Assembly: GCA_011389935.1 (NCBI GenBank) | Contig: JAABTJ010000002.1 | Span: 1 to 64,000 of the forward strand | Direction of reading: 5' to 3' | Length of the DNA stretch: 64,000 nt | From: Desulfobacteraceae bacterium | Lineage (GTDB): Bacteria > Desulfobacterota > Desulfobacteria > Desulfobacterales > Desulfosalsimonadaceae | Shown here: positions 1 through 64,000 of the stretch, in pieces | Layout of the letters: the number at the start of each line of letters is the position of its first letter | Numbering within the stretch: position 1 is the first letter of the stretch | Made by a program: the position numbers and the translations under genes | The notes under the pieces: model-generated | What the model was told of the DNA's origin: nothing | Databases searched by the model: none | What the model saw: only the letters and a program-made list of their open reading frames with translations

Positions 1-124
1 TCTGATCCGGAGCGCACAGTTCTTCTGCAAGACAGTGCTCCCGACCACCGAAGGCAAAATGAATTCCATCCTGGCCTCCGACAGCGCGGCCATTGATATT
101 GACGAGGCTTCCTTTATCGGATAA
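1..124 (+). CDS. acyl-CoA dehydrogenase, C-terminal end only (5' part outside window)
   Basis: Reading frame 2 is open from the window edge to TAA at 122-124 and encodes about 40 residues ending DIDEASFIG. The segment AQFFCKTVLPTTEGK followed by a short helix resembles the extreme C-terminus of large acyl-CoA dehydrogenases that carry the extra acetyl-CoA-dehydrogenase C-terminal-like domain. Such enzymes oxidise acyl-CoA and hand electrons to Etf, which fits the convergent etfBA genes next door. The fragment is short, so the family call rests on this resemblance and on context. Confidence 0.6.
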   Translation, partial: LIRSAQFFCKTVLPTTEGKMNSILASDSAAIDIDEASFIG

Positions 125-150
125 TGTAACCAACAGAAAATAAAACAAAT

Positions 151-186
151 AAAAAAGGGTTTTCACCTCGGTGAAAACCCTTTTTT
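151..186. terminator. bidirectional rho-independent terminator
   Basis: A perfect 11-bp stem (157-167 with 170-180, arms gggttttcacc/ggtgaaaaccc) is flanked by A6 at 151-156 and T6 at 181-186, so it reads as an intrinsic terminator on both strands. It lies exactly between the convergent acyl-CoA dehydrogenase end and etfA. Confidence 0.93.
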
Positions 187-217
187 AATGAAACAAAAAA
201 GCCGGATGTAGAAAAGA

Positions 218-1183
218 TTACTTGGCTTCGTTGATGGCCTCGGTCAATTCAGGCACGAATTCCAGGATGTCTTCCTCGATGCCCACATCCGCAAGCTGGA
301 AGATCGGTGCCTTGGGATTCTTGTTGATGGCGATAATGAAGGGGTTGCCCTTGATTCCGCCCATGTGCTGGAAGGAACCGCTGATGCCGAGTGCAAGATA
401 TACCTTCGGCTTTACGGTCAGTCCGGATGTGCCGACCTGGCGGGATTTTTCAAGCCACTTGGCGTCCACGATGGGCCGGGAGCAAGCCACGTCCGCTCCC
501 ATGGCTTCTGCGAGCTCGTGGATGATTTCGAGGTTGTCCTGGTCCTCGATGCCGCGGCCGACGGAAACCAGCACTTCTGACTTGGTTATATCCACATCGC
601 CGACTTCGGCAACAAGCACTTCAAGATATTTCCGTTTCGCGGACACGTCGCCCGCATCCTTGTCCGTGACACTGCCGCCGGCGGATTTGCTTTCGTCCGG
701 CTGAAACACGCCTGGACGTACCGTAATAACAGCGCCGCCGGACATGTCGACCTTGACGTGGGTGCTGACCTGTCCGGAAAATTCCTGGCGGATAACCTTG
801 ATATCCGTGCCGTCAACACCTTCGAAGTCCGCTACGTCGCTGACAAATGCCGAGTCCAGCTTGATGGAGAGCCCCGGCGCCAGGTCCATGCCAAAGGTGT
901 CGTGGGGCATGAGGATAACGGCGTCGGAAGGCAGGTTGTTGAGAAGGGCCTTTCGCACCACTTCTGCATTGGGATACGCCAGTGCGTCATTGCTGATTTT
1001 CCATACTTCGGGGTAGGAGGCCGCGACTTCATCCGCCACTTTGTCCAGATCTGCCCCGGAACCGGTTACGATGGCCGTAACAGCCGCCGACGGGTCGATT
1101 TTTTTGGCCGCGTTGATCAACTCCAACGCGGAATCGTCGGCAGCACCATTTTTGTGTACAATATATGCGAAAAATTGAGCCAT
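218..1183 (-). CDS. etfA: electron transfer flavoprotein, alpha subunit
   Basis: A 321-residue alpha subunit of the Etf heterodimer, the FAD carrier that takes electrons from acyl-CoA dehydrogenases in the cytoplasm. The N-terminal half is the ETF nucleotide-binding-like fold. The C-terminal half has the conserved FAD site: GRGIEDQDN near residue 208, SRQVGTSG near 250, then ALGISGSFQHMGG and IAINKNPKAPIF. The length is normal. Its ATG overlaps the etfB stop by one base (TAATG), so the two are translationally coupled. The downstream end faces the bidirectional terminator. Confidence 0.97.
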   Translation of the reverse strand: MAQFFAYIVHKNGAADDSALELINAAKKIDPSAAVTAIVTGSGADLDKVADEVAASYPEVWKISNDALAYPNAEVVRKALLNNLPSDAVILMPHDTFGMDLAPGLSIKLDSAFVSDVADFEGVDGTDIKVIRQEFSGQVSTHVKVDMSGGAVITVRPGVFQPDESKSAGGSVTDKDAGDVSAKRKYLEVLVAEVGDVDITKSEVLVSVGRGIEDQDNLEIIHELAEAMGADVACSRPIVDAKWLEKSRQVGTSGLTVKPKVYLALGISGSFQHMGGIKGNPFIIAINKNPKAPIFQLADVGIEEDILEFVPELTEAINEAK

Positions 1184-1974
1184 TACTTTATCCCTCCTTT
1201 GGCTTTTAAGAGTTCAATCAGCTTGGCAACCTTTTCTTCCGTGGAGCCTTCAAGCATTTCAGCGCCTTCGCCAAGTTCCGGAACAAAATAATCGAGCCGT
1301 TTGACCTTTGCCGCACCCGCTCCAACAGCATCGGCGCCAAGACCCAGATCCGATGCCCCATGGGTCGGGATTTCAACGGATGCCACTTTCCGGATGCCGC
1401 GGATACCGACATAACGAGGCTCATTGATACCGGTCTGTATGGAAAGCACGCAAGGCAGTTCGATCTCGTTCATTTCCTGGTTGCCGCCTTCAATTTCGCG
1501 TCCCACTTTCAGTTTCTTGTCATCGGAAACGTCGATGAAATTGACCAGCGAAGCATAGGGCAGATCCAGCATTGCTGCAAGCATGCCCCCCACCTGTGCG
1601 GCGCCGTCGTCCGCCTGGGCGCCTGTAAGAATCAGGTCATAGTTGCCTTTTTCCACGGCGGCTTTCAGGATGGCGGCAATGCCTTTTCCGTCGGAGCCCT
1701 CAAAGGCATCGTCCTCAAGAAGGATCCCGTTGTCGGCGCCCATGGCCATTTCCCGCCGGAGCACTTCCTCGGATTCCTCGTCCCCGACGGTCACCACGGT
1801 TACGGAACCCCCCACTTTGTCCTTGATCTGAATGGCTTCCTCAACGGCATAATTGTCCCATTCATTCACGGAGTATACCAGGTCATCCCGTTCGATATCC
1901 GTACCGTCGCTGTTTACCTCTATTTCATTTTCAGAGGTATCCGGCACTCTTTTGACGCAAACCAAAATCTCCAT
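1183..1974 (-). CDS. etfB: electron transfer flavoprotein, beta subunit
   Basis: A 263-residue beta subunit of Etf, the partner of EtfA that binds AMP or a second flavin. It starts MEILVCVKRVPDTSE, the standard EtfB opening, and carries the signature region with VLSIQTGINEPRYVGIRGI near residue 195. A longer reading from TTG at 1989 is possible, but the ATG at 1974 is preceded at good spacing by GGGGAGG, so I use it. It sits between the FeS oxidoreductase gene upstream and etfA downstream in one operon. Confidence 0.97.
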   Translation of the reverse strand: MEILVCVKRVPDTSENEIEVNSDGTDIERDDLVYSVNEWDNYAVEEAIQIKDKVGGSVTVVTVGDEESEEVLRREMAMGADNGILLEDDAFEGSDGKGIAAILKAAVEKGNYDLILTGAQADDGAAQVGGMLAAMLDLPYASLVNFIDVSDDKKLKVGREIEGGNQEMNEIELPCVLSIQTGINEPRYVGIRGIRKVASVEIPTHGASDLGLGADAVGAGAAKVKRLDYFVPELGEGAEMLEGSTEEKVAKLIELLKAKGGIK

Positions 1975-2053
1975 GTTCTTCCTCCCCAAAAAGTTGATTA
2001 CATGATGCCGAAAAGCCGGCAGATTTTATATTCCTGGCGGCTTTTCAGTAAAC

Positions 2054-4078
2054 CTATCCCTTTTGGACCTGCCGGGCAATGAGTTCCGACAGGTCGATGG
2101 CTTCCATCTGGCCTTCAAGGCCGGCCACCTTGATCGCATCTTCCATGTTGACCAGGCAGAAGGGGCAGCCGGTGACAATCACGGTTGCACCCGCTTCCTT
2201 TGCCATTTCCACACGCAGAACGCCCATCCGCTGCTCTTCCTCGGGCTCGTAAAAGAGCATCAATCCGCCGCCGCCGCAGCAGAAGGAGCGATCCCGGCAG
2301 CGATCCATATCCACCCGCTTCAATCCGGGTATCGCATCCATTACCTCTCGCGGTGCATCGTAGATTTCGTTATGCCGGCCGAGGTAGCAGGGGTCATGGA
2401 AGGTATATATCTTGTCCTTCTCTGAATCGTCAAGCGGTTTGAAGGCAATGGCGTTGCTTTTCAACTGCCGCAGGGTAAATTCACTGATATGCTCGACGGG
2501 CGGCATATCCTTGTAGTCTTTTTTCAGGGCATTCAATGCATGGGGGTCCGATGTGACGATATTCGTGGCGCCGCTTTCCAGGATCATATCGGTGTTGTGG
2601 TTCCGAAGCTCCTGGAAGAGCATTTCTTCCCCGAAACGCCGGACTTCATTGGCACTGTCCTTTTCATTCTTCCCGAGTATTCCGGCATCGGTGCCGGCTG
2701 CGGAGAGAACGGTCGTGGTGGCGCGGGCAAGATCGGCCATCCGGTCGTCATAAGAAGTGATACTGTCCACGAAGTAAAGGGTTTCCGCAGTATCGCCGCC
2801 GGAAAGATCCTTTATCTTGACGTCCTCCGGAAGGTCCTTGGTCCATTCCGCCCGTTTCTTTTCCATTTTTCCCCATGGATTGCCGCGTTTGCCAAGGGCG
2901 TTCAACGGCTTCTGCAGGGATTGGGGAACCATTCCCTCATCGACCATGCCGCGGCGGAGGTCGACGATTTTATCAATGTATTCAATGGTTACCGGACATT
3001 CTTCTTCGCAGGCGCCGCACGTCGTGCAGGACCAGATTTCATCTTCTTCGTAAATCCCGCCGATAAGGGGTTCCCCTTTAACCATGGGCCCTTTCAGCGG
3101 ATAGTGGGAAAAGGCATAATTCCGCCCCTTGAGGGAGATGAACCGCGGGGAGAGGGGACGCCCCACGGCATTGGCCGGGCAGTGTTCACTGCACCGGCCG
3201 CAGTCGGCGCAGGAATAAAAATCCAGGATGTGTTTCCATGTGAAATCCTCGAATGTTTTTACGCCGAAGGACTCCAGATCCGCGACCTTTTCGTCATCCA
3301 CGCCCCACTGAACCGGTTTGACGCTCCCCTTGTCGAGTTTTTTGAAAAATACGGTCGCCGGCCCGGTGAGCATGTGAAACAGGCGGTCAAAGGGGACGAG
3401 GTTGATGAAAACGAAAATACCGATCAGAAGAATAAAGTATACAAGCGTGTTGACGGTGCCCGCCGCTGATGCCGAAAGGCCGCTCATGATAAACGCGGCA
3501 AACCAGGTGCCGGTCAAGGGAAGAATATACCGGTAGGTCTCGCCGGCGGCTTGCGCAGCCGCGGCGGCGCTTCCCAGAAAAATCATGTCTAGCAGAGCGA
3601 TGGCGCCCAGAACGGAGATCAGCAGTATCGCCATCGGCCTTGACTTGTCCTTTCCGTATTTTTCAGGGACTTCATAACGGGCCGGCCGGGCATATCCCCT
3701 GCGGACGGCGGCAAAAATGCATGCGGCCAGAAGTACGGTCAGGGCAATGTCCGCGATGACCGAATAGACCACGCCGATCGTCCATTCCGTCCCCGGCATC
3801 TCCAGACCTGTAAATCCGCTGTAGATAAGCATAAGCACATGGATGGACAGCGCCACCAGGCTTAAGATGATGGTGATATGGGTGTAGCCGATCGTTTCGT
3901 ATCCCGGCCGGGGCATCCGGTGGTGCGGAAAGTGATACAGGGCGAACAGGCGTTCGCCGATGCGATCCAGTTGGGGGCCTTGTGCGGCCCTGAAAAGCGG
4001 TGCCATGCGCTTGGCGAGCACGTATACGAATGCTGCCACGCCTGCCGCCACAATAATTAACGCCAGGATTGCTTTCAT
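2054..4078 (-). CDS. membrane FeS oxidoreductase, probable Etf:(methyl)menaquinone oxidoreductase (EMO type)
   Basis: This 674-residue protein probably moves electrons from reduced EtfAB into the quinone pool. About five hydrophobic segments fill the first 240 residues in a NarI/cytochrome-b-like arrangement. Two 4Fe-4S motifs follow, CADCGRCSEHCP and CTTCGACEEECP, at about 290 and 355. Two CCG (heterodisulfide-reductase subunit D type) cysteine clusters end the protein, with DPCYLGRHNE, FCCGGGG and TGCPFCL. This is the DUF224/HdrD-like plan described for EMO in syntrophic fatty-acid oxidisers. It is the first gene of the operon with etfB and etfA. The Etf coupling is inferred from family and synteny. 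Confidence 0.88.
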   Translation of the reverse strand: MKAILALIIVAAGVAAFVYVLAKRMAPLFRAAQGPQLDRIGERLFALYHFPHHRMPRPGYETIGYTHITIILSLVALSIHVLMLIYSGFTGLEMPGTEWTIGVVYSVIADIALTVLLAACIFAAVRRGYARPARYEVPEKYGKDKSRPMAILLISVLGAIALLDMIFLGSAAAAAQAAGETYRYILPLTGTWFAAFIMSGLSASAAGTVNTLVYFILLIGIFVFINLVPFDRLFHMLTGPATVFFKKLDKGSVKPVQWGVDDEKVADLESFGVKTFEDFTWKHILDFYSCADCGRCSEHCPANAVGRPLSPRFISLKGRNYAFSHYPLKGPMVKGEPLIGGIYEEDEIWSCTTCGACEEECPVTIEYIDKIVDLRRGMVDEGMVPQSLQKPLNALGKRGNPWGKMEKKRAEWTKDLPEDVKIKDLSGGDTAETLYFVDSITSYDDRMADLARATTTVLSAAGTDAGILGKNEKDSANEVRRFGEEMLFQELRNHNTDMILESGATNIVTSDPHALNALKKDYKDMPPVEHISEFTLRQLKSNAIAFKPLDDSEKDKIYTFHDPCYLGRHNEIYDAPREVMDAIPGLKRVDMDRCRDRSFCCGGGGLMLFYEPEEEQRMGVLRVEMAKEAGATVIVTGCPFCLVNMEDAIKVAGLEGQMEAIDLSELIARQVQKG

Positions 4079-4260
4079 TGGATTTGTATTCTCCCTTCGT
4101 TAAAATTTTTATTATATGTATAGTAATAATTTTAATATGTTACAGATGCCGGACGCGCAAGCGGAAACCGCTTTGCCGGGGCAAGCCGTCATTCACAGGG
4201 GCCGGTTACGAAGGAAAATTCTTTCCCGGATTATTTCATAAAAAGTCCGGTCCGATCGAA

Positions 4261-4278
4261 TGAATGAGCATTCACTCA
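4261..4278. promoter_or_regulatory. FadR/TetR-like operator at the Etf operon promoter
   Basis: TGAATGAGCATTCACTCA is an imperfect palindrome closely matching the Bacillus subtilis FadR (TetR-family acyl-CoA-responsive repressor) consensus TGAATGAMTANTCATTCA as I recall it. It touches the -10 element, where bound repressor would block transcription and an acyl-CoA could release it. The TetR regulator encoded at 9284-9862 is a candidate ligand-sensing partner; that link is inference. Confidence 0.6.
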
Positions 4279-4306
4279 TTTATCAGAAATATCCACATCC
4301 TGTCAA
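4278..4306 (-). promoter_or_regulatory. sigma-70 promoter of the FeS oxidoreductase-etfB-etfA operon
   Basis: On the minus strand TTGACA (4306-4301) is followed after 17 bp by ATAAAT (4283-4278). The -35 is a perfect match, and the element points at the gene starting at 4078. The -10 abuts the operator-like palindrome at 4261-4278. Confidence 0.65.
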
Positions 4307-4527
4307 GAATGTTTTATTCCATTTGCAAGGGGAGAACAATAGGGAAGGCAATGAACAACGGGAGGGAAAAGCAAGAAAAAGCCCCTGACAGGAGACAAAG
4401 GGGAAACAACCGGTGGCAATGGGAAAACAGTGCCACCTCCGCGTAACGGGTAAACCGGCGGATAGGAATCTTTTTATTTGTCAACCGGCGCAGGGGCTGC
4501 AGTGAAAGGCGCCCCGTATGTAACCGA

Positions 4528-4956
4528 TTACCACCCCTTGCTGATAATGATGTTGCGGACTTCTTCTTCGGCTTTTCTTTCTACAAGGATCATTTTCCGC
4601 GCCTGGGCTTTTTTGATTTTTTCCGTCAAGCTTTCCAGATCGGCCGGTTTTTCGACAAAATCCATCGCCCCCAGCCGCATGGCTTCCACGCCTTTTTCGA
4701 TGCTCCCATGGCCGGTGAGCAGAATAACCTGTAATTCCGGATTTTTCGCCTTGATGTTTTGCAGCACTTCCAGACCGTCCATTTCCGGCATCATCAAATC
4801 GAGGACGATGGCATCGAAAGATTGGTCTTCGGTAAGTGAAAGCGCCTCCGTGGCGGTTGCCGCCGTGCTGACATCCATTCCGCGAATCTTCATTCTTTCC
4901 CCCAAAACCTCGAGGAAATCTTTTTCGTCATCAACGAGAAGGACTTTTGTAGACAT
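4528..4956 (-). CDS. single-domain response regulator
   Basis: A 142-residue receiver domain with no DNA-binding output. It shows the acidic pocket in VLLVDDEKDF, the phospho-acceptor in IVLDLMMPEMDG (Asp near 54), the conserved Thr in LLTGHGS and the Lys in VEKPADL. A charged helical tail of about 25 residues follows. It is the last gene of a minus-strand signalling series and probably acts as a phosphate relay or protein-interaction output. Only 50 bp separate it from the degenerate kinase gene upstream. Confidence 0.92.
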   Translation of the reverse strand: MSTKVLLVDDEKDFLEVLGERMKIRGMDVSTAATATEALSLTEDQSFDAIVLDLMMPEMDGLEVLQNIKAKNPELQVILLTGHGSIEKGVEAMRLGAMDFVEKPADLESLTEKIKKAQARKMILVERKAEEEVRNIIISKGW

Positions 4957-5006
4957 GACCTGTACTCCTTTTGTTATGTTTGGCTGGTAAGGCCGTTTCC
5001 GGCTAT

Positions 5007-5681
5007 TTACTGATCCATTGTCTCCGGTAAAAAAAGAATCAATGTTTTTTCCGGGGTGTTTCCATGAAGCGCTGCCCCCAGAAGCGACATCAGCCCTTTT
5101 TCGGTGTTTTTGCCGCTGAAAAGCTGTTCCGGGTTGTCCGGCACCGTCTCAAGGCCGGAAAAAACAATATATGCTCCCCCTCCGCCGGGGGCCGGTTCCG
5201 CCCGCATCTTGAGCGCGCCTGTTGTGCCCGCGGTATTGATACTGAATTGAATCAACCCCCAGAGAAGGTAATGGAGATAAAAGGGTCGCGTAACAATATT
5301 GAGCGGCTGTCCTCCTTCTTCCGCTTCTAAACGGGCACCTGCCGATGCGGCAAGGCGCCGGCATATTTGGGCGACCAGTCGGAGAAAATCCGCTGTTTCG
5401 ATTTGCCGGAACGGTTCGTCCACGAGGTGTGAAAAGCGGTTCATGTTCCGGATGATGTCATCCGTGCGTTTGATCTGCTGCTGGACCATTCCGCTCAACC
5501 GTTTGATTTTCGCGGGATCGATTTCCCCCCCTTTTTCCGCCATGGCGGACAGATCCACCAGCAATCCGGCACTTTCGTTCATGATGGAAAGGGTGTTTTT
5601 CAGTTCATGGGAAATTGATGCCGACATCTGGCCGAAAAATTTCAATCCATCGGGTGCCACTGTATTGACCGGTTCTGTCAT
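5007..5681 (-). CDS. histidine-kinase-like phosphotransfer protein with degenerate ATPase domain
   Basis: A soluble 224-residue protein. The N-terminal half has a dimerisation/phosphoacceptor helix with the H-box SASISHELKNTLSIMNESAG (His near 25). The C-terminal half has the size of an HATPase_c domain, but I see no canonical N box and no G1/G2 glycine motifs; only FSGKNTEKGLMSLLGAAL hints at an ATP lid. It may be a histidine phosphotransferase-like relay protein rather than an active kinase. AAAGGA lies 5 bp before the ATG. It sits between two receiver genes, consistent with a phosphorelay. Confidence 0.75.
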   Translation of the reverse strand: MTEPVNTVAPDGLKFFGQMSASISHELKNTLSIMNESAGLLVDLSAMAEKGGEIDPAKIKRLSGMVQQQIKRTDDIIRNMNRFSHLVDEPFRQIETADFLRLVAQICRRLAASAGARLEAEEGGQPLNIVTRPFYLHYLLWGLIQFSINTAGTTGALKMRAEPAPGGGGAYIVFSGLETVPDNPEQLFSGKNTEKGLMSLLGAALHGNTPEKTLILFLPETMDQ

Positions 5682-5732
5682 GTCGATCCTTTTTTTTGTT
5701 ATCCCGGCTGCCGCTTTTGTCCGGCGCTGCGG

Positions 5733-6107
5733 TTATCCATTTCGTCTTATGGCGTTGCGAATTTTTTCAACCAGGACCTCGATGTCCACGGGTTTGATCA
5801 GGCAGTCGTAAAGGTCGGCCTCTGTGTTTTTGCCGGTGAATCCGCCGGGGGATCCGTGCCCCGTCATGAACATGAAATGCACCTCCGGCGCTATTTGCGC
5901 CATTTTTCGTTGAAGGTCAAACCCGCTGATACAGGGCAGCTTGACATCCAGGATCGCAACGTCGTATTTTCGTTCACTCACTTTTTCACAGGCTGCGTCC
6001 GCGCTGGTTGCCCATTCGGCGTTGATTCCCCTTATTTCCAGCCGTTCCGCCAGGGTTGAAACCAACTCTTCCTCATCGTCAACCAGGAGCACTTGTATCG
6101 GTTTCAT
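5733..6107 (-). CDS. single-domain response regulator
   Basis: A 124-residue stand-alone receiver. The pocket is IQVLLVDDEEELV, the phospho-acceptor is AILDVKLPCISG (Asp near 54), the switch Thr is in FMTGHGS and the Lys is in LIKPVDIEVL. I chose ATG at 6107 over an upstream TTG. Its 5' end overlaps the 3' end of the kinase gene at 6079-7833 by 29 bp in another frame, so the two are probably translated together and the kinase is the likely phosphodonor. Confidence 0.92.
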   Translation of the reverse strand: MKPIQVLLVDDEEELVSTLAERLEIRGINAEWATSADAACEKVSERKYDVAILDVKLPCISGFDLQRKMAQIAPEVHFMFMTGHGSPGGFTGKNTEADLYDCLIKPVDIEVLVEKIRNAIRRNG

Positions 6108-7833
6108 TTTTTGCAATATCCGGATTGAATGGCAATGTTATGGAGAAACGGGTACCTTCGCCCGGTTGGCTTTCAACGTCGATGGTACCCCCGATTTCCT
6201 CGACCAGGTTTCGGGTGATGGAAAGGCCCAGGCCGGTCCCCCCCTGCTGCGTGCGCGTGGAAAAAAACGGTTCGAATACACGGGGCAGGTCTTCGGGCGG
6301 AATCCCGCAGCCGTCGTCGATGACAAGGACGCGCAGTCTTTCCCCGGACAGCTTCCGCGCCTTTATATTGAGATACCCGCCGTCCTCAAGAGCGGCAAAG
6401 GCATTATTCATGAGATTGAGAAAGATCTGTTCGAGTTTTCCCCGGTCGCTTTTGATCAGGGGAATATCCGGAGCGATATCGATATCAATCTGAATGTCTC
6501 GGTATTCTGCCTCTTTATTCAGAAAACCGGTCACGTTGTCGATCACCTCGCCGATATCGATCAAGTTGAAAGCGGCTTCTGAATGGCGGGCAAAATTCAA
6601 CAATCGCCGGGTAATGCGCGAGCAGCGGTTTACAGACTGCAGGATGGCATCTGCCAGCGTCTCGATCCGGTTTCGTATGGGAGATTCTTCCATTTGCAAC
6701 AGGAGATCCTTCATAAGGCCGGTTTTTTCGTTGATAATTGCCAGGGGGTTGTTGATTTCATGGGCAACCCCTGCGGAAAGCCGACCGATGGAAGCCATTT
6801 TGTTGATGTATTCCACTTTGTGCAGGGCGGCCACGCGGTTCTGGTCCGCCGTATGAATTTTGCTGACCAGGTAGGTGGCCACGACAAGCACCACGATCAA
6901 AATGACCGCAATGCTCCCGATCAGGTATGTCACAATCTGATCCCTGGCTTGATACCAGGATTGCATCAGGGAGGACTTGTCCCTCGCCGCCATCAGGATA
7001 AAAGGGGTGTTTTCCAAATAGGCATACCCCAGAAAAAGTGCTTCCCCGTCCGGTCCGGTCGCTTCAAGAACCCTTGTGGATTCCGAATATTTGGGGATTT
7101 CCAGAGCGATTTCCCCGAAAATGCTGCCGAACCGCTTTGAAGGGGTTTGAAGGATGCCCTCATGGTTTGTGATTAGCAGCTCCTCTTCGCTGCCGGATTC
7201 GATCTGCAGCAGTTCCTCGTGAAACTGGGATGCTTCCACGGTAGCGCGCAGTATATATCCATTGCCATTGTTCTCCGGATGCGTAACGGCAATGACCATA
7301 TGGGGATTCATGCGGGACCCCATAAAAATATCACTGATGTAATCGCCGTGGACGAGGACCTCTTTAAACCAGTTCTGGTCGCGATAATTGGTGGCCTCCA
7401 GGTTATAGGGGCCGCTGTAGGCGATCTGGTTTCCGCGGGTATCAATGGCCTCAAGATCGGTAAACCGGCCGAAACTGTCTTTCAAGTTTTCCAGGATGGT
7501 ATCCAGTCGCTCCTGGTTTCCTATTTTTTCCAGGGAATTGTCCCGTGCAAGAAACTGCAGGGCATACTGGCGCTCCGTGATAAAAAAAGAAACGGTCCGC
7601 CGGGTATTGGAAACCAGCCGGATCGTACGGTTGATGTTTTCGGATTCAATGGCGTTGCGCGTCACACGGTAGTCAATAACCGTCAGGAAAAACACGGGAA
7701 TGATGGCTGCGCTCGCAATGAGCACGATGCTCAGGAGCCATATGCGCCGCAGGTTGAAGAGGTGGCTGTGAAGCCCTGCAGCCACGTCGTGATGTTCCCA
7801 GAAATCGGGTTTAATGCGTTGCCAGAACGACAT
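6079..7833 (-). CDS. membrane sensor histidine kinase with extracellular Cache-type domain
   Basis: A 584-residue kinase. One membrane segment at about 30-55 precedes a periplasmic region of about 245 residues with double-Cache character (ATNYRDQNWFKEVLVHGD is typical of the ligand pocket). A second membrane helix lies near 300-325, with no clear HAMP. The HisKA box is SAGVAHEINNPLAIINEK, and the complete ATPase has NLMNNAFAALEDGG, VIDDGCGIP and GTGLGLSITRNLVEEIGG. It should autophosphorylate in response to a small extracellular ligand and serve the receivers next to it. Confidence 0.95.
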   Translation of the reverse strand: MSFWQRIKPDFWEHHDVAAGLHSHLFNLRRIWLLSIVLIASAAIIPVFFLTVIDYRVTRNAIESENINRTIRLVSNTRRTVSFFITERQYALQFLARDNSLEKIGNQERLDTILENLKDSFGRFTDLEAIDTRGNQIAYSGPYNLEATNYRDQNWFKEVLVHGDYISDIFMGSRMNPHMVIAVTHPENNGNGYILRATVEASQFHEELLQIESGSEEELLITNHEGILQTPSKRFGSIFGEIALEIPKYSESTRVLEATGPDGEALFLGYAYLENTPFILMAARDKSSLMQSWYQARDQIVTYLIGSIAVILIVVLVVATYLVSKIHTADQNRVAALHKVEYINKMASIGRLSAGVAHEINNPLAIINEKTGLMKDLLLQMEESPIRNRIETLADAILQSVNRCSRITRRLLNFARHSEAAFNLIDIGEVIDNVTGFLNKEAEYRDIQIDIDIAPDIPLIKSDRGKLEQIFLNLMNNAFAALEDGGYLNIKARKLSGERLRVLVIDDGCGIPPEDLPRVFEPFFSTRTQQGGTGLGLSITRNLVEEIGGTIDVESQPGEGTRFSITLPFNPDIAKNETDTSAPG

Positions 7834-7854
7834 TTTTCAGGCATTCCTTTGCTT

Positions 7855-7916
7855 GATGGCGTCGTAAAAAGTCCCATCTACTGCGCCTTGTATATGGAAC
7901 TTTTAACTTAGCCATC
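7855..7916. repeat. short palindromic element related to the long dispersed repeat
   Basis: Arms starting gatggcgtcgtaaaaagtcc (7855) and ending ggaacttttaacttagccatc (to 7916) pair with few mismatches around a loop of about 20 bp. The arm core cgtaaaaagtcc is shared with the repeats at 40000 and 56131. It fills the gap between two minus-strand genes. I read it as a reduced member of the same repeat family; it could also form a transcript hairpin. Confidence 0.7.
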
Positions 7917-7922
7917 TGTTCT

Positions 7923-9164
7923 TTATCTTGCGACTTTTACTTGTGCATCTTGCTTGTTTCGGTGCATTTTTTCATTGGCGCGCATGAGAGTATTGCTCAG
8001 GACATCGATGTCCACGGGTTTTTCCAGATAGGCAAACGCCCCCATCTTCATGCAGAGATCATGGTCTTTTTTCGTACCGTGGCCGGTAAGGATAATGATT
8101 TCAATTTCCGGGCGGGTCTCTTTTACCGTTTTTAAGACATCAATGCCGTTTATGCCGGGCATTTGCAGATCGAGCAGCATGACGTCCGGTTCGTCCTCGG
8201 AAATCATTTCAAGGGCGCTCTCCCCGTCATAGGCCACTGCGGACCCGATATCCCGCATTTCAAGCCGTTCGGACAGTGTCTGGACAAATTCGCGTTCATC
8301 ATCCACCAGCAGCACCCGGGAAGGGGTGTTATGGTTGTATTTTCGGTACACTTCTCCCTGGCCGGCTTCCGGGTGGACGTTGACAGCTACGTCGCATCCC
8401 TGCAATATACCCGTGACGATGGATGTGAGTTCTTCCTCGAGCCGTTCAAGCATCATGACCGGCCGGTCGATCGTCAACGTGACCTGATTCCCCCCGTATG
8501 TTACCTGTGCCACGTGCCCCTTTTCCGCAAGTGCGGTCTCGATGCGGGCTTCTTCCAGGAAAACCGCGGCTGCCTCCATGCCGGGTTTGGAAGGGGCTAA
8601 CGCACTGGCGTTGATGCCTTTTTGGATAAACGCGAGAATTTTTTCCGTATCAAGGGTGTTGGTCGGCAGCACCATGTCATAAAGGGATGGCTCCCATGGA
8701 TCCTCAACCCCTTTCAACTGCTTTACCCAAGCGGCTTTACGGGCGTCTTCTCCGGAAATTCGCGCGGCGGCAGATTCCTGGTCGATATTGCAGCATCGGC
8801 TGCAGTCCCGGATGCGATAGGGCCGGTCGGCGATGAGACAGACGTGAAGGGCATGCGAAATGGATGGGGGGATAAGGTGGCTTGTGTGCCCGTGCAGGAT
8901 AAAGCGGGTGTTTTGCAGGTATTCAGCAAGGGCGAGTTTCAGCCAGGCAAGGGAGCGTTCAAATTCCCGGGTAAAGGGGTTGAAGACCGACGACTTGCCG
9001 GATAAGCACCGGAAAAGGCGTTCGTCTGGAATGGAAGAGTGCTCTGACGCCCGGGAAACGATGTCGTTGTCTCGTAAAAGGGTGTACCCGGTTGCCGTTT
9101 CAAGCGCTTCGGCCACCTCTTCACCGCGGCAGAAGCTCCCGCTGAAAATTGATACAACCGCCAT
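7923..9164 (-). CDS. cytidylate-kinase-like domain fused to a response-regulator receiver
   Basis: A 413-residue two-part protein. Residues 1-190 resemble the cytidylate-kinase-like family (Cytidylate_kin2): a P-loop-like start AVVSIFSGSFCRGEEVAEAL without the GK of a true Walker A, RDNDIVSRASEH, FILHGHTSHL and DMVLPTNTLDTEKI. Residues 195-280 form a small alpha/beta linker with a BON-like feel that I cannot assign. Residues 285-400 are a full receiver with VLLVDDEREF, LLDLQMPGINGID, LTGHGT and EKPVD. The fusion suggests a nucleotide-like signal linked to phosphorelay. The gene lies just downstream of tetR. Confidence 0.85.
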   Translation of the reverse strand: MAVVSIFSGSFCRGEEVAEALETATGYTLLRDNDIVSRASEHSSIPDERLFRCLSGKSSVFNPFTREFERSLAWLKLALAEYLQNTRFILHGHTSHLIPPSISHALHVCLIADRPYRIRDCSRCCNIDQESAAARISGEDARKAAWVKQLKGVEDPWEPSLYDMVLPTNTLDTEKILAFIQKGINASALAPSKPGMEAAAVFLEEARIETALAEKGHVAQVTYGGNQVTLTIDRPVMMLERLEEELTSIVTGILQGCDVAVNVHPEAGQGEVYRKYNHNTPSRVLLVDDEREFVQTLSERLEMRDIGSAVAYDGESALEMISEDEPDVMLLDLQMPGINGIDVLKTVKETRPEIEIIILTGHGTKKDHDLCMKMGAFAYLEKPVDIDVLSNTLMRANEKMHRNKQDAQVKVAR

Positions 9165-9215
9165 CTTATGCGCTTCCCTATGGTTTTGGACAAGGGGGTT
9201 GACAATCCGTTTTTG

Positions 9216-9258
9216 TAGTGAGTACTCAGTATAATAACGGAATCAAAAAAATTGTCAA
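9216..9258 (-). promoter_or_regulatory. sigma-70-like promoter with overlapping TGAGTACTCA palindrome
   Basis: On the minus strand TTGACA (9258-9253) is followed by TATTAT after 16 bp or TATACT after 19 bp, pointing at the gene starting at 9164. A near-perfect 16-bp palindrome (9216-9231, core TGAGTACTCA at 9219-9228) overlaps the -10 and start site. That is a repressor position, and the TetR gene directly upstream is the obvious candidate. Confidence 0.55.
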
Positions 9259-9283
9259 GAAAAAAAGCGTTTTTTGGGCCGTT

Positions 9284-9862
9284 TTATGGCCGGAGCATTT
9301 TGCGGCAGCTCAGGAGAAGATGCTCGTAGAGCGCACTGGAATCATATAGATTGAAAGTTTTGAGCCGGGCGACCCCGTCCACCATGGCAAAGATGATAAA
9401 TGCCGTTTTGGCGGCATCCGTATCCCCGATGGAGCCGTCCTGCCGGCCTTTCCGAATGCCGTCCTGGAAGGTGTCGAGCAGAAAAGAATAGATTTTTGAA
9501 AAATGCTCCCGGAAAACCTGGTTGATTTGCGCCATTTCGTATGCATCGTAGCGGTGAAGGACCAGAAACATTTCTTCCCGGGTACCCACCAGGTAGAGGT
9601 AAAAAAATATGCTCTGTTCAATCTTTTCAAGGCCGGTTTCGAATTCTTTGCCGGCAGTGTAGCTTTCAAATTCATGGATAAGGGTTTGCTCGATGTTTTC
9701 GAGAACCGCCTGGAAAAGGGCTTCTTTTGTCTTGAAATGGTAATAAATGGTCCCTTCCGCCACCTGCGTCCATTTTGCGAGCTCCGCAATCGAGGCGTTT
9801 TTGTATCCTTTCCCGGCAAAAAGACGCATGGCCCGTTGAAGGATTTCCGCTTTTTTGGACAT
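9284..9862 (-). CDS. TetR/AcrR family transcriptional regulator
   Basis: A 192-residue regulator with the classic N-terminal helix-turn-helix: AEILQRAMRLFAGKGYKNAS, then IAELAKWTQVAEGTIYYHF and KTKEALFQAV (residues 5-55). The all-helical ligand domain resembles FadR/FadP-type acyl-CoA sensors in length. Two palindromes in the window fit such a protein: TGAGTACTCA just downstream and the FadR-like site at 4261. The ligand and targets are inferred. Confidence 0.92.
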   Translation of the reverse strand: MSKKAEILQRAMRLFAGKGYKNASIAELAKWTQVAEGTIYYHFKTKEALFQAVLENIEQTLIHEFESYTAGKEFETGLEKIEQSIFFYLYLVGTREEMFLVLHRYDAYEMAQINQVFREHFSKIYSFLLDTFQDGIRKGRQDGSIGDTDAAKTAFIIFAMVDGVARLKTFNLYDSSALYEHLLLSCRKMLRP

Positions 9863-10053
9863 GGCTTTGTTTTTGCACCTTTCCGGGCATCGCCCGTTTT
9901 TTGCCTTGATACCCCTGCCGATTATCGGAAAACAGTTCCGGAACCGGCCGTGTATGGCGTTCCGCCTAGGATACGGGGTTACATTGACAGTAGCACCGGG
10001 CTATAATGGAATTCAAGCAAAATGGTCCCCGGTTTTGCTATTTTCTGGTAGAA

Positions 10054-10067
10054 TTGATCTAAGTCAA
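10054..10067. promoter_or_regulatory. CRP/FNR-family binding site (DNR/NNR type)
   Basis: TTGATCTAAGTCAA is a symmetric FNR-superfamily box (TTGAT-N4-GTCAA) whose centre lies about 82 bp upstream of the cupin start codon. Such sites are bound by redox- or NO-responsive FNR, DNR or HcpR proteins. No regulator of that family is encoded in this window. Confidence 0.6.
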
Positions 10068-10142
10068 GGCTTTATCTTCTTTTCCGGGCGAAAAAGGAAT
10101 AAAAGATAAATCCGCCAATACAAAAAAAAGGAGGCGTTTTCA

Positions 10143-10463
10143 ATGTTGAAAAAAATCGAGGTGTTCAAGGAGAACGACTTTTCGGAAAAGCAGTTCAAAA
10201 AGCTGCTGGTGCATGATTCCCCTTATTTCAAGGTCATTAATTTCAATTTCAGGGGAGGGCAGGAGCTTCCCGTACATTCCCACGACATCGAGGGGCAGCT
10301 TTCCATCACGGTGCTTGAGGGAGCAGGCGAGTTTCTGGGCGCAGAAAATGCGGTGATCCCGGCCGGTCCCGGCGATGTGTTGATATCGGATATCAGCGAA
10401 CCGCACGGCGTCCGCGCCAAAACCGATATGCGGGTGCTGGTGACCATTGCCCCGCCCATATGA
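10143..10463 (+). CDS. small cupin-domain protein
   Basis: A 106-residue single-domain cupin (Cupin_2 type). The metal motif 1 is ELPVHSHDIEGQLSITVLEG, giving two His and a Glu-like ligand set. Motif 2 is PAGPGDVLISDISEPHGV with the last His. AAAGGAGG lies at 10128-10135. It stands alone, transcribed away from tetR and converging on birA, with an FNR-type box upstream that hints at redox or nitrosative control. Small cupins range from metal-dependent enzymes to binding proteins, so no reaction can be named. Confidence 0.88.
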   Translation: MLKKIEVFKENDFSEKQFKKLLVHDSPYFKVINFNFRGGQELPVHSHDIEGQLSITVLEGAGEFLGAENAVIPAGPGDVLISDISEPHGVRAKTDMRVLVTIAPPI

Positions 10464-10481
10464 TACCGGCAATCTGAAGAT

Positions 10482-10511
10482 TTTATACCGGCAGAATGCT
10501 GCCGGTATAAA
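10482..10511. terminator. perfect hairpin between convergent cupin and birA
   Basis: Thirteen perfectly paired bases (TTTATACCGGCAG with CTGCCGGTATAAA) enclose loop AATG. The hairpin overlaps the last codons and stop of birA. It lacks a proper T-run on either strand after the stem, so it may be a rho-assisted terminator or mRNA 3'-end stabiliser rather than a standard intrinsic terminator. A partial direct copy, ATACCGGCA, lies 15 bp upstream. Confidence 0.55.
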
Positions 10512-11415
10512 TGACCTCTGTGTTACCCCGGCGCCGGATGATCAGCCCGCCGTCCGGCGCCAGCCCCTCAATTGCGGCCTGAAACGTTTCTTCCGGACTT
10601 TTTCGGACGGTTACATCCCGTCCGATCCATGCCAGCCGCTGCGCAAGGCGTCTGACGAATGCCTCCGGGGTGGTTTGCTGCAGCAACCCGAGCAGTCGCT
10701 GCCTGCCGGATGCAGCAATGCGGACCCATAGTGCCAGGGGGGTGGTTTCCACGCCAAGCGCCGCCAGATGCGAAGCCGGGATCGAGAAGGAATTCTCCAG
10801 TTGTTTTTCGGACGGGGCCCCGGCAAGGTTGAGCCCGATGCCGACGATGATCCGGCCGTTTCGTTGCTCTGTAAGAATGCCGCATATTTTACGATCATGA
10901 ACCAACAGATCATTGGGCCACTTGATCCGGGGGGAAAAGCCATAGTCTTCAAGGGCGGCGGCCACCAGTTCGCCGGCCAGCAGGGATGCCATAAAAGACC
11001 ATCCGGGGGAGGCCCCTTTGATATCGGCCAGTTCGGGCCAGTACCAGGACGCGTATATGTTTCCCGGAAATGACAGCCATTTCCGCTGGTGCTGCCCCCT
11101 GCCCGCGGCCTGTTCAACGGCAAGGACCGAATCCCATGGTTCCAGGCCCATGGTGTCGATCAGGTGCCGCAGGATATCCATGGTGGATGAACTTCTGCCG
11201 CAAACCAGGATGCGGGTTTCCGTGCCATCCGCTTGACGGCGCCATAGCGGTCCGCCGGAGGATTTTTCCCCTTTATGTTTCGCGGATCCGGACCACGGGC
11301 CGAATTGTTCAACATCCGCCTGCCACAACGGGTGCGCCGCTGAAAGGGCTTCCGGGGTAAGCGCGTCAAACAGCCCTTTCCTTTTGAATCCAATGAGATA
11401 TATGCCATGGTCCAT
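10483..11415 (-). CDS. birA: biotin--[acetyl-CoA-carboxylase] ligase
   Basis: This 310-residue enzyme activates biotin to biotinyl-AMP and attaches it to carboxylase carrier domains. The conserved ligase core is visible: SSTMD, AVEQAAGRGQHQRKW (the GRGxxxRxW loop with Gln-His inside), IKWPNDLLVHDRKICGIL and VGIGLNL. No N-terminal helix-turn-helix is seen, so it should lack the repressor role of E. coli BirA. An N-terminal extension of about 85 residues is unassigned. ATG at 11415 with upstream AGGTG is preferred to a longer frame that would overlap the GTPase gene. Confidence 0.92.
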   Translation of the reverse strand: MDHGIYLIGFKRKGLFDALTPEALSAAHPLWQADVEQFGPWSGSAKHKGEKSSGGPLWRRQADGTETRILVCGRSSSTMDILRHLIDTMGLEPWDSVLAVEQAAGRGQHQRKWLSFPGNIYASWYWPELADIKGASPGWSFMASLLAGELVAAALEDYGFSPRIKWPNDLLVHDRKICGILTEQRNGRIIVGIGLNLAGAPSEKQLENSFSIPASHLAALGVETTPLALWVRIAASGRQRLLGLLQQTTPEAFVRRLAQRLAWIGRDVTVRKSPEETFQAAIEGLAPDGGLIIRRRGNTEVIYTGSILPV

Positions 11416-11452
11416 GTTGTCTGTCACCTGTGTACCGTGTCGATGCCTTCCG

Positions 11453-12931
11453 TCATACCGGTGAGCCGCCGCTGTCAAGGGGAGGCGCTCCCTGGCCGGA
11501 AAGGCTTTCCGGACGATCGCTGCTGCCGGAAATATCGGTTAAAACGCTAACGAGCATTTTTCGGAAGGATACGGAAGCCGTCCCCGTCCCCCTGGCGTCC
11601 TTTTTTTTAAGCGATTGGAAGAATTCGCGGGATATTTTCCGGTTTTCCGCGGGCCACGCGCCGCTCAGGTGCGGGGTAATGTCTGTTTTTTCAAAAGCGC
11701 CCGCATCGGGTGCATCTCTTCGGCTGTGCGTCCAGTGGGTCACATGGTAAAAATAGACAAGGCACCGGTCCGTCAGGACATACAAAAGCGCGTCGTTTTC
11801 CACGGGGCCGACCTCGATTTTCACCCCGCCGAGCCGCAGCCCCTTTATTCTGGCACCGGCAATTTTTTTCATACCCGCAGCCGCCGATCCCGCGCCAAAG
11901 GCCGACCCCACGGCCGTGAAAACGCCGAAGGTGAGCCCCCCTAATGCCAAATCCACCTGGGCGCCGATGCCTGCGCCAATGCCGGCCCCGGCGATGGCCA
12001 TCTGGCGTCGGGAAAGGCCCAGCACCTGCCATGTCTTTTTGTCGAACAGATCGTGCCGGAGGATCGACTGGGGGGGGAGCTCATAGGAAAAAAGGTTGTG
12101 CTTGAAGCGCTTTTTGATTTCCTGGTGGGCCTGTTTTTCAAATTTCGTGATCCGGTCCTGGTAGGATCTTGTGAGCGCTTCGCGGGCCGCTTCAATATGC
12201 GCCGTATCTTTGCAGACGGTCTCCATTTTATGCCCGGTCACCGTTTGCAGCAGTTGCTCGATAATTGCGGCGGTTTCTCCGATGCGCTGGTGCCAGTCGG
12301 CCCAAAACGCCGCAATCGTGTTTTCCAGGGCCGGCTGCCCTTCGGGATCGATATGTTTGATGCTTTCCAGTAGCCCAATCCGCTGGGCAAAACCGGCCCG
12401 CTGGGCGTCAAACATCCGGACGGTGTTGAAGTGCTTTCTGGCTTCCTGTTTCCACACCGCGATGTTGTCCGTGGTTTCCCTGTCCTTGGTATTGATGACG
12501 ATCATCCGGGGAAGGCCCGTTTTCCTCAGGATTTCCATTTCAATGGCATCGACCTGCCGGAACGGACGGGAACCGTCGACCACGAAAATAATCCCCGCAC
12601 CATCCGCAAGCGGTGCCAGCAGCTCGCACTCGTCGGAGAAATCGTCGCCCCCCCGGTGGGTTCGGATAAATTCGGAAATCATCCGTTCGTCCGGTCCGGT
12701 GTATGCGTCGAGCCACTCCAGGGTTCGCCGGGGATTCTGAAAACCGGGAGTGTCAATGAAGCGAAGAATGGTTGCCCCGTCTATGACGACCGGATATTCC
12801 CGGCACTCCCGCGTTTCACCCGGTGTAGGGCTTATTTTGACCCGATCGTCTTCGGCCAGCGTGGATACGACCGAGGACTTCCCCTCGTTCGGATGTCCGA
12901 GTACGGCGAAGACCGGCGTTTTTCTGTTCAC
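11453..12931 (-). CDS. Era-like GTPase with DUF3482
   Basis: A 492-residue GTPase. G1 is GHPNEGKSSV near residue 13, G3 is FIDTPGF near 62, and the NKxD-like G4 is INTKDRE near 150. The C-terminal half is the DUF3482 region with glycine-rich hydrophobic stretches (AGAGIGAGIGAQVDLALGG) that may insert into or bind a membrane. Its ATG overlaps the stop of the DUF2868 gene by four bases, and DUF3482/DUF2868 pairs recur in bacteria. The cellular role of the pair is unknown; membrane association is inferred. Confidence 0.88.
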   Translation of the reverse strand: MNRKTPVFAVLGHPNEGKSSVVSTLAEDDRVKISPTPGETRECREYPVVIDGATILRFIDTPGFQNPRRTLEWLDAYTGPDERMISEFIRTHRGGDDFSDECELLAPLADGAGIIFVVDGSRPFRQVDAIEMEILRKTGLPRMIVINTKDRETTDNIAVWKQEARKHFNTVRMFDAQRAGFAQRIGLLESIKHIDPEGQPALENTIAAFWADWHQRIGETAAIIEQLLQTVTGHKMETVCKDTAHIEAAREALTRSYQDRITKFEKQAHQEIKKRFKHNLFSYELPPQSILRHDLFDKKTWQVLGLSRRQMAIAGAGIGAGIGAQVDLALGGLTFGVFTAVGSAFGAGSAAAGMKKIAGARIKGLRLGGVKIEVGPVENDALLYVLTDRCLVYFYHVTHWTHSRRDAPDAGAFEKTDITPHLSGAWPAENRKISREFFQSLKKKDARGTGTASVSFRKMLVSVLTDISGSSDRPESLSGQGAPPLDSGGSPV

Positions 12932-14532
12932 TTTTGTTTATCTCCTCCCAGCGATTCGATCCGTACATAGGGATCGTTGAGACGCTCTACGGCCTGCTCC
13001 CATGTTTTCTGATCCAGGGCCGAAGGTGGTGAGAACAGGCTGTCCTTTCCGGGTTTGCCGGTAAGGGCGATGATCATCCCTGCGGTTCCGCCGGCTGCGG
13101 AGCGAAGGCTGTTGATCCAGGACATGATCTCTTTTATGGGCGGCTGCCAGGCCTCCTGCACGATCACGATCCGGAGGGGATCCTTTTCGTCCTGTTTTTC
13201 GGAAAGGGCCTGCCGCAGTGCAGCGCTGTCAGCCCGTAGGTCCATTTTTGAAAAAACAAGGGCTGCCGGACGTATGCCCATCGAATCGATCAAAGCATTG
13301 TCGAGCCTGGCCCGCATGGACGGATCGATAATTTCTTCCGGCACCAGGACCACTGCGGCCAGTGGATCCGAAGGGTGCGTCGCGGTGTCCATGCCGCCGG
13401 CAAAAGTTCCGGCCTCTTTTTCTTCGGTCGTCTTCGGCCGGTAGGGCTCGCTGGACGTGTTGAGCCGGGGGGATTGCATCCGCATTACCAGCCGGTCGCA
13501 TGCCGCTTGCGTGAAATCAAGGGAGGAAAGCGCCCTTCGTTTCATCACGCCGCCTGCGCCGGCAAGCAGCAGGCGGGGCAGAAGGCCGTAAAACGAAACG
13601 CAAAGGAGTATAAACGGCCACCAGGCCACCAGGTCGCCCGTGGCAAGATGGAATATGCCCTCCTTCAAAATCATCTGGGATCCGGCGATCTGGGCAAGCG
13701 TGGGATGGGAGACGGGCGGGTCTAACAGCCAGGACCATGGCAATGCGGCAATCTCCACCAGCCGCAGCACGGTTTCCGGCGCGATCTGCAGGGTGGTCTG
13801 CCAGCCAAAGGCAAGGTCGGTAATGGCGACCTTTATCAACAGGGCGCATAGTATCCCCGTGTTGAACAGAATGCCCGCTATCTGTCCGGTCAGAAATACC
13901 GGCCAGAAAAAGACAGGTGCGTAGAGGCGCCGGGTTTTTTCCATCAGCGCGTACGCCCCGCTTATCCGGTTTGCCGTGTCGGCATTCATCCGTTTTTTCG
14001 CAAAGCGGAAGGGTTTTTGCATCAAGGTGTAAATCATGGCGCCAAACACCGGATAAAACCCTTTGAGCGATGCAACGATCCCCACTTTGCCGAGCGCGAC
14101 CGATCCCAGCAGGAAAAGCAAAAGGAGCACCTGCGGTACCACGAGCACCCAGATGCACGTGAATACATTGACGGCCTCCCTGCCCGTGTAGGACAAAAGG
14201 CTCCACGCCAGGCCCGCCCCGAAGAGAAAAGCCCCTGCGCTGATCAGCAGCTTTACGATCCGCATGGTATCCGTAAAAACGTCCCCGGGCAAAAGGGGTC
14301 CGTCCGCGTCGCCGGTCCTTTCCTGCGCCCGCCGCTGTTCCAGCCAGTAGCGCAAAAGGCGCCGCCGCTGCGATATTGGATCCCCTGCCGGCTTGTCCTT
14401 TGTATAGGACAAATACACGCTGCGGTCGAAATCCGCCCCCCCGGATGCTTCCTCGTCCGCCCTGCCGGTGTATTTTTGTCCGAGGAAATATTCCAGGTCA
14501 ATGAGGTCTCTGATTTTCCAGTTATCGGTCAA
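12928..14532 (-). CDS. DUF2868 multipass membrane protein
   Basis: About 534 residues. An N-terminal cytosolic segment contains LRYWLEQRRAQE. Several hydrophobic helices follow at roughly 90-115, 125-150, 205-245 and 290-325. A soluble C-terminal domain has VVLVPEEIIDPSMRARLD and ALTGKPGKDS and may interact with the GTPase. The start is uncertain: no ATG is close, so either TTG at 14532 (AAGGAA upstream) or TTG at 14562 is used. It is translationally coupled to the DUF3482 GTPase gene. Confidence 0.82.
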   Translation of the reverse strand: MTDNWKIRDLIDLEYFLGQKYTGRADEEASGGADFDRSVYLSYTKDKPAGDPISQRRRLLRYWLEQRRAQERTGDADGPLLPGDVFTDTMRIVKLLISAGAFLFGAGLAWSLLSYTGREAVNVFTCIWVLVVPQVLLLLFLLGSVALGKVGIVASLKGFYPVFGAMIYTLMQKPFRFAKKRMNADTANRISGAYALMEKTRRLYAPVFFWPVFLTGQIAGILFNTGILCALLIKVAITDLAFGWQTTLQIAPETVLRLVEIAALPWSWLLDPPVSHPTLAQIAGSQMILKEGIFHLATGDLVAWWPFILLCVSFYGLLPRLLLAGAGGVMKRRALSSLDFTQAACDRLVMRMQSPRLNTSSEPYRPKTTEEKEAGTFAGGMDTATHPSDPLAAVVLVPEEIIDPSMRARLDNALIDSMGIRPAALVFSKMDLRADSAALRQALSEKQDEKDPLRIVIVQEAWQPPIKEIMSWINSLRSAAGGTAGMIIALTGKPGKDSLFSPPSALDQKTWEQAVERLNDPYVRIESLGGDKQK

Positions 14533-14710
14533 AACAATTATTTTCCTTCTTGAACAAAACAAAAATCCATCTTATTATACAGGGAATTTGTATTTTCGGC
14601 AGCCGCGCCTGTTTTTTTAAAACGCAGGTGTTTTTTCAAAAAAACGGGCAGACGGAAAAGCCGGTGGAAAGCGGAAAATCGACAGCGATTTTTATTGCGC
14701 CTTTCAACAG

Positions 14711-14738
14711 CCGCATGTTGGATGCATGCAACATGCGG
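14711..14738. promoter_or_regulatory. perfect inverted repeat upstream of the PHP gene
   Basis: Ten-base arms CCGCATGTTG and CAACATGCGG enclose GATGCATG, itself nearly palindromic. The element lies 40-67 bp before the preferred PHP start and about 180 bp from the divergent DUF2868 start. It could be an operator or a 5'-UTR hairpin; no T-run follows, so a terminator is unlikely. Confidence 0.5.
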
Positions 14739-14777
14739 TCTTCAATGTATAGCAAAAACGGATATAATTCAAAAGCC

Positions 14778-15815
14778 ATGTTTTCACAAACCGCGAAAAG
14801 CGACAATACCTGTATTTCGGACATCGAAGACAACCACCGCGTCATTTTCGGAAAGCCCGCTCTCCCGGCGCTTGCCCGTTCCTATACCGTTGTGGATCTT
14901 CATTTTCATTCCCGGTATTCCGACGGATTCAACTCGGTGGCGGCCATTGCCGGAAGAGCCCGGAAACTCGGTATCGGTATCGCCGTCACCGACCATAACG
15001 CCATTAACGGAGCCGTGGAAATGGCCCGGTACAAGGATATCCTTTCCATTCCCGGCATTGAGATCACGGCAAGGGAGGGGGCCCATATCCTGGCCTATTT
15101 TTATACGATAGACGACCTGATCGGTTTTTTTGAGACCGACGTGTCGCCGTGGCTGGGGAAAAATGTCATGACGTCATGCGCCATGAGCATGGAATCGATT
15201 ATTTCGTGCGTTCGAAAATACAACGGGCTCGTCGTGTTTCCCCATCCCTACTGCGCTGTGTATACCGGCGTGTGCAACCCGATTTTCAGCAAGTCCCGAC
15301 AGGAGTCGCTCCTTGCCATGGCGGACGGCGTAGAGGTGATTAACGCGGCCAACGTCCATCGCTGGAACCTGAAATCCACGGTGCTTGGTTTCAACATGAA
15401 TACGGGGTTGACCGCCGGTTCCGACGGCCACAATCTGTTCCAGATGGGGGCCGCTGTCACCTATGCCGCCTGCGAAAGCAATTCCGCGGCCTTTTTGGAC
15501 GCCGTGAGGGAAAAAATGACATGGACCATGGGCAAGGAAGTGGGGTTGCTGCGAAAAGTGACCTCCAGCAGCATGAAACTCCGGACCAATATGAATAACA
15601 CCTCGGATCTGTTGGGCAAGAACATGCGCTACGGCCGTGCGCTGGTCAATTCCGGCTCCCGGAAAGTGCGCGACCGCGTTCATGAAAAAATGGAACGGCA
15701 CAGAACCTTGAAAAATCAGCGGAAACACAATCCGGAATTTACTCCTTCAAAGGCCGCTGTTTTTTCAAGGGAAGCATCTGCGTATGAAAAAGTACCCGGA
15801 GCTGATGGTTCCTGA
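14778..15815 (+). CDS. PHP-domain metal-dependent phosphoesterase
   Basis: About 345 residues with a PHP (polymerase and histidinol phosphatase) fold. Metal motifs are VVDLHFHSRYSDG, AVTDHNAING, IPGIEITA, VFPHPYC and TAGSDGHN. Related TrpH/YciV-type enzymes hydrolyse phosphoesters or short nucleic acids, but the substrate here is unknown. A basic C-terminal tail of about 80 residues follows the catalytic fold. The start is uncertain: the open frame reaches back to 14550, but the inverted repeat at 14711 and a TATAAT at 14763-14768 favour ATG 14778, possibly leaderless. No ribosome binding site is visible. Confidence 0.8.
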   Translation: MFSQTAKSDNTCISDIEDNHRVIFGKPALPALARSYTVVDLHFHSRYSDGFNSVAAIAGRARKLGIGIAVTDHNAINGAVEMARYKDILSIPGIEITAREGAHILAYFYTIDDLIGFFETDVSPWLGKNVMTSCAMSMESIISCVRKYNGLVVFPHPYCAVYTGVCNPIFSKSRQESLLAMADGVEVINAANVHRWNLKSTVLGFNMNTGLTAGSDGHNLFQMGAAVTYAACESNSAAFLDAVREKMTWTMGKEVGLLRKVTSSSMKLRTNMNNTSDLLGKNMRYGRALVNSGSRKVRDRVHEKMERHRTLKNQRKHNPEFTPSKAAVFSREASAYEKVPGADGS

Positions 15816-15882
15816 TGCAGCATCCGGGCCGGGGCCAAGGTGGTAAGCGGCAACCGTAAGCGTCAACAGCATGGTTTTTCGG

Positions 15883-17319
15883 TCACAGGTAGGGGGAAAA
15901 CAGCCACACCACCGCATCCCTGGTTTTTGCCAGTTTTGAACGCTGGTGGATTATTTCAAGGGTAACCCGCCGGGATCTTTTGACCGCTTCATCGATATGG
16001 TCCGACATTGTTTGGGCAAAATCCCTGTGATAAATCTCCACGTTCAGTTCAAAGTTGAGCAGCAGGCTGCGGGGATCGATGTTGGCCGAACCGATCTGCG
16101 CGTATATGCCGTCGATGACGAAAATTTTGGAATGAACGAACGGGGGGGGTTGGAAGTACACTTCCACGCCGTATTGAAGCAGGTCTGCCAGCATGTTGTT
16201 GCCGGCCCACTGGATAAACGGCAGGTTGTTGCGCTCCGGCAGAACGATTTCCACCTGAATGCCGCGAAGCGCGGTAGTCTGCATGATGGACACCATCTCG
16301 GTGGAGGGAAGGAAATAGGGGGTCATGATCTGGACCCGTTTTCTTGCCGCGGCGATCGCCCCCACGAGAATTTTGGACAATTGCTGGGCCTCTTCGTTCG
16401 GACCGTCGATAATCGTGCGGCATACGGCTTCCCCGGTCGGCACGGGCGGGCGCTTGGTAGGGGGGATGGCCTGCCCCGTGCAGAAAGACCAGTCTTCGAT
16501 GAAAGACTGCTCCAGTTGTCTCACGACCGGGCCGGTAAACAGGAAATGGATGTCCGAAACCCTTTCCCCGTATGGCTCCTTTTCGATCATGTGCCGGTCC
16601 CGGATATTCATCCCCCCGGTAAATCCGGTATCCCCGTCTGCCACCAGTATTTTCCGGTGGTTTCTGAGGTTGATATGAAACATCGGCGGGATCAGCTTCG
16701 GGGGGAGAAACCGGACATGTGGGATTCCCTCTTTTTTAAGAAGCGCGCTGACCCGGGGGAAGGAATAGTATTCTCCGACCCCGTCCACGATGACCCTCAC
16801 ATCTGCGCCCCGCCCCGCGGCCCTTGACAGGGCATCGACAAAGACGGTCCCGATGTCGTCGGTATCAAAGATGTAGCTGGACAGAAAAAGCCTTTCCTTT
16901 GCGTTTTCAATGGCATCGAGCATGGCCGGGTAGGCGTCTTCCCCTTCTTTGAGCGGTTCGACGCGGTTCCCCCCCAGCATGGGGAGCCGGCTCAAATAGT
17001 CCGACATCCGCGCGATCCGGGTGAACGCTTCCGTTTCGGCAAGATCGGTGAAATGGAAGGTCAACGATTCGGTCAAGGCCATGTCGTCGGCCTTGATGGG
17101 GTACGGCGGACGCTTGACTTCGAGCTTGCGGGCGCGGTTTTGCACCCTGTTGATGCCGAACAGGAAATAAAAAAAAGGGCCCACGAAAGGAAACATGAGG
17201 CACACCGCAACCCATCCCAACGCCGATTGCGGGGTCTTCTTGAAAAACAGGGCGTGCCCGGCGGTCGTCAGGGAAAGCGAGACGTTGAACCCAAGGATGA
17301 TCCATTCAATGACGTTCAT
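15883..17319 (-). CDS. cls: cardiolipin synthase (phospholipase D family)
   Basis: A 478-residue membrane enzyme that condenses two phosphatidylglycerols into cardiolipin. Two N-terminal transmembrane helices (about 4-25 and 35-58) contain the PLDc_N motif, including FPFVGPFFYFLFG. Two HKD motifs follow: NHRKILVADGDTGFTGG near 225 and VHSKIFVIDGIYAQIGSANID near 405. Length and order are typical of Cls. It is the last gene after the helicase, 9 bp downstream of its stop. Confidence 0.94.
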   Translation of the reverse strand: MNVIEWIILGFNVSLSLTTAGHALFFKKTPQSALGWVAVCLMFPFVGPFFYFLFGINRVQNRARKLEVKRPPYPIKADDMALTESLTFHFTDLAETEAFTRIARMSDYLSRLPMLGGNRVEPLKEGEDAYPAMLDAIENAKERLFLSSYIFDTDDIGTVFVDALSRAAGRGADVRVIVDGVGEYYSFPRVSALLKKEGIPHVRFLPPKLIPPMFHINLRNHRKILVADGDTGFTGGMNIRDRHMIEKEPYGERVSDIHFLFTGPVVRQLEQSFIEDWSFCTGQAIPPTKRPPVPTGEAVCRTIIDGPNEEAQQLSKILVGAIAAARKRVQIMTPYFLPSTEMVSIMQTTALRGIQVEIVLPERNNLPFIQWAGNNMLADLLQYGVEVYFQPPPFVHSKIFVIDGIYAQIGSANIDPRSLLLNFELNVEIYHRDFAQTMSDHIDEAVKRSRRVTLEIIHQRSKLAKTRDAVVWLFSPYL

Positions 17320-17328
17320 ATCTGCGTA

Positions 17329-19461
17329 TCAGAGATCCGTATGGTTGTTCGCTTCGGGTGCGATGGCGGATACGACGGGATCCCTGAGTATCCCGTCAAT
17401 GGCCTGCTTCGCGGAGTTGGCCGCAGCCGGAAAAACACCGGATAGGTTTCCGATGTGACGAAGATTGTCAGCGGTGCGCATGATCAGCATCGCCAGGTCT
17501 CCCTCGGCACTGTCCCAGAACGCAAGGACATCTTCCCAATCGTCGCCGTTTGCCCAGTTGTATAATGCCAAGGCGGGTCTCATATACAAAACCGGCGCTG
17601 CAAACCCGGCGTCCTCCAGCTCGCTGGAAAACGGCATCAGGCCTTCGCTTACCATTGCGAACGCCTCCTGCAGGCCATCCGATATCTTTTCCGGGGGGAT
17701 GCTTGCATCATCGGTTTCCCGCTCATTTACAAGGGAGGCCATGACGGCGGCAAGCAGCGCGGGATCCGATTCCGGAAAAAGATTTGCGCGAAACCCCTCT
17801 GCGACCATGAGGGGGTGATCGATTCGCAGCTGGGATGCCCATATGCCGTCATCCGTCAAGGTGTCATCTTTTGAAACGTAGTCTTTTTTCTTTAAAAATT
17901 CAAGATGGTGCAAAAAGTTCTGCCACAGAAACTCCGTGTCCTGGTACCGCCCGCCGGAGGTTTTTTCTTTTTTGTCGGTCTGCTTGAACTGGTAGGTGGC
18001 AAAGGATTTGTCCAGCAGGTCCCGGATCTGTTCGGGATGATGGGACAAAAGAAGGTTCAGGGTCATGGAGAAGTTGATCTTGATCTGGCTGATCACGTCC
18101 GTGGCCCTTGCGTGAACCAGTCTGGCCACATACGAGATGTCCATGTAGCGGCCCGGCACCGCGAGGGCGAACCCGATCTTGTCCATGCCCCGCCTGCCGG
18201 CCCGGCCGGTCATCTGGTGGAATTCCGTGGGGGTGAGGGGTGAAAATTCACGCCCGTTGAACCGGTCCGAATTGAAAAAGACAATGGAGCGCGCCGGAAA
18301 ATTTACCCCCGCGGCAACAGTGGAAGTGGCAAAGACCGCATCGAGATACCCTTCGGTCATCAGGGTTTCAATAATGATTTTCCAGGCGGGGAGCTGCCCG
18401 CTGTGATGGGCGCCGAGTCCTTTTTGCTTCAGGATCTGCATCTGTTTGTGCCCGGCGATGTGGGGCACTTTGGCCACCAGTTCGGCGATCCGCTTCTTAC
18501 GGTTTTCCCGCCGGGTCTCATCTTCAGACGAAGAGAAGGTCGCCCCCGCTGTCAGGGCATTGTCGCAGTCGGCCCGGGATTTTAAAAAAAAGATGGCCGG
18601 CAGAAGGTCGTACTTGTCCAGGATGCGCAGCAAATCGGGCACCGGTGGGGCCTGTCCCCTGAAAGACCGGCGCTGGTCCTTCCCCTCCTTCACAAAGCCT
18701 GAGGCCTTCCGGTGAAGCTGCTTCTTTTTGTCCGTCTGGTTCAACAGGGGAAAAAGCGTCCCCGATGGATGGAGAAAAAGCGGGAACAAGGGAACCGGAC
18801 GGTTTTTCTCCTCGATGGTGGTGCACTTCCGGGAGCGGATCGATTCCAGCCAGTCCGCAATCTGCCGGGCATTTCCGATGGTGGCCGAGAGCATGAGCAG
18901 CGGAATCCGGGAGGGGAGGTAGATCATGGTCTCTTCCCACACGACCCCCCTGTCATAATCGCCCAGGTAATGGGCTTCGTCTAACACGACCAGGTCGGTG
19001 GAGATGTTCTCTCCCCGGTGCATGGCGTCGTACAATTGGTTCCGCAGGATTTCGGTGGTCCCCACCAGGATGGGGGCGTCCGTGTTTTCCTTCCGGTCGC
19101 CCGTGAGGATCCCCAGATTTTCTCCCCCGAATATTTCCGAGAATTCCTGGTACTTGGCATTGGTCAGGGCTTTCAGCGGGGAAGCATACCATGCCCTGCC
19201 GCCGGCAGCGAAAACCTGGCGGATGGCTTCCACCGCAATCCATGTCTTGCCGGCCCCGGTCGGGGCCGTGACCAGGCAGTCCGCTTTTTTGATGGCCTCC
19301 ACTGCTTCGGACTGGAAGCGATCCGGCGTAAACGGCTTTTTTTTCGGAACGCCGATCGATGCGAAGATCTTTTTCAGACTCTTGTCCGACCCGGGCTTGA
19401 CGGGCGGGCGGCTTCGGGGCTTCCTGTTTTTCCGGGGAATATATCGCCTTTTGCTGTTCAT
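17329..19461 (-). CDS. Ski2-like DEAD/DEAH-box RNA helicase
   Basis: A 710-residue SF2 helicase. Walker A is VTAPTGAGKTW near residue 62, motif II is VVLDEAHYLGD near 155, and motif III is MLSATIG. Motif VI is QMTGRAGRRGMDKIG, the form found in Ski2/Mtr4/Hel308-type helicases. The N-terminus is very basic (RRYIPRKNRKPRSRPP), consistent with nucleic-acid binding. The C-terminal third resembles the helical domain of exosome-type helicases, suggesting RNA unwinding or decay. Its ATG overlaps the CooC-type gene stop by four bases. Confidence 0.9.
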   Translation of the reverse strand: MNSKRRYIPRKNRKPRSRPPVKPGSDKSLKKIFASIGVPKKKPFTPDRFQSEAVEAIKKADCLVTAPTGAGKTWIAVEAIRQVFAAGGRAWYASPLKALTNAKYQEFSEIFGGENLGILTGDRKENTDAPILVGTTEILRNQLYDAMHRGENISTDLVVLDEAHYLGDYDRGVVWEETMIYLPSRIPLLMLSATIGNARQIADWLESIRSRKCTTIEEKNRPVPLFPLFLHPSGTLFPLLNQTDKKKQLHRKASGFVKEGKDQRRSFRGQAPPVPDLLRILDKYDLLPAIFFLKSRADCDNALTAGATFSSSEDETRRENRKKRIAELVAKVPHIAGHKQMQILKQKGLGAHHSGQLPAWKIIIETLMTEGYLDAVFATSTVAAGVNFPARSIVFFNSDRFNGREFSPLTPTEFHQMTGRAGRRGMDKIGFALAVPGRYMDISYVARLVHARATDVISQIKINFSMTLNLLLSHHPEQIRDLLDKSFATYQFKQTDKKEKTSGGRYQDTEFLWQNFLHHLEFLKKKDYVSKDDTLTDDGIWASQLRIDHPLMVAEGFRANLFPESDPALLAAVMASLVNERETDDASIPPEKISDGLQEAFAMVSEGLMPFSSELEDAGFAAPVLYMRPALALYNWANGDDWEDVLAFWDSAEGDLAMLIMRTADNLRHIGNLSGVFPAAANSAKQAIDGILRDPVVSAIAPEANNHTDL

Positions 19462-20216
19462 ATAAGATCGGCCGCTATTTCAGCTATTTTTACCCTGGTT
19501 TCCGAATCGACCTCGTACGGGGAGCGTCCCTGGAGGTCGGCTTCTATGAGGGCGTCGTCATAGGGGAGAAAACCCAGAAATGTAAAATCCGCAAGGTTTT
19601 CTTTCAAAAAGCGGGCGTCTTTTTCATTCCTGATTTTGTTGCCCACCATGGAAATCCGGCTCAATCCGATCTCCCCGGCCAGTTTCCTGATGTGCAGGGC
19701 CGTATCGATGCTCCGACGACCCGGCTCCACGACCACCACGAGGCGATCGACGCTGCCGGCGGTGGCGCGCCCGAGGTGCTCGATGCCGGCTTCCATGTCC
19801 ATGACCACCACTTCATCCCGGGCGAGTACGATGTGGGTGATCAGGGCTTTGAGCATCGTGGATTCCGGGCAGATACATCCGCTGCCCCCTTTTTTTACCC
19901 CGCCCAGGCGCATCAGCTTGATGTTTCCCAGCTTTGCGGAAAGGGAATCGGGCAGATCGTCCACTTTCGGATTCATCTTGAAGAATCCCCCGATGCTCCC
20001 CGGTTTGGCCTCGGTGCGTTCATATACCAGGTCTTTCATTTCCGATATGGGGACGATGTTTTCCGCATCGGGTATCCCCACGGCCGCCGCCAGGTTTGCA
20101 TCCGGGTCTGCATCAATGGCCAGAACTTTTTTTCCCTGGTCGTTCAGTGTTCGTATAAGCATGGCTGAAAAGGTGGTTTTCCCCACCCCGCCTTTTCCGC
20201 TGACAGCGATTTTCAT
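19458..20216 (-). CDS. cooC: CooC/MinD-like ATPase, probable nickel-insertion accessory protein
   Basis: A 252-residue deviant-Walker P-loop ATPase. It opens MKIAVSGKGGVGKTTFSAML and then has AIDADPDANLAAAVG. GSGCICPESTMLKALI carries the CxC that binds metal in CooC-type proteins, and VVMDMEAGIEHLGR and VVEPGRRSIDTA follow. CooC matures the nickel cluster of CO dehydrogenase/acetyl-CoA synthase. No CODH gene lies here. ATG 20216, with GGA 9 bp upstream, is preferred to a frame extending to 20339. It heads the operon with the helicase and cls. Confidence 0.88.
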   Translation of the reverse strand: MKIAVSGKGGVGKTTFSAMLIRTLNDQGKKVLAIDADPDANLAAAVGIPDAENIVPISEMKDLVYERTEAKPGSIGGFFKMNPKVDDLPDSLSAKLGNIKLMRLGGVKKGGSGCICPESTMLKALITHIVLARDEVVVMDMEAGIEHLGRATAGSVDRLVVVVEPGRRSIDTALHIRKLAGEIGLSRISMVGNKIRNEKDARFLKENLADFTFLGFLPYDDALIEADLQGRSPYEVDSETRVKIAEIAADLI

Positions 20217-20469
20217 AAGTGGTTGTCCTTTTTTGTTAGTAATGATTTCGACAATACATGAATCGGTTATGCCGTCCGCGTCTGTTGCCTGCTGGATGGC
20301 GATGATCTTGTTTACATATAAAATTTTATATACTATCATTAATCATTTTTACGTACAAGTCCATAGCCGGTTGTTGATATATGCCAGTCACCCTTTGCTC
20401 GGCGCGGCAGGTAGCCTGCCGGTGGCATCGATTTTTCAATACGGGCTTCCATGCCGATAGTGGAATCAA

Positions 20470-22452
20470 ATGACCCAAAACCTGATTGAGAAGCCGGAAA
20501 TCCTGGCGCCAGCCGGCGGCAGGGCGGCGTTTCTCGCCGCCATTGCCGCCGGCGCCGATGCCGTATATTGCGGGTTAAAGCATTTTTCGGCCCGCATGGC
20601 GGCAGAAAATTTTACCGTCGATGAATTGAGCGCCCTGGCGCGCCTTGCCAGGGAAAAGCGCACAAAGGTGTATGTCGCGCTAAATACGCTTGTAAAACCG
20701 TATGAAATGGACGCCGCCGGAGAGATGGCGGTGCAGTTGACCCGTCATGTGAAACCGGACGGCTTGATCGTATCGGATACGGCCATGGTCTCGCTGGCGG
20801 CCCAGGCCGGTTTTAGAGGAGAGATCCATTTGTCCACACTGGCCAATGCCGGCTTCCCCTCGGCCATGAAGGCGCTCTCCCTTTTTCCTTCAATCAACCG
20901 CGTCGTTGTGCCCCGGGAATTGAGCGTAGACGAGATCCGGAAAATGGCGGATGCTTGCCCTCCGGGGCTCTCGCTGGAGGTTTTCGTGCACGGGGCCCTT
21001 TGCTACGCGGTTTCCGGCCGTTGCTACTGGAGCAGCTACCTGGGGGGGAAAAGCGGTCTTCGGGGAAATTGCGTGCAGCCCTGCCGCCGGATGTATGCCC
21101 AGGGGGATACACGTGCACGGCTGTTTTCCTGCCAGGACCTCTGGATCGATGTGCTTACCAAGGTTCTCATGACGGTGCCGAATATTGCCGCGGTAAAGAT
21201 AGAGGGCCGGAAAAAAGGCCCCCATTACGTCTTTTATACGGTAAAGGCATACCGGCTGCTGCGCGACCATCCCGGCGACAACGAGGCGAAAAAAACCGCA
21301 CTTGCATGCTTGGCCTATGCCATGGGGCGCGGCGGCACCCATTACAATTTTCTAAGCCAGCGCCAGTGGAATCCCATTGACCTCAAATCCCAGACCGCTT
21401 CGGGGCAGCTGGTGGGCAAGATCCAGGGTAGCATGCTCAAGCCCTATGTTGAGCCGCACCGCCAGCTTTTCCCAAAGGATATACTGAGAATCGGCTACGA
21501 AGACGAACCCGGGCACAAAACGGTTCGCGTCTCCAAGAGCATCCCTAAAAGAGGGCGGCTCTTTTTGAATATTCCCCCAAAAGAGCGACCCGTGAACAAG
21601 ACCCCGGTTTTTTTGATAGACCGCCGGGAGCCGGATCTCCTTGCGGAAATCGATACGCTCGAAAGCCAGGTTCCCCGTGTCGCAAATGAATCCGCCCCGT
21701 CATCCGGGTTCCGGGTTCGTATGCCGGCGGCTGGATTTTCGGAAAAGTTGCATCCATTTGAGATGCACGTGGTGCGCGGTGCGGCAAAAGCCAACGCATC
21801 GACGGGCATCGCCGCCGCTTGCTGGGTGGATGCGGAATTGCCCAAAATATCGGCATCCCGGGCAAAACAGCTCTGGTGGTGGCTCCCGCCGGTTGTCTGG
21901 CCGGACAGCGAGCCCGCCATAAAGGAGGCGATCGGGCGTCTCCTGAAGGGGGGAGGATATCGGTTCGTAATCAACGCCCCCTGGCAGACGGCGTTTTTTC
22001 CGAAAGACAAAAAAATCATCCTGTGGGCCGGCCCTTTCTGCAATACGGCCAATCCGCTGGCCGTGGCCAGCCTTGCGGCCATGGGGTGCCGGGGGGTGAT
22101 CGTAAGCCCCGAGCTGGGGCAGAAGGATTTTCTCCGGCTTGCGGAAACAAGTCCGATCCCCCTGGGCATTGTTGTTTACGGCAACTGGCCTCTTTGCATC
22201 TCCCGGACCAAGTCGGATTCGCTTGCCGTGGATGTCCCGTTTGCCAGCCCCAAAAAGGAGCGCGCTTGGGTGCACAGGCACGGCGACGATTACTGGGTCT
22301 ACCCCGAATGGCCCGTGGACCTGCGCGATTGCGTCGATGTCCTGAAAAAAGCCGGCTACCGCATGTTCGTCCACCTAAACGAGCCGCTGCCCAAAGACCT
22401 CCAGATGAAAACCCGCCCCGGAAGGTGGAACTGGGATGTGGGGTTGAAGTAG
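20470..22452 (+). CDS. U32 peptidase family protein (RlhA/TrhP-like)
   Basis: A 660-residue U32-family protein. The N-terminus PEILAPAGGRAAFLAAIAAGADAVYCG is diagnostic, written here as two adjoining motifs (PEILAPAGG and AAGADAVYCG). The second signature is VFVHGALCYAVSGRC followed by NCVQPCRRMY, whose cysteines are proposed to bind an FeS cluster. Several U32 members (RlhA, TrhP) act in prephenate-dependent RNA hydroxylation rather than proteolysis. The C-terminal 300 residues include the collagenase-like extension. It is transcribed divergently from cooC; the exact substrate is unknown. Confidence 0.88.
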   Translation: MTQNLIEKPEILAPAGGRAAFLAAIAAGADAVYCGLKHFSARMAAENFTVDELSALARLAREKRTKVYVALNTLVKPYEMDAAGEMAVQLTRHVKPDGLIVSDTAMVSLAAQAGFRGEIHLSTLANAGFPSAMKALSLFPSINRVVVPRELSVDEIRKMADACPPGLSLEVFVHGALCYAVSGRCYWSSYLGGKSGLRGNCVQPCRRMYAQGDTRARLFSCQDLWIDVLTKVLMTVPNIAAVKIEGRKKGPHYVFYTVKAYRLLRDHPGDNEAKKTALACLAYAMGRGGTHYNFLSQRQWNPIDLKSQTASGQLVGKIQGSMLKPYVEPHRQLFPKDILRIGYEDEPGHKTVRVSKSIPKRGRLFLNIPPKERPVNKTPVFLIDRREPDLLAEIDTLESQVPRVANESAPSSGFRVRMPAAGFSEKLHPFEMHVVRGAAKANASTGIAAACWVDAELPKISASRAKQLWWWLPPVVWPDSEPAIKEAIGRLLKGGGYRFVINAPWQTAFFPKDKKIILWAGPFCNTANPLAVASLAAMGCRGVIVSPELGQKDFLRLAETSPIPLGIVVYGNWPLCISRTKSDSLAVDVPFASPKKERAWVHRHGDDYWVYPEWPVDLRDCVDVLKKAGYRMFVHLNEPLPKDLQMKTRPGRWNWDVGLK

Positions 22453-22590
22453 GGCGGCGCAGGCTTTGTCATTCCCGATCCCGCGAATGACCAGCGGTTC
22501 TGTAATGGAATCAGGCCTTGATTTTTGTATTCGAATGTGGTTACTCTCATCGCCATTTGGATATCAGATCAGCCGGTTAGGGAGGCCAAC

Positions 22591-23721
22591 ATGCAGGTGG
22601 AGCTCAAACCCAAAAAGACAAGGCGCGTCCTGCCGACGCCCTACCTTCAGCAGACCGCGTACTGGTCCAGGTTGAAGCAGAAGCAGGGGCGGCGTACGGC
22701 GGCCTTTGATATTATGGTGGATGCGGCCGGCCGGAGCGGTGATATGGCCGGGCATGTGGCCGCAGACGGCGACATGCTGGTCGTTTTGCGCCCCATAGCG
22801 CACAATGTCACCATGGCATACGTGCCTTTCGGCCCGGAGCTTCTTCCGGACGAGGAAATGCGGGGCGTTTGGCTGGAAGAGCTTTCCGAGCAAATGCGGC
22901 CGCATCTGCCGGATAATTGTCTTTTTGTCCGTTATGACTTGCCGTGGCGCTCTCCATGGGCGGATGAACCGGATCGGTATACGGAAAACGCAAGTTGGAA
23001 AGGGCCGCCCAAGGTAAGAATCCAGGAAATTCGCATGAACTTTGATACCGAGTACTGGAATCTTAGAAAGTCGCCGACCGACCTTCTTCCGACGGATACG
23101 GTGATCATAGACGTCGGGGTGGACCGGGACCGGATCCTGTCGCGCATGAAGCCGAAGACCCGCTACAATATCCGGCTTTCGGGGCGCAAGGGCGTACGGG
23201 TCCGGGATGCCGGAATCGACGGGCTCCCCGCATGGTACGAGCTGTATCGGGATACGGCGATACGGCATAAAATGGATTTGAATGACATGGCGTATTTCAG
23301 CGCCGCGTTCAATGTCGTCGATTCGGACTGTGATTCCCCGGCCCGCATGCACCTGCTGCTTGCCGAGGTCGGTGACAGGCCGGTGGCGGGCATCATGCTG
23401 GCGATTTCCGGAAACCGCTCCACCTACCTGTACGGGGCGTCCTCATCCGATCCGCAAGACAGGAAATTCATGGCGTCGTATGCGCTTCAGTGGGAGGCCA
23501 TCCGCCGGGCCCGAAAGGGCGGATGCAGGGATTACGACATGTTCGGCGTTTCTCCCGTGCCCGACCCGGTTCATCCCATGTACGGTTTGTATCGGTTTAA
23601 AACGGGTTTTGGGGGGCGCATGCAGCATCGCCAGGGGTGCTGGGATTATCCGTTTGACGAGGCCCGCTATGACGTGTACCGGGCCTCGGAGTTGGCCGCC
23701 TCCCCCTTTGCCGGCGGGTAA
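22591..23721 (+). CDS. FemAB/FemX-like GNAT aminoacyltransferase
   Basis: A 376-residue protein with the duplicated acetyltransferase fold of FemABX enzymes, which use aminoacyl-tRNA to extend cell-wall peptides. Visible features are LPTPYLQQTAYWSRLK at the N-terminus, SRMKPKTRYNIRLSGRKGV near 185, the second GNAT core VAGIMLAISGNRSTYLYGA near 275, and YDMFGVSPVPDPVHPMYGLY near 325. ATG 22591 follows AGGGAGG at good spacing and is chosen over a 22-residue longer frame. A homologous fold occurs in exopolysaccharide loci, so the acceptor is uncertain. Confidence 0.88.
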   Translation: MQVELKPKKTRRVLPTPYLQQTAYWSRLKQKQGRRTAAFDIMVDAAGRSGDMAGHVAADGDMLVVLRPIAHNVTMAYVPFGPELLPDEEMRGVWLEELSEQMRPHLPDNCLFVRYDLPWRSPWADEPDRYTENASWKGPPKVRIQEIRMNFDTEYWNLRKSPTDLLPTDTVIIDVGVDRDRILSRMKPKTRYNIRLSGRKGVRVRDAGIDGLPAWYELYRDTAIRHKMDLNDMAYFSAAFNVVDSDCDSPARMHLLLAEVGDRPVAGIMLAISGNRSTYLYGASSSDPQDRKFMASYALQWEAIRRARKGGCRDYDMFGVSPVPDPVHPMYGLYRFKTGFGGRMQHRQGCWDYPFDEARYDVYRASELAASPFAGG

Positions 23722-23741
23722 AAGCCGGTATTGTTGTGCGG

Positions 23742-25121
23742 TTATGCCAGGCGCCGGTAGAGCGTCCGCCGGGCAACGCCCAGTATGTCGGCTGCCCGCT
23801 TTTTGTTGCCGTTTACCTGGTCGAGGACATATTCGATATAGCGCTGCTCGATTTCGGCCAGGCTGGGAAGGGGCTCGACGGCCCCTTCCCGGTAGAGGCC
23901 GGGAATGGTTCTCTTGCTCCGTATAGGCGCGTATTCTCGGATTCTTTCGGGAAGGTGCTCGATGGTGATCCGGTCGGTGTTGCAGAATGTCACGGCGCGC
24001 TCGATGGCGTTCCGGAATTCCCGGACGTTGCCGGGGAATGGATATTGCTGCAGCATTGCCATGGCCTCGTCGGAAAACCCGTTTATCCGCTTTCCCATAT
24101 GGGTGGCAAAGTTGGTTAAAAAGCGGCTGGCCAGCATCTCGATGTCCTCTGCGCGATCCCTCAGGGGGGGGATTTCCAGGGTGAACGTTTCAAGACGGTA
24201 GAAGAGGTCCTGCCGGAAGCGACCGTTTTTGACTTCTTCTTCCAGGTCCTGGTGGGTGGCGGCGATGACCCGCACATCCACCTGCTGTTCCCGGTTGCTG
24301 CCGATGGGGCGGAATTTCCCGTCCTGCAGGATGCGGAGCAGCTTTGCCTGCAGGGGGAGGGGCATTTCCGCGATTTCATCCAGAAGCAGCGTTCCCCCCT
24401 CGGCTTCCGCAAAAATGCCCTGCCTTGCCTTCCGGGCGCCGGTAAAGGATCCGGCCGTGTGGCCGAAAAATTCGCTTTCCATCAAGGTTTCAGGGATGCC
24501 TGCACAGTTTACCGCAAGAAAGGGGCTGTCTTTGCGGCCGCTCTCGTGGTGCAGCGCCCTGGCCACAAGTTCCTTGCCGGACCCGCTTTCCCCCGCAATA
24601 AGCACGGGGCCGCTGGCAGCGGCGACTTGGAGGATCTGGTCGAAAAGAATTCGCATCGACCGGCTCTGGCCGTACATGCCGTGAAAGGTTTCCACCGAGA
24701 ACATCTGCCTGAAGCGGTTTACTTCCTCCCGAAGCCGCCTGGTTTCCAGGATGCGAACGACGCGGTGCATGAAATGATCCAGGTCGAGGGGTTTTGTCAG
24801 AAAATCGTCCGCCCCGGCTTTCAGGGCGCCCACTGCCTGGGATATGGTGCCGAATGCCGTGATCACCAGAAAGCCGGGTCGGGCATGCATCGTACGGGTA
24901 TGCGTCAGCAGTTCCATGCCGTCTGCGCCGGGGAGCCGCAGGTCGCTGACCACCAGGTCCGGCTCCCAGTCCGAGAGTATGGGCAGGGCTTTTTCGGCGC
25001 TTTTGACCCATTTGGAATGGAGCCCCGCATCGCCTGTTTCGTCTGCCAGGAGGCGGGCCAGCCCTTCGTCGTCCTCGACGATAAGGACCTTGTGCCCCTG
25101 GATGGTCGTATAATCATTCAT
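23742..25121 (-). CDS. NtrC-family sigma-54-dependent response regulator
   Basis: A 459-residue activator. The receiver (1-120) has VLIVEDDEGL, VVSDLRLPGADG and ITAFGT. The AAA+ domain (about 140-370) has Walker A AGESGSGKELVARALH and Walker B TLLLDEIAEMP. The sigma-54 contact loop reads GSFTGA where GAFTGA is usual. A Fis-type helix-turn-helix ends the protein, NKKRAADILGVARRTLYRRL. ATG 25121 is preferred; it overlaps the kinase stop. It should activate sigma-54 promoters, one of which lies at 26775. Confidence 0.95.
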   Translation of the reverse strand: MNDYTTIQGHKVLIVEDDEGLARLLADETGDAGLHSKWVKSAEKALPILSDWEPDLVVSDLRLPGADGMELLTHTRTMHARPGFLVITAFGTISQAVGALKAGADDFLTKPLDLDHFMHRVVRILETRRLREEVNRFRQMFSVETFHGMYGQSRSMRILFDQILQVAAASGPVLIAGESGSGKELVARALHHESGRKDSPFLAVNCAGIPETLMESEFFGHTAGSFTGARKARQGIFAEAEGGTLLLDEIAEMPLPLQAKLLRILQDGKFRPIGSNREQQVDVRVIAATHQDLEEEVKNGRFRQDLFYRLETFTLEIPPLRDRAEDIEMLASRFLTNFATHMGKRINGFSDEAMAMLQQYPFPGNVREFRNAIERAVTFCNTDRITIEHLPERIREYAPIRSKRTIPGLYREGAVEPLPSLAEIEQRYIEYVLDQVNGNKKRAADILGVARRTLYRRLA

Positions 25122-26646
25122 CGTTTCCATTGTCCTTGTTATAGGCTTCGTCGGGTGCGATCTCCGGAATATACAGGGAGAAGCATGCGCCGCCCAGTCC
25201 ACTTTCGTCGATGTCGATGGTTCCGCCGTGTTCTTCCACTATTCCGTGGACCACTGCCAGCCCCAACCCGGTGCCGGAGCCGACCGGCTTGGTAGTGAAA
25301 AACGGTTCAAACAGTTTTTGTTTCACTTCGTCGGTGATTCCCCCGCCGCTGTCTTCCACGCGGAATATCGTTTCTGCAGTACCACTTTTCCAGGTAATGC
25401 GGACGGTTCCGTTTTTTCCGGCCGCCTGGATGCCGTTTCGGATGAGGTTGACCAGGACCTGCTCCATCTGTATGGGGTCTGCGCAGAATGCATCCTCAGC
25501 CGCCCCTTCGAGGATCGTCCTGGTGTCGAGGCGTTCGGTTTCACGGGTTAGCGATGCAACCGCCGATCCCGCAAGCTGGGCCGCTTTGATCCGCTTGCGC
25601 CGGATTTCGCTTCTCCGGGAAAAAGCAAGAAGCTGCCGGATGATCTGTTCCATTCGCCGCAGTTCAAAGCGGATATCTTTGATATCCCCTGCGGCGGATT
25701 CCGGCATCCGGCCATTTCGCAGGGCCCGTTGGGATTTTCCCTCTATAACGCTGAGCGGGGTGCCCAGTTCGTGGGCTACGCCTGCGGCAAGCTGGCCGAT
25801 CGCCGCCAGTTTTTCGGCGCGGCGCAGCCGTCCCTCCAGAATTCGCTCGTTTTCCCGGCGCTGCCGGATTTCCATTTCAGCATTGTTTATGTTGTCCATC
25901 ATCTGGTTGAAGTGAACTCCCAGGGCATTGACTTCCCGGGGGCCTCCAGAGTGGTAGCGATGTTGCCGTTCCCCTTCCGCGATTTTATTCATGCTGCCGG
26001 AAAGTCGGTTGAGGTATTTTCCCAGGGCGCGGTGGTGGCCGTAAAAGACAAGGCCGGTCAGGCACAGGAAGGCGGCCATGAAGATGCCCGCCGCTTGGTA
26101 GCGGGCTTTCCGGATCTGCTCCTGGAAATCGCTGGTGCGCCGGGTCAGTTGCAGCAGTCCGGTAATCCTTCCCCCGGAATCCTCAAGGGGAACAAAATAG
26201 GAATAGACGTCCTGTCCCCCCACTTCGCCGAATTCGCCGTAATCGCGGCCGCTGTCTTCCATTTTCTTTACCTGCTCCTGCCCCGAATCCGGCTCTTTTG
26301 AGCCGGTGGTGGAAATTTTTTCCCCCTTGGCATCATACACGTAGGCCCCGTACACCTGGTCCACGGAAAATGCGGATTTGAGCGTCTGCGCAATGCTCCC
26401 TTCCCGGTCCCTCTTGATGGCATGGCTCAGGGGGCGCTTGATGGCCCGGGCCACCATTTCCAGGTCGTATTGCATCCGTTTTTCCACCTGCCGCTCAAAG
26501 GCGTGGAGCCCCCAAAGCCCCATGAAAAGGGAGGCCGCAGTCATGGGTAGAAGAACATAAACAACAAGCGCCGCACGCAGGCTCATTCTTCGGCCCAGCT
26601 TGTCGAATAGGAAGCGAAAGGGTTTTTTCGGGTCGATATGATACAT
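25114..26646 (-). CDS. membrane sensor histidine kinase paired with the sigma-54 activator
   Basis: A 510-residue kinase. It has a transmembrane helix at about 23-47, a periplasmic domain of about 130 residues, a second helix near 182-205, and then HAMP. The HisKA box is AAGVAHELGTPLSVIEGKS. The ATPase has NLIRNGIQAAGKNG, VEDSGGGI and GTGLGLAVVHGIVEEHGG. The architecture is that of ZraS/HydH-like envelope sensors. ATG 26646 lacks a clear ribosome binding site; a longer frame to 26721 is possible. It overlaps the activator gene by eight bases, marking them as a cognate pair. Confidence 0.93.
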   Translation of the reverse strand: MYHIDPKKPFRFLFDKLGRRMSLRAALVVYVLLPMTAASLFMGLWGLHAFERQVEKRMQYDLEMVARAIKRPLSHAIKRDREGSIAQTLKSAFSVDQVYGAYVYDAKGEKISTTGSKEPDSGQEQVKKMEDSGRDYGEFGEVGGQDVYSYFVPLEDSGGRITGLLQLTRRTSDFQEQIRKARYQAAGIFMAAFLCLTGLVFYGHHRALGKYLNRLSGSMNKIAEGERQHRYHSGGPREVNALGVHFNQMMDNINNAEMEIRQRRENERILEGRLRRAEKLAAIGQLAAGVAHELGTPLSVIEGKSQRALRNGRMPESAAGDIKDIRFELRRMEQIIRQLLAFSRRSEIRRKRIKAAQLAGSAVASLTRETERLDTRTILEGAAEDAFCADPIQMEQVLVNLIRNGIQAAGKNGTVRITWKSGTAETIFRVEDSGGGITDEVKQKLFEPFFTTKPVGSGTGLGLAVVHGIVEEHGGTIDIDESGLGGACFSLYIPEIAPDEAYNKDNGNDE

Positions 26647-26774
26647 GTGACAAAAATATACAAAATTTGCCCTCACTGTCAACCCCCTCCCTGAAAGCGG
26701 CGCCGCAGGTTTTTTGTCCATATGTTATTGATCTCCATCGTTTTTGAAGGTACAGTAAAACGAAAAAGGCTTGT

Positions 26775-26790
26775 TGGCATGGGAAATGCT
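26775..26790 (+). promoter_or_regulatory. sigma-54 promoter of the first DUF4168 gene
   Basis: TTGGCATGGGAAATGCT has GG and GC separated by exactly ten bases and matches the TGGCAC-N5-TTGCW consensus closely. Initiation about 12 bp downstream would give a leader of roughly 90 bp before the start at 26890. The sigma-54 activator and kinase genes begin just on the other side. Confidence 0.75.
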
Positions 26791-26889
26791 ATCTGTAAGC
26801 GTAACAGGCAAGTCAACCCAAACGGCTTCAGGAGTTGTCTGAAGCCGGCGGGTTGATAAGGGAACACCAATCAAAAGGAGGTTTTTTTT

Positions 26890-27354
26890 ATGCGTAAAGG
26901 TACTTTTCTCAGTCAATTCAAAAGCACCGGCAAAATAGCGATGCTTACCCTCCTGCTCGTTTTCGGACTGGCGATACCGGGTATGGCCCAGGATTACGGC
27001 GCAGCGGAAGGACAGCAGGGGCAGCAGGAATACAATCCCCAGGACCAGCAGCAAAATCCCTGGGAGCAGCAGCAGGCGAATCCGGCTGATTTTTCCGATG
27101 AAGAAATTGACAAGGTAGCCAGTGCGTACGTAGACATTATTGATATCCGGGAAGGCTACCATGAAAGGCTCGCGAACGTAAAAGATCCCGAGGAGGCCCA
27201 GCAGATCCAGATGGAGGCCAATGAAAAAATAACAGAAGCGGTCGAAGAAAACGGCGTCAGCGTTGAAACCTACAACGACGTTATTACCGCCGCGCAATCG
27301 GATGAAGGGCTTATGAACAATCTTTTGAGCAAGATCGACGAGCTGCAGCAATAA
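26890..27354 (+). CDS. secreted DUF4168 protein with Gln-rich linker
   Basis: A 154-residue exported protein. The signal peptide spans about 1-33 (basic start, hydrophobic IAMLTLLLVFGLAIP, cleavage after GMAQ). A mature linker of about 40 residues is rich in Gln and Asn (GQQGQQEYNPQDQQQNP). The DUF4168 helical domain follows, with FSDEEIDKVASAYVDI and VSVETYNDVITAAQSDE. AAAAGGAGG precedes the ATG. It lies behind the sigma-54 promoter and before an intrinsic terminator. The function of DUF4168 is unknown; envelope stress is suggested by the regulator type. Confidence 0.9.
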   Translation: MRKGTFLSQFKSTGKIAMLTLLLVFGLAIPGMAQDYGAAEGQQGQQEYNPQDQQQNPWEQQQANPADFSDEEIDKVASAYVDIIDIREGYHERLANVKDPEEAQQIQMEANEKITEAVEENGVSVETYNDVITAAQSDEGLMNNLLSKIDELQQ

Positions 27355-27380
27355 AAAACGGAATCAAGCGCAAAATGCAA

Positions 27381-27419
27381 GGGGGTGACGCCGGAAGGCC
27401 GGGCGTTGCCCCCCTTTTT
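27381..27419 (+). terminator. rho-independent terminator
   Basis: A 12-bp stem, gggggtgacgcc with ggcgttgccccc (two G-T wobbles), is followed by TTTTT at 27415-27419. It lies 27 bp after the stop of the first DUF4168 gene and separates it from the paralogue. Confidence 0.9.
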
Positions 27420-27567
27420 ATGTTTCTTTTGGATATAAATTATTGATTTGCAATATTTTTAAATGTATATTCGCTTGCATGGAAACCCCTGCCGGCAAAA
27501 CGTTTTTTGAAAGGGCTTGCGCGCCGGTTGAAGAAAAAATGACAACCCAATACCAGGAGGCCTTGCA

Positions 27568-27945
27568 ATGCGCACAGGTGTTTTCACGCAGATCAAAAAC
27601 ACCGGTAAAACAGCGATGCTTTCCGTGCTGCTGGTCCTCGGTTCGGCAGCGTTTGCCCCGGCGCTTCCATATGATTTTACCCGGGACGAAATAGAGAAAA
27701 CCGCCCAGGCGTATCTGGAGGTCCTCAGGATTCGCGAAGCGTACCTCCAGGAATTCGGGGATGTGGATGATCCGGATATTGCCGAGCAAGGCCAGGTGGA
27801 AGCGAATCAAAAAATTATAGAAGCGGTTGTGAACAGCGGCATCAGCGTTGACACCTATAACGACGTCATCGCCGCGGCCCTGATGGATGAAGCGCTTATG
27901 GACGACCTGCTGAAAACGATCGACCGCCTGGAAAAAAACAGGTAG
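27568..27945 (+). CDS. secreted DUF4168 protein, paralogue of the preceding gene
   Basis: A 125-residue exported protein clearly duplicated from its neighbour: the signal peptide shares the pattern MRxGxFxQxKxTGKxAML, and the core shares YTRDEIEK-like and SVDTYNDVIAAAL motifs. It lacks the Gln-rich linker, so the DUF4168 helices begin just after the cleavage region near residue 30. CAGGAGG lies before the ATG. No sigma-54 site is evident upstream, so it may have its own promoter or rely on read-through of the terminator. Confidence 0.87.
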   Translation: MRTGVFTQIKNTGKTAMLSVLLVLGSAAFAPALPYDFTRDEIEKTAQAYLEVLRIREAYLQEFGDVDDPDIAEQGQVEANQKIIEAVVNSGISVDTYNDVIAAALMDEALMDDLLKTIDRLEKNR

Positions 27946-28042
27946 AAAGACAATCGCCGCAATGACCCGGTACACCTCATTTCCGTCCAAAGAGATCTCT
28001 TGACTTTCGTCCATCTGTTTGTTTGCATTTCGTTTTTTCGGG

Positions 28043-28188
28043 ATCGAAATCGCTATCGAAATCGAAATCGGTTTTTTCAAACCCACAGAACACGACATCT
28101 TCCTTTTGAAATACGGAAATCACCAAGCTTTTCGTGTCCAAGTGACCTATTCTTTTCTTTCAATTGCGATACCGATAGCGATTTCGAT
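28043..28188. repeat. inverted repeat built on GAAATC units in a gene-free stretch
   Basis: Sixteen-base perfect arms (28043-28058 and 28173-28188, atcgaaatcgctatcg and its complement) surround about 114 bp. Next to the left arm are further GAAATC units (to 28070), and next to the right arm GATTTC units. The 27946-28262 interval contains no supported gene; frames at 28000-28236 are translations of this repeat. Confidence 0.7.
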
Positions 28189-28262
28189 TTCGATTATCCA
28201 ACAAACATATTGGGCCGAAAGACAATTTTGAGATAGGTTATAGCTGTCCCCCGCAACCTGGT

Positions 28263-28847
28263 TTATGTGCGCTGCGGATCTTTTTTCCCGACGATCAGGA
28301 AATGCTTTGGCAGTTCATTGAAAATATGTACGCCTGTAAATCCGGCATTCATCAATTGTTCTTTGACCTGCCCGGATTCACATCGGATTTCCCGGGGAGG
28401 ACCTTCCGCCATATCCTTTTTTTCCCAATCAACAATAAAGATGTTCCCGCCGGGTTTCAATATCCTGTACGCCTCTTCAAGAATCAGCGCTGGATGGTCC
28501 AGTTCGTGGTGAAGCGTAATCATAAACACCAGGTCTGCGATTCCATCATCCAGCGGTACGGCATTTTCCGTTGTTTTCACGGGAATGATGCCGGGATACG
28601 TTGGAACAATATTTTCTTCCATCCAGTGGATCATCGCTTCCGACACGTCGCAGGCATAGATTTTCGACGCGTTGGCCTGCCGAAGAAAAGCAATATCGAA
28701 AAATGCGGTTCCGGCGCCGATTTCCACCAGTACGTCGGGTTTTTCCATGTCCAGCTGGTCCCAAATATAGTCCGGCGGGATGTCTTTTAATCGTTGGGGG
28801 TTATTGAGCTTATGCAGTTTTTTGGGGTCAAATTTCTTTTCGGTCAT
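28263..28847 (-). CDS. class I SAM-dependent methyltransferase
   Basis: A 194-residue Methyltransf_11-type enzyme. Motif I is VLVEIGAGTAFFDIAFL near residue 40, motif II is IYACDVSEAMIHWME, then the post-I region DGIADLVFMITLHHELDH, and RILKPGGNIFIVDWE is motif III. The fold is complete and the length normal. The substrate is unknown. It is transcribed toward the repeat region and away from the hotdog-protein gene upstream. Confidence 0.9.
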   Translation of the reverse strand: MTEKKFDPKKLHKLNNPQRLKDIPPDYIWDQLDMEKPDVLVEIGAGTAFFDIAFLRQANASKIYACDVSEAMIHWMEENIVPTYPGIIPVKTTENAVPLDDGIADLVFMITLHHELDHPALILEEAYRILKPGGNIFIVDWEKKDMAEGPPREIRCESGQVKEQLMNAGFTGVHIFNELPKHFLIVGKKDPQRT

Positions 28848-28945
28848 TGCCGGAAGCCTCCACTAGATTGGACCTGTGGCAAAAATCTTTCCCGCCGCTG
28901 CGGCGCGCCAGCGAAATGGCGCTCAGGCGGCGTGGTTTTTCGATA

Positions 28946-29422
28946 TCATTGCTGCTTTTTTGGAGAAACCCACATTGCGATAACGGCGCGAAGGACCGTT
29001 TCATCGTTTGTATCGATAATATTCACACTCACCGGAAACTCTGTTGCGACGCCGAACGCTGGCGCGGATTCAATCGCCGCCACCGCACGCAAGTCGGTTT
29101 CCGCTTTCCGGAGATACGTCACCTTCATTTCTTTGGGAATCCAGCGATGGCTCGGCGGTATCGTTATTTCCGTCAGGGTTCCGCCCGCGAGCTCCACCAT
29201 ATTGCACATGGCAATGGCGTGAACCTTACCAATGTGGTTCAGCACGTTGCGGCGTTTGGCCATATACACTTCGCAATACCCCGGACGCAACTCTGTAAAC
29301 AGCGGTGCAATACTGGAGAAATAAGGCGCTTTCCAGCAAACCAGCCGGGAAAATGCCCATTTGCCGCCGGGGATTTTCGACATCCGCTTCCAGACCGACA
29401 TGGTTGTGTTGGACGGATTCAT
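28946..29422 (-). CDS. DUF4442 hotdog-fold protein, thioesterase-like
   Basis: A 158-residue protein that resembles DUF4442/PaaI-like hotdog thioesterases: FTELRPGYCEVYMAKRRNVLNHIGKVHA, quoted as two motifs LRPGYCEVYM and NHIGKVHAIAMCN, then a core with IPPSHRWIPKEM and a last strand VSVNIIDTNDETV. The helix after NHIG is where acyl-CoA thioesterases bind substrate. ATG 29422, with AGGAAG upstream, is preferred over a frame reaching 29563. Acyl-CoA hydrolysis is inferred from the fold. Confidence 0.8.
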   Translation of the reverse strand: MNPSNTTMSVWKRMSKIPGGKWAFSRLVCWKAPYFSSIAPLFTELRPGYCEVYMAKRRNVLNHIGKVHAIAMCNMVELAGGTLTEITIPPSHRWIPKEMKVTYLRKAETDLRAVAAIESAPAFGVATEFPVSVNIIDTNDETVLRAVIAMWVSPKKQQ

Positions 29423-29676
29423 CGCCTCTTCTTCCTGTGAATGTTGGCCGTAACCGGCAACACCAACGTCGCTTTCCGCAAAGCCGCCGGCTTTGCAGCG
29501 GTTTGATCTGACCTGCGACGGGCAGCGGGGCATATGGATTGCAGGCGGTATGGGAAAAAACAAAATACCGGGGAGTTATTTAGCGCCACGACGGAAAGCT
29601 CCCCTTCGTACAGGGGCGTGTCTGTATCCGTGGCGTGCAACCCCCAGGAACGCCGGGCTGGTTAAGCGCCTCATGG

Positions 29677-31833
29677 TCATTTAAATTCGTGCACCTTTCG
29701 GGCATGTGGAACCAGTTTTTTATATACCCCGGTTTTCCAGCTCTCCAAATCCGGGCAATACCATCTTGAAAACCGTCGATCGGAGGGGCCGCCCGCCATA
29801 TTGGTGTAAATATCATCCGTGGCCATATCGGTGATCATCCGAAAAGACGGGGCAAAGGTGGTTAGCCGCCCCGCGCTTTCAAATATCTGCCCCTGATGCG
29901 GCGTGGCCAGGCTGCCGATGATCGTTACGGGCCCCCGGTCAAAGCCTAAAAACCGGGGCAGTTTCCCGTCAAACAGGATGTTTTTCAAGATCACCTTCCG
30001 GTTGTCACCCCATTTTTCCGGGTTGTCTGTAAGCGCGATATCCGCTGCCCCGCGGTACAGGTCTGCTCTTTTTTTACCGGCAAACCAGATCGACTCCTCG
30101 GACAGCAGAATCCGGTCGAAATTGATGTAAAAATCATTCAGCATGCCGGTGTGCGCGGCAAGATGGTCGAATGCCGCCTCCCCGAATCCGCGTACCCCGA
30201 AAATCTGCCGGTGGAGTTCCCTGTAGAACCGGTCAAAAAGGGGCGCCCCCCTGGAATCCGGGCCGTATTCACAGTCCCAGTGTTTGAGGATACCCTCTGT
30301 TCCGGTGTCTGACAGCAGCGGACCCAGGATCTTCATAAAGGCCTCGGCCTGGGTGGAATAGACATCATAATGGAGGCGGGCCATGTCTTCGCGGGCCCAA
30401 TCGTTTTTTTCAGCCAGAACCCGGCGGATGCGGTCCGATCGATAAGGGCCCATACCCACGTTAATAGCATTGACCCGGCCGTATTCATTTAAATTCTGAT
30501 TGGAAGTGACAAAATAGCCGCATGCTGGATTGAGGCACCGGGGCAGGTCTTCAGGGGCTTCAAATCCTTGCCAGTCGTTTTCTTCCTCCCATCCGGGAAG
30601 CGGAACAAACCCGGAAACCCCGGCTCTCCGTTTGGGCATCAGGCCGGTCATCTGATATCCGATATTGCCGTCCGTATCCGCAAGCACGAAGTTCCAAGAT
30701 GTTTCTATGCGGCTGGCAAGGGGCATGGCTTGTTCAACACTTATGGCGTCAAAAATGCCCAGGATGCTCTCAAGGGTGGCGGCGCCCGAAACTGACGGCG
30801 CCCAGGCCGTGGTCAGGTAGTAGCCCTCAATGTGCGGATCGCCTGCCAAAACGCCGCGGTGATTTTCATAAAAAACTACCTGTAGAGGCGTTTTTTTCTT
30901 TCGATGAATTATTTCTTCTCTTTTGGTAAAGAAATGCCACGTATCATCCCCGGCCCGGTACTTGCCGTCCCTGCAATGCTCGATCCAGGAATCCGTGCCG
31001 TCCATGAATGTATAGGTGGCACCCCAGGAAAGATATGGATTGCGGCCTACAAGCAGGGCCGGGAAACCCGGCATGGTGCCGCCCATGGCATAGGTGTCAT
31101 CGGTGTTCAACACCATTTCATACCAGACATTGGGGAGCCGGTTGATTTCCAGGTGGGGATCATTTGCCAGCATGGGCGAACCGGACGCGGTTTTGGTGCC
31201 GGACACCGCCCAGTTGTTGGACGCCATCATAACCGGCGGCGCAATATGCCAGAGCGAGGCCGGGTCCACCAACCGCTCCTGGAGCGAAATCTTTTTGATA
31301 AGCGCCAGGTCCATGCCGCCCAGAATTCCCGGAAACAATTCTTGGAGCCTTTCTTCATCCACCCCGGCCTGGGCCATTTCGATGAACAGCCGCTCCATTT
31401 CCCCCTGGGATTGCGCCAGGGTCAGGTAGCCGATCATGCGCGAGATCAGGATGCAGTCCCCGGCCTGCCACGGCTCGGGCTTGTATCCGAACAGCTTGAA
31501 CTCCCATGGAGTTTTTTCGGAAAACGCCTGGTTGAGGCCGTTTACATAAGCATCAATGATTGCTTTCGCCTCGCCGGAGAGCATTTCGACCTGTTCATCC
31601 GTTTTTCCGGCCCAGTTCATGCGCCGGAAAAACTTGTCAATCGCCACGATTTCATCATTTGCATCCAGAATCTCCGCCGCCCGGCCCCGGCCCAGTATCC
31701 GCATAAGAAGTACCTGCATCCCCCGGTCCCTGCCGTGGGCATACCCCATGAGGCCGAATACCTCCACCTTGTCCTTTCCCTTCACATGGCAGACTCCGTT
31801 TTGGTCCCGCCAGATCTTGCCGTTGATATTCAT
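29677..31833 (-). CDS. penicillin acylase family Ntn hydrolase, no signal peptide
   Basis: A 718-residue homologue of penicillin G/AHL acylases, which self-cleave and use the new N-terminal Ser. Motifs are GYAHGRDRGMQ (alpha chain), VNGLNQAF, and the cleavage region MASNNWAVSGTKTASGSPMLANDPH near residue 205, whose Ser in SNNW is the predicted nucleophile. ATG 31833 follows GGGAGG and the first residues have no hydrophobic signal sequence, unlike most periplasmic relatives, so the enzyme may be cytoplasmic. The substrate could be an N-acyl amide; it is not identifiable here. Confidence 0.9.
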   Translation of the reverse strand: MNINGKIWRDQNGVCHVKGKDKVEVFGLMGYAHGRDRGMQVLLMRILGRGRAAEILDANDEIVAIDKFFRRMNWAGKTDEQVEMLSGEAKAIIDAYVNGLNQAFSEKTPWEFKLFGYKPEPWQAGDCILISRMIGYLTLAQSQGEMERLFIEMAQAGVDEERLQELFPGILGGMDLALIKKISLQERLVDPASLWHIAPPVMMASNNWAVSGTKTASGSPMLANDPHLEINRLPNVWYEMVLNTDDTYAMGGTMPGFPALLVGRNPYLSWGATYTFMDGTDSWIEHCRDGKYRAGDDTWHFFTKREEIIHRKKKTPLQVVFYENHRGVLAGDPHIEGYYLTTAWAPSVSGAATLESILGIFDAISVEQAMPLASRIETSWNFVLADTDGNIGYQMTGLMPKRRAGVSGFVPLPGWEEENDWQGFEAPEDLPRCLNPACGYFVTSNQNLNEYGRVNAINVGMGPYRSDRIRRVLAEKNDWAREDMARLHYDVYSTQAEAFMKILGPLLSDTGTEGILKHWDCEYGPDSRGAPLFDRFYRELHRQIFGVRGFGEAAFDHLAAHTGMLNDFYINFDRILLSEESIWFAGKKRADLYRGAADIALTDNPEKWGDNRKVILKNILFDGKLPRFLGFDRGPVTIIGSLATPHQGQIFESAGRLTTFAPSFRMITDMATDDIYTNMAGGPSDRRFSRWYCPDLESWKTGVYKKLVPHARKVHEFK

Positions 31834-31957
31834 GCTTGCCTCCCATGGGATATGGTACTATCGTATTTTTTGAAGATAGTATCTGCAATATCGGTAATTT
31901 GCAATTTTTTTCCTGATACCGCATTTTGTAAGGGCCGGGGCACGCCGGGCACCGCCC

Positions 31958-34900
31958 CTACACGCTTTCATTCGCTGCCGGGATGCTTTCCTCCGTCCAC
32001 GTGGAAACCCGGTTTTTCCCCGTTTTTTTGGAAAGGTAGAGCGCCTCGTCGGCCATGCGGATCAATTCGGTTTTGTCGGCGGTATGATCCGGGAACGTGG
32101 CGGACCCGATGCTTGCGGTGATGCTGAGGACATGGCTGTCGTGTCGTATCATGACCTTTTCAATCGCCTCCCGGATTTTTTCGGCGGCCGCTTTTGCCTC
32201 GTTGGCCCCGGTTTCCGTCAGGATGACCACGAACTCCTCCCCGCCGTAGCGGGCTGTGATATCCGCCGCACGGGTGTTTTCCAGGAGGGTGGCGGCGATT
32301 TTCTTCAGGACCTCGTCTCCCAGCAAATGGCCGTAGGTGTCGTTGAAATGCTTGAAGTCGTCGATGTCGATCATCAAGAGGGAGCAGGGGTGCACGTAGC
32401 GGCGGCTGCGCTCAAGCTCCTGCTCGAGGAGCATGTGGAAGTACCGGTGAACAAAAAGCCGGGTCAGCCCGTCGGTGGTGGCCATTTCAAACAGCCGGGC
32501 GTTTTCCAGGGAGATGGCGGCCTGTCCCGCGATGATATTGAGGATCTCCAGGCGTTTTTGCGTAAACGCGCTGGTGCTGAGGTTGTTCTCCATGTAGAGA
32601 ACGCCGTTGATGCTCCCCTTGTTGAGAATGGGCATGCACAGGACGGATTTGCAGGCGTTTTTCATGACATGCGCGTCGTTTTTAAAGGGCCCCTGGGCGG
32701 ATGCATCCGCAAGGATGACCGGTTCCTTGCTTTGAAATACGTAGTTGACAATCCCTGCGGACAGCTCCCCGCAGTCCTCCAGGGGTACCGGCTTTTCAAT
32801 GCGGCGTATGTTCTGGTCCGGGTCCGTGCCGGCGGCCACGACCCTCTTTTCGTCCGCTTCGAGTATGAGAAACCCTTTCTGTGCGCCGGCATTGGTGATG
32901 GACAGGGCCATGATTTTTTCCAGGAGGCGGTCCAGGACGATTTCGCTGGAAATGGTTCTGGACATCTTCATGACCGTATCGATGTCCAGAAGTCCGTCGG
33001 CGGTCCGGTCCGGTCCGGCATCCACTGCCCCTTTTGGGGTCCGCTCGTCCTGCGGTCGGAGTGAAAAAAACCGGGGGTGCCGCGATTCAAGGGAGACCTG
33101 GAGCGCATGCGCTTTCCAGTCGCCGTAGCGCTGATGGGCTTTTTTCAGGTACATGCCGGCTTCTTCACAGGCGTCCATGTCCAGGTAAAACTGGGCAATC
33201 CGTTCGCATGCAAGGGCTTCCTCGTTGACGTATGCATGCTGCCGGGCGCCGTTGACGGCTTCGTGATAAAGCTGCAGCGTCCTGCAAAAATCGCCGCCGC
33301 CTTTGGCGCTGGCCCGGGCGGCAGCCATCTCCGCTTCCACCAGGGCATGCTTGTGGCCGAAATTATCCGGGCACAGCTCCGCCCATCGTTTCATTTTGCG
33401 CTGGTGCTTTCTGATTTTGGCCAGAAGCGCCTGTTTCTTGATCCCTGTTTTTTCCCGGGCGACAGCGGCAAGGGCCAGGCTGTAGTAGAAATAATGGGCC
33501 GGGACCATCAGCGTGCCGATGGGCGCGTCAATGTGCCGGTCGAGGTCTCTGGCGGCCTCCAGGGCTTTTTCATACCGGCCGTGGAGATAAAACAGTATGA
33601 CCTTGTACAGCAGGGAGTAGCAGAGGCCGAAGATGTTGGTTTCCCGGTGAAGGAGTTCACTGTAAGACTTCTCGTTAAATCCGTTTCCGTCCAGGCTCAA
33701 CGGATCTCTGGTGCGCCCCATGAGGCATCTTGCCATCTGGATGTTTTCCCTGAAGCGGGCGGCAATAAACGGGTCCTTGACATGGTCCATGAGTTTTTCG
33801 TGTTTCCGGCTTTCTTCCAGGATCTCGTCCAACGGGTCCCCGATCAACAGGCGACAGTCGGCAGCAGCATTGACGCTGTGCCCGGCAAAGATCAGGTTGC
33901 CCGCAGCAAGGCTTTGCTCGTAGACTTTCCTGTAAATCTCGATGTCATGGCGGGCATGTCTTTTCCAGTGCTGGATGAAAAAGGCAAAGGAATGATGGAC
34001 CTGGCCCGCAATGGAGCGGTTGTTGCTTTTTCGGTTCATGGCCAGGGCCATTTCCCCCATGCGGAAACCCCGGTCATATTCGCCCAGTATGTTCTGAAGG
34101 ATGGCGGCCAACCCCATAACGCTGATTTCCGAATGCATCGAAGGCCCGTTTTGGAGCAGCTCGTTGGCCACTTTCAGGACGATAAAGGCGAACAGGTTCC
34201 GGTTGACGTAGTAGGCAGGCGTTGCCATGGCAAGGAGGAGGTTGTTTTCCGCAATGCGCCGGGGATGGTTTGTCCTCGCCATGTTGGGGATTTCATGGAT
34301 GTCGGTTTTCCCTATGCGCCACCTGGCCTTGATCAGTTCCAGGAGCACCGGCAGTCTGCCGATATCGGCCGAGATCCGGATGTCGAACAGACCGAGCGCC
34401 TTTACACCCAGGTCAAGGGCCTCTCCGAAGGACCGCTTGTTGGTATGCTGGACGATCATCAATGTGGCGGCTTTGACCTTGTCCGTACTGTCTGCGGCGT
34501 TGGCCGTGATGATATTGAACAGCCGCTCCGCTTCGTCAAAATCCCGGTCAATATACCGGCACTCCATCTGCTGACTGTACAGGGAATAGGCAAGATCGTA
34601 ATCGGCTGTCCATGCGTCTTCGGGGAGCATTTCGATGCCTGCGTCCAGGTAGTTCACGGCCGCGGAGAACGCCGCCGTATCCTTGGCCTTGATGCCGGCC
34701 TGCAAGTTGAGGCGGGCCAGCTGACGGGCTTCGTCCGGGTCCGTTGCTCCGCCGCGCCCCAGGTTGAGCTGATCGGCAATATAGAAGATCTGGTTGGAAA
34801 GCTGTTCTTCCGGGGTTTTTTCAAGCATCCGTCTGCCGATCCGGTAATGGCGATCGGATCGTGTGGCAGGATCCAGAAGAAAGTACGCCGCCTCGTAGAT

Positions 34901-36931
34901 GCGGTCATGGCCGAAGCCGTAGTCCCCTTGCCGGTAAATTAAAAATCCTTCCTGCATGAGTCCCTCCATGACGCGAAGGACATCGCCGATGGGTATTCCG
35001 GCGGCTGCAGCCAGGGTTTCGGCGTCGAACCGGTTGCCGATGCAGGCGGCGGTTCCGAGCATTGCCAGGGCGTCGGGGGGGAGCTTCTCCAGCTTTCTGG
35101 TCATGAAGTCGACCACATTGTCGGTGACCTGGAGCCCGGTTATGGCGTCGACGTCAAACTGCCAGGACCCGGAAGAATCCATTTCCAGGTACTTTTCCTC
35201 ATAGAGGGTCCGGATGAACTGGTTGACAAAAAAAGGGTTTCCCAAAGTCTTGTTGTGGATGACGGCTGCCAGGGGGGCGCAAATGTCCTGGCGGCAGTGA
35301 AGCAGGGCGGCAAGGAGGCGCCCCACCTCGTTTGCGTCCAACGGGGAGAGGGTAATGTTTCGGAAGGAGACGCCCGATGCGGTGAGGGCGGAAATGGTTT
35401 TCCGGAGCAGGGGGTTTGTTTCCGTTTTGCCGTCCCGCCATGCTCCGAGCAGCAGGAAATAGTGAAGGTCGTCGTCGCCGGCCAGTTTTTCGATCAGGTC
35501 GAGGCTGGCCGGGTCCGCTTTCTGGAGGTCGTCCAGAAACAGGACCACGGGGTGTTTCGGGCCTGAAAAAGCGTTGATGAATCGCTTGAGCGCGTCGTTG
35601 AACAGGTTTTTCGCCTCTTCGGCCCCCAGCTCCGGAAGCGCCGGCTGCACCCCCATAACGGTTTCCATCCGGGGGATCATGTCCGTAATGATTTTGCCGG
35701 AGGCGCCCATGGCCGCGCCGATCTTTTCTTTCCAAAGCGCGATCTCCTTTGCGCTTTGGGCCAGGATCTGCTCCGCAAGGCTTCCGAACGCCTGGATGAT
35801 TGCGCTGTAGGGCACCTGGCGGCCGATCTGCCCGTATTTACCGGCAAGAAAAAAGCCCTGGCGGGTGATGACGGTTTTCTCAAATTCGCTGGCCAGGGCG
35901 GACTTGCCGATGCCCGCTTCCCCGGAGATGAAAATGACCGCTGTTTTGCCGGAGGCGGACATCTGTGCAAAGGCGTCGGCCAGTTCCCCGGTTTCGCGGC
36001 GCCTGCCCACCAGTATGCGGGGCACGTGAAACGTCAGGCAGATATCCTGCTCCCCGAGGGGGAACGGGATGTTTTCCTCCCCGCGCTGCATGCGCTCCCG
36101 GCATTTCCCAAGGTCGGACACAAGGCCGAACCCGGTCTGGTAGCGGTCCTCCGGGTTTTTTGCCAAAAGCTTGCGGATAATGGCTGCAAAGCACGGCGGG
36201 ATTTCAGGGGAAACGTCTTCGATGGGACCGGGCGGCCGTGCGATATGGGAATAGACGATATCCATGGGGTCGGAATCGGAAAAGGGCGGCCTGCCCGTGG
36301 CCATTTCATAGAGGACCACGCCCAGGGAATACAGGTCGGTCCGGTAATCGATATCCCGGTTGATGCGCCCGGTCTGTTCCGGCGATATGTAGGGGAGGGC
36401 GTTTGCAATGATCCACGGGTCGTAGATCCGCTTTGCCGATCCGGTCAGCTCGCCTGCGATGCCGAAGCCGGTGATCTTGAGGATGTCGGACAACGCATCG
36501 TAATAGACGTTGCCGGTGGTTATGCTCCGGTGGGAGAGGTTGTGTGCATGAATGTTTTCAATAATCCGGGCAATCCGGATGGCCATGTCCATGCAGGTGT
36601 CCGCGGAAAGCCGTGAGGGGAGCGCAGCGCGGGTGATCTCCTTTACCGGGCGCCCCGGGAGATCTTCTTCCGCTACGGCCAGCCGCACGCCCATGCCGTC
36701 GTCCGAAACGACCATGATGTCGAGAATCCTGGCGACGCCGTCAATATCCGCGTTTTGGATGAGGGCGTATTCATGCCGGAAGCGGGCAATTTCAGGGGAG
36801 GGGGGGTCGGAAACCTTCAGCAGCTTGATAATGGCGGTCTCCGTCGATGCGGCAATGCGGGCCCGGAAAATCAGGTGATCCGGCGTTTCATCGAGATGCT
36901 CCAGTATATCGTAGCCCGGAAAGTTCATCAT
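31958..36931 (-). CDS. 1657-residue pseudokinase/AAA ATPase/GAF/GGDEF regulator
   Basis: A giant cytosolic signalling protein. Residues 5-280 have a Ser/Thr kinase fold, but the catalytic loop reads SHRSITTGN instead of HRDxKxxN and DFG reads GFG, so it is probably inactive; the Lys in AIIKLLK remains. Residues 310-600 are a predictor-type NTPase with ISGEAGIGKSALASEF. A long helical repeat region follows to about 1280, then a GAF domain near 1310-1460. A GGDEF domain ends it with YGGEEFVV (active form) and an RAAD inhibitory site five residues before it. Output is probably cyclic di-GMP synthesis. Confidence 0.92.
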   Translation of the reverse strand: MMNFPGYDILEHLDETPDHLIFRARIAASTETAIIKLLKVSDPPSPEIARFRHEYALIQNADIDGVARILDIMVVSDDGMGVRLAVAEEDLPGRPVKEITRAALPSRLSADTCMDMAIRIARIIENIHAHNLSHRSITTGNVYYDALSDILKITGFGIAGELTGSAKRIYDPWIIANALPYISPEQTGRINRDIDYRTDLYSLGVVLYEMATGRPPFSDSDPMDIVYSHIARPPGPIEDVSPEIPPCFAAIIRKLLAKNPEDRYQTGFGLVSDLGKCRERMQRGEENIPFPLGEQDICLTFHVPRILVGRRRETGELADAFAQMSASGKTAVIFISGEAGIGKSALASEFEKTVITRQGFFLAGKYGQIGRQVPYSAIIQAFGSLAEQILAQSAKEIALWKEKIGAAMGASGKIITDMIPRMETVMGVQPALPELGAEEAKNLFNDALKRFINAFSGPKHPVVLFLDDLQKADPASLDLIEKLAGDDDLHYFLLLGAWRDGKTETNPLLRKTISALTASGVSFRNITLSPLDANEVGRLLAALLHCRQDICAPLAAVIHNKTLGNPFFVNQFIRTLYEEKYLEMDSSGSWQFDVDAITGLQVTDNVVDFMTRKLEKLPPDALAMLGTAACIGNRFDAETLAAAAGIPIGDVLRVMEGLMQEGFLIYRQGDYGFGHDRIYEAAYFLLDPATRSDRHYRIGRRMLEKTPEEQLSNQIFYIADQLNLGRGGATDPDEARQLARLNLQAGIKAKDTAAFSAAVNYLDAGIEMLPEDAWTADYDLAYSLYSQQMECRYIDRDFDEAERLFNIITANAADSTDKVKAATLMIVQHTNKRSFGEALDLGVKALGLFDIRISADIGRLPVLLELIKARWRIGKTDIHEIPNMARTNHPRRIAENNLLLAMATPAYYVNRNLFAFIVLKVANELLQNGPSMHSEISVMGLAAILQNILGEYDRGFRMGEMALAMNRKSNNRSIAGQVHHSFAFFIQHWKRHARHDIEIYRKVYEQSLAAGNLIFAGHSVNAAADCRLLIGDPLDEILEESRKHEKLMDHVKDPFIAARFRENIQMARCLMGRTRDPLSLDGNGFNEKSYSELLHRETNIFGLCYSLLYKVILFYLHGRYEKALEAARDLDRHIDAPIGTLMVPAHYFYYSLALAAVAREKTGIKKQALLAKIRKHQRKMKRWAELCPDNFGHKHALVEAEMAAARASAKGGGDFCRTLQLYHEAVNGARQHAYVNEEALACERIAQFYLDMDACEEAGMYLKKAHQRYGDWKAHALQVSLESRHPRFFSLRPQDERTPKGAVDAGPDRTADGLLDIDTVMKMSRTISSEIVLDRLLEKIMALSITNAGAQKGFLILEADEKRVVAAGTDPDQNIRRIEKPVPLEDCGELSAGIVNYVFQSKEPVILADASAQGPFKNDAHVMKNACKSVLCMPILNKGSINGVLYMENNLSTSAFTQKRLEILNIIAGQAAISLENARLFEMATTDGLTRLFVHRYFHMLLEQELERSRRYVHPCSLLMIDIDDFKHFNDTYGHLLGDEVLKKIAATLLENTRAADITARYGGEEFVVILTETGANEAKAAAEKIREAIEKVMIRHDSHVLSITASIGSATFPDHTADKTELIRMADEALYLSKKTGKNRVSTWTEESIPAANESV

Positions 36932-37119
36932 AGAGTTTTGGCAGCCATTGTCGAATTTCAGTATCTGTTGTATTTCGCATTAACGGATGGGAATGTCAAT
37001 TTTTAAACAAGGCGGTATCCGCGTTTTGCCGGCCGCAAATGCCGGTTTGACACAGATCTGTTTTTACGGTAGTTTTTGAAGCATTCACACCAACATCCTA
37101 AGGACAAGGACGACTCATT

Positions 37120-39045
37120 ATGACAAGCGATATCTGCGGATGGACCGGGAAAATCCTTCGCGTCGACCTGGACGGCGGAGCGGTTACCGAGATGGATACC
37201 ATGCCCTATGCCCGGCGTTTCCTGGGGGGGCGCGGCATTGCGACGCGCATTTACTGGGACGAGGTGTCCCCGGAAATCAATGCGTTTGACCCTGAAAATC
37301 GCCTGATATTCATGAGCGGGACACTTGTTGCCACGGGGGCCCAGGGGGCGACCCGGATGAGCGTGGTGGGCAAATCCCCCATGGCAGTGCCGGAAGGGTT
37401 CTGCTACGGCAACCTCGGCGGATTCTTTCCCGGTTATCTTAAAAAGGCCGGGTATGATGGCATAATCGTTTCCGGGCGCGCGGACCGGCCGGTGTACATC
37501 ATCGTCAATGATAAAGACGTGCGGATCGAGCCGGCCGATGATCTGTGGGGGAAGGGGACCTATGCGGTAAAGGCCGCGCTTAAGGAAAAACACGGCAAAA
37601 CCGTCCGTTTTGTGGCAGCCGGCCCTGCCGGCGAAAACCGGTGCCGCAGCGCGGTCGTGATAACCGACCACGAGGGGAGCGCCACGGGCGGGTTCGGCGC
37701 GGTCATGGGGGCCAAAAACCTGAAGGCCATTGCCGTGGTCGGCACCGGAAGCCCGGCGGTTGCGTCCAGGGAAAAATTGACCGAGTTCAACAAGCACGTC
37801 ATCCACATGAGCAAACGGGGGACGCTGCGGATGCCCGTTTCCAAAAAGCAGATGGAATTTGTCAAGACCGCCTCGTGCTTCCAGTGCGCCATGGAGTGCG
37901 GCCGGGGGCTGTACCGCACGCCCGAGGGGAGAGAGGAGGTCCGCAAGTGCCAGGCCATGGTGATGTACATGCCATACGCCCAGCGGCACCCCGACCAGGG
38001 GATCGACGTCTCCCTGGATGTCACGGGGCTTTGCAATGATTACGGCCTCTGCACCATGGAGATCCAGAACCTGCTGCTGTGGCTGGAGGCGTGTTATTTT
38101 ACCGGCGTGCTCACGGACGAGCAGACCGGTTTGACATTCAAGGATATCGGTACGTACGGGTTCGCCGAGCAGCTGATTTCCATGATCGCCATGCGCCGGG
38201 GCTTCGGGGATATCCTGGCCGAGGGCATCCTGCGGGCAGGGGCCAGCCTGGGCAGGGAAGCCGAGGCCCGCTTCGGCGAGTTTACAAAGGCGGTCGGACT
38301 GGACGGCATGTACGCCCCCCGGGAATACACGCTGACGGCCCTGCTGTATGCGATGGAGCCCCGGCAGCCCATTGCGCAGCTCCATGACATCAGCCATTTG
38401 ATCGCACGGTGGCTCCTGCACCGCATCCGCCCGCACCTGTCGCCGACAACGGCTGAAGTCTTCCGAAAAGCGGCCGTGAAATTCTGGAAAAGCGAAAAGG
38501 CGTGGGACATGACCACTTTCGACGGGAAGGCCGAGGCCACGCGCCACGTCCAGGACCGGACGTATGTCAAGGACAGCCTGGGGCTTTGTGATTTCGGGTG
38601 GCCCATCATGGATTCCTTTCACACGGAGGATCACACCGGGGATCCGACCCTTGAAAACCGGTTGTTTTCCATCGTCACCGGAATCGACGTTGATGAGGCG
38701 GCGCTCAACAACCGGTACGGGGAAAGAATTTTCAACCTCCAGCGGGCCATCCAGCTTCGCGAGGGGTGGAATCCGTCCGAGGACGACGCCCCTGCGGCAT
38801 TCAATTTCGAGGAGCCGCTCCTGTTCGACATGCTCAACCCGGAGCTGATCGTTCCGGGGTCCACCGAGGAGCCGGTTTCCGTAAAGGGGAACACGCTGGA
38901 TCGCGGGGCGTTTGAAAAAATGCGCCGGGAATATTACCAGTTGCGCGGGTGGGATCCGGAAACCGGCCGGCCCAAACCCGGCCTTTTTGAGCGGCTGGAT
39001 ATGCCCGGAGTGGGGGAGGCGCTGGGAGCCAAGGGGCTGGTGTAG
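37120..39045 (+). CDS. aor: aldehyde ferredoxin oxidoreductase (tungsten type)
   Basis: A 641-residue enzyme of the AOR family, which oxidises aldehydes to acids with ferredoxin using a tungstopterin and one 4Fe-4S cluster. The N-terminal domain starts GWTGKILRVDL, with RFLGGRGIATRIYW and GAVMGAKNLKAIAV. The cluster motif is SCFQCAMECGRG near 265, with the fourth Cys in LGLCDFGWP near 490. AAGGACAAGGA precedes the ATG. A possible promoter TTGACA-17-TAGTTT lies at 37047-37075. In fatty-acid oxidisers it may reduce acids or detoxify aldehydes. Confidence 0.95.
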   Translation: MTSDICGWTGKILRVDLDGGAVTEMDTMPYARRFLGGRGIATRIYWDEVSPEINAFDPENRLIFMSGTLVATGAQGATRMSVVGKSPMAVPEGFCYGNLGGFFPGYLKKAGYDGIIVSGRADRPVYIIVNDKDVRIEPADDLWGKGTYAVKAALKEKHGKTVRFVAAGPAGENRCRSAVVITDHEGSATGGFGAVMGAKNLKAIAVVGTGSPAVASREKLTEFNKHVIHMSKRGTLRMPVSKKQMEFVKTASCFQCAMECGRGLYRTPEGREEVRKCQAMVMYMPYAQRHPDQGIDVSLDVTGLCNDYGLCTMEIQNLLLWLEACYFTGVLTDEQTGLTFKDIGTYGFAEQLISMIAMRRGFGDILAEGILRAGASLGREAEARFGEFTKAVGLDGMYAPREYTLTALLYAMEPRQPIAQLHDISHLIARWLLHRIRPHLSPTTAEVFRKAAVKFWKSEKAWDMTTFDGKAEATRHVQDRTYVKDSLGLCDFGWPIMDSFHTEDHTGDPTLENRLFSIVTGIDVDEAALNNRYGERIFNLQRAIQLREGWNPSEDDAPAAFNFEEPLLFDMLNPELIVPGSTEEPVSVKGNTLDRGAFEKMRREYYQLRGWDPETGRPKPGLFERLDMPGVGEALGAKGLV

Positions 39046-39136
39046 CCCCAAAGCAACAGACGGTATTCTAAATCCCCCACGGGCCGGGAATCCTGTCAGT
39101 CAATTTCTGCATTTCTCTGTGGGTAGGCCATTTTTT

Positions 39137-39961
39137 TTACAACCAGGTGATCTCCGGTTCGTTTCGGAGCGGCAGCCGGTGATATTTGAATTTCGGGTGG
39201 CCGACCATGAGCGCTCCGCAGCAGGTATGATTTTCCGGCAGCGCCAGTGCTTCCTGCATCGGCGGCCAGAACAGGGCCGCTGCGGTAAAATAGCCGGCCC
39301 AGCAGGCGCCCAGCTCAAAGCCGGTGGCCGCCAGTTCAAAATAGGCCAGGGCGATGGTGGCTGCTGTCTGGGCCGTTGGATCGCTTTTGTGCCCGTGGGC
39401 GATGACGAGGTGGGGCGCATCCCGGGTGATGGGGTCCATGCCGTATTCCCATCCCTGGACAATCCGCCCCATCTGCATGGCCTCCGCAAACGGGGACTTT
39501 TCGTCAATCAGCTGGCGCATCCAGTCGATGACATGCCCCGAAAGGCGTTTGACATCTTTTTTCTCCTGGACGATCTTCCACTTCACGGGCTGGGTGTTGC
39601 GCCCCGACGGCGCGTATCTCGCGATCTCAACGAGACGAACCAGGGTTTCCTGGTCAACCGGTTTTTCCTTGTAAACCCTCGTGGAACGACGATTCCGCAG
39701 AAAATGCTCGGTCTGCTCCGCCCCCAGAAGCCATTCTTTCCGGACAGGGGGGCAGTCGGCCGCCCCCATGCTTTCATGGTTCATGGCCCCGTGTGGGCAT
39801 ACGGCGACGCAGTGGCCGCACCGGATGCAGCTCTGCTCCCCATCTTCGATCATTTCCGGGTAATCGGTTTCAGATGGAAGAACAATGATCTTTGCCGGGC
39901 AAACCGCGGCGCAGATGCCGTCACGCTTGCATTTTTCCTTGTCGACATGCAGCAACGTCAT
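39137..39961 (-). CDS. ferredoxin-nitroreductase fusion oxidoreductase
   Basis: A 274-residue two-domain protein. Residues 1-80 form a bacterial 2x4Fe-4S ferredoxin with CKRDGICAAVCPAKI and CIRCGHCVAVCPHGAM. Residues 95-274 form a flavin nitroreductase domain with RRSTRVYKEKPV, ARYAPSGRNTQPVKW and ELGACWAGYF. Such fusions pass ferredoxin electrons to FMN and may reduce nitro, quinone or enoate substrates. ATG 39961, preceded by GAGAGG, is chosen over a frame running into the repeat. It converges on aor. Confidence 0.93.
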   Translation of the reverse strand: MTLLHVDKEKCKRDGICAAVCPAKIIVLPSETDYPEMIEDGEQSCIRCGHCVAVCPHGAMNHESMGAADCPPVRKEWLLGAEQTEHFLRNRRSTRVYKEKPVDQETLVRLVEIARYAPSGRNTQPVKWKIVQEKKDVKRLSGHVIDWMRQLIDEKSPFAEAMQMGRIVQGWEYGMDPITRDAPHLVIAHGHKSDPTAQTAATIALAYFELAATGFELGACWAGYFTAAALFWPPMQEALALPENHTCCGALMVGHPKFKYHRLPLRNEPEITWL

Positions 39962-39999
39962 GTGGGAACCTCTCTTTGTTATTGCGTTATTATAAAGAT

Positions 40000-40155
40000 T
40001 GACGGCTTCGTAAAAAGTCCAATATCTGCGTTGCGCACAATTTTTGAAGAATCTCACGTACGGCGAAGTACGATCAATTCTTCAAAAATTGCACGCGCCT
40101 TGATCTTGAACATTTTACAAAACCGTCTGAAAATCGACTTTTACGAGTCCATCAA
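40000..40155. repeat. dispersed nested palindromic repeat, copy A
   Basis: A 156-bp element starting tgacggcttcgtaaaaagtcc. It has an inner stem caatttttgaagaat/attcttcaaaaattg, an inner loop hairpin CGTAC...GTACG, and outer arms ending in two successive right-arm copies (cattttacaaaaccgtc and cgacttttacgagtccatcaa). A second copy lies at 56131-56285. It lies in the 256-bp gap between the nitroreductase and MFS genes. Confidence 0.9.
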
Positions 40156-40217
40156 GATTTAGGGGGGCACATTCCTCCATGAAGCTTGCCTGCCGGGGTT
40201 TTTCGACAGCCAGGAAA

Positions 40218-41492
40218 TCACCCCTCCTGCTTTTTGTCCGGCCTTCGCCCGCTGTCCCCCGATCTGCCGGCCAGGAAAAAGCTTGCGATGGCAGCGAGAT
40301 ACGCTGCAGCAAAAAAATACAGGGTAAAACGATAATTACCAAGATAATCGTATGCAAGCCCGTTGACATACGTGCCCGTGGCCCCGCCCAGGGAGTAGGC
40401 AATCCAGATGACCCCCAAAAGAACCCCAAAGGACATAAGCCCCCAGAACCGCCCCACGGCAAGGGGCATGAGAACGACAATGCCGCCCATTGAAAACCCG
40501 AAGACCATCGTGTAGATCCACGTGGCAGAAGGAATATCCATATGGCGCAGCAGCATCACCGCAACGGCCTGGAGCCCGAAGCAAAGCAGGACAACATGCG
40601 TAAACGGCCATGCATCCGACAGCCTGCCGAAGCAGAGTTTGCCCAGGCCGCCGAGCCCGGCTGTCAAACCGAGTGCGGCGGCGGCCGTTGGCTGGGCTAC
40701 CCCCTGGATATCCATGAGCATGGGCACTTGGTGCTGCAGCAGCCCCATCTGGGCGAACGAGGCAAGGAAAAAGGATGCAAAGATATACCAGAAGGCGCTG
40801 CTGCGAAAGGCTTGTGCGGCCGGTACGCCTGTCGGCACCCCGGCGCCGGCCGGTTGCGGACCGGAGGGGTTGCCCTGCTCCGGCGCCGTGCCGTCGGGGA
40901 GCAGCCCCATTTCCCCGGGTCGGTCTTTTATCACAAAATAGACCATCGGCAGGGCGATCAGCCAGACCATCGTGCCGATGACGACAAACGATGTTTTCCA
41001 GCCGAAAGTAAGCGTGATGACTCCCACCACGGGGGCCAGTACCAGCCCCCCCGCGGAAATTCCCACCATGGCGATCCCGGTTGCCGTTCCCCGCAGGCGG
41101 GAAAACCAGTTGGCCACGAGGTTGCTCACCGAAATGACCCCGATGCCGGAAACCATGACGGCAAGAAAGGCGTACGCCAGGTAAAAATACCAGAGGGAAA
41201 ACGTCAAGCTCACCAGCATGAAGCAGGCCCCCGCGCCTGCGGCGCATGTCATCATGACGTTTTTCGGGCCGAAGCGCCCGATGAGCCTGCCGATGACCGG
41301 CGCCATAAGCCCGCTGACGATCAGATAAATGGACATGGTCAGGGATATGGCCCCGCGGCTCCAGCCGAAGTCATCTTCCACGGGTTTGATAAAGATGCTG
41401 AAGGAATAGAAGCCGGAGCCGGAGAAAAGCATGCAAAGCAGAAAGCAGGCAGCAACGATAACCCATCCGTAAAAAATCTTTCCCCGGCCCAT
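40218..41492 (-). CDS. major facilitator superfamily carboxylate transporter
   Basis: A 424-residue transporter with about twelve membrane helices, resembling the oxalate:formate antiporter/monocarboxylate porter branch. N-terminal features are GWVIVAACFLLCML and FSIFIKPVEDDFGWSRGAIS. A loop of about 45 residues between helices 6 and 7 carries KDRPGEMGLLPDG. ATG 41492 with AAAGGA is chosen, 16 bp after the acyl-CoA dehydrogenase stop, so it is cotranscribed. It likely imports the acid that the adjoining enzymes degrade. Confidence 0.9.
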   Translation of the reverse strand: MGRGKIFYGWVIVAACFLLCMLFSGSGFYSFSIFIKPVEDDFGWSRGAISLTMSIYLIVSGLMAPVIGRLIGRFGPKNVMMTCAAGAGACFMLVSLTFSLWYFYLAYAFLAVMVSGIGVISVSNLVANWFSRLRGTATGIAMVGISAGGLVLAPVVGVITLTFGWKTSFVVIGTMVWLIALPMVYFVIKDRPGEMGLLPDGTAPEQGNPSGPQPAGAGVPTGVPAAQAFRSSAFWYIFASFFLASFAQMGLLQHQVPMLMDIQGVAQPTAAAALGLTAGLGGLGKLCFGRLSDAWPFTHVVLLCFGLQAVAVMLLRHMDIPSATWIYTMVFGFSMGGIVVLMPLAVGRFWGLMSFGVLLGVIWIAYSLGGATGTYVNGLAYDYLGNYRFTLYFFAAAYLAAIASFFLAGRSGDSGRRPDKKQEG

Positions 41493-41508
41493 GCCCCTGT
41501 ATCCTTTT

Positions 41509-42714
41509 TTACCGCACGACCTTGTTTTCATAGGTTTTCAGGATCTGCCGGGCCAGAGAGACCTTGTGCACCTCGTCCGCGCCGTCGTATATCCGGGCGG
41601 CCCGCTCATGCCGGAAGAGAAAAGCGATGATGGTGTCGTCGGTCATTCCGAGCCCGCCGTGGACCTGGAGCGCCTTGTCGATGACCCGCTGCATGGTGTT
41701 TGCCGCCACGAATTTGATCATGGAGATGTCCTTCCGGGCTTCCTTGGCGCCGTAATTGTCGATCTTCCATGCGGCATGCAGCACCATGAGGCGCGCGGCC
41801 TGGATTTCAGCGGCGCATTCGGCGATCCATGACTGGATGATCTGCCGGGAGGCCAGCTTCCGGTCCGGCGCGATGGTCCGGTCCCGGGCATAGGCGCACA
41901 TAAGGTCGAATACCCGGTTGCAGATCCCGATCCAGCGCATGCAGTGGTGGATGCGCCCCGGGCCCAGGCGTTCCTGGGCGATGATGAAGCCGTGCCCCTC
42001 GGGCCCCAGCAGGTTTTTTTGCGGTACGCGGCAGTTCTGGTAGAGGATTTCTGCGTGGCTGAAATACCCGGACCCGGTGTGCCCCATCACCGGGATGTTG
42101 CGGACCAGGTTGAAGCCCGGCGTGTCCGTGGGGACGATGATCATGCTGGCCTGCATGTACGGGGGGGCTTCCGGGTTTGTTACGGCCATGACAATGGCGA
42201 ATGCGGAGCCGTCCGCTGCGGTGGTGTACCACTTGTGGCCGTTGATGATGTAGTCGTCGCCGTCTTTTACGGCCGTGGTTTCCAGCATGACCGGGTTGGA
42301 GCCCGGCATGTCGACTTCGGTCATGGAAAAGCAACTGCGGATCCTGCCTTCCACCAGCGGGAGCAGGAATTTTTCCCGTTGCGCTTCGGTGGCGTACTTG
42401 TGCAGGATCTCAATGTTCCCCGCGTCCGGCGCCATGCAACCGAAGGTGTACAGGCCCAGGGGGCTTCTCCCGAGTGCCTCGAATATCAGCGCGCTTTCCA
42501 CCAGGCTCAGCCCCATGCCGCCGAATTCCCTTGGGTGCAGGGGCGCCCACAGCTCCATCTTGCGAACCATTTCCCGCTTTTTCTCCAGTTCCGGGAGCAG
42601 CGTCTCCTCTTTGCCGGCGAGAAAGTCTTTTTCCAGGGGGATCAATTCCTTTTCGAGAAATTCATCGATCATGGATAAAATGGTCTGCATTTTTTCTGAA
42701 ATGGTGAAGTCCAC
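41509..42714 (-). CDS. acyl-CoA dehydrogenase (ACAD10/11-like)
   Basis: A 401-residue flavoenzyme that introduces a trans-2 double bond into acyl-CoA and reduces Etf. Motifs are CFSMTEVDMPGSNP and KWYTTAADGS at the FAD site, LQVHGGLGMTDDT near 345, and RIYDGADEVHKVSLAR near 375. That last motif uses Asp where short-chain enzymes have Glu, as in the ACAD10/11 group, which often takes branched or unusual acyl-CoAs. It is the first gene of the minus-strand arm, divergent from etfBA. Confidence 0.94.
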   Translation of the reverse strand: MDFTISEKMQTILSMIDEFLEKELIPLEKDFLAGKEETLLPELEKKREMVRKMELWAPLHPREFGGMGLSLVESALIFEALGRSPLGLYTFGCMAPDAGNIEILHKYATEAQREKFLLPLVEGRIRSCFSMTEVDMPGSNPVMLETTAVKDGDDYIINGHKWYTTAADGSAFAIVMAVTNPEAPPYMQASMIIVPTDTPGFNLVRNIPVMGHTGSGYFSHAEILYQNCRVPQKNLLGPEGHGFIIAQERLGPGRIHHCMRWIGICNRVFDLMCAYARDRTIAPDRKLASRQIIQSWIAECAAEIQAARLMVLHAAWKIDNYGAKEARKDISMIKFVAANTMQRVIDKALQVHGGLGMTDDTIIAFLFRHERAARIYDGADEVHKVSLARQILKTYENKVVR

Positions 42715-42831
42715 GGTAGCTCCTTTTTCATATCGGGTTGCGGTTTGCCGGGGGCGGCCTTCCCGCCGGGCGTTTGTTTGTCCTCGCCGTTTCGGTGGTT
42801 GATGACGGGGCGAATGGTTTCTGTCTTGTCC

Positions 42832-42921
42832 TTATTACCGGGGTTTGACCGTACAAGTCAATAAAAAATCGAACGCTCGTTCTTTTTTTTGTTGACACAG
42901 ACGGCCTGCCGTCCTTACTAT
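42832..42921. promoter_or_regulatory. divergent promoters with a shared palindromic operator
   Basis: Minus strand: TTGACT (42861-42856), 18 bp, TAATAA (42837-42832), facing the acyl-CoA dehydrogenase. Plus strand: TTGACA (42892-42897), 18 bp, TACTAT (42916-42921), facing etfB. Between the two -35 boxes lies GAACGCTCGTTC (42871-42882), palindromic except for its central two bases, in a position to control both arms. TetR-family proteins bind such sites, but none is encoded adjacent. Confidence 0.65.
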
Positions 42922-43018
42922 GAAAGATAATATGCTCGACGCAATCCGCCAGTGACAGATTGCCATCCGATGGATATTGCCAGGCAGCCCGATACATTCA
43001 TACAATTTTGCATTGGCC

Positions 43019-43828
43019 ATGAAAATACTCGTATGCGCCAAAGATGTACCCGATCCCGATCATGTGGTTGTCCGCGTGCGTGAAGACGACCGTGCGGTTA
43101 TCGGGGAGGTCTCCGAATACCGGATGAACCGTTTTGATGCGTTTGCCGTGGAGGAAGCCCTCCGGATTCGGGAGGCGCTGGGAAATGCGGCCATAGACGT
43201 TCTGACAATCGGCCCTTCGCGCGCAAAAGACGTTCTCCTGCGGGGGGTGGGTATGGGCGCGGACAGGGGGATTCACCTTGAAACGCAGATGGACGGATAT
43301 CTCCGCCCGCGGACCAAAGCCGCATGGATCGCCACTTACGCCCGGGGAAAGGGGTACGACCTGATTCTGACCGGCGCCATGTCGGAAGACATGATGAACG
43401 GGCAGGTGGGGCCGATGGTGGCGGCATTTTTAGACCTGCCCTGGGCGACCCAGGTGATCCGCACACGGCTGCCCCGGGGGGGAAAAAATGCGTTGGAGCC
43501 CGTTTCGGCCGATATCTGCGTGGAAAGGGAAATCGAAGGCGGAAGCAGGGAGATACTGGAGATCGCGCTGCCGGCCGTTCTTGCCGTTCAAACGGGGATC
43601 AACGAACCGCGCTATCCGTCCCTGTCAAACCTTTTGCGCGCAAACAAGCAGGAGATGGAAACCGTTGCCGTGGTTTTGGCCGGAGAAGGGAATGAAAAAG
43701 CCATGGAAGAAATGGCAGGTATGGAGATGCCCCGGAAAATGCGCGCCGGAAGGCACCTGGAGGGATCTCCTTCTGAAAAGGCCGGACAGTTGATTGCCAT
43801 TTTACAGGACAAGGCGCTTTTATCCTGA
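43019..43828 (+). CDS. etfB: electron transfer flavoprotein, beta subunit (second copy)
   Basis: A 269-residue EtfB paralogue, distinct from the one at 1183-1974. It starts MKILVCAKDVPDPDHVVV and has the signature VLAVQTGINEPRYPSLSNLL near 190. The N-terminal pocket and the adenine-binding GAMSEDMMNGQVGPMVA region are present. ATG 43019 aligns with the family start; upstream there is no clear ribosome binding site, and a frame from 42977 adds an unlikely 14 residues. It heads the operon with etfA, SDR, FeS protein and Mo enzyme. Confidence 0.95.
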   Translation: MKILVCAKDVPDPDHVVVRVREDDRAVIGEVSEYRMNRFDAFAVEEALRIREALGNAAIDVLTIGPSRAKDVLLRGVGMGADRGIHLETQMDGYLRPRTKAAWIATYARGKGYDLILTGAMSEDMMNGQVGPMVAAFLDLPWATQVIRTRLPRGGKNALEPVSADICVEREIEGGSREILEIALPAVLAVQTGINEPRYPSLSNLLRANKQEMETVAVVLAGEGNEKAMEEMAGMEMPRKMRAGRHLEGSPSEKAGQLIAILQDKALLS

Positions 43829-43829
43829 C

Positions 43830-44861
43830 ATGAATGAGAAAAAGAATACCGTCGTTATCGCCGCCCATGCGGACGGGCACATCCTGCCCGAAACGTGGGA
43901 TCTCGCGGCATTTGCGCAGCAACTGGCAGGCGGGCGGACAGAAGCGATCGAAATATATGTTGTCGGTGAAAATATCGGCCCGATGGCCGAAGAAATCGCC
44001 GAACAGACCGGCCTTGACGTCCGGGCGGTATCCTGTGCCGGTCTGCGCTATTTTTCGTCGGAAGTCTATTGCCGTGTTATGGGGCAGATGCTCTCCAACA
44101 AAGGAGTTTTGTACATCATCGCCGCGCATAATTCTCAGGGGCAGGAGTATGCACCGGCCCTGGCCGTAATGCTGAATGCGGGATGCATATCCGGGGTAAA
44201 CGGGCTGCGCTTTGATGACGGAGCGGTGTTGTTCCAGAGGGACGTGCACGGCGGAAAGGCAAGGGCAAACATGATTTCCCACGCCGAAACCACGGTGCTG
44301 ACCGTGCAGCCCGGCGTTTTCCGTCCGGACGCAGCCCGTCGGGCCGCCCCCGGCAGGGTCAGCCGACAGGAGGCGGAATATACCCCCGGCCGCACTCGGG
44401 TGTCGGGCATCCAAAAGGCCCGGGCCGATGCCGCGGGCATTGCCGAGGCCAAGGTGGTGGTTGCCGCCGGAAGGGGCATCGGCGAGGAGGAAAACATGCC
44501 CCTGATGGAGAGCCTGGCGGAGATGTTTCCCCGGTCGGCCGTGGCAGGGACCCGGATCGTCTGCGACCGGGGATGGCTCCCCTACAGCCGGCAGGTCGGC
44601 GTGACCGGCGCCACCGTGGCCCCCGCGCTCTACATCGCCTGCGGGATATCCGGGGCGTCCCAGCACGTGATGGGCATGCGCGGTGCGAAGTTCGTGGTCG
44701 CCATCAACACGGACCCGCAGGCCGCCATGTTCAACGAGTCCGATGTCTGCATCGTGGAGGACGTAACAACCTTTGTTCCGCTTCTGCTGGACGTTTTCCG
44801 GCAGCAGCAAAACGACAATCCGGTGCCGACGGCGCCGGACAACGAAGAATCCGGAGGATGA
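43830..44861 (+). CDS. etfA: electron transfer flavoprotein, alpha subunit (second copy)
   Basis: A 343-residue EtfA paralogue carrying FAD for the second Etf pair. The FAD region contains VAAGRGIGEEENMP, YSRQVGVTGATVAPALYIACG (quoted as SRQVGVTG and ALYIACGISGASQH) and VVAINTDPQAAMFNESD. It starts one base after the etfB stop, with AGGACAAGG upstream. It presumably takes electrons from the divergent acyl-CoA dehydrogenase and passes them to FeS partners in this operon. Confidence 0.95.
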   Translation: MNEKKNTVVIAAHADGHILPETWDLAAFAQQLAGGRTEAIEIYVVGENIGPMAEEIAEQTGLDVRAVSCAGLRYFSSEVYCRVMGQMLSNKGVLYIIAAHNSQGQEYAPALAVMLNAGCISGVNGLRFDDGAVLFQRDVHGGKARANMISHAETTVLTVQPGVFRPDAARRAAPGRVSRQEAEYTPGRTRVSGIQKARADAAGIAEAKVVVAAGRGIGEEENMPLMESLAEMFPRSAVAGTRIVCDRGWLPYSRQVGVTGATVAPALYIACGISGASQHVMGMRGAKFVVAINTDPQAAMFNESDVCIVEDVTTFVPLLLDVFRQQQNDNPVPTAPDNEESGG

Positions 44862-44862
44862 C

Positions 44863-45621
44863 ATGGTATCTTTTTCACTTACGAACAAGATTGCGCTCAT
44901 TACAGGGGCCAGCAGGGGGATCGGGGAAGCGATCGCGCTTACGCTTTCAGAGTACGGGGCAACCTGCATCCTGGTTGCCCGAAAGATTGAATCCCTGGAA
45001 GCCGTTAAAAAGAAGATCACGGAAAAGGGGGGGGAAGCCGAGGCCGTCGCCTGCAATATGGGGTACATGGACCAGATCCAGGCGCTTTTTGAGAAGGTCC
45101 GGTCGGAGTACGGGAAGCTCGATATCCTGATCAACAATGCAGCCACCAACCCCTATTTCGGGTCGCTGATGGAGGCCCCGGAATGGGCCATGGACAAGAC
45201 GTTTCAGGTCAACCTCAAGGGGCCCTTTTTCATGAGCCAGTATGCCGCAGCCCTCATGCTGGAAAACGGCGGCGGCTCCATCGTCAACGTGGCCTCCATA
45301 AACGGCATCCGGCCCGCCCCCTTCCAGGGCATCTATTCCATCACCAAGGCCGCGGTGATTTCCATGACAAAGGCGTTTGCCAAGGAGCTTGCCGCAAGCA
45401 ACATCCGCGTGAACGCGCTTCTGCCCGGACTTACCGAAACCCGGTTTTCCGCGGCCATTATTGAAAACAAGGATATCTACAATTACGCCCTCGGGCAAAT
45501 ACCCATGAACCGGCATGCCGTACCGGAGGAAATGGCGGGGGCCGTCCTTTACCTGGTGTCCGACGCTGCATCCTTCACAACGGGTGCTACCATAACCTGC
45601 GACGGGGGCGCCCTGACCTAA
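44863..45621 (+). CDS. short-chain dehydrogenase/reductase
   Basis: A 252-residue classical SDR. The cofactor motif is ALITGASRGIGEAIA near residue 12, the structural motif is INNAATNPYFG near 88, and the catalytic Ser-Tyr-Lys set is in VNVASINGIRP and GIYSITKAAVIS. C-terminal PGLTETRF and CDGGALT are typical. Next to etf and acyl-CoA dehydrogenase genes it may be the 3-hydroxyacyl-CoA dehydrogenase step. GGAGG lies 5 bp before the ATG, 1 bp after the etfA stop. Confidence 0.93.
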   Translation: MVSFSLTNKIALITGASRGIGEAIALTLSEYGATCILVARKIESLEAVKKKITEKGGEAEAVACNMGYMDQIQALFEKVRSEYGKLDILINNAATNPYFGSLMEAPEWAMDKTFQVNLKGPFFMSQYAAALMLENGGGSIVNVASINGIRPAPFQGIYSITKAAVISMTKAFAKELAASNIRVNALLPGLTETRFSAAIIENKDIYNYALGQIPMNRHAVPEEMAGAVLYLVSDAASFTTGATITCDGGALT

Positions 45622-45681
45622 GGAAGCTGCCGGCTGCCCAACGATCAATGCACCGCAAGCAAATACACAAAAGGAGAAATC

Positions 45682-46749
45682 ATGTCCGACCAGATTTACC
45701 GGGAGCTGCAGCAGCGGCTCGACACCTATTCCCTGGGATTTCCGGCAACCGCCTCCGGCATCGAGATCCGGATCCTGCAGCGTCTTTTCTCCGAAGAGGA
45801 TGCAAAAATGTTTCTCGCTCTTTCCCCCATGGTGGAACCGCCGGAACCGGTGGCCGAAAGAATGGCCATTTCCGTGGAAGATGCGGCTGCTCGCCTCGAG
45901 GACATGGCGAGAAGGGGGCTTCTGTTTCGCCTGGCAAAAGGCGGTGCGCCGCGCTACGGCGCGATTCCCTTCATACACGGCCTCTATGAGTTCCAGGTCA
46001 AGCGGCTGGATCCGGAATTTGCCGAAATGGGGGAGCAATATATGAAGGAAGGGCTTGACCAGGCAATGGCCGGGGGCGCGGAATATTTTCTCCGCACCAT
46101 CCCCGTGAACGCCTCCGTTGACGTGACGCAGCAGGTGGCCTCCTACGACGATGCCTGCGAAATACTGAGAAGCAGGAAGCTGATTGTCGTGACCGACTGC
46201 ATCTGCCGCAAGCAGAAATCGCTCGTGGGGGAGAGCTGCGGCAAGCCGATGGAAGCATGCTTCATGTTCGGGTCCATGGGGCAGTATTACCTGGATCATG
46301 ACATGGGGCGGCAGGTCACGGTGGCGGAAGCCGAAAAGATCCTGGCCGATGCCAGGGACGCCGGCCTGGTCACCCAGCCGGCCACCGCCCAGAACCCAGC
46401 GGGCATGTGCAACTGCTGCGGAGACTGCTGCGGCGTGCTCCGGGCGCTCAACATGCACCCCAAGCCCGCGGAGATCGTTTTTTCCAACCATTACGCGGTT
46501 GTGGATGAAGCGGAGTGCACGGGCTGTCAGGCATGCGAGGACCGGTGCCAGATGAACGCCATTGCGGTTGGGGATGCCGACATTGCCGTTGTACATCTCG
46601 ATCGCTGCATCGGCTGCGGGCTGTGCGTCACCGACTGCCCCGCCGGGGCCGTCCAGCTTACCCCCAAGGCCGAAGACAAACGGCGCATCCCCCCGGCCGG
46701 CAGTATGGACCAGATGCTGGCCATGGCACGGAAACGGGGATTGATGTAA
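45682..46749 (+). CDS. Cys-rich 4Fe-4S protein with N-terminal winged-helix-like region
   Basis: A 355-residue FeS protein. The N-terminal 100 residues look like a helical or winged-helix module (ISVEDAAARLEDMARRGLLFR). The middle holds clustered cysteines: TDCICRKQKSLVGESCGK, EACFMFG and GMCNCCGDCCGVL. The end is a 2x4Fe-4S ferredoxin, CTGCQACEDRCQMNAI and CIGCGLCVTDCPAGAV. It probably carries electrons between Etf and the molybdopterin enzyme encoded 23 bp downstream. AAAAGGAG precedes the ATG. Confidence 0.9.
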   Translation: MSDQIYRELQQRLDTYSLGFPATASGIEIRILQRLFSEEDAKMFLALSPMVEPPEPVAERMAISVEDAAARLEDMARRGLLFRLAKGGAPRYGAIPFIHGLYEFQVKRLDPEFAEMGEQYMKEGLDQAMAGGAEYFLRTIPVNASVDVTQQVASYDDACEILRSRKLIVVTDCICRKQKSLVGESCGKPMEACFMFGSMGQYYLDHDMGRQVTVAEAEKILADARDAGLVTQPATAQNPAGMCNCCGDCCGVLRALNMHPKPAEIVFSNHYAVVDEAECTGCQACEDRCQMNAIAVGDADIAVVHLDRCIGCGLCVTDCPAGAVQLTPKAEDKRRIPPAGSMDQMLAMARKRGLM

Positions 46750-46772
46750 CAAAATTCGTCCGGAGAGAACCT

Positions 46773-48869
46773 ATGGCGGGAAAACGTGTACGGACCATCT
46801 GTTTTGAGTGCCACTCGCGGTGCGGCGTGCTGCTGGATGTTGAAAATGGAAAGGTGGCCGGCATCCGGGGGGACAAGAGCCATCCCCACAGCCGGGGGTA
46901 TATCTGCCCCAAGGGGAAGGCCTGCATGGAAATCATGTACCACCCGGACCGGATCCTGAAACCGCTGATGAAGGTTGGCGGAAAAGACAGCGGTCGTTTC
47001 GAGGAAGCCTCCTGGGAGGCGGCGCTGGATGCGGTAGCGGAAAACCTCCTGGCGGTAAAGGATAAATACGGCCCCGAAGCGGTCGTGTTCGGCTCGGGGA
47101 CTACGCGGGGAATGGCCCCTTATCTGAACCGCTTTCTGGCCCTTTTCGGCTCGCCCACGTTCATGGCCCCCTCCAACATGAGCGGTGGCCCCATCGTCAT
47201 GGGGAGCGCGGCTACCTGCGGCTTCACCCTGGTGGACCCGGACTATGCCAACAGCAGGTGCATCCTCTTGTGGGCGCATAATCCGGAAGCCTCCTGGCCG
47301 GGGCTGTACATGAATGATATCAACGACGGCCTGAAAAACGGGGCCGTGCTGATCGTCGTGGACCCCCGGCAAACCCGGCTGGCAAAGAAGGCCGACCACT
47401 GGCTGCGGATCCGCCCCGGAACGGATACCGCCCTGATTTTGTGCGTTATCAACACGGTCATTCAAAAAGGGCTTTATGACAAAGACTTTGTCGAAAACTG
47501 GTGCGCCGGTTTCGACGAGCTGGCTGAACATGTTTCCGGATTCACCCCGGAAAAAACATCTTCGATCACCTGGATCCCCGCCAAGGAGATCGAGGCGGCC
47601 GCGGAAGCCTTCGCCCAGTCGCCGCCGGCATCCATCGGTCCCGGCATGGGGGGCGTTTGCCAGCACAACGACGCGTTTGATCTGTGCCGGGCCCTGACCA
47701 TCTTGTCCGCCATTACGGGAAACCTGGCGGTTCCCGGCGGCAACCTGCAGTGTTCGCCGCCCACGCGCAAGAGAAGCTGCTACGGTTCGGATTATGACGC
47801 GTTTTCGAATCTGCCCGAAGCACAGGCGAACAAGAAGCTGGGGCTCGACCGGTTCCCGCTCTTCCGGTTTATCCCCATTCCGACACCGCCCCAGGCGGTA
47901 TGGCCGGCCATCGAGTCGGGAGACCCGTATCCGGTTCGCGCTTTGGGACTGTTTGCCAACAACAGTGTATGCGCCTATCCGAATTCTCAGCGGGTGTACA
48001 ACGCGCTGCGGTCATTGGATTTTCTGTTTTGTGTGGATTATTTTCATACACCCACCACGGCCCTGGCCGATGTGATCCTCCCCCCGGCCCACTGGGCGGA
48101 GCGTGACGACATCGAAGATTTGCTCATGAAAAATCACGTCATGGCGCAGCCCGCAGCGGTCGATCCCCTTCCGGAATGCCGGGATGAAAAGCAGATACTG
48201 ATCGATCTGGCCGGGAAAATGGGCATGGAGGGGTACTGGCGGTCCGTAGGCGAGGTTCTGGACGATCGTCTTGCCCCCCTGGGGGTCACGTGGCGCGAAT
48301 TCAAAGAGATGGAGCGGTATTCCACCCCTGTGGTGCACAGGCTGTATGAGCGCAAGGGGGGCTTCCGGACGCCTTCGGGAAAGGTGGAGCTTTGCGCCGA
48401 ATACTTGAAGGGCCTTGGGATTCCGTCCCTGCCGGAGTTCCGGGAACCCGCAGAAAGCCCGGCGTCCCGCCCGGACTTGCTGGAAGAATATCCCCTGATC
48501 CTGACCACCGGTGGAAGGCTTCTGGTCTACTACCACTCATCGCACCGCAATATCGCTTCGCTGAAGAAGCGCGCCCCCGACCCGGAGCTGCAGATACACC
48601 CGGAAACCGCGGCAACGCTGGAAATTCAAAACGGGGAGTGGGTCAAGCTGTCCTCCCCCCGGGGGGCGGTCCGGATCAAGGCGGTCTTTGATGAAAATAT
48701 TCATCCGCAGGTGGTTCATGCGCCGCATGGCTTCTGGTACGGCGTTGAGGAGGGATGGAAGCGCCTCAACATCAACATGCTCACCGATGATGAAAACATG
48801 TGCCCCGTTACCGGTTCGGTGCCGATCAAGTCGCTTCTGTGCCGGGTTGAAAAGGAAAGCCGGCATTGA
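46773..48869 (+). CDS. molybdopterin oxidoreductase (DMSO reductase superfamily)
   Basis: A 698-residue bis-MGD enzyme. The N-terminal 4Fe-4S site is CFECHSRCGVLL with a fourth Cys in YICPKGKAC. MGD-binding segments include LLWAHNPEASW and VDPRQTRLAKKADHWLRIRPG (quoted in parts as VVDPRQTRLA and RIRPGTD), and the C-terminal domain has LILTTGG and VHAPHGFW. The usual Cys/Sec Mo ligand region reads PSNMSGGPIV, with no Cys. No twin-arginine signal is seen, so it is cytoplasmic. ATG 46773 follows CGGAGAG. Confidence 0.92.
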   Translation: MAGKRVRTICFECHSRCGVLLDVENGKVAGIRGDKSHPHSRGYICPKGKACMEIMYHPDRILKPLMKVGGKDSGRFEEASWEAALDAVAENLLAVKDKYGPEAVVFGSGTTRGMAPYLNRFLALFGSPTFMAPSNMSGGPIVMGSAATCGFTLVDPDYANSRCILLWAHNPEASWPGLYMNDINDGLKNGAVLIVVDPRQTRLAKKADHWLRIRPGTDTALILCVINTVIQKGLYDKDFVENWCAGFDELAEHVSGFTPEKTSSITWIPAKEIEAAAEAFAQSPPASIGPGMGGVCQHNDAFDLCRALTILSAITGNLAVPGGNLQCSPPTRKRSCYGSDYDAFSNLPEAQANKKLGLDRFPLFRFIPIPTPPQAVWPAIESGDPYPVRALGLFANNSVCAYPNSQRVYNALRSLDFLFCVDYFHTPTTALADVILPPAHWAERDDIEDLLMKNHVMAQPAAVDPLPECRDEKQILIDLAGKMGMEGYWRSVGEVLDDRLAPLGVTWREFKEMERYSTPVVHRLYERKGGFRTPSGKVELCAEYLKGLGIPSLPEFREPAESPASRPDLLEEYPLILTTGGRLLVYYHSSHRNIASLKKRAPDPELQIHPETAATLEIQNGEWVKLSSPRGAVRIKAVFDENIHPQVVHAPHGFWYGVEEGWKRLNINMLTDDENMCPVTGSVPIKSLLCRVEKESRH

Positions 48870-48904
48870 GCGTCAGCAATGCCGGTAATCATAATTCCCC
48901 TGTT

Positions 48905-49387
48905 TTATTTTTTTACCGGGATCACCAGAACGGGAACCTTGCTTCGCCGCAGGACGCGCCGGGCCGTTGAGCCCATGATGGCATCGGTCAAACCGCCCGC
49001 CCCGAGAGTTCCCATGACGATCATGTCGCACTGCCGTTCCTGGGCCGTGGCAATGATCTTCTCCACGGGGTTGCCCCTCCGGACGATAATTTCATCGGCA
49101 ATATAGTCGCATTGAGGCATCTCGGACTTGATCGTCTCACAGAACTCGTTGATGCGGTCTTTCATTATATTCACCGCATCGTCGTCGATCCGCTGCTTCA
49201 ATTGGTTCCACTCGCGTTCAGAAAAATAGACCTGAACCGAAGGGTATGTGCTCGCATCCTCGATCACGTTGAGCATAAGCAGCCTGGCATCGTGCTTTTT
49301 CGACAGCGCTATGGCCCATGCGAGCGTCTTGCGGGAGCTTTCGGAGAGATCGGTTGCATAAAGGATTTTCTTGATTTCCGGGATCAT
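48905..49387 (-). CDS. universal stress protein UspA family
   Basis: A 160-residue Usp domain. It begins IKKILYATDLSESSRKTL and ends with the ATP-binding signature VMGTLGAGGLTDAIMGSTARRV, given here as GTLGAGG and GSTARRVLRRS, then VPVLVIPVK. That motif places it with ATP-binding Usps. Starvation or redox stress roles are known for the family. It converges on the molybdopterin oxidoreductase gene and stands alone. Confidence 0.95.
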   Translation of the reverse strand: MIPEIKKILYATDLSESSRKTLAWAIALSKKHDARLLMLNVIEDASTYPSVQVYFSEREWNQLKQRIDDDAVNIMKDRINEFCETIKSEMPQCDYIADEIIVRRGNPVEKIIATAQERQCDMIVMGTLGAGGLTDAIMGSTARRVLRRSKVPVLVIPVKK

Positions 49388-49548
49388 TGCAAAATCTCCT
49401 TTCCGGGGGTAATGGACAGGGCGTTATCATCCAATTTGGGATCGGCCGATGTTTTTAGCAATCGCACGGTTCGGTTTTCGTGTCAAACCAAAATGCGCGG
49501 CAGCGCGCTCACGGGCAGGTTGGGCAAAGGCGGGATAGCTGTCTGTCC

Positions 49549-50349
49549 TCAGGAATTTTTGGACCCGGGATCACGCTTTTCCATCAGGGCGCAAAGGGCT
49601 TCATGGTGCTCTTCCGCGCAATGGCAAAGGGCCTGGAACGCCGCGCTCTGGTCCAGGTGCTGGGCCAGGGGGGTATTCTGCCCCGAATAAAGCAGGCGTT
49701 TGGCCATGCGAAGCGCTTCGGGGGGTTTTCCCGATATCTTTCGGGCCATGGCCATTGTTTCTTCCATGAGCGATACGTGAGGCACCACGCGGTTCACCAT
49801 GCCGACCCTTTCCGCTTCGGCAGCATCGAGGATATCGCCGGTAAACGTCAATTCGCATGCCTTGGCCATACCCACGGCGCGGGGCAGAAACCAGGCGCCC
49901 CCATCCCCCGGTATGAGGCCGATATTCAGAAACGTCTCCCCCATCCGGGCCTTTTCCGAAGCGATCCGGATGTCGCACATGAGGGCGAGATCGCAGCCCG
50001 CGCCAATTGCCGGGCCGTTGACGGCGGCGATGGTCGGCACTTCGATCCCGTGGACGGCAATCGGAATCCGCTGGATGTTTTTCCGGTAGTTTGCCATTAT
50101 TTGCGCGGGCGTGCCGCCGAACATGCCTTTTTTCTCGCGCATGTCCTTGATGTTCCCCCCCGATGAAAAGGCCGGGTCCGCCCCCGTGATGACCAAAACC
50201 CGTGCAGTGGCATCCGCGTTGACGGTGTTGCAGGCGGTTTCGATTTCTTCGATTATTTCCGGTGTGGATATGGCATTCCGGGTGTCGGGACGGTTCAGGG
50301 TCAACACCGCGATATTGTCGAAGCGTTCAAAGCGTATTTCATTGAACAT
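49549..50349 (-). CDS. enoyl-CoA hydratase/isomerase family protein
   Basis: A 266-residue crotonase. The oxyanion-hole motifs are DPAFSSGGNIKDM near 65 and NGPAIGAGCDLALMCD near 110. The active-site region reads ARMGETFLNIGLIPGDGG, with Asp where classical hydratases place a catalytic Glu, so the exact reaction (hydration, isomerisation) is open. ATG 50349 or the adjacent 50352 is the start; AAGGAG lies upstream. It sits between usp and the divergent acetyl-CoA synthetase. Confidence 0.92.
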   Translation of the reverse strand: MFNEIRFERFDNIAVLTLNRPDTRNAISTPEIIEEIETACNTVNADATARVLVITGADPAFSSGGNIKDMREKKGMFGGTPAQIMANYRKNIQRIPIAVHGIEVPTIAAVNGPAIGAGCDLALMCDIRIASEKARMGETFLNIGLIPGDGGAWFLPRAVGMAKACELTFTGDILDAAEAERVGMVNRVVPHVSLMEETMAMARKISGKPPEALRMAKRLLYSGQNTPLAQHLDQSAAFQALCHCAEEHHEALCALMEKRDPGSKNS

Positions 50350-50563
50350 CATGGGAGCTCCTTTTTCGGGAAGCGGAAAGCCCCAAGTGAAGGCGTCCTG
50401 CTGTAAATGGGCACCGAAATTTTTGCACTTGCGGCGCATGGTGTCAACATGAAAAACCCCTCCATTGCCCCCCCCTTAATTTTTTTGACGCCGACCCGTA
50501 GGATGTGTACAATAAAAACAGCGGCTCACATCCGGCCAAAAACCAGAATATCAGGAGGGATTT

Positions 50564-52525
50564 ATGGCGCAGCAGGAAAAATACGATGCTCACTTGCCGG
50601 CGTTCGAGAAGATGGCTTTTGTTTCCGGTCTGGGAGAATACAAAGATCTCTACGCCCGGTCCCTGGATGATCCCGAAGGATTCTGGGGCGAACAGGCGGA
50701 CGTCTATCTCACGTGGGATAAAAAATGGGATACGGTGCTCCGCTATGATTTTTCCGAGGCTGAAATCGAATGGTTCGGCGGCGGCCGGATTAACGCCACC
50801 CGCAACTGCCTGGACAGGCATGTGGACGCCATCGGCGGGAAGGTCGCCTATTACTGGGAAGGCGACGATCCCGACGAGACCCGGACCGTCACGTACAAAG
50901 AGCTCTACAGCCAGGTGAACCGTTTTGCTGAAGTGCTCAAATCACGCGGGGTCCAGAAAGGCGACCGGGTCATCATTTATATGCCCATGATTGTGGAGCT
51001 CGCCGTTGCCATGCTGGCCTGCGTCCGGATCGGGGCCATCCATTCCGTTGTTTTCGCGGGGTTTTCCGCGGACGCCATCGCCAACCGGGTCAAGGACTCG
51101 GGCGCCCGCACGGTGATTACCGCAGACGGGGGATACCGCGGCGGCAAATCGATTCCCATCAAGGCCAACGTGGACAAGGCGCTTGAAAAATGCCCCGGGG
51201 TGCAAACAGTGATCGTGTATAACCGGACCAACGCGGCCATCGTACTCGACCCGGAAAAGGAAGTCTGGTGGCACGAGGCAATGGAGAAGGTGCCTGCGGA
51301 CGCATACGTCGAACCGGAATCAATGGACGCCGAAGATCCTCTGTTCATCCTCTATACCAGCGGCAGCACCGGGAAGCCCAAGGGCGTGGTTCACACCCAC
51401 GGCGGGTATCTTCTGTATACGGCCATGACCACGAAGCTGGTGTTCGACCTGAAGGAAGATGAAATTTTCTGGTGCACGGCGGATATCGGCTGGATTACGG
51501 GGCACAGCTATATCGTGTACGGCCCCCTGATCAACGGGCTGACGAACGTGATGTTCGAAGGGGTGCCCAGCTACCCCGATTTCGACCGGTTCTGGGCCAT
51601 CGTGGAAAAATACCGGGTCAACAAGTTCTATACGGCCCCCACGGCCATACGGGCCCTGGCCAGGGAAGGGGACCACCACGTTCAAAAGCACGACCTGTCC
51701 TCTTTGAAACTCATCGGCACTGTGGGGGAACCCATCAATCCGGAAGCGTGGCGGTGGTATTACCATAATGTGGGTGGCGGCCGGTGCCCGGTCATCGATA
51801 CATGGTGGCAGACGGAAACCGGCGGTCACATGCTGACCCCGCTCCCGGGGGTCGGCGCCAACAAACCGGGCTCCTGCCAGTTTCCGTTTTTCGGCATCGA
51901 TCCGGTTATCATCGACGATACCGGCCAGCCCGTGCGGTTCCCCGGCGAGGAGGGGCTGCTCTGCATTCGAAAACCATGGCCCGGAATGGCGCGGACCGTT
52001 TACGGCGACCATGAACGGTTCCGGGAGACGTATTTCAGCCAGGCGCCGGGGATGTATTTTACCGGCGATGCAGCCAAGTGTGACGAGGACGGGTATTACT
52101 GGATTATCGGCCGGATCGATGACGTGCTCAATGTTTCCGGACACCGCCTGGGCACGGCCGAGCTGGAATCGGCCCTTGTGCTGCACAAAGACGTCTCCGA
52201 GGCCGCCGTGGTCGGCTTTCCCCATGATATCAAGGGGCAGGGCATTTATGCCTTCGTGATCCTCAAGGCCGGTGCAGCGCCTTCCGAGGCGCTGCAAAAG
52301 GAGCTCATCGCCCAGGTCCGGACCGAAATCGGCCCCATCGCTACCCCGGATGTGATCCAGTTTACGGACGGCCTGCCAAAGACCCGAAGCGGCAAGATCA
52401 TGCGCCGGATACTCAAGAAGATCGCAGCCGGCAAAACCGATGAACTCGGGGATACCTCCACCATTGCGGATGAGACCGTGATCGAGCGGCTCATCGAGAA
52501 CCGGGTGGCGGCTGCGGGAAAATAA
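50564..52525 (+). CDS. acs: acetyl-CoA synthetase (AMP-forming)
   Basis: A 653-residue ligase that forms acetyl-CoA from acetate, ATP and CoA through acetyl-AMP. The P-loop is [21 protein letters not shown], quoted as [11 protein letters not shown]. The pocket motif is [12 protein letters not shown], where the second Trp limits the substrate to acetate-sized acids. The C-terminal [12 protein letters not shown] holds the Lys that is acetylated in regulated Acs. Length and motifs match Acs rather than longer-chain ligases. CAGGAGGG precedes the ATG. Confidence 0.95.
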
Positions 52526-52569
52526 AACCGGTATGGCATGCGTGCGGGCACCGGATGGGTTTTCCCCTG

Positions 52570-53685
52570 CTACGGGGAGCTGTGGCCGGAACCTGTATCA
52601 GAGATGTGCCGGTCGAAGGCGTTGATCCGATTTTTCCAGGCATAGCGGCGGACCATTTCGGCGGAAAGCATTTCGCGTTTTGCCTCGAAATCCCCGGCAC
52701 GGGTTAACATCTGCGACAGTTTTTGCACCAGCTCGCCCCGGGAGGCGTAAATGCACGTATCCTGAAATGCGTTTGGAATGATTTCCGGATAGGACAGGCG
52801 ATCCGGTACAAGGGGGAGGCACCCGCATGAGGCGGCCTCCACGATGGAGATGCCGAAATTTTCCTGTTTTGCCGTGCTCACAACAACCGCACCCTGCTGA
52901 AGCCATTGAATGTAGTCATTCCTGTCCGGCTCATGGCCGAAAGCGACTATTCGTGACCCCAGCTCCTTTTTTGCTTCGTGAAAAACCGAAGGGACCCGTT
53001 CGAAGGTTTCGCCCAGCAGGGCGACCCTGAAATCGATTTTCCGGTTTTGGACCTCCCGGAGCGCCCGGAAAAAGGTCTCCGGATTCTTGTCGTGCTCCCA
53101 CCGGTGGTTCCATATGACCAGGGGCGGCTCCGTATTCCGGGAGGGATGCGGGAAAGCCCCTTTTATCTCGCATCCCGGGTAGCAGACAAACGCCTTTCCC
53201 CGTATGGCGTCCGCCGCCCATTGGGGTCGGAAATCGGGCATTTTGCGTATAAACCGGTGCATGTGGGCAAAAAACATGTCCATGTGGGTCTGCGAGTTGA
53301 ACAGGATCCGGTCGGCGGCCAGGGCGGAGGTGATATCGGTGAATCCGAACTGGTAGTCCATTCGCTCCCCGTCGGACAAGGGGTAGGTGAACTGGTTTTC
53401 ATGGAAATAGAGCAGGACGGGGGGGCACCGGGACCCGGCCAGCGCCTTAAAATCCGCTGTGCTCATGAGCCCGGACGCAAGGATTCGTTGATATTGTTCA
53501 AGGGGTTTCGCCTCTTGGAAAAAATGGAGGGCGGCGCCGCGCATCCGCCATTTCCAGAACCTTGCGGGCATTTGCAGCAGATGGATTTGGTGCCGTGAAT
53601 GCGCAGCGAGCCCGTCGGCAAAAGCCTTGTGGGACCCACCGTAGAAAGGCTCCAGAAACAAGATTGTAAGCGGTGCTTCTGTCAT
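52570..53685 (-). CDS. tRNA-queuosine alpha-mannosyltransferase homologue (DUF3524)
   Basis: A 371-residue GT4 glycosyltransferase with the DUF3524 N-terminal domain: ILFLEPFYGGSHKAFADGL and YFHENQFTYPLSD, then a donor-binding domain with IWNHRWEHDKNPETFF and KQENFGISIVEAASCGCLPLVP, quoted in parts as ENFGISIVEAASCG. These are the features of GTDC1/QTMAN, which mannosylates queuosine in tRNA-Asp. A bacterial role on queuosine is expected by homology, not shown. It converges on acs. Confidence 0.88.
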   Translation of the reverse strand: MTEAPLTILFLEPFYGGSHKAFADGLAAHSRHQIHLLQMPARFWKWRMRGAALHFFQEAKPLEQYQRILASGLMSTADFKALAGSRCPPVLLYFHENQFTYPLSDGERMDYQFGFTDITSALAADRILFNSQTHMDMFFAHMHRFIRKMPDFRPQWAADAIRGKAFVCYPGCEIKGAFPHPSRNTEPPLVIWNHRWEHDKNPETFFRALREVQNRKIDFRVALLGETFERVPSVFHEAKKELGSRIVAFGHEPDRNDYIQWLQQGAVVVSTAKQENFGISIVEAASCGCLPLVPDRLSYPEIIPNAFQDTCIYASRGELVQKLSQMLTRAGDFEAKREMLSAEMVRRYAWKNRINAFDRHISDTGSGHSSP

Positions 53686-54075
53686 CTGTCCTGTCGATAT
53701 CCTGTCTGCCGGATCTGCGATGCTGCTGCCTTATATGCGCCCGGCCGGTGAAAAACCCGTTTGATTCTTTATAATGTGCTTGATAATATCAGGTACCGTA
53801 TTATACTGATTTTTGCATTTTTGTATAGACACGATAAATATTCCCACAGAATATTGGCCCGCACGGGGTGCCCTTACGAGGTCCTCCTGATTATCATGCC
53901 TATTGATAAATGCAAAGAATTGTCAATAAACCGGTGTTGGTATTCCAAACAATCTTTTTGGCGGACATGCCATTTCCCCCGGCAGCAGAGGACCGGTGCG
54001 GCCCGGAAATCCGAAAACCCGGCGCAGCAAATAGACCCCCTTTATTGCGGCGCCTGCCCACGCAGGAGGTGACAC
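53686..54075. other. 390-bp AT-rich divergent intergenic region
   Basis: No gene is supported. The segment 53760-53940 is markedly AT-rich and contains a plus-strand promoter (53780-53807). TATAAT at 53770-53775 may serve either strand. Bases 53960-54060 are GC-richer leader sequence for the sppA-like gene, with no recognisable riboswitch or tRNA. Confidence 0.6.
53780..53807 (+). promoter_or_regulatory. sigma-70 promoter upstream of the SppA-like gene
   Basis: TTGATA (53780-53785), a 16-bp spacer and TATACT (53802-53807) form a good promoter directed at the gene starting at 54076, giving a leader of about 260 bases. The spacer contains the palindrome GGTACC. Confidence 0.55.
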
Positions 54076-55065
54076 GTGAACCGTTATTTGCCATGGTTTT
54101 TATTTTTGATCGTCGGCCTCTTGCTGAGCGGATGCATCGCTCCCCAGGTCAGCCTTTTTTCAGATGCCTCGGACCCCCTGAACGAGTACCGTCTTTCCGG
54201 CTCCCGGGCGGGAAAGGTGGTGGTGATTCCGGTCCAGGGTACTATATCCGACGAAGTGGACGACCGGATGTTCAGGAGCAAACCGGGAATGGTCCAGGAG
54301 GTTGTTTCCCAGCTTGACCTTGCGCGCCGCGACAACGAGGTCGGCGCAGTGCTTTTGAAAATCGATTCCGCAGGAGGCTCGGTCACCGCAAGCGATATTC
54401 TTTACCATGAAATTGAACGGTTCAAAGAGGAGACCGGCATCAAGGTCGTGGTATCCATGATGAACTTTGCCGCGTCCGGGGGGTATTACATCTCTCTTCC
54501 GGCCGATCATATCATTGCGCACCCCACAACGGTTACCGGGTCTGTCGGCGTGATTTTTATCCGTCCGGATATCCACGGGTTAATGGATAAAATCGGCGTG
54601 GACGTAAAAGTCGATGCATCCGGCAAATACAAGGACATGGGCTCTATACTGCGCCCCAGCACGGAAAGTGAAGATGTTTTGTTTCAGTCCATCGTGGACG
54701 CCCTTGGCGACCGGTTTATCGAAAAAATCAAAAAGCACCGCAATCTCTCTGATGACGCCGTCAAGGACATCCGGACCGCCCGCATCTACCTTGCCGATGA
54801 GGCAAAGGCCGCGGGATTGGTGGATGAGGTCGGCTACCTCACGGATGCCGTGGACAAGGCCAGGTCCCTTGCCGGGCTGCATCCGGATTGCAAGGTGGTC
54901 GTTTACCGCCGCTCCTATTTTGCCAATGACAATGTGTATAATCCCGTTCTGATGAATGCCGGTCCCCGGGTGTCCCCCCTGGTCGACCTCGGTTTGCCGC
55001 AGCATATGGCCCGCAATCTGACCGGTTTTTATTATCTGTGGATGCCAGGCCTGGACAATAGGTAG
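54076..55065 (+). CDS. sppA: SppA-type signal peptide peptidase, lipoprotein
   Basis: A 329-residue S49-family protease. The N-terminal signal ends in lipobox LLSGC, so the mature protein is lipid-anchored on the outer face. The core has VVVIPVQGTIS, IDSAGGSVTASD, the nucleophile Ser in NFAASGGYYIS near 140, and the base Lys in SGKYKDMGSILRPST near 190, the Ser-Lys dyad of short (36K) SppA. The start is GTG, preceded by CAGGAGGTG. It leads an operon with the repeat protein 2 bp downstream. Confidence 0.93.
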   Translation: MNRYLPWFLFLIVGLLLSGCIAPQVSLFSDASDPLNEYRLSGSRAGKVVVIPVQGTISDEVDDRMFRSKPGMVQEVVSQLDLARRDNEVGAVLLKIDSAGGSVTASDILYHEIERFKEETGIKVVVSMMNFAASGGYYISLPADHIIAHPTTVTGSVGVIFIRPDIHGLMDKIGVDVKVDASGKYKDMGSILRPSTESEDVLFQSIVDALGDRFIEKIKKHRNLSDDAVKDIRTARIYLADEAKAAGLVDEVGYLTDAVDKARSLAGLHPDCKVVVYRRSYFANDNVYNPVLMNAGPRVSPLVDLGLPQHMARNLTGFYYLWMPGLDNR

Positions 55066-55067
55066 AG

Positions 55068-56126
55068 ATGCCGAGTAAATTCGATCACAAAATCAAAACC
55101 ATCCTGCAGATCCTGCATTCCCGCGGGTATACCGTAAAAGGGATAAACCAGGGCATCCGGTTGAAGATGAACGGCAACGTTGACGTCGATATTTACACCT
55201 TGAAATTCGATGCGAACAAGCTGCGTGCCCGGTTGAAGCTCCATATCGACGATGCCGGGGAGCGTATTCAGATTGCCGGCCGTCTCGGCGGAAAGCTCCG
55301 GGAAGCCCTCGGCAACACCCTGGATATGGAGGAATTCAAGTTTTCGCGGTGTATTTCCGGGGACTACTATTATTATGCCCGGCTATTCATGCTCGATCTG
55401 AAAATAAAAAGGATCATGAAGGCGATGCGTGCCCGGGGGTATTGCATCAAAGGGATCCGGCAGGGCATCCGGTTGAAGATGAACGGCAACGTTGACATCG
55501 ATATTTACACCCTGCAATTTGATGCGAACAAGCTGCGTGCCCGGTTAAAACTCCATATCGACGATGCCGGGGAGCGTGCCCGTGTCATCCGTGACGTCAG
55601 TGAAAAGCTGCGGGAGGACATGGGCAGCACCCTGGACATGGAGGAATTCAAGTTTTCGCGGTGTGTTTCCGGGAACTACTATTATTATGCACGGCTCTTT
55701 ATGCTGGATGTCCAGGATGTCGGCAGTTCGGAGGAGAAGCCGGAAGTCCTCGCGGTCCGGAAAAGGGGGCTTTCGCGGGAGGCGGAAAACACATCGAAGA
55801 GAGAAGACCTTCAGACGGTCGTTGAAGCGTTTGAATCCGTGGATTCAAAAATGCTTCGAAGATCCCTCGACGGGTTGGGGATTCCCCGCACGTCGATTCT
55901 TCGCGTGGCAATTTCACGCATTTTCAGGGCGGCGACGGATTCGGAGGAGTTGAAAGCGGCTGTCCAGGAAGAAGCCATGAGAATATCCGATCCCAAAGAC
56001 CGCAGCGACCTTGATGCCATCGTCTCGGTAAACGACGTGGCTTTTCTCGATGCCATAATACGGATGCTGCACCAATCGGTTTCCGAAGGGCCCGGCGGAA
56101 TGGGTGGGATCATAAACGATCATTGA
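55068..56126 (+). CDS. uncharacterised protein with two near-identical 104-residue repeats
   Basis: A 352-residue cytosolic protein I do not recognise. Residues about 9-112 and 113-216 are tandem copies sharing stretches such as GIRLKMNGNVD and DANKLRARLKLHIDDAGER, and ending MEEFKFSRC..YYYYARLFML. The DNA copies, 312 bp apart, are also nearly identical, so the duplication is recent or homogenised. The unique tail (217-352) is charged and helical (VVEAFESVDSKMLRRSLDGLG). It follows sppA by two bases and should be cotranslated. No signal peptide or membrane segment is seen. Confidence 0.85.
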   Translation: MPSKFDHKIKTILQILHSRGYTVKGINQGIRLKMNGNVDVDIYTLKFDANKLRARLKLHIDDAGERIQIAGRLGGKLREALGNTLDMEEFKFSRCISGDYYYYARLFMLDLKIKRIMKAMRARGYCIKGIRQGIRLKMNGNVDIDIYTLQFDANKLRARLKLHIDDAGERARVIRDVSEKLREDMGSTLDMEEFKFSRCVSGNYYYYARLFMLDVQDVGSSEEKPEVLAVRKRGLSREAENTSKREDLQTVVEAFESVDSKMLRRSLDGLGIPRTSILRVAISRIFRAATDSEELKAAVQEEAMRISDPKDRSDLDAIVSVNDVAFLDAIIRMLHQSVSEGPGGMGGIINDH

Positions 56127-56130
56127 TCCC

Positions 56131-56285
56131 TGACGGCTTCGTAAAAAGTCCAATATCTGCGTTGCGTACAATCTTTGAAGAATCTCACGTACGGCTAAGT
56201 ACGATCAATTCTTCAAAGATTGCACGCGCCTTGATCTTGAACTTTTTACTTTGCCGTCCAAAACCGACTTTTACAAGTTCATCAA
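56131..56285. repeat. dispersed nested palindromic repeat, copy B
   Basis: A 155-bp copy of the element at 40000-40155. Where copy A has stem caatttttgaagaat/attcttcaaaaattg, this copy has caatctttgaagaat/attcttcaaagattg: both arms changed, so pairing is kept. It lies between convergent genes, and its last bases contain the stop codon of the J-like membrane protein. Confidence 0.9.
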
Positions 56286-58636
56286 TCCTTGACGGCCCTT
56301 ACTACCCCGCATTCCCGCGAATCCCGCCGTGTTTCCATGGCTTTCCCCCCGGGAGAGACGGTAATGGTGTCGACAATCTTGTACCATTCTTCCGAATAGC
56401 CGGAGTAGCTGTCCGCAGACCAGTACCATTTTTCTTCGAGCACCGGAAACGCCGGATCGGTTTTATAAATGTTTGAAAGCTCCGTTGCCGTGGGAAGCCG
56501 CCAATCTGAATAGCCGCCGGTGGAGAGATCCTCCGTATATGCTGCGGCGTCGTCAAACGGCATGCAGGGCTTGTCAGCGGTGGCAGCGGAATCCAGAAGC
56601 GTCCACATCAATCCGGTTTCCGTGTCTTTTACCACGCCCTCCCCCGTTTCGATGAACCGGCCGCCGGAGGACCGGATCATATCCGCCAGCTGATTTTTCA
56701 TCCGCTCTGCCTCCGCTTTCCGGATAAGCCGGTCCAGCCTGACGACTTCTTCGTCAATTCGTTTTTTGATCGGGGTGTTCGGGTATGCTTTCAAGTAGTC
56801 CGTGTAAACACGCCTGGCGCGGACGTAATCCTCTCCGGCATGGGTCGCTTTCTGCTGAAGGGCCTGAAAAACCTGCTCTTGGCGAATATTCTGCCGGTAA
56901 CGGGCCAGCTCCCCCTTGAGCGTGTCTGCATGGCTGTTGTCGTAGAGCTCGATGTAGCCCCGGGCCAATGCTTCGCATTCTTCCCAGTTCTTATCCGCCT
57001 CTGCTTTTTCAAGGGCGTTTTCCACATAAATATAATATTCATTGCCCATATCGTTTAACATATCCTTTACTTGGGAAAGGTTTTTCCCGTCCGGATATTT
57101 TTCGATATAGTCGGTCAGGGCCCGGATCTTTTCGGCGATGTCGGCTTCGATAACAATCCGGGAAAGCGCTTCAAAATCCCTTTTTTCCGCCATGGAATCG
57201 ATTTCGGCCATTTTTTTGCGGGCGTTGGCGACGTATTGCGCGGGCGGATTGGTCTCCAGGTAATCGGCAATCTGCGATTTTGCCGTATCGAAATCTTCAT
57301 CCCGGAGCCATGAATCCACCCGGCTGCTCATTTCCGCGTACTGCTTTTCGTCCTTTTTCGACAATCGTATGTCGATGCGCCTGCGCGCATCGTCCACCAG
57401 GGCCTCATATTTCTTATCTCCCTGGTGCGACTGGATGAACTGCCGGAGCGCGGAAACCTGCTCGTCTACGTTGTTCGAAGCATCCACCCGGGCGATAAGC
57501 CCTTCATATTGCCTGTTTATGGCCTGTTCCTCCCGGTGGTTGACATAGAGAAATCCCGCCGTTGAAAGGACAGCCAAAAGGACGCAGACGCCGGCGGCAA
57601 CCATCATAAGTTTGCGCTTTGTGCCTTTCGGCGGCTCGATGGTCCATTTTTTCCGCTTGCAGTAATCCTTTATGTAGCGTTCCGCTTCATGCTTTTCCAT
57701 ACCGAAATCCATGGCTTTTCGGACCAGAACTTCGTAATATTCGTTGCGGATTTTTCCGTTGAATCCGGAGACGTCGATATCGGAATCGAGTTCGGCCAGC
57801 CTGGATTTTGCAAGGCTGATATCGTAGGCGATGCGGGTTTCTTCATTTTTAAAAATGGTGACGCAATACCCGGCCAGCGTGTTCCCTGCCGTCACCCGGG
57901 CATCTTTTTTGCCGGCGCTTGCCAGTTGTTTTTTCTTTTCAATGGCGGCTTCCTGGAGGGCTTCCAGCTCGGTGCTTTCATGGAGCGAAAGAAAATCATA
58001 CAGGGATTTTTTGTCGACGATTTTCAGGTTTTCCCGGATGGATTTTTCAAGGGATCGGTCCATCTGCCGGGGCGCCGAAGGGGTTTTTGTCTTGCCGTTT
58101 TTCAGCATGGGATTGTAAACCCTTGACTTGATGTCCTCGGGTTTGAAGTTGTGCCGTTTGGCCAGCTTGTTTATCTCTTCTTCCGTAATATACCCCTTGG
58201 CCATTCGCAGGCTCAATTGCTGGTCAATACGGGTATATTTTTCGTCCTTTTTTATCCGGATGCGATCCTGTATTTCGTTTTCCGCTATTTCATGGACCTG
58301 GGCGAGGCGGACAATATCTTCCTTGGAAATATATCCCTTGCCCATAAGAATATCGATATGGCGGTCGATTTCGGCGATTTTATCTGTCTTGTCCTTTACG
58401 TTGCTGTCTTTTGCGGCTGCGGCTTCCTTTTCCCGAAGGTCCGGGTCGTTCATTACCCGCCGGATTTCCGGAATCATGCTGATGTATTTCTGCGCCTGCA
58501 GCCCTTTGGTGGGATGGTTGCGCATGCGGCTCCACTCGGACTGCTTCCGGGTAATGGCGGATTCGATCGTTTCCGGATCCGTTTCCGGGGGGTCGATCGA
58601 AAGCTCAAGCAATATGTAAAAATTTTCGCGTTCCAT
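56282..58636 (-). CDS. J-like domain/membrane/DUF1566 fusion, partner of the Hsp70
   Basis: A 784-residue protein. Residues 4-68 read like a J domain (NFYILLELSIDPPETD, then RNHPTKGLQAQKY and RRVMNDPDLREKE), with HPT where HPD is required to stimulate Hsp70. Two 36-residue helical repeats follow (MGKGYISKEDI, MAKGYITEEEI). One membrane helix is near 343-366 (MMVAAGVCVLLAVL), then about 280 residues of helical repeats. A DUF1566 (Lcl-type) domain ends it, with TGLMWTLLD, GYSDWRLPTATEL and WYWSAD. With the N-terminus inside, DUF1566 would be periplasmic. It is third in the GrpE/Hsp70 operon. Confidence 0.85.
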   Translation of the reverse strand: MERENFYILLELSIDPPETDPETIESAITRKQSEWSRMRNHPTKGLQAQKYISMIPEIRRVMNDPDLREKEAAAAKDSNVKDKTDKIAEIDRHIDILMGKGYISKEDIVRLAQVHEIAENEIQDRIRIKKDEKYTRIDQQLSLRMAKGYITEEEINKLAKRHNFKPEDIKSRVYNPMLKNGKTKTPSAPRQMDRSLEKSIRENLKIVDKKSLYDFLSLHESTELEALQEAAIEKKKQLASAGKKDARVTAGNTLAGYCVTIFKNEETRIAYDISLAKSRLAELDSDIDVSGFNGKIRNEYYEVLVRKAMDFGMEKHEAERYIKDYCKRKKWTIEPPKGTKRKLMMVAAGVCVLLAVLSTAGFLYVNHREEQAINRQYEGLIARVDASNNVDEQVSALRQFIQSHQGDKKYEALVDDARRRIDIRLSKKDEKQYAEMSSRVDSWLRDEDFDTAKSQIADYLETNPPAQYVANARKKMAEIDSMAEKRDFEALSRIVIEADIAEKIRALTDYIEKYPDGKNLSQVKDMLNDMGNEYYIYVENALEKAEADKNWEECEALARGYIELYDNSHADTLKGELARYRQNIRQEQVFQALQQKATHAGEDYVRARRVYTDYLKAYPNTPIKKRIDEEVVRLDRLIRKAEAERMKNQLADMIRSSGGRFIETGEGVVKDTETGLMWTLLDSAATADKPCMPFDDAAAYTEDLSTGGYSDWRLPTATELSNIYKTDPAFPVLEEKWYWSADSYSGYSEEWYKIVDTITVSPGGKAMETRRDSRECGVVRAVKD

Positions 58637-58725
58637 AGACTTCACGTGTCCGGTTTGAAACAAGACGCCAACAAAGAGATTGGGCCAAAATCCGAATGTT
58701 GAGATGGGTTGTACTGATAAAAGGG

Positions 58726-60408
58726 TTACAATACCATGTGCTTCTGGGTTCTGATCTTGGCCTGTTCAAATTCTTCCCCGCTGATAACGGATGCCGTATC
58801 CACGACCACGTCGATTTTCTGGGCATTGGTGGTTTCTTCCGCGGTAATATGGAGGCGTCCTTCCTCGTTTAACTCGTATTCAATCGCGATGGGAGAGTCT
58901 TCCGGCAGATCGGAAGGAAGGTTCAAAACCGCCTTTTTGATTTCGACGGCGTTGTCCACGGGAATTTCGACCTTGCTGGTTTCACTTTCCATGATGCGGA
59001 TCAATACTGTCTGCTGGTTGTGTGCGGCGGTAAAGAATTTCTTTTTAATACGAACCGGGACCGGGGTGTTCCGGAGCACCAGGTTGAAGATGATCTCCTC
59101 GTTGTTCGGGTTGTGCGCGACCACCCCGAAGCTTTTGCTGGTGACATTTCTGACCTGGAGCATTGCATTTTCGACGCTGGGAAGAGTATACCCGCTTTCA
59201 TCGGCAAGCGCCATGGCGGCTTCCCTGAAATCTTCGGCCGAGATTTCCTGCTTGTCTATCATTTCGGTCAGCGTTTCAGGGCGTTCTATGACTTTTTGGG
59301 TTTTTTCCGACAGGCGCCGGATGAGATCGTCATTCAATGCCAGTTTCCAGCCGTAAATGGCGGCTCCCTTTGCAACGGCCTCATCCGGATCAAAAATCTT
59401 GGGGGTGATATTGAATTCCTTGGATATTTTTTCAATAACCTGGGGCATGCGTGTGGCGCCCCCCACCAGGATGAATTCGTCAAATGACGGAAACCCCTTT
59501 GCTTCAGCGGCTTCAAGCATTTCTCTGGTAAAATCGATGGTCCGGTACAGCAGGTCCTCGGTCAGTTCCTCGAATTTTTCCCGTTCCAGCATGAGCTTGA
59601 TGCGCTGGCCGCCATGGGTTATGGCGATCGGCGTCTTGTTCCGCTGGGACAGGCTTTTTTTCGCTTTTTCCGCGGACAACTGAAGATCCTGCCATGTGTC
59701 CGGGTCGTCCAGGATATCTTCTGTAATGCCGGTTTCTTCCTGGAATTTTTCCACCAGGTACGCGACGATCCGGTCGTCCCAGTCCTTGCCGCCCAGGTTG
59801 TGGTCTCCGCCGGTGCAGACCACCTCCACGGCTTCCTTGCTGATATATATCATGGTCACGTCAAATGTGCCGCCTCCCAGGTCGTATACGAGGACGGTTT
59901 TCTTGTCGGTCGTTTCAAGGGAACCATACGCTATGGCGGCGGCCGTAGGTTCGTTGATGATGTGGCGCACGTTCAGGCCCGCGATTTCCCCGGCCTTCCG
60001 GGTGGCTTCCCGCTCATTGATGCCGAAATAGGCCGGGCAGGTAATCACTACGTCGGTGACTTCCTCGTTCATAAACTCCCGGGCATCCTGTGCGAGTTTT
60101 TTGAGGATGTATGCGGATATCTCTTCCGGCCGGTATCGCTGCCCCGCAAACTCGAAAATGAAATTCGGCTCCCCCATGGAACGTTTGATAAAGCTGACGA
60201 CCTCGTCCGGATACAGCTTGGCGCTTTCTTTGGCCACCTCTCCGACCACGATGTTTTCTTCGTCGAAAAATACGACGGAAGGGGTAACGCGTTCGTTTTC
60301 CGAGTTGGCGATAATAACGGCCTTGCCGAATTCGTCAACGTACGAAATCGAGGAATATGTCGTGCCGAGATCGATGCCGAAGATGCGCTTTATCGATTTT
60401 TTATTCAA
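58726..60408 (-). CDS. divergent Hsp70 (DnaK-like) without C-terminal lid
   Basis: A 560-residue Hsp70. The ATPase has FGIDLGTTYSSISYVD, VYDLGGGTFDVTMI and FILVGGATRMPQVIEKI. An unusual insert of about 60 residues (TLTEMIDKQEISAEDF) separates it from the beta-sandwich substrate domain (SFGVVAHNPNNEEIIFNLVL). The chain ends soon after the sandwich, so the helical lid and EEVD-like tail of DnaK are missing. The start is TTG at 60408, overlapping the TGA of the GrpE-like gene; GGCAGG lies upstream. It is likely dedicated to the adjoining partners. Confidence 0.92.
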   Translation of the reverse strand: MNKKSIKRIFGIDLGTTYSSISYVDEFGKAVIIANSENERVTPSVVFFDEENIVVGEVAKESAKLYPDEVVSFIKRSMGEPNFIFEFAGQRYRPEEISAYILKKLAQDAREFMNEEVTDVVITCPAYFGINEREATRKAGEIAGLNVRHIINEPTAAAIAYGSLETTDKKTVLVYDLGGGTFDVTMIYISKEAVEVVCTGGDHNLGGKDWDDRIVAYLVEKFQEETGITEDILDDPDTWQDLQLSAEKAKKSLSQRNKTPIAITHGGQRIKLMLEREKFEELTEDLLYRTIDFTREMLEAAEAKGFPSFDEFILVGGATRMPQVIEKISKEFNITPKIFDPDEAVAKGAAIYGWKLALNDDLIRRLSEKTQKVIERPETLTEMIDKQEISAEDFREAAMALADESGYTLPSVENAMLQVRNVTSKSFGVVAHNPNNEEIIFNLVLRNTPVPVRIKKKFFTAAHNQQTVLIRIMESETSKVEIPVDNAVEIKKAVLNLPSDLPEDSPIAIEYELNEEGRLHITAEETTNAQKIDVVVDTASVISGEEFEQAKIRTQKHMVL

Positions 60409-61208
60409 CTTTCGCCTGCCTTGTCATTTGATGAGTCGTTGTAAACATAAACCGAAACCATTTCCGGCCGAATCACTTTTCCTTCCCATTCATACCCGGG
60501 GCGCAGGCTTTCCGACACCAGCCGGTTGTTTTCAGGGATTTCGGTAGGGATTTTTTTTATAATGCGCTGCCTGGCGGAGTCAAACGTATTGGATGGGCTG
60601 GTAAAGGGGTATACGCCCTGAAAGGTGAAAAGATCTTCCAGATCCGATATTATCTGGTCCATGAAGTCGAGAAGGATGACCGCGGCATTTTCCGATTGCA
60701 CTTCATTTTCGTAGTGGTATTTGAATTTTCTCGTATCGTCTATGATTTTGATGATGTCCGTGATCATGGAGAGCAGGTGTTTTTTAATGATGCCGTCCCT
60801 GAAATCCTGCAGCTGGTCATGGAGATCGTCGATAATTCTGTTTTTATGCTCGTCGTATTTGATCTTGCCTTCGAAATGAGCGGTGAGCTCCTCCATTCGA
60901 CGGCTGATTCCCTTGATTTCGTCCAGGATGTACGGGATGATGTCCGGCATGTCGGTTTGCCGGGGCGCAGCTGTTCCCTGATTCCCGGCATGTTCGGACG
61001 GCTCCCCGGCCGGTGAGGGTTTTGCCGGGGATTCTTCAGGGAATTTTTCATGCACGCCGGTATCTTCTTCAGCGGGCCCGCCTTCCAACGAAGACTTGTT
61101 TGAAGCCGTCGGTTTTTCATCCATCATAATACCGAGTTCAAGCATATCTCCGGGGTCGTCTTCGGGGCTGTTTTCCTTGCCGGTATCGTCTTTGTCGCTG
61201 TCGTTCAT
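60405..61208 (-). CDS. GrpE-like nucleotide exchange factor
   Basis: A 267-residue protein. The first 110 residues are acidic and low-complexity (DSDKDDTGKENSPEDDPGD). A long coiled coil follows near 115-160 (YILDEIKGISRRMEELTAHFE). The C-terminal beta domain has the GrpE pattern ENNRLVSESLRPGYEWEGKVIRPEMVSVYVY, quoted as LRPGYEWEGKVIRPEMVSV. It should release ADP from the Hsp70 encoded next, with which it is translationally coupled (TTGA overlap). ATG 61208 is preferred to a frame from 61250. The long acidic N-terminus is unusual for GrpE. Confidence 0.85.
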   Translation of the reverse strand: MNDSDKDDTGKENSPEDDPGDMLELGIMMDEKPTASNKSSLEGGPAEEDTGVHEKFPEESPAKPSPAGEPSEHAGNQGTAAPRQTDMPDIIPYILDEIKGISRRMEELTAHFEGKIKYDEHKNRIIDDLHDQLQDFRDGIIKKHLLSMITDIIKIIDDTRKFKYHYENEVQSENAAVILLDFMDQIISDLEDLFTFQGVYPFTSPSNTFDSARQRIIKKIPTEIPENNRLVSESLRPGYEWEGKVIRPEMVSVYVYNDSSNDKAGES

Positions 61209-61413
61209 GCATCGTTTCCGAATGATTGGCGCCTGTTGTTTTTGGATCAATAGATCGCTTGACGAGAAGGTATTACAGATTGGACCGTATTCGATATGCG
61301 ACTATTAAACGGCAGCCCGTGGTTTTTGTCAAGCAAATTCTGGGCGTTTGCCGTATGAAATGCACTTTAAATAAAGATGGTTAGAGAGATTTTCCTTCCG
61401 CCGGAATGGCGTG

Positions 61414-62082
61414 TTATGTCAGAAAAGCGGACAACTCCCCCTTGAGCCATTCCGTCCACTGGGGAATTCCCTGGCCGGTTTTTGCGGACACCTCGAATAT
61501 TTTCATCGTTGGGTTGAGCCGGGAAATATGGCCGCGGAGTCTGTCCATGTCGAAATCCGTCAAAGACAGCATGTCTGTTTTGTTTACGATCAAAACGTCG
61601 CATGTAGAAAACATCAGGGGATATTTCAGGGGCTTGTCATCCCCTTCCGGCACGCTGAGGATCATGACGTTCTTGATGGCGCCGGTATCAAATTCCGCAG
61701 GGCATACCAGGTTGCCCACGTTTTCGATAAAAACCAGGTCAAAAGTGTCGCTGCCCAGTGCCTCCAGCCCCTGTTTTACCATGAGCGAATCCAGGTGGCA
61801 GAACCCGCCGGTTCTCAATTGAACGCTTTCGACGCCGGCTTCCCGGATTTTTTCCGCATCCACCATTGAATCGATGTCCGCTTCAATGACGCCGGTTTTA
61901 TACGTCTGTTTCATCACGGCGGCGGTCTGCAGCAGAAGCGTTGTTTTCCCCGCCCCCGGAGACGACATGAGATTGACCAGAAAGGTTTTGTTCTCCGTCA
62001 GCTTCCGGCGCAGTTCCCGGGCGGCACGGTCATTGTCCGTAAGAATTTCCTCTTTGATTTGGATCAGCTTGATTTCATCCAT
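61414..62082 (-). CDS. hypB: hydrogenase nickel incorporation GTPase HypB
   Basis: A 222-residue SIMIBI GTPase that delivers nickel to hydrogenase. The P-loop is NLMSSPGAGKTTLLLQT near residue 37. VIEADIDSMVDAEKI and LRTGGFCHLD follow, then IENVGNLVCPAEFDTG with the metal-binding Cys, and IVNKTDMLSL is the NKxD. The His-rich N-terminus of some HypB proteins is absent. ATG 62082 lies 8 bp after the hypA stop. No hydrogenase structural gene is in the window. Confidence 0.95.
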   Translation of the reverse strand: MDEIKLIQIKEEILTDNDRAARELRRKLTENKTFLVNLMSSPGAGKTTLLLQTAAVMKQTYKTGVIEADIDSMVDAEKIREAGVESVQLRTGGFCHLDSLMVKQGLEALGSDTFDLVFIENVGNLVCPAEFDTGAIKNVMILSVPEGDDKPLKYPLMFSTCDVLIVNKTDMLSLTDFDMDRLRGHISRLNPTMKIFEVSAKTGQGIPQWTEWLKGELSAFLT

Positions 62083-62089
62083 ATAACGA

Positions 62090-62443
62090 CTATCTCGCCT
62101 CCATTTCCTTGATATGATACTGCCTGCCGGACAGCAGGGAGAAGTCACCCGAGGCCTTGCAGTTTGGGCAGGTGGACTTTCCGATCATCGATTTTTCGAT
62201 TTCAAATGTCTTTTCGCACGTGTTGCATTGAAGCACGATGGGAATGCGGTGAATCTTCAGTTTTGCGCCTTCGGCGACCGTCCCCTTGCTCAGGTAGTCG
62301 AAGTAGTGCTGCATCCACTCGTCTTCAATATCGCTTAATTCCCCGATATCGAGTGTTATGGAGACGACCTGGGTCACGTTCCCTGCCGCGGCATGTCTGC
62401 AGACAATGCTCAGGATGTTCTCCGTTATGGGCAGTTCGTGCAT
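62090..62443 (-). CDS. hypA: hydrogenase maturation zinc/nickel protein HypA
   Basis: A 117-residue metallochaperone starting MHELPITENIL, with the nickel-binding MHE motif. The zinc site is CNTCEKTFEIEKSMIGKSTCPNC, i.e. CNTC and CPNC spaced by 15 residues. It hands nickel to the hydrogenase large subunit together with HypB. ATG 62443 with AAAGG upstream is chosen over a 22-residue extension. It is the first gene of the hypAB pair. Confidence 0.96.
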   Translation of the reverse strand: MHELPITENILSIVCRHAAAGNVTQVVSITLDIGELSDIEDEWMQHYFDYLSKGTVAEGAKLKIHRIPIVLQCNTCEKTFEIEKSMIGKSTCPNCKASGDFSLLSGRQYHIKEMEAR

Positions 62444-62755
62444 ATAAAAACCTTTCATGCGGTTTTGTCTGAATTCCGGCGACCGGTCAAGCCGGTTCGG
62501 TTTGGTCAATGTCTTGTAATCTGGAAATATAATCCAAATAATTGGTTTTTAAAAGACAAAAAAGGGACGGGCGTTCAACGGTCCGTCTTTATTTTTATTC
62601 ATCGTTCCGGGGCCGCACGGTTGCCCAGAAAACAAGGGGGGATTATTGAAGACCGCTGCCACCGTTATTATAATTACGGGGAAAGGGTATTTGCCGGTTT
62701 GTATGCGCAGCCCTTCTTCTTCAGTTTTTCAGGCATCCAGGTATTTTTTTATGAC

Positions 62756-62901
62756 TACAAGCCATCTCAAAAAAAAGATTTTGGTTCAAGATCAAGGCGG
62801 AGGTGAAATTGAAACCGGAGGCATACTGCAGTATTCCGAGGATTTCAATTTTACCGCCAACGAAGATATTGGGGCAAAAGATTTTTTTGAGAAGGCTTGT
62901 A
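62756..62901. repeat. 146-bp imperfect palindrome
   Basis: The sequence folds around ATACTGCAGTAT (62823-62834). Inner arms GGCGGAGGTGAAATTGAAA and TTTCAATTTTACCGCC pair, and outer arms CAAGCCATCTCAAAAAAA and TTTTTTTGAGAAGGCTTG pair, with a few mismatches. It lies in the 469-bp gap 62444-62912 between hypA and the L,D-transpeptidase gene and is unrelated in sequence to the 156-bp repeat. An in-frame translation runs through it, but it is more likely a mobile or regulatory repeat than coding. Confidence 0.8.
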
Positions 62902-62912
62902 TCCTGCGTTGT

Positions 62913-63809
62913 ATGCTGGTTGTGGCGGTATGGTGCACCATGGCGGGTATGTGGCCGTCCCATAGTGATGCAGCAGCCTATCCCTGCAGTATTCCGCATG
63001 GCCCGGGGGGCGCAGGCAAGCTCATGCCGGTGATTGGTTTCATGGATTCCCATACGGTGAGGGAGGGGCAGACGCTTCTTGACATTGCCAGGAAATACGG
63101 CCTTGGGTACAACCAGATGGTTTTGGTTCACCCGGAGATGGATCCCTGGCTGCCGGAAACGGGCGCGGTAATCGATATTCCGTCCAAATGGGTGCTCCCC
63201 TCCGCGCGGCATTGGGAAGTCGTGATCAATATACCTGAAATGCGGCTTTACAGGTTCTTTAAAGCGCACAATATGGTCAAAACCTATCCCATCGGCATCG
63301 GGCGGGAAGGCTTTGATACGCCGGTGATGGAAACCCGGGTGGTGGAGAAGGTCAAGGCCCCTTCCTGGACCGTGCCGCCCGGCGCCCGGGCAAAATACGG
63401 CCGGAATTTTCTGCCCCCCGGCCCGGAGAATCCCCTGGGCGATTACTGGATCGGGCTGTCCGTCGGAAACATCGGCATTCACGGAACGAATTTTCCATGG
63501 GGCGTCGGGCGCCGGGTAAGCCACGGATGCATTCGGTTGTATCCGGAGCATGCAAAGCAGTTTTTTAATGAAGTCGAAACGGGCACCATCGTTGAAATCC
63601 TCTATGAACCGGTCAAGGTCGGCGTCCGGGGAGACCTTGTTTTTCTGGAGGTTCATCCGGATATATATGGCCGGGTCCCGGATATGGAATCCCATGCATG
63701 GGGCCTGATCAAAAGCGGGAAAGTGGCTGATGCTGTTGATCCGGAGAAAGTCATCCGGTGCATTAATGCGGCAAAAGGCGTTCCAATACGGATCAGCAGG
63801 GATTCGTAA
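62913..63809 (+). CDS. LysM/L,D-transpeptidase (YkuD family) exported protein
   Basis: About 298 residues. The signal-like start (MLVVAVWCTMAGMW, then SHSDAAA) is followed by a LysM domain (HTVREGQTLLDIARKYGLGYN). The YkuD catalytic domain has IGIHGTN and the nucleophile Cys in VSHGCIRLYPEHA near 210. L,D-transpeptidases crosslink peptidoglycan or attach proteins to it. The open frame extends to 62646, but that part runs through the palindrome; ATG 62913 is the nearest sensible start, although its signal peptide lacks basic residues, so the true start remains uncertain. Confidence 0.88.
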   Translation: MLVVAVWCTMAGMWPSHSDAAAYPCSIPHGPGGAGKLMPVIGFMDSHTVREGQTLLDIARKYGLGYNQMVLVHPEMDPWLPETGAVIDIPSKWVLPSARHWEVVINIPEMRLYRFFKAHNMVKTYPIGIGREGFDTPVMETRVVEKVKAPSWTVPPGARAKYGRNFLPPGPENPLGDYWIGLSVGNIGIHGTNFPWGVGRRVSHGCIRLYPEHAKQFFNEVETGTIVEILYEPVKVGVRGDLVFLEVHPDIYGRVPDMESHAWGLIKSGKVADAVDPEKVIRCINAAKGVPIRISRDS

Positions 63810-63921
63810 AGCCATTTTCAAAAAAACGTTTGTCTTTTTGGTGCAATGTCGGGGATGCGCCGGTAAGGAACGGGAAAGGCGTTATCCAAAATACGAACAT
63901 AAAAGGAAAGGGAGTTTTGAC

Positions 63922-64000
63922 ATGACAAGGAAAAGCATGATTCTGGCGTTTTTCATGGTATCCCTGATGGCAGCGGCGTTGTTCAGCGGCTGTGCAACCA
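63922..64000 (+). CDS. lipoprotein, N-terminal end only (runs off window)
   Basis: ATG 63922 follows AAAGGAAAGGGAG. The first 26 residues form a lipoprotein signal peptide: MTRKSMILAFF, then a hydrophobic core ending in lipobox LFSGC. Nothing of the mature protein beyond CAT is in the window, so no function can be given. It is 112 bp downstream of the L,D-transpeptidase gene and in the same direction, possibly one envelope operon. Confidence 0.8.
   Translation, partial: MTRKSMILAFFMVSLMAAALFSGCAT

Follow-up and report, generated by a model that had tools for sequence, protein, structure and literature searches.

A GrpE, lidless Hsp70 and membrane J-like protein gene unit of Desulfobacterales without the HPD motif

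Specialised Hsp70 systems and the locus

The contact between the aspartate of the J-protein HPD motif and Arg167 of DnaK is central to present-day models of Hsp70 activation by J proteins. In DnaK, this aspartate (D35) bonds both R167 and Q378 (PMC8215388), and the E. coli DnaK substitution R167H suppresses DnaJ D35N, as reported from Suh et al. 1998 in two later papers (PMC5519331, PMC7289447). Among the described systems with which the present one can be compared, E. coli HscC is likewise a specialised Hsp70 with membrane-anchored J proteins (the tail-anchored DjlB and DjlC) encoded nearby (PMC8215388), and MxDnaK2 of M. xanthus is likewise a second Hsp70 in an operon with its own upstream GrpE (MXAN_6672, GrpS; PMC11019930). 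By analogy, mitochondrial Pam18/Pam16 and trypanosome TbPam18/TbPam16 provide a comparable pair of J and J-like proteins at an inner membrane (PMC11349236). Literature searches that paired DUF1566 with Hsp70, or membrane J proteins with bacterial Hsp70s that lack a lid, and that covered few subscription papers, returned no description of the present system.

We analyzed a stretch of 64,000 nucleotides (the window) from a Desulfobacteraceae bacterium (contig JAABTJ010000002.1). Positions 56282-61208 of its minus strand hold three consecutive genes, encoding a GrpE homologue, an Hsp70 and a membrane J-like protein that we refer to as J-TM (Table 1). The genes lie in series and the first two overlap (the GrpE stop with the Hsp70 start, by 4 nt), as the original prediction had stated; it was also correct that the Hsp70 starts with TTG (at the 60408 end of the gene), the start codon being ATG in most orthologues. 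The GrpE homologue matches Pfam GrpE (PF01025) with an E-value of 1.4e-8 and 35.0 bits, above the curated cut-off of 25.8. Its long acidic N-terminus, likewise predicted, is borne out by its composition (residues 1-100 include 25 D/E and 8 K/R) and is poorly conserved in the family alignment, the GrpE core beginning at about residue 108. Because a canonical grpE-dnaK locus is found elsewhere in the same genome, which also encodes several HPD-bearing J proteins, the trio is additional to the canonical set. A convergent neighbour adjoins the trio in many genomes and is at most a candidate member of the machine. PADLOC, run on four proteins, returned zero defence-system matches.

Table 1. Genes and protein domains of the locus, in window coordinates
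Feature	Position	Strand	Basis
GrpE homologue (267 aa)	60405..61208	-	ATG at 61208; Pfam GrpE, family alignment, co-occurrence
Hsp70 (560 aa)	58726..60408	-	TTG start; Pfam HSP70, alignments, NBD tree
J-TM protein (784 aa)	56282..58636	-	ATG at 58636; Pfam, AF2, profile comparison, hydropathy
J-like domain 1 (J1), residues ~2-73	58418..58633	-	AF2 helices, VIA, motif counts
Repeats R1 (84-127) and R2 (131-174), ~44 residues each	58115..58387	-	hhalign R1 vs R2, E 8.9e-22
J-like domain 2 (J2), residues ~205-283	57788..58024	-	AF2, VIA, hhalign, residue counts
Single transmembrane segment, within residues ~341-367	57536..57616	-	Hydropathy, sequence
C-terminal Lcl_C (DUF1566), predicted periplasmic, residues 667-752 of 784 aa	56381..56638	-	Pfam PF07603
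Neighbour, function unassigned, convergent to the trio	55068..56126	+	Adjoins the trio in many genomes

A scan of named records, with one genome per species, yielded 32 loci. Each came either from Desulfobacterales or from a MAG with no label finer than Deltaproteobacteria or Proteobacteria, and the carriers include a cultured bacterium, Desulfatibacillum alkenivorans DSM 16219. Where the contig was long enough, the order GrpE-Hsp70-J was usual, and it is kept across many families, with the GrpE and Hsp70 genes often overlapping. We surveyed 194 genomes from the order and found J-TM encoded by 53 of them, the family Hsp70 by 54 and the family GrpE by 50. J-TM and Hsp70 occurred together in 52 of the 194 (J-TM alone in one, Hsp70 alone in two), with a Fisher p of ~1e-43, a statistic that ignores phylogeny. 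GrpE and Hsp70 occurred together in 50 genomes, GrpE alone in none and Hsp70 without GrpE in four, and the family GrpE is absent from two genomes of a single genus (G105 and G483). Extra solo copies of the Hsp70 are present in three genomes (G569, G558 and G541), and samples of the phylum contained no full-length relatives outside the order. The three genes are thus neighbours in other genomes, adjacent across the order, as had been anticipated. The proposal that the Hsp70 is private to this system is supported by the co-occurrence, the gene order, the separate canonical DnaK and GrpE, and a remodelled pocket for the HPD aspartate (see below).

A lidless Hsp70 with altered HPD-contact residues

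The 560-residue protein matches Pfam HSP70 (PF00012) with an E-value of 3.6e-109. Its C-terminus falls opposite residue ~525 of the 638 in E. coli DnaK, as do those of three other aligned family members; it therefore lacks the SBD-alpha lid and the C-terminal tail of DnaK, as originally proposed, and consists of NBD and SBD-beta only. The SBD-beta is present (a second phmmer stretch, 439-549, matches the DnaK SBD, and pocket residues are retained), and the equivalents of catalytic residues D8, T11, K70, E171, D194 and T199 are invariant in the family. The insert that had been noted between the domains was recovered as well: the segment that runs from DnaK position 382 to the linker has 7 residues in DnaK and commonly 55-62 in the family, an insert of ~55 aa that is predicted to be helical in an AlphaFold2 (AF2) model of low confidence (mean pLDDT 62.7).

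This Hsp70 falls outside the classes with which it was compared. In addition to lacking the lid of DnaK, it scores below both NCBIfam DnaK cut-offs (375.2 against 648 bits, and 359.2 against 822.55 bits) and below that for HscA (301.3 against 708.55 bits), and in a tree of NBDs the 66 family Hsp70s form one clade (support 1.0) with HscC outside, the distance of 3.24 between the window Hsp70 and HscC being the largest among those compared. The GrpE-signature loop, the deletion of which marks HscA and HscC, is shortened in the family too, despite the GrpE gene in the system. Divergent Hsp70s from the phylum (L039-L047) were considered as relatives and placed outside the family; their readable sites keep R167 (K in one).

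In the alignments, both of the residues that the HPD aspartate contacts in DnaK are replaced across the family. At the position of R167, the 66 family Hsp70s have Q (55), H (nine) or R (two), and at the position of Q378 they have Y (53), F (eight) or others (five); the window protein has H149 and Y, respectively. Within a comparison set of 18 Hsp70s, which included E. coli DnaK, HscA and HscC and the DnaK of this genome, 17 have R at 167 (the remaining one K) and 17 have Q at 378. The two family members with R167 are a solo copy and a divergent second Hsp70 whose gene adjoins both a family copy and a J gene carrying HPS. Extra Hsp70 copies that have no adjacent J-TM gene mostly carry Q or H at 167 also, indicating that these residues do not demand an adjacent J-TM gene. 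Isoleucine replaces D148, part of the substrate-stimulation relay of DnaK (PMC8215388), in 64 of the 66 proteins, and the VLLLD linker has mostly given way to a pattern in which two positions are basic; P143, R151, N170, N415 and P419 are kept (P419 in 66/66). Given that R167H in DnaK suppresses DnaJ D35N in E. coli, the Hsp70 and J-TM look like a naturally uncoupled or re-coupled pair. As judged from these alignments, the loss of both contact residues from the private Hsp70 is new here.

Predicted J folds in the membrane protein

J-TM comprises, in order, J1, the repeats R1-R2, J2, a transmembrane helix, a TPR-like region and Lcl_C. The single membrane helix of the original prediction was confirmed by hydropathy, in which a single hydrophobic stretch stands out (19-residue windows with starts at 341-349); because basic residues (KGTKRK) precede it, the N-terminus is predicted by the positive-inside rule to be cytosolic and the C-terminus periplasmic. 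The predicted C-terminal DUF1566 domain was found as a match to Lcl_C (PF07603, the family formerly named DUF1566) with an E-value of 2.8e-14 and 53.9 bits against a curated cut-off of 34.9 (residues 676-761 in a 793-aa reading, corresponding to 667-752 in the 784-aa protein). There is also a weak NCBIfam match of the C-terminal part to the fimbrial tip adhesin FimD. A role for this part as a periplasmic sensor or adhesin is speculative, and draws on the Lcl_C homology and the predicted topology.

The AF2 model of the cytosolic region, computed with eight orthologues (mean pLDDT 84, pTM 0.42), shows a J-type arrangement of helices in two places, residues 6-99 and residues 212-290, with J1 helices at 6-9, 21-37, 45-63 and 65-99. 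Foldseek with this model placed J domains in most of the top rows (probability up to 0.99, with E-values above 1), and VIA aligned residues 2-73 with 6rzy (Z 8.2) and residues 205-283 with 2dn9 (Z 8.1; a similar range aligned with 3ucs), together with many further J domains. Because helical models often yield middling Z values, the agreement of many J domains on two separate segments carries more weight than the Z figures. Comparison with DnaJ by hhalign gave better support for J2 (E-value 2.3e-4, probability 45%) than for J1 (1.7e-3, probability 15%); Pfam DnaJ (PF00226) gave no match to J1 at E up to 1, and from sequence comparison by itself support for J1 is weak. A PDB sequence search with the cytosolic profile gave no J-domain match, its best rows (MazF and GCN4) being put down to chance or to coiled coils; among viral structures, Foldseek hit scattered J-domain proteins and no useful relative; and homeodomain matches at residues 85-136 (VIA Z about 7) were taken to reflect a common three-helix arrangement. 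The suggestion of a J-like N-terminus thus agrees with structure prediction, which indicates two J folds in J-TM, neither with HPD, a combination that is new here. J2 and the R1-R2 repeats were absent from the original prediction.

Residues 35-44 of J1 form the near-invariant motif WS[RK]xRNHPTK, with HPT at 41-43 (T in 53/55). J2 is near invariant at KDA (244-246) and YD (271-272), and the position aligned to HPD is variable. J1 can be aligned in two registers: the first sets HPT on HPD and needs a three-residue deletion, and the second sets W35 for Tyr32, S-R-x for HPD, and R39-N40 on the R-N that follows HPD. Profile scoring of the two is tied (35.4 for the HPT register against 35.1 for the alternative, at gap-open 6). 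In the VIA alignments, nearly all chain residues in range are aligned (71/71 for 6iws, 69/70 for 6rzy and 62/63 for 5nro), counts from which we infer that there is no room for the deletion. P34A extends helix II in simulations (PMC13012618), and the AF2 helix II, running to residue 37, fits the second register because the Pro that ends helix II is gone there. The structural models therefore favour the second register, and under either one J1 as aligned has no Asp at position 35. The claim that HPT stands in for HPD survives in part: HPT is real and conserved, and it may not lie at the HPD position, a point that is also new here.

These observations bear on the alternative that J-TM and the Hsp70 are an ordinary J-Hsp70 pair with a swapped motif, in which HPT, lying exactly at HPD, still stimulates the ATPase and Q/H and Y/F compensate. 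This would account for the conservation of HPT and for the retention of P419, which the Pro of HPD contacts, and is in keeping with the tied scores and the E. coli suppressor; against it stand the reach of helix II to residue 37 and the absence of room for the deletion in all three structure alignments, and on balance we find it rather doubtful.

A proposed mechanism and comparison with known systems

By its gene unit and domain make-up the trio is an Hsp70/J/NEF-type machine, the membrane protein of which has the J fold by prediction and, as aligned, lacks HPD in both J-like domains. We consider it probable that a dedicated Hsp70 and NEF have a tandem J-like receptor as their docking site on the inner membrane and work without the HPD-R167 switch. 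The inner-membrane receptor would present its two J-like domains in the cytosol, where the tandem region would likely dock the private Hsp70 at the membrane via a remodelled J-Hsp70 interface, and GrpE would likely reset it. The missing HPD-R167 contact may insulate the system from DnaK/DnaJ, or the Hsp70 may fire in another way. Client release from lidless Hsp70 variants should be fast, which suggests few tethered clients or an adaptor role; less certainly, without this coupling and the lid the Hsp70 could serve few clients, as an ATPase or adaptor that is docked at the membrane and holds them weakly, and not be a general folder. More speculatively, ligand binding by the periplasmic TPR-like/Lcl_C part might control docking or the ATPase cycle. 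We entertain only tentatively the stronger version, in which the HPD-R167 switch has been abandoned altogether and the HPD-less tandem-J membrane receptor carries a periplasmic signal to the lidless cytosolic Hsp70.

The neighbours of these genes raise the alternative of a signalling module, with the Hsp70 serving not as a chaperone but as a conformational adaptor for c-di-GMP signalling or surface sensing. In D. alkenivorans, the trio is preceded by a DUF4388 gene and a cNMP-binding/PilZ gene; in G569, solo Hsp70 copies either neighbour PilZ genes or are flanked by a chemotaxis receptor on one side and further signalling genes on the other; and in G558 a solo copy has a DUF4388 gene nearby. 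The PilZ-DnaK chaperones CsdK1/2 of M. xanthus also link an Hsp70 to PilZ (PMC10313047), and the absence of a lid would suit an adaptor. However, such genes are absent beside the trio in the stretch of the window that was examined and the neighbours differ between genomes; the link of the Hsp70 family to signalling genes is an association only, and we regard this alternative as unlikely. It is very improbable that J1 and J2 are spacers, or relics without activity, beside a soluble Hsp70 that works with ordinary DnaJ proteins, the gene order being historical, because, although HPD is absent from both domains and solo Hsp70 copies exist, the J1 and J2 motifs are near invariant, co-occurrence is almost perfect, and the Hsp70 lacks the residues that a canonical HPD Asp contacts.

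A conserved system that has neither the Asp nor the two residues it contacts allows a direct test of whether that contact is needed, or of its replacement. A privately docked Hsp70 of the kind that we favour may also offer a ready-made Hsp70-J pair free of cross-talk with DnaK/DnaJ, and suggests that Hsp70s are at work on the inner membrane in sulfate reducers.

The trio has the same three roles as DnaK/DnaJ/GrpE, with which the family has the catalytic residues and the SBD-beta core in common; it differs in having no lid or tail and no HPD, in its changed R167 and Q378 and mostly changed VLLLD linker, and in a membrane receptor that takes the place of soluble DnaJ. HscC has a similar deletion in NBD lobe I, without the GrpE-signature loop, and DjlB and DjlC also depart from HPD (HPE). 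HscC, however, keeps R167 and is not expected to use GrpE (PMC8215388), whereas the family has changed R167 and has a GrpE gene; and DjlB and DjlC are described with one J domain and without an Lcl_C part (PMC8215388), whereas the family has two J-like domains and an Hsp70 without a lid. MxDnaK2 is unlike the family in its reported DnaK-type architecture, and the accessible part of its description includes no membrane tandem-J partner (PMC11019930). No translocase gene was seen beside the trio. In trypanosomes, both proteins of the pair are J-like, and TbPam18 has HSD for HPD, with the Asp kept (PMC11349236). Pam18 and Pam16 are two polypeptides serving the general mitochondrial Hsp70, whereas in the family both J-like domains are carried by one protein.

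Genes flanking the trio

The convergent neighbour of the trio (the adjacent GrpE, lidless Hsp70 and J-TM genes, the last encoding a membrane protein with two J-like domains) contains an internal tandem duplication with 82.5% DNA identity across 320 bases, and in relatives its homologue often adjoins the trio, either as a single gene or as two adjacent genes. The D. alkenivorans trio is immediately preceded, on its upstream side, by two genes (L037:1779-3899), one of DUF4388 type and one encoding a cNMP-binding/PilZ protein.

Genes beside the trio in the window
Gene	Position	Strand	Remarks
Neighbour gene	55068-56126	+	Internal tandem duplication; homologue often beside the trio in relatives
S49 peptidase gene	54076-55065	+	In several genomes, conserved next to both the neighbour gene and the trio

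Additional and variant Hsp70 genes

Two further Hsp70-like genes, adjacent to each other, with open frames of 614 and 934 amino acids, are present in the window's own genome (L003 and L004; G000:C5:43502-45999). Solo extra copies of the trio-type Hsp70, with no adjoining J-TM gene, were found in genomes G569 (six copies; L138-L142), G558 (L144-L146) and G541 (L149), some of them adjoining PilZ, chemotaxis or DUF4388 genes. At the variant locus L150, the J-TM gene has HPS in place of HPT, and it adjoins two neighbouring Hsp70 genes, one of which has Q and the other R at DnaK position 167.

Other Hsp70 types and the E. coli systems

Another, dedicated-looking Hsp70 type in Desulfobacterota (L041, L042 and L045) keeps R167, the DnaK residue contacted by the Asp of HPD; its genes adjoin a gene of 248-299 amino acids and a large one (about 830-860 amino acids). 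Hsp70 genes at L039, L040 and L046 lie within clusters that, judged by eye, resemble gas-vesicle genes. In E. coli K-12, both DjlB and DjlC (djlB and djlC, L135) have a J domain with HPE instead of HPD, and their partner HscC retains R167.
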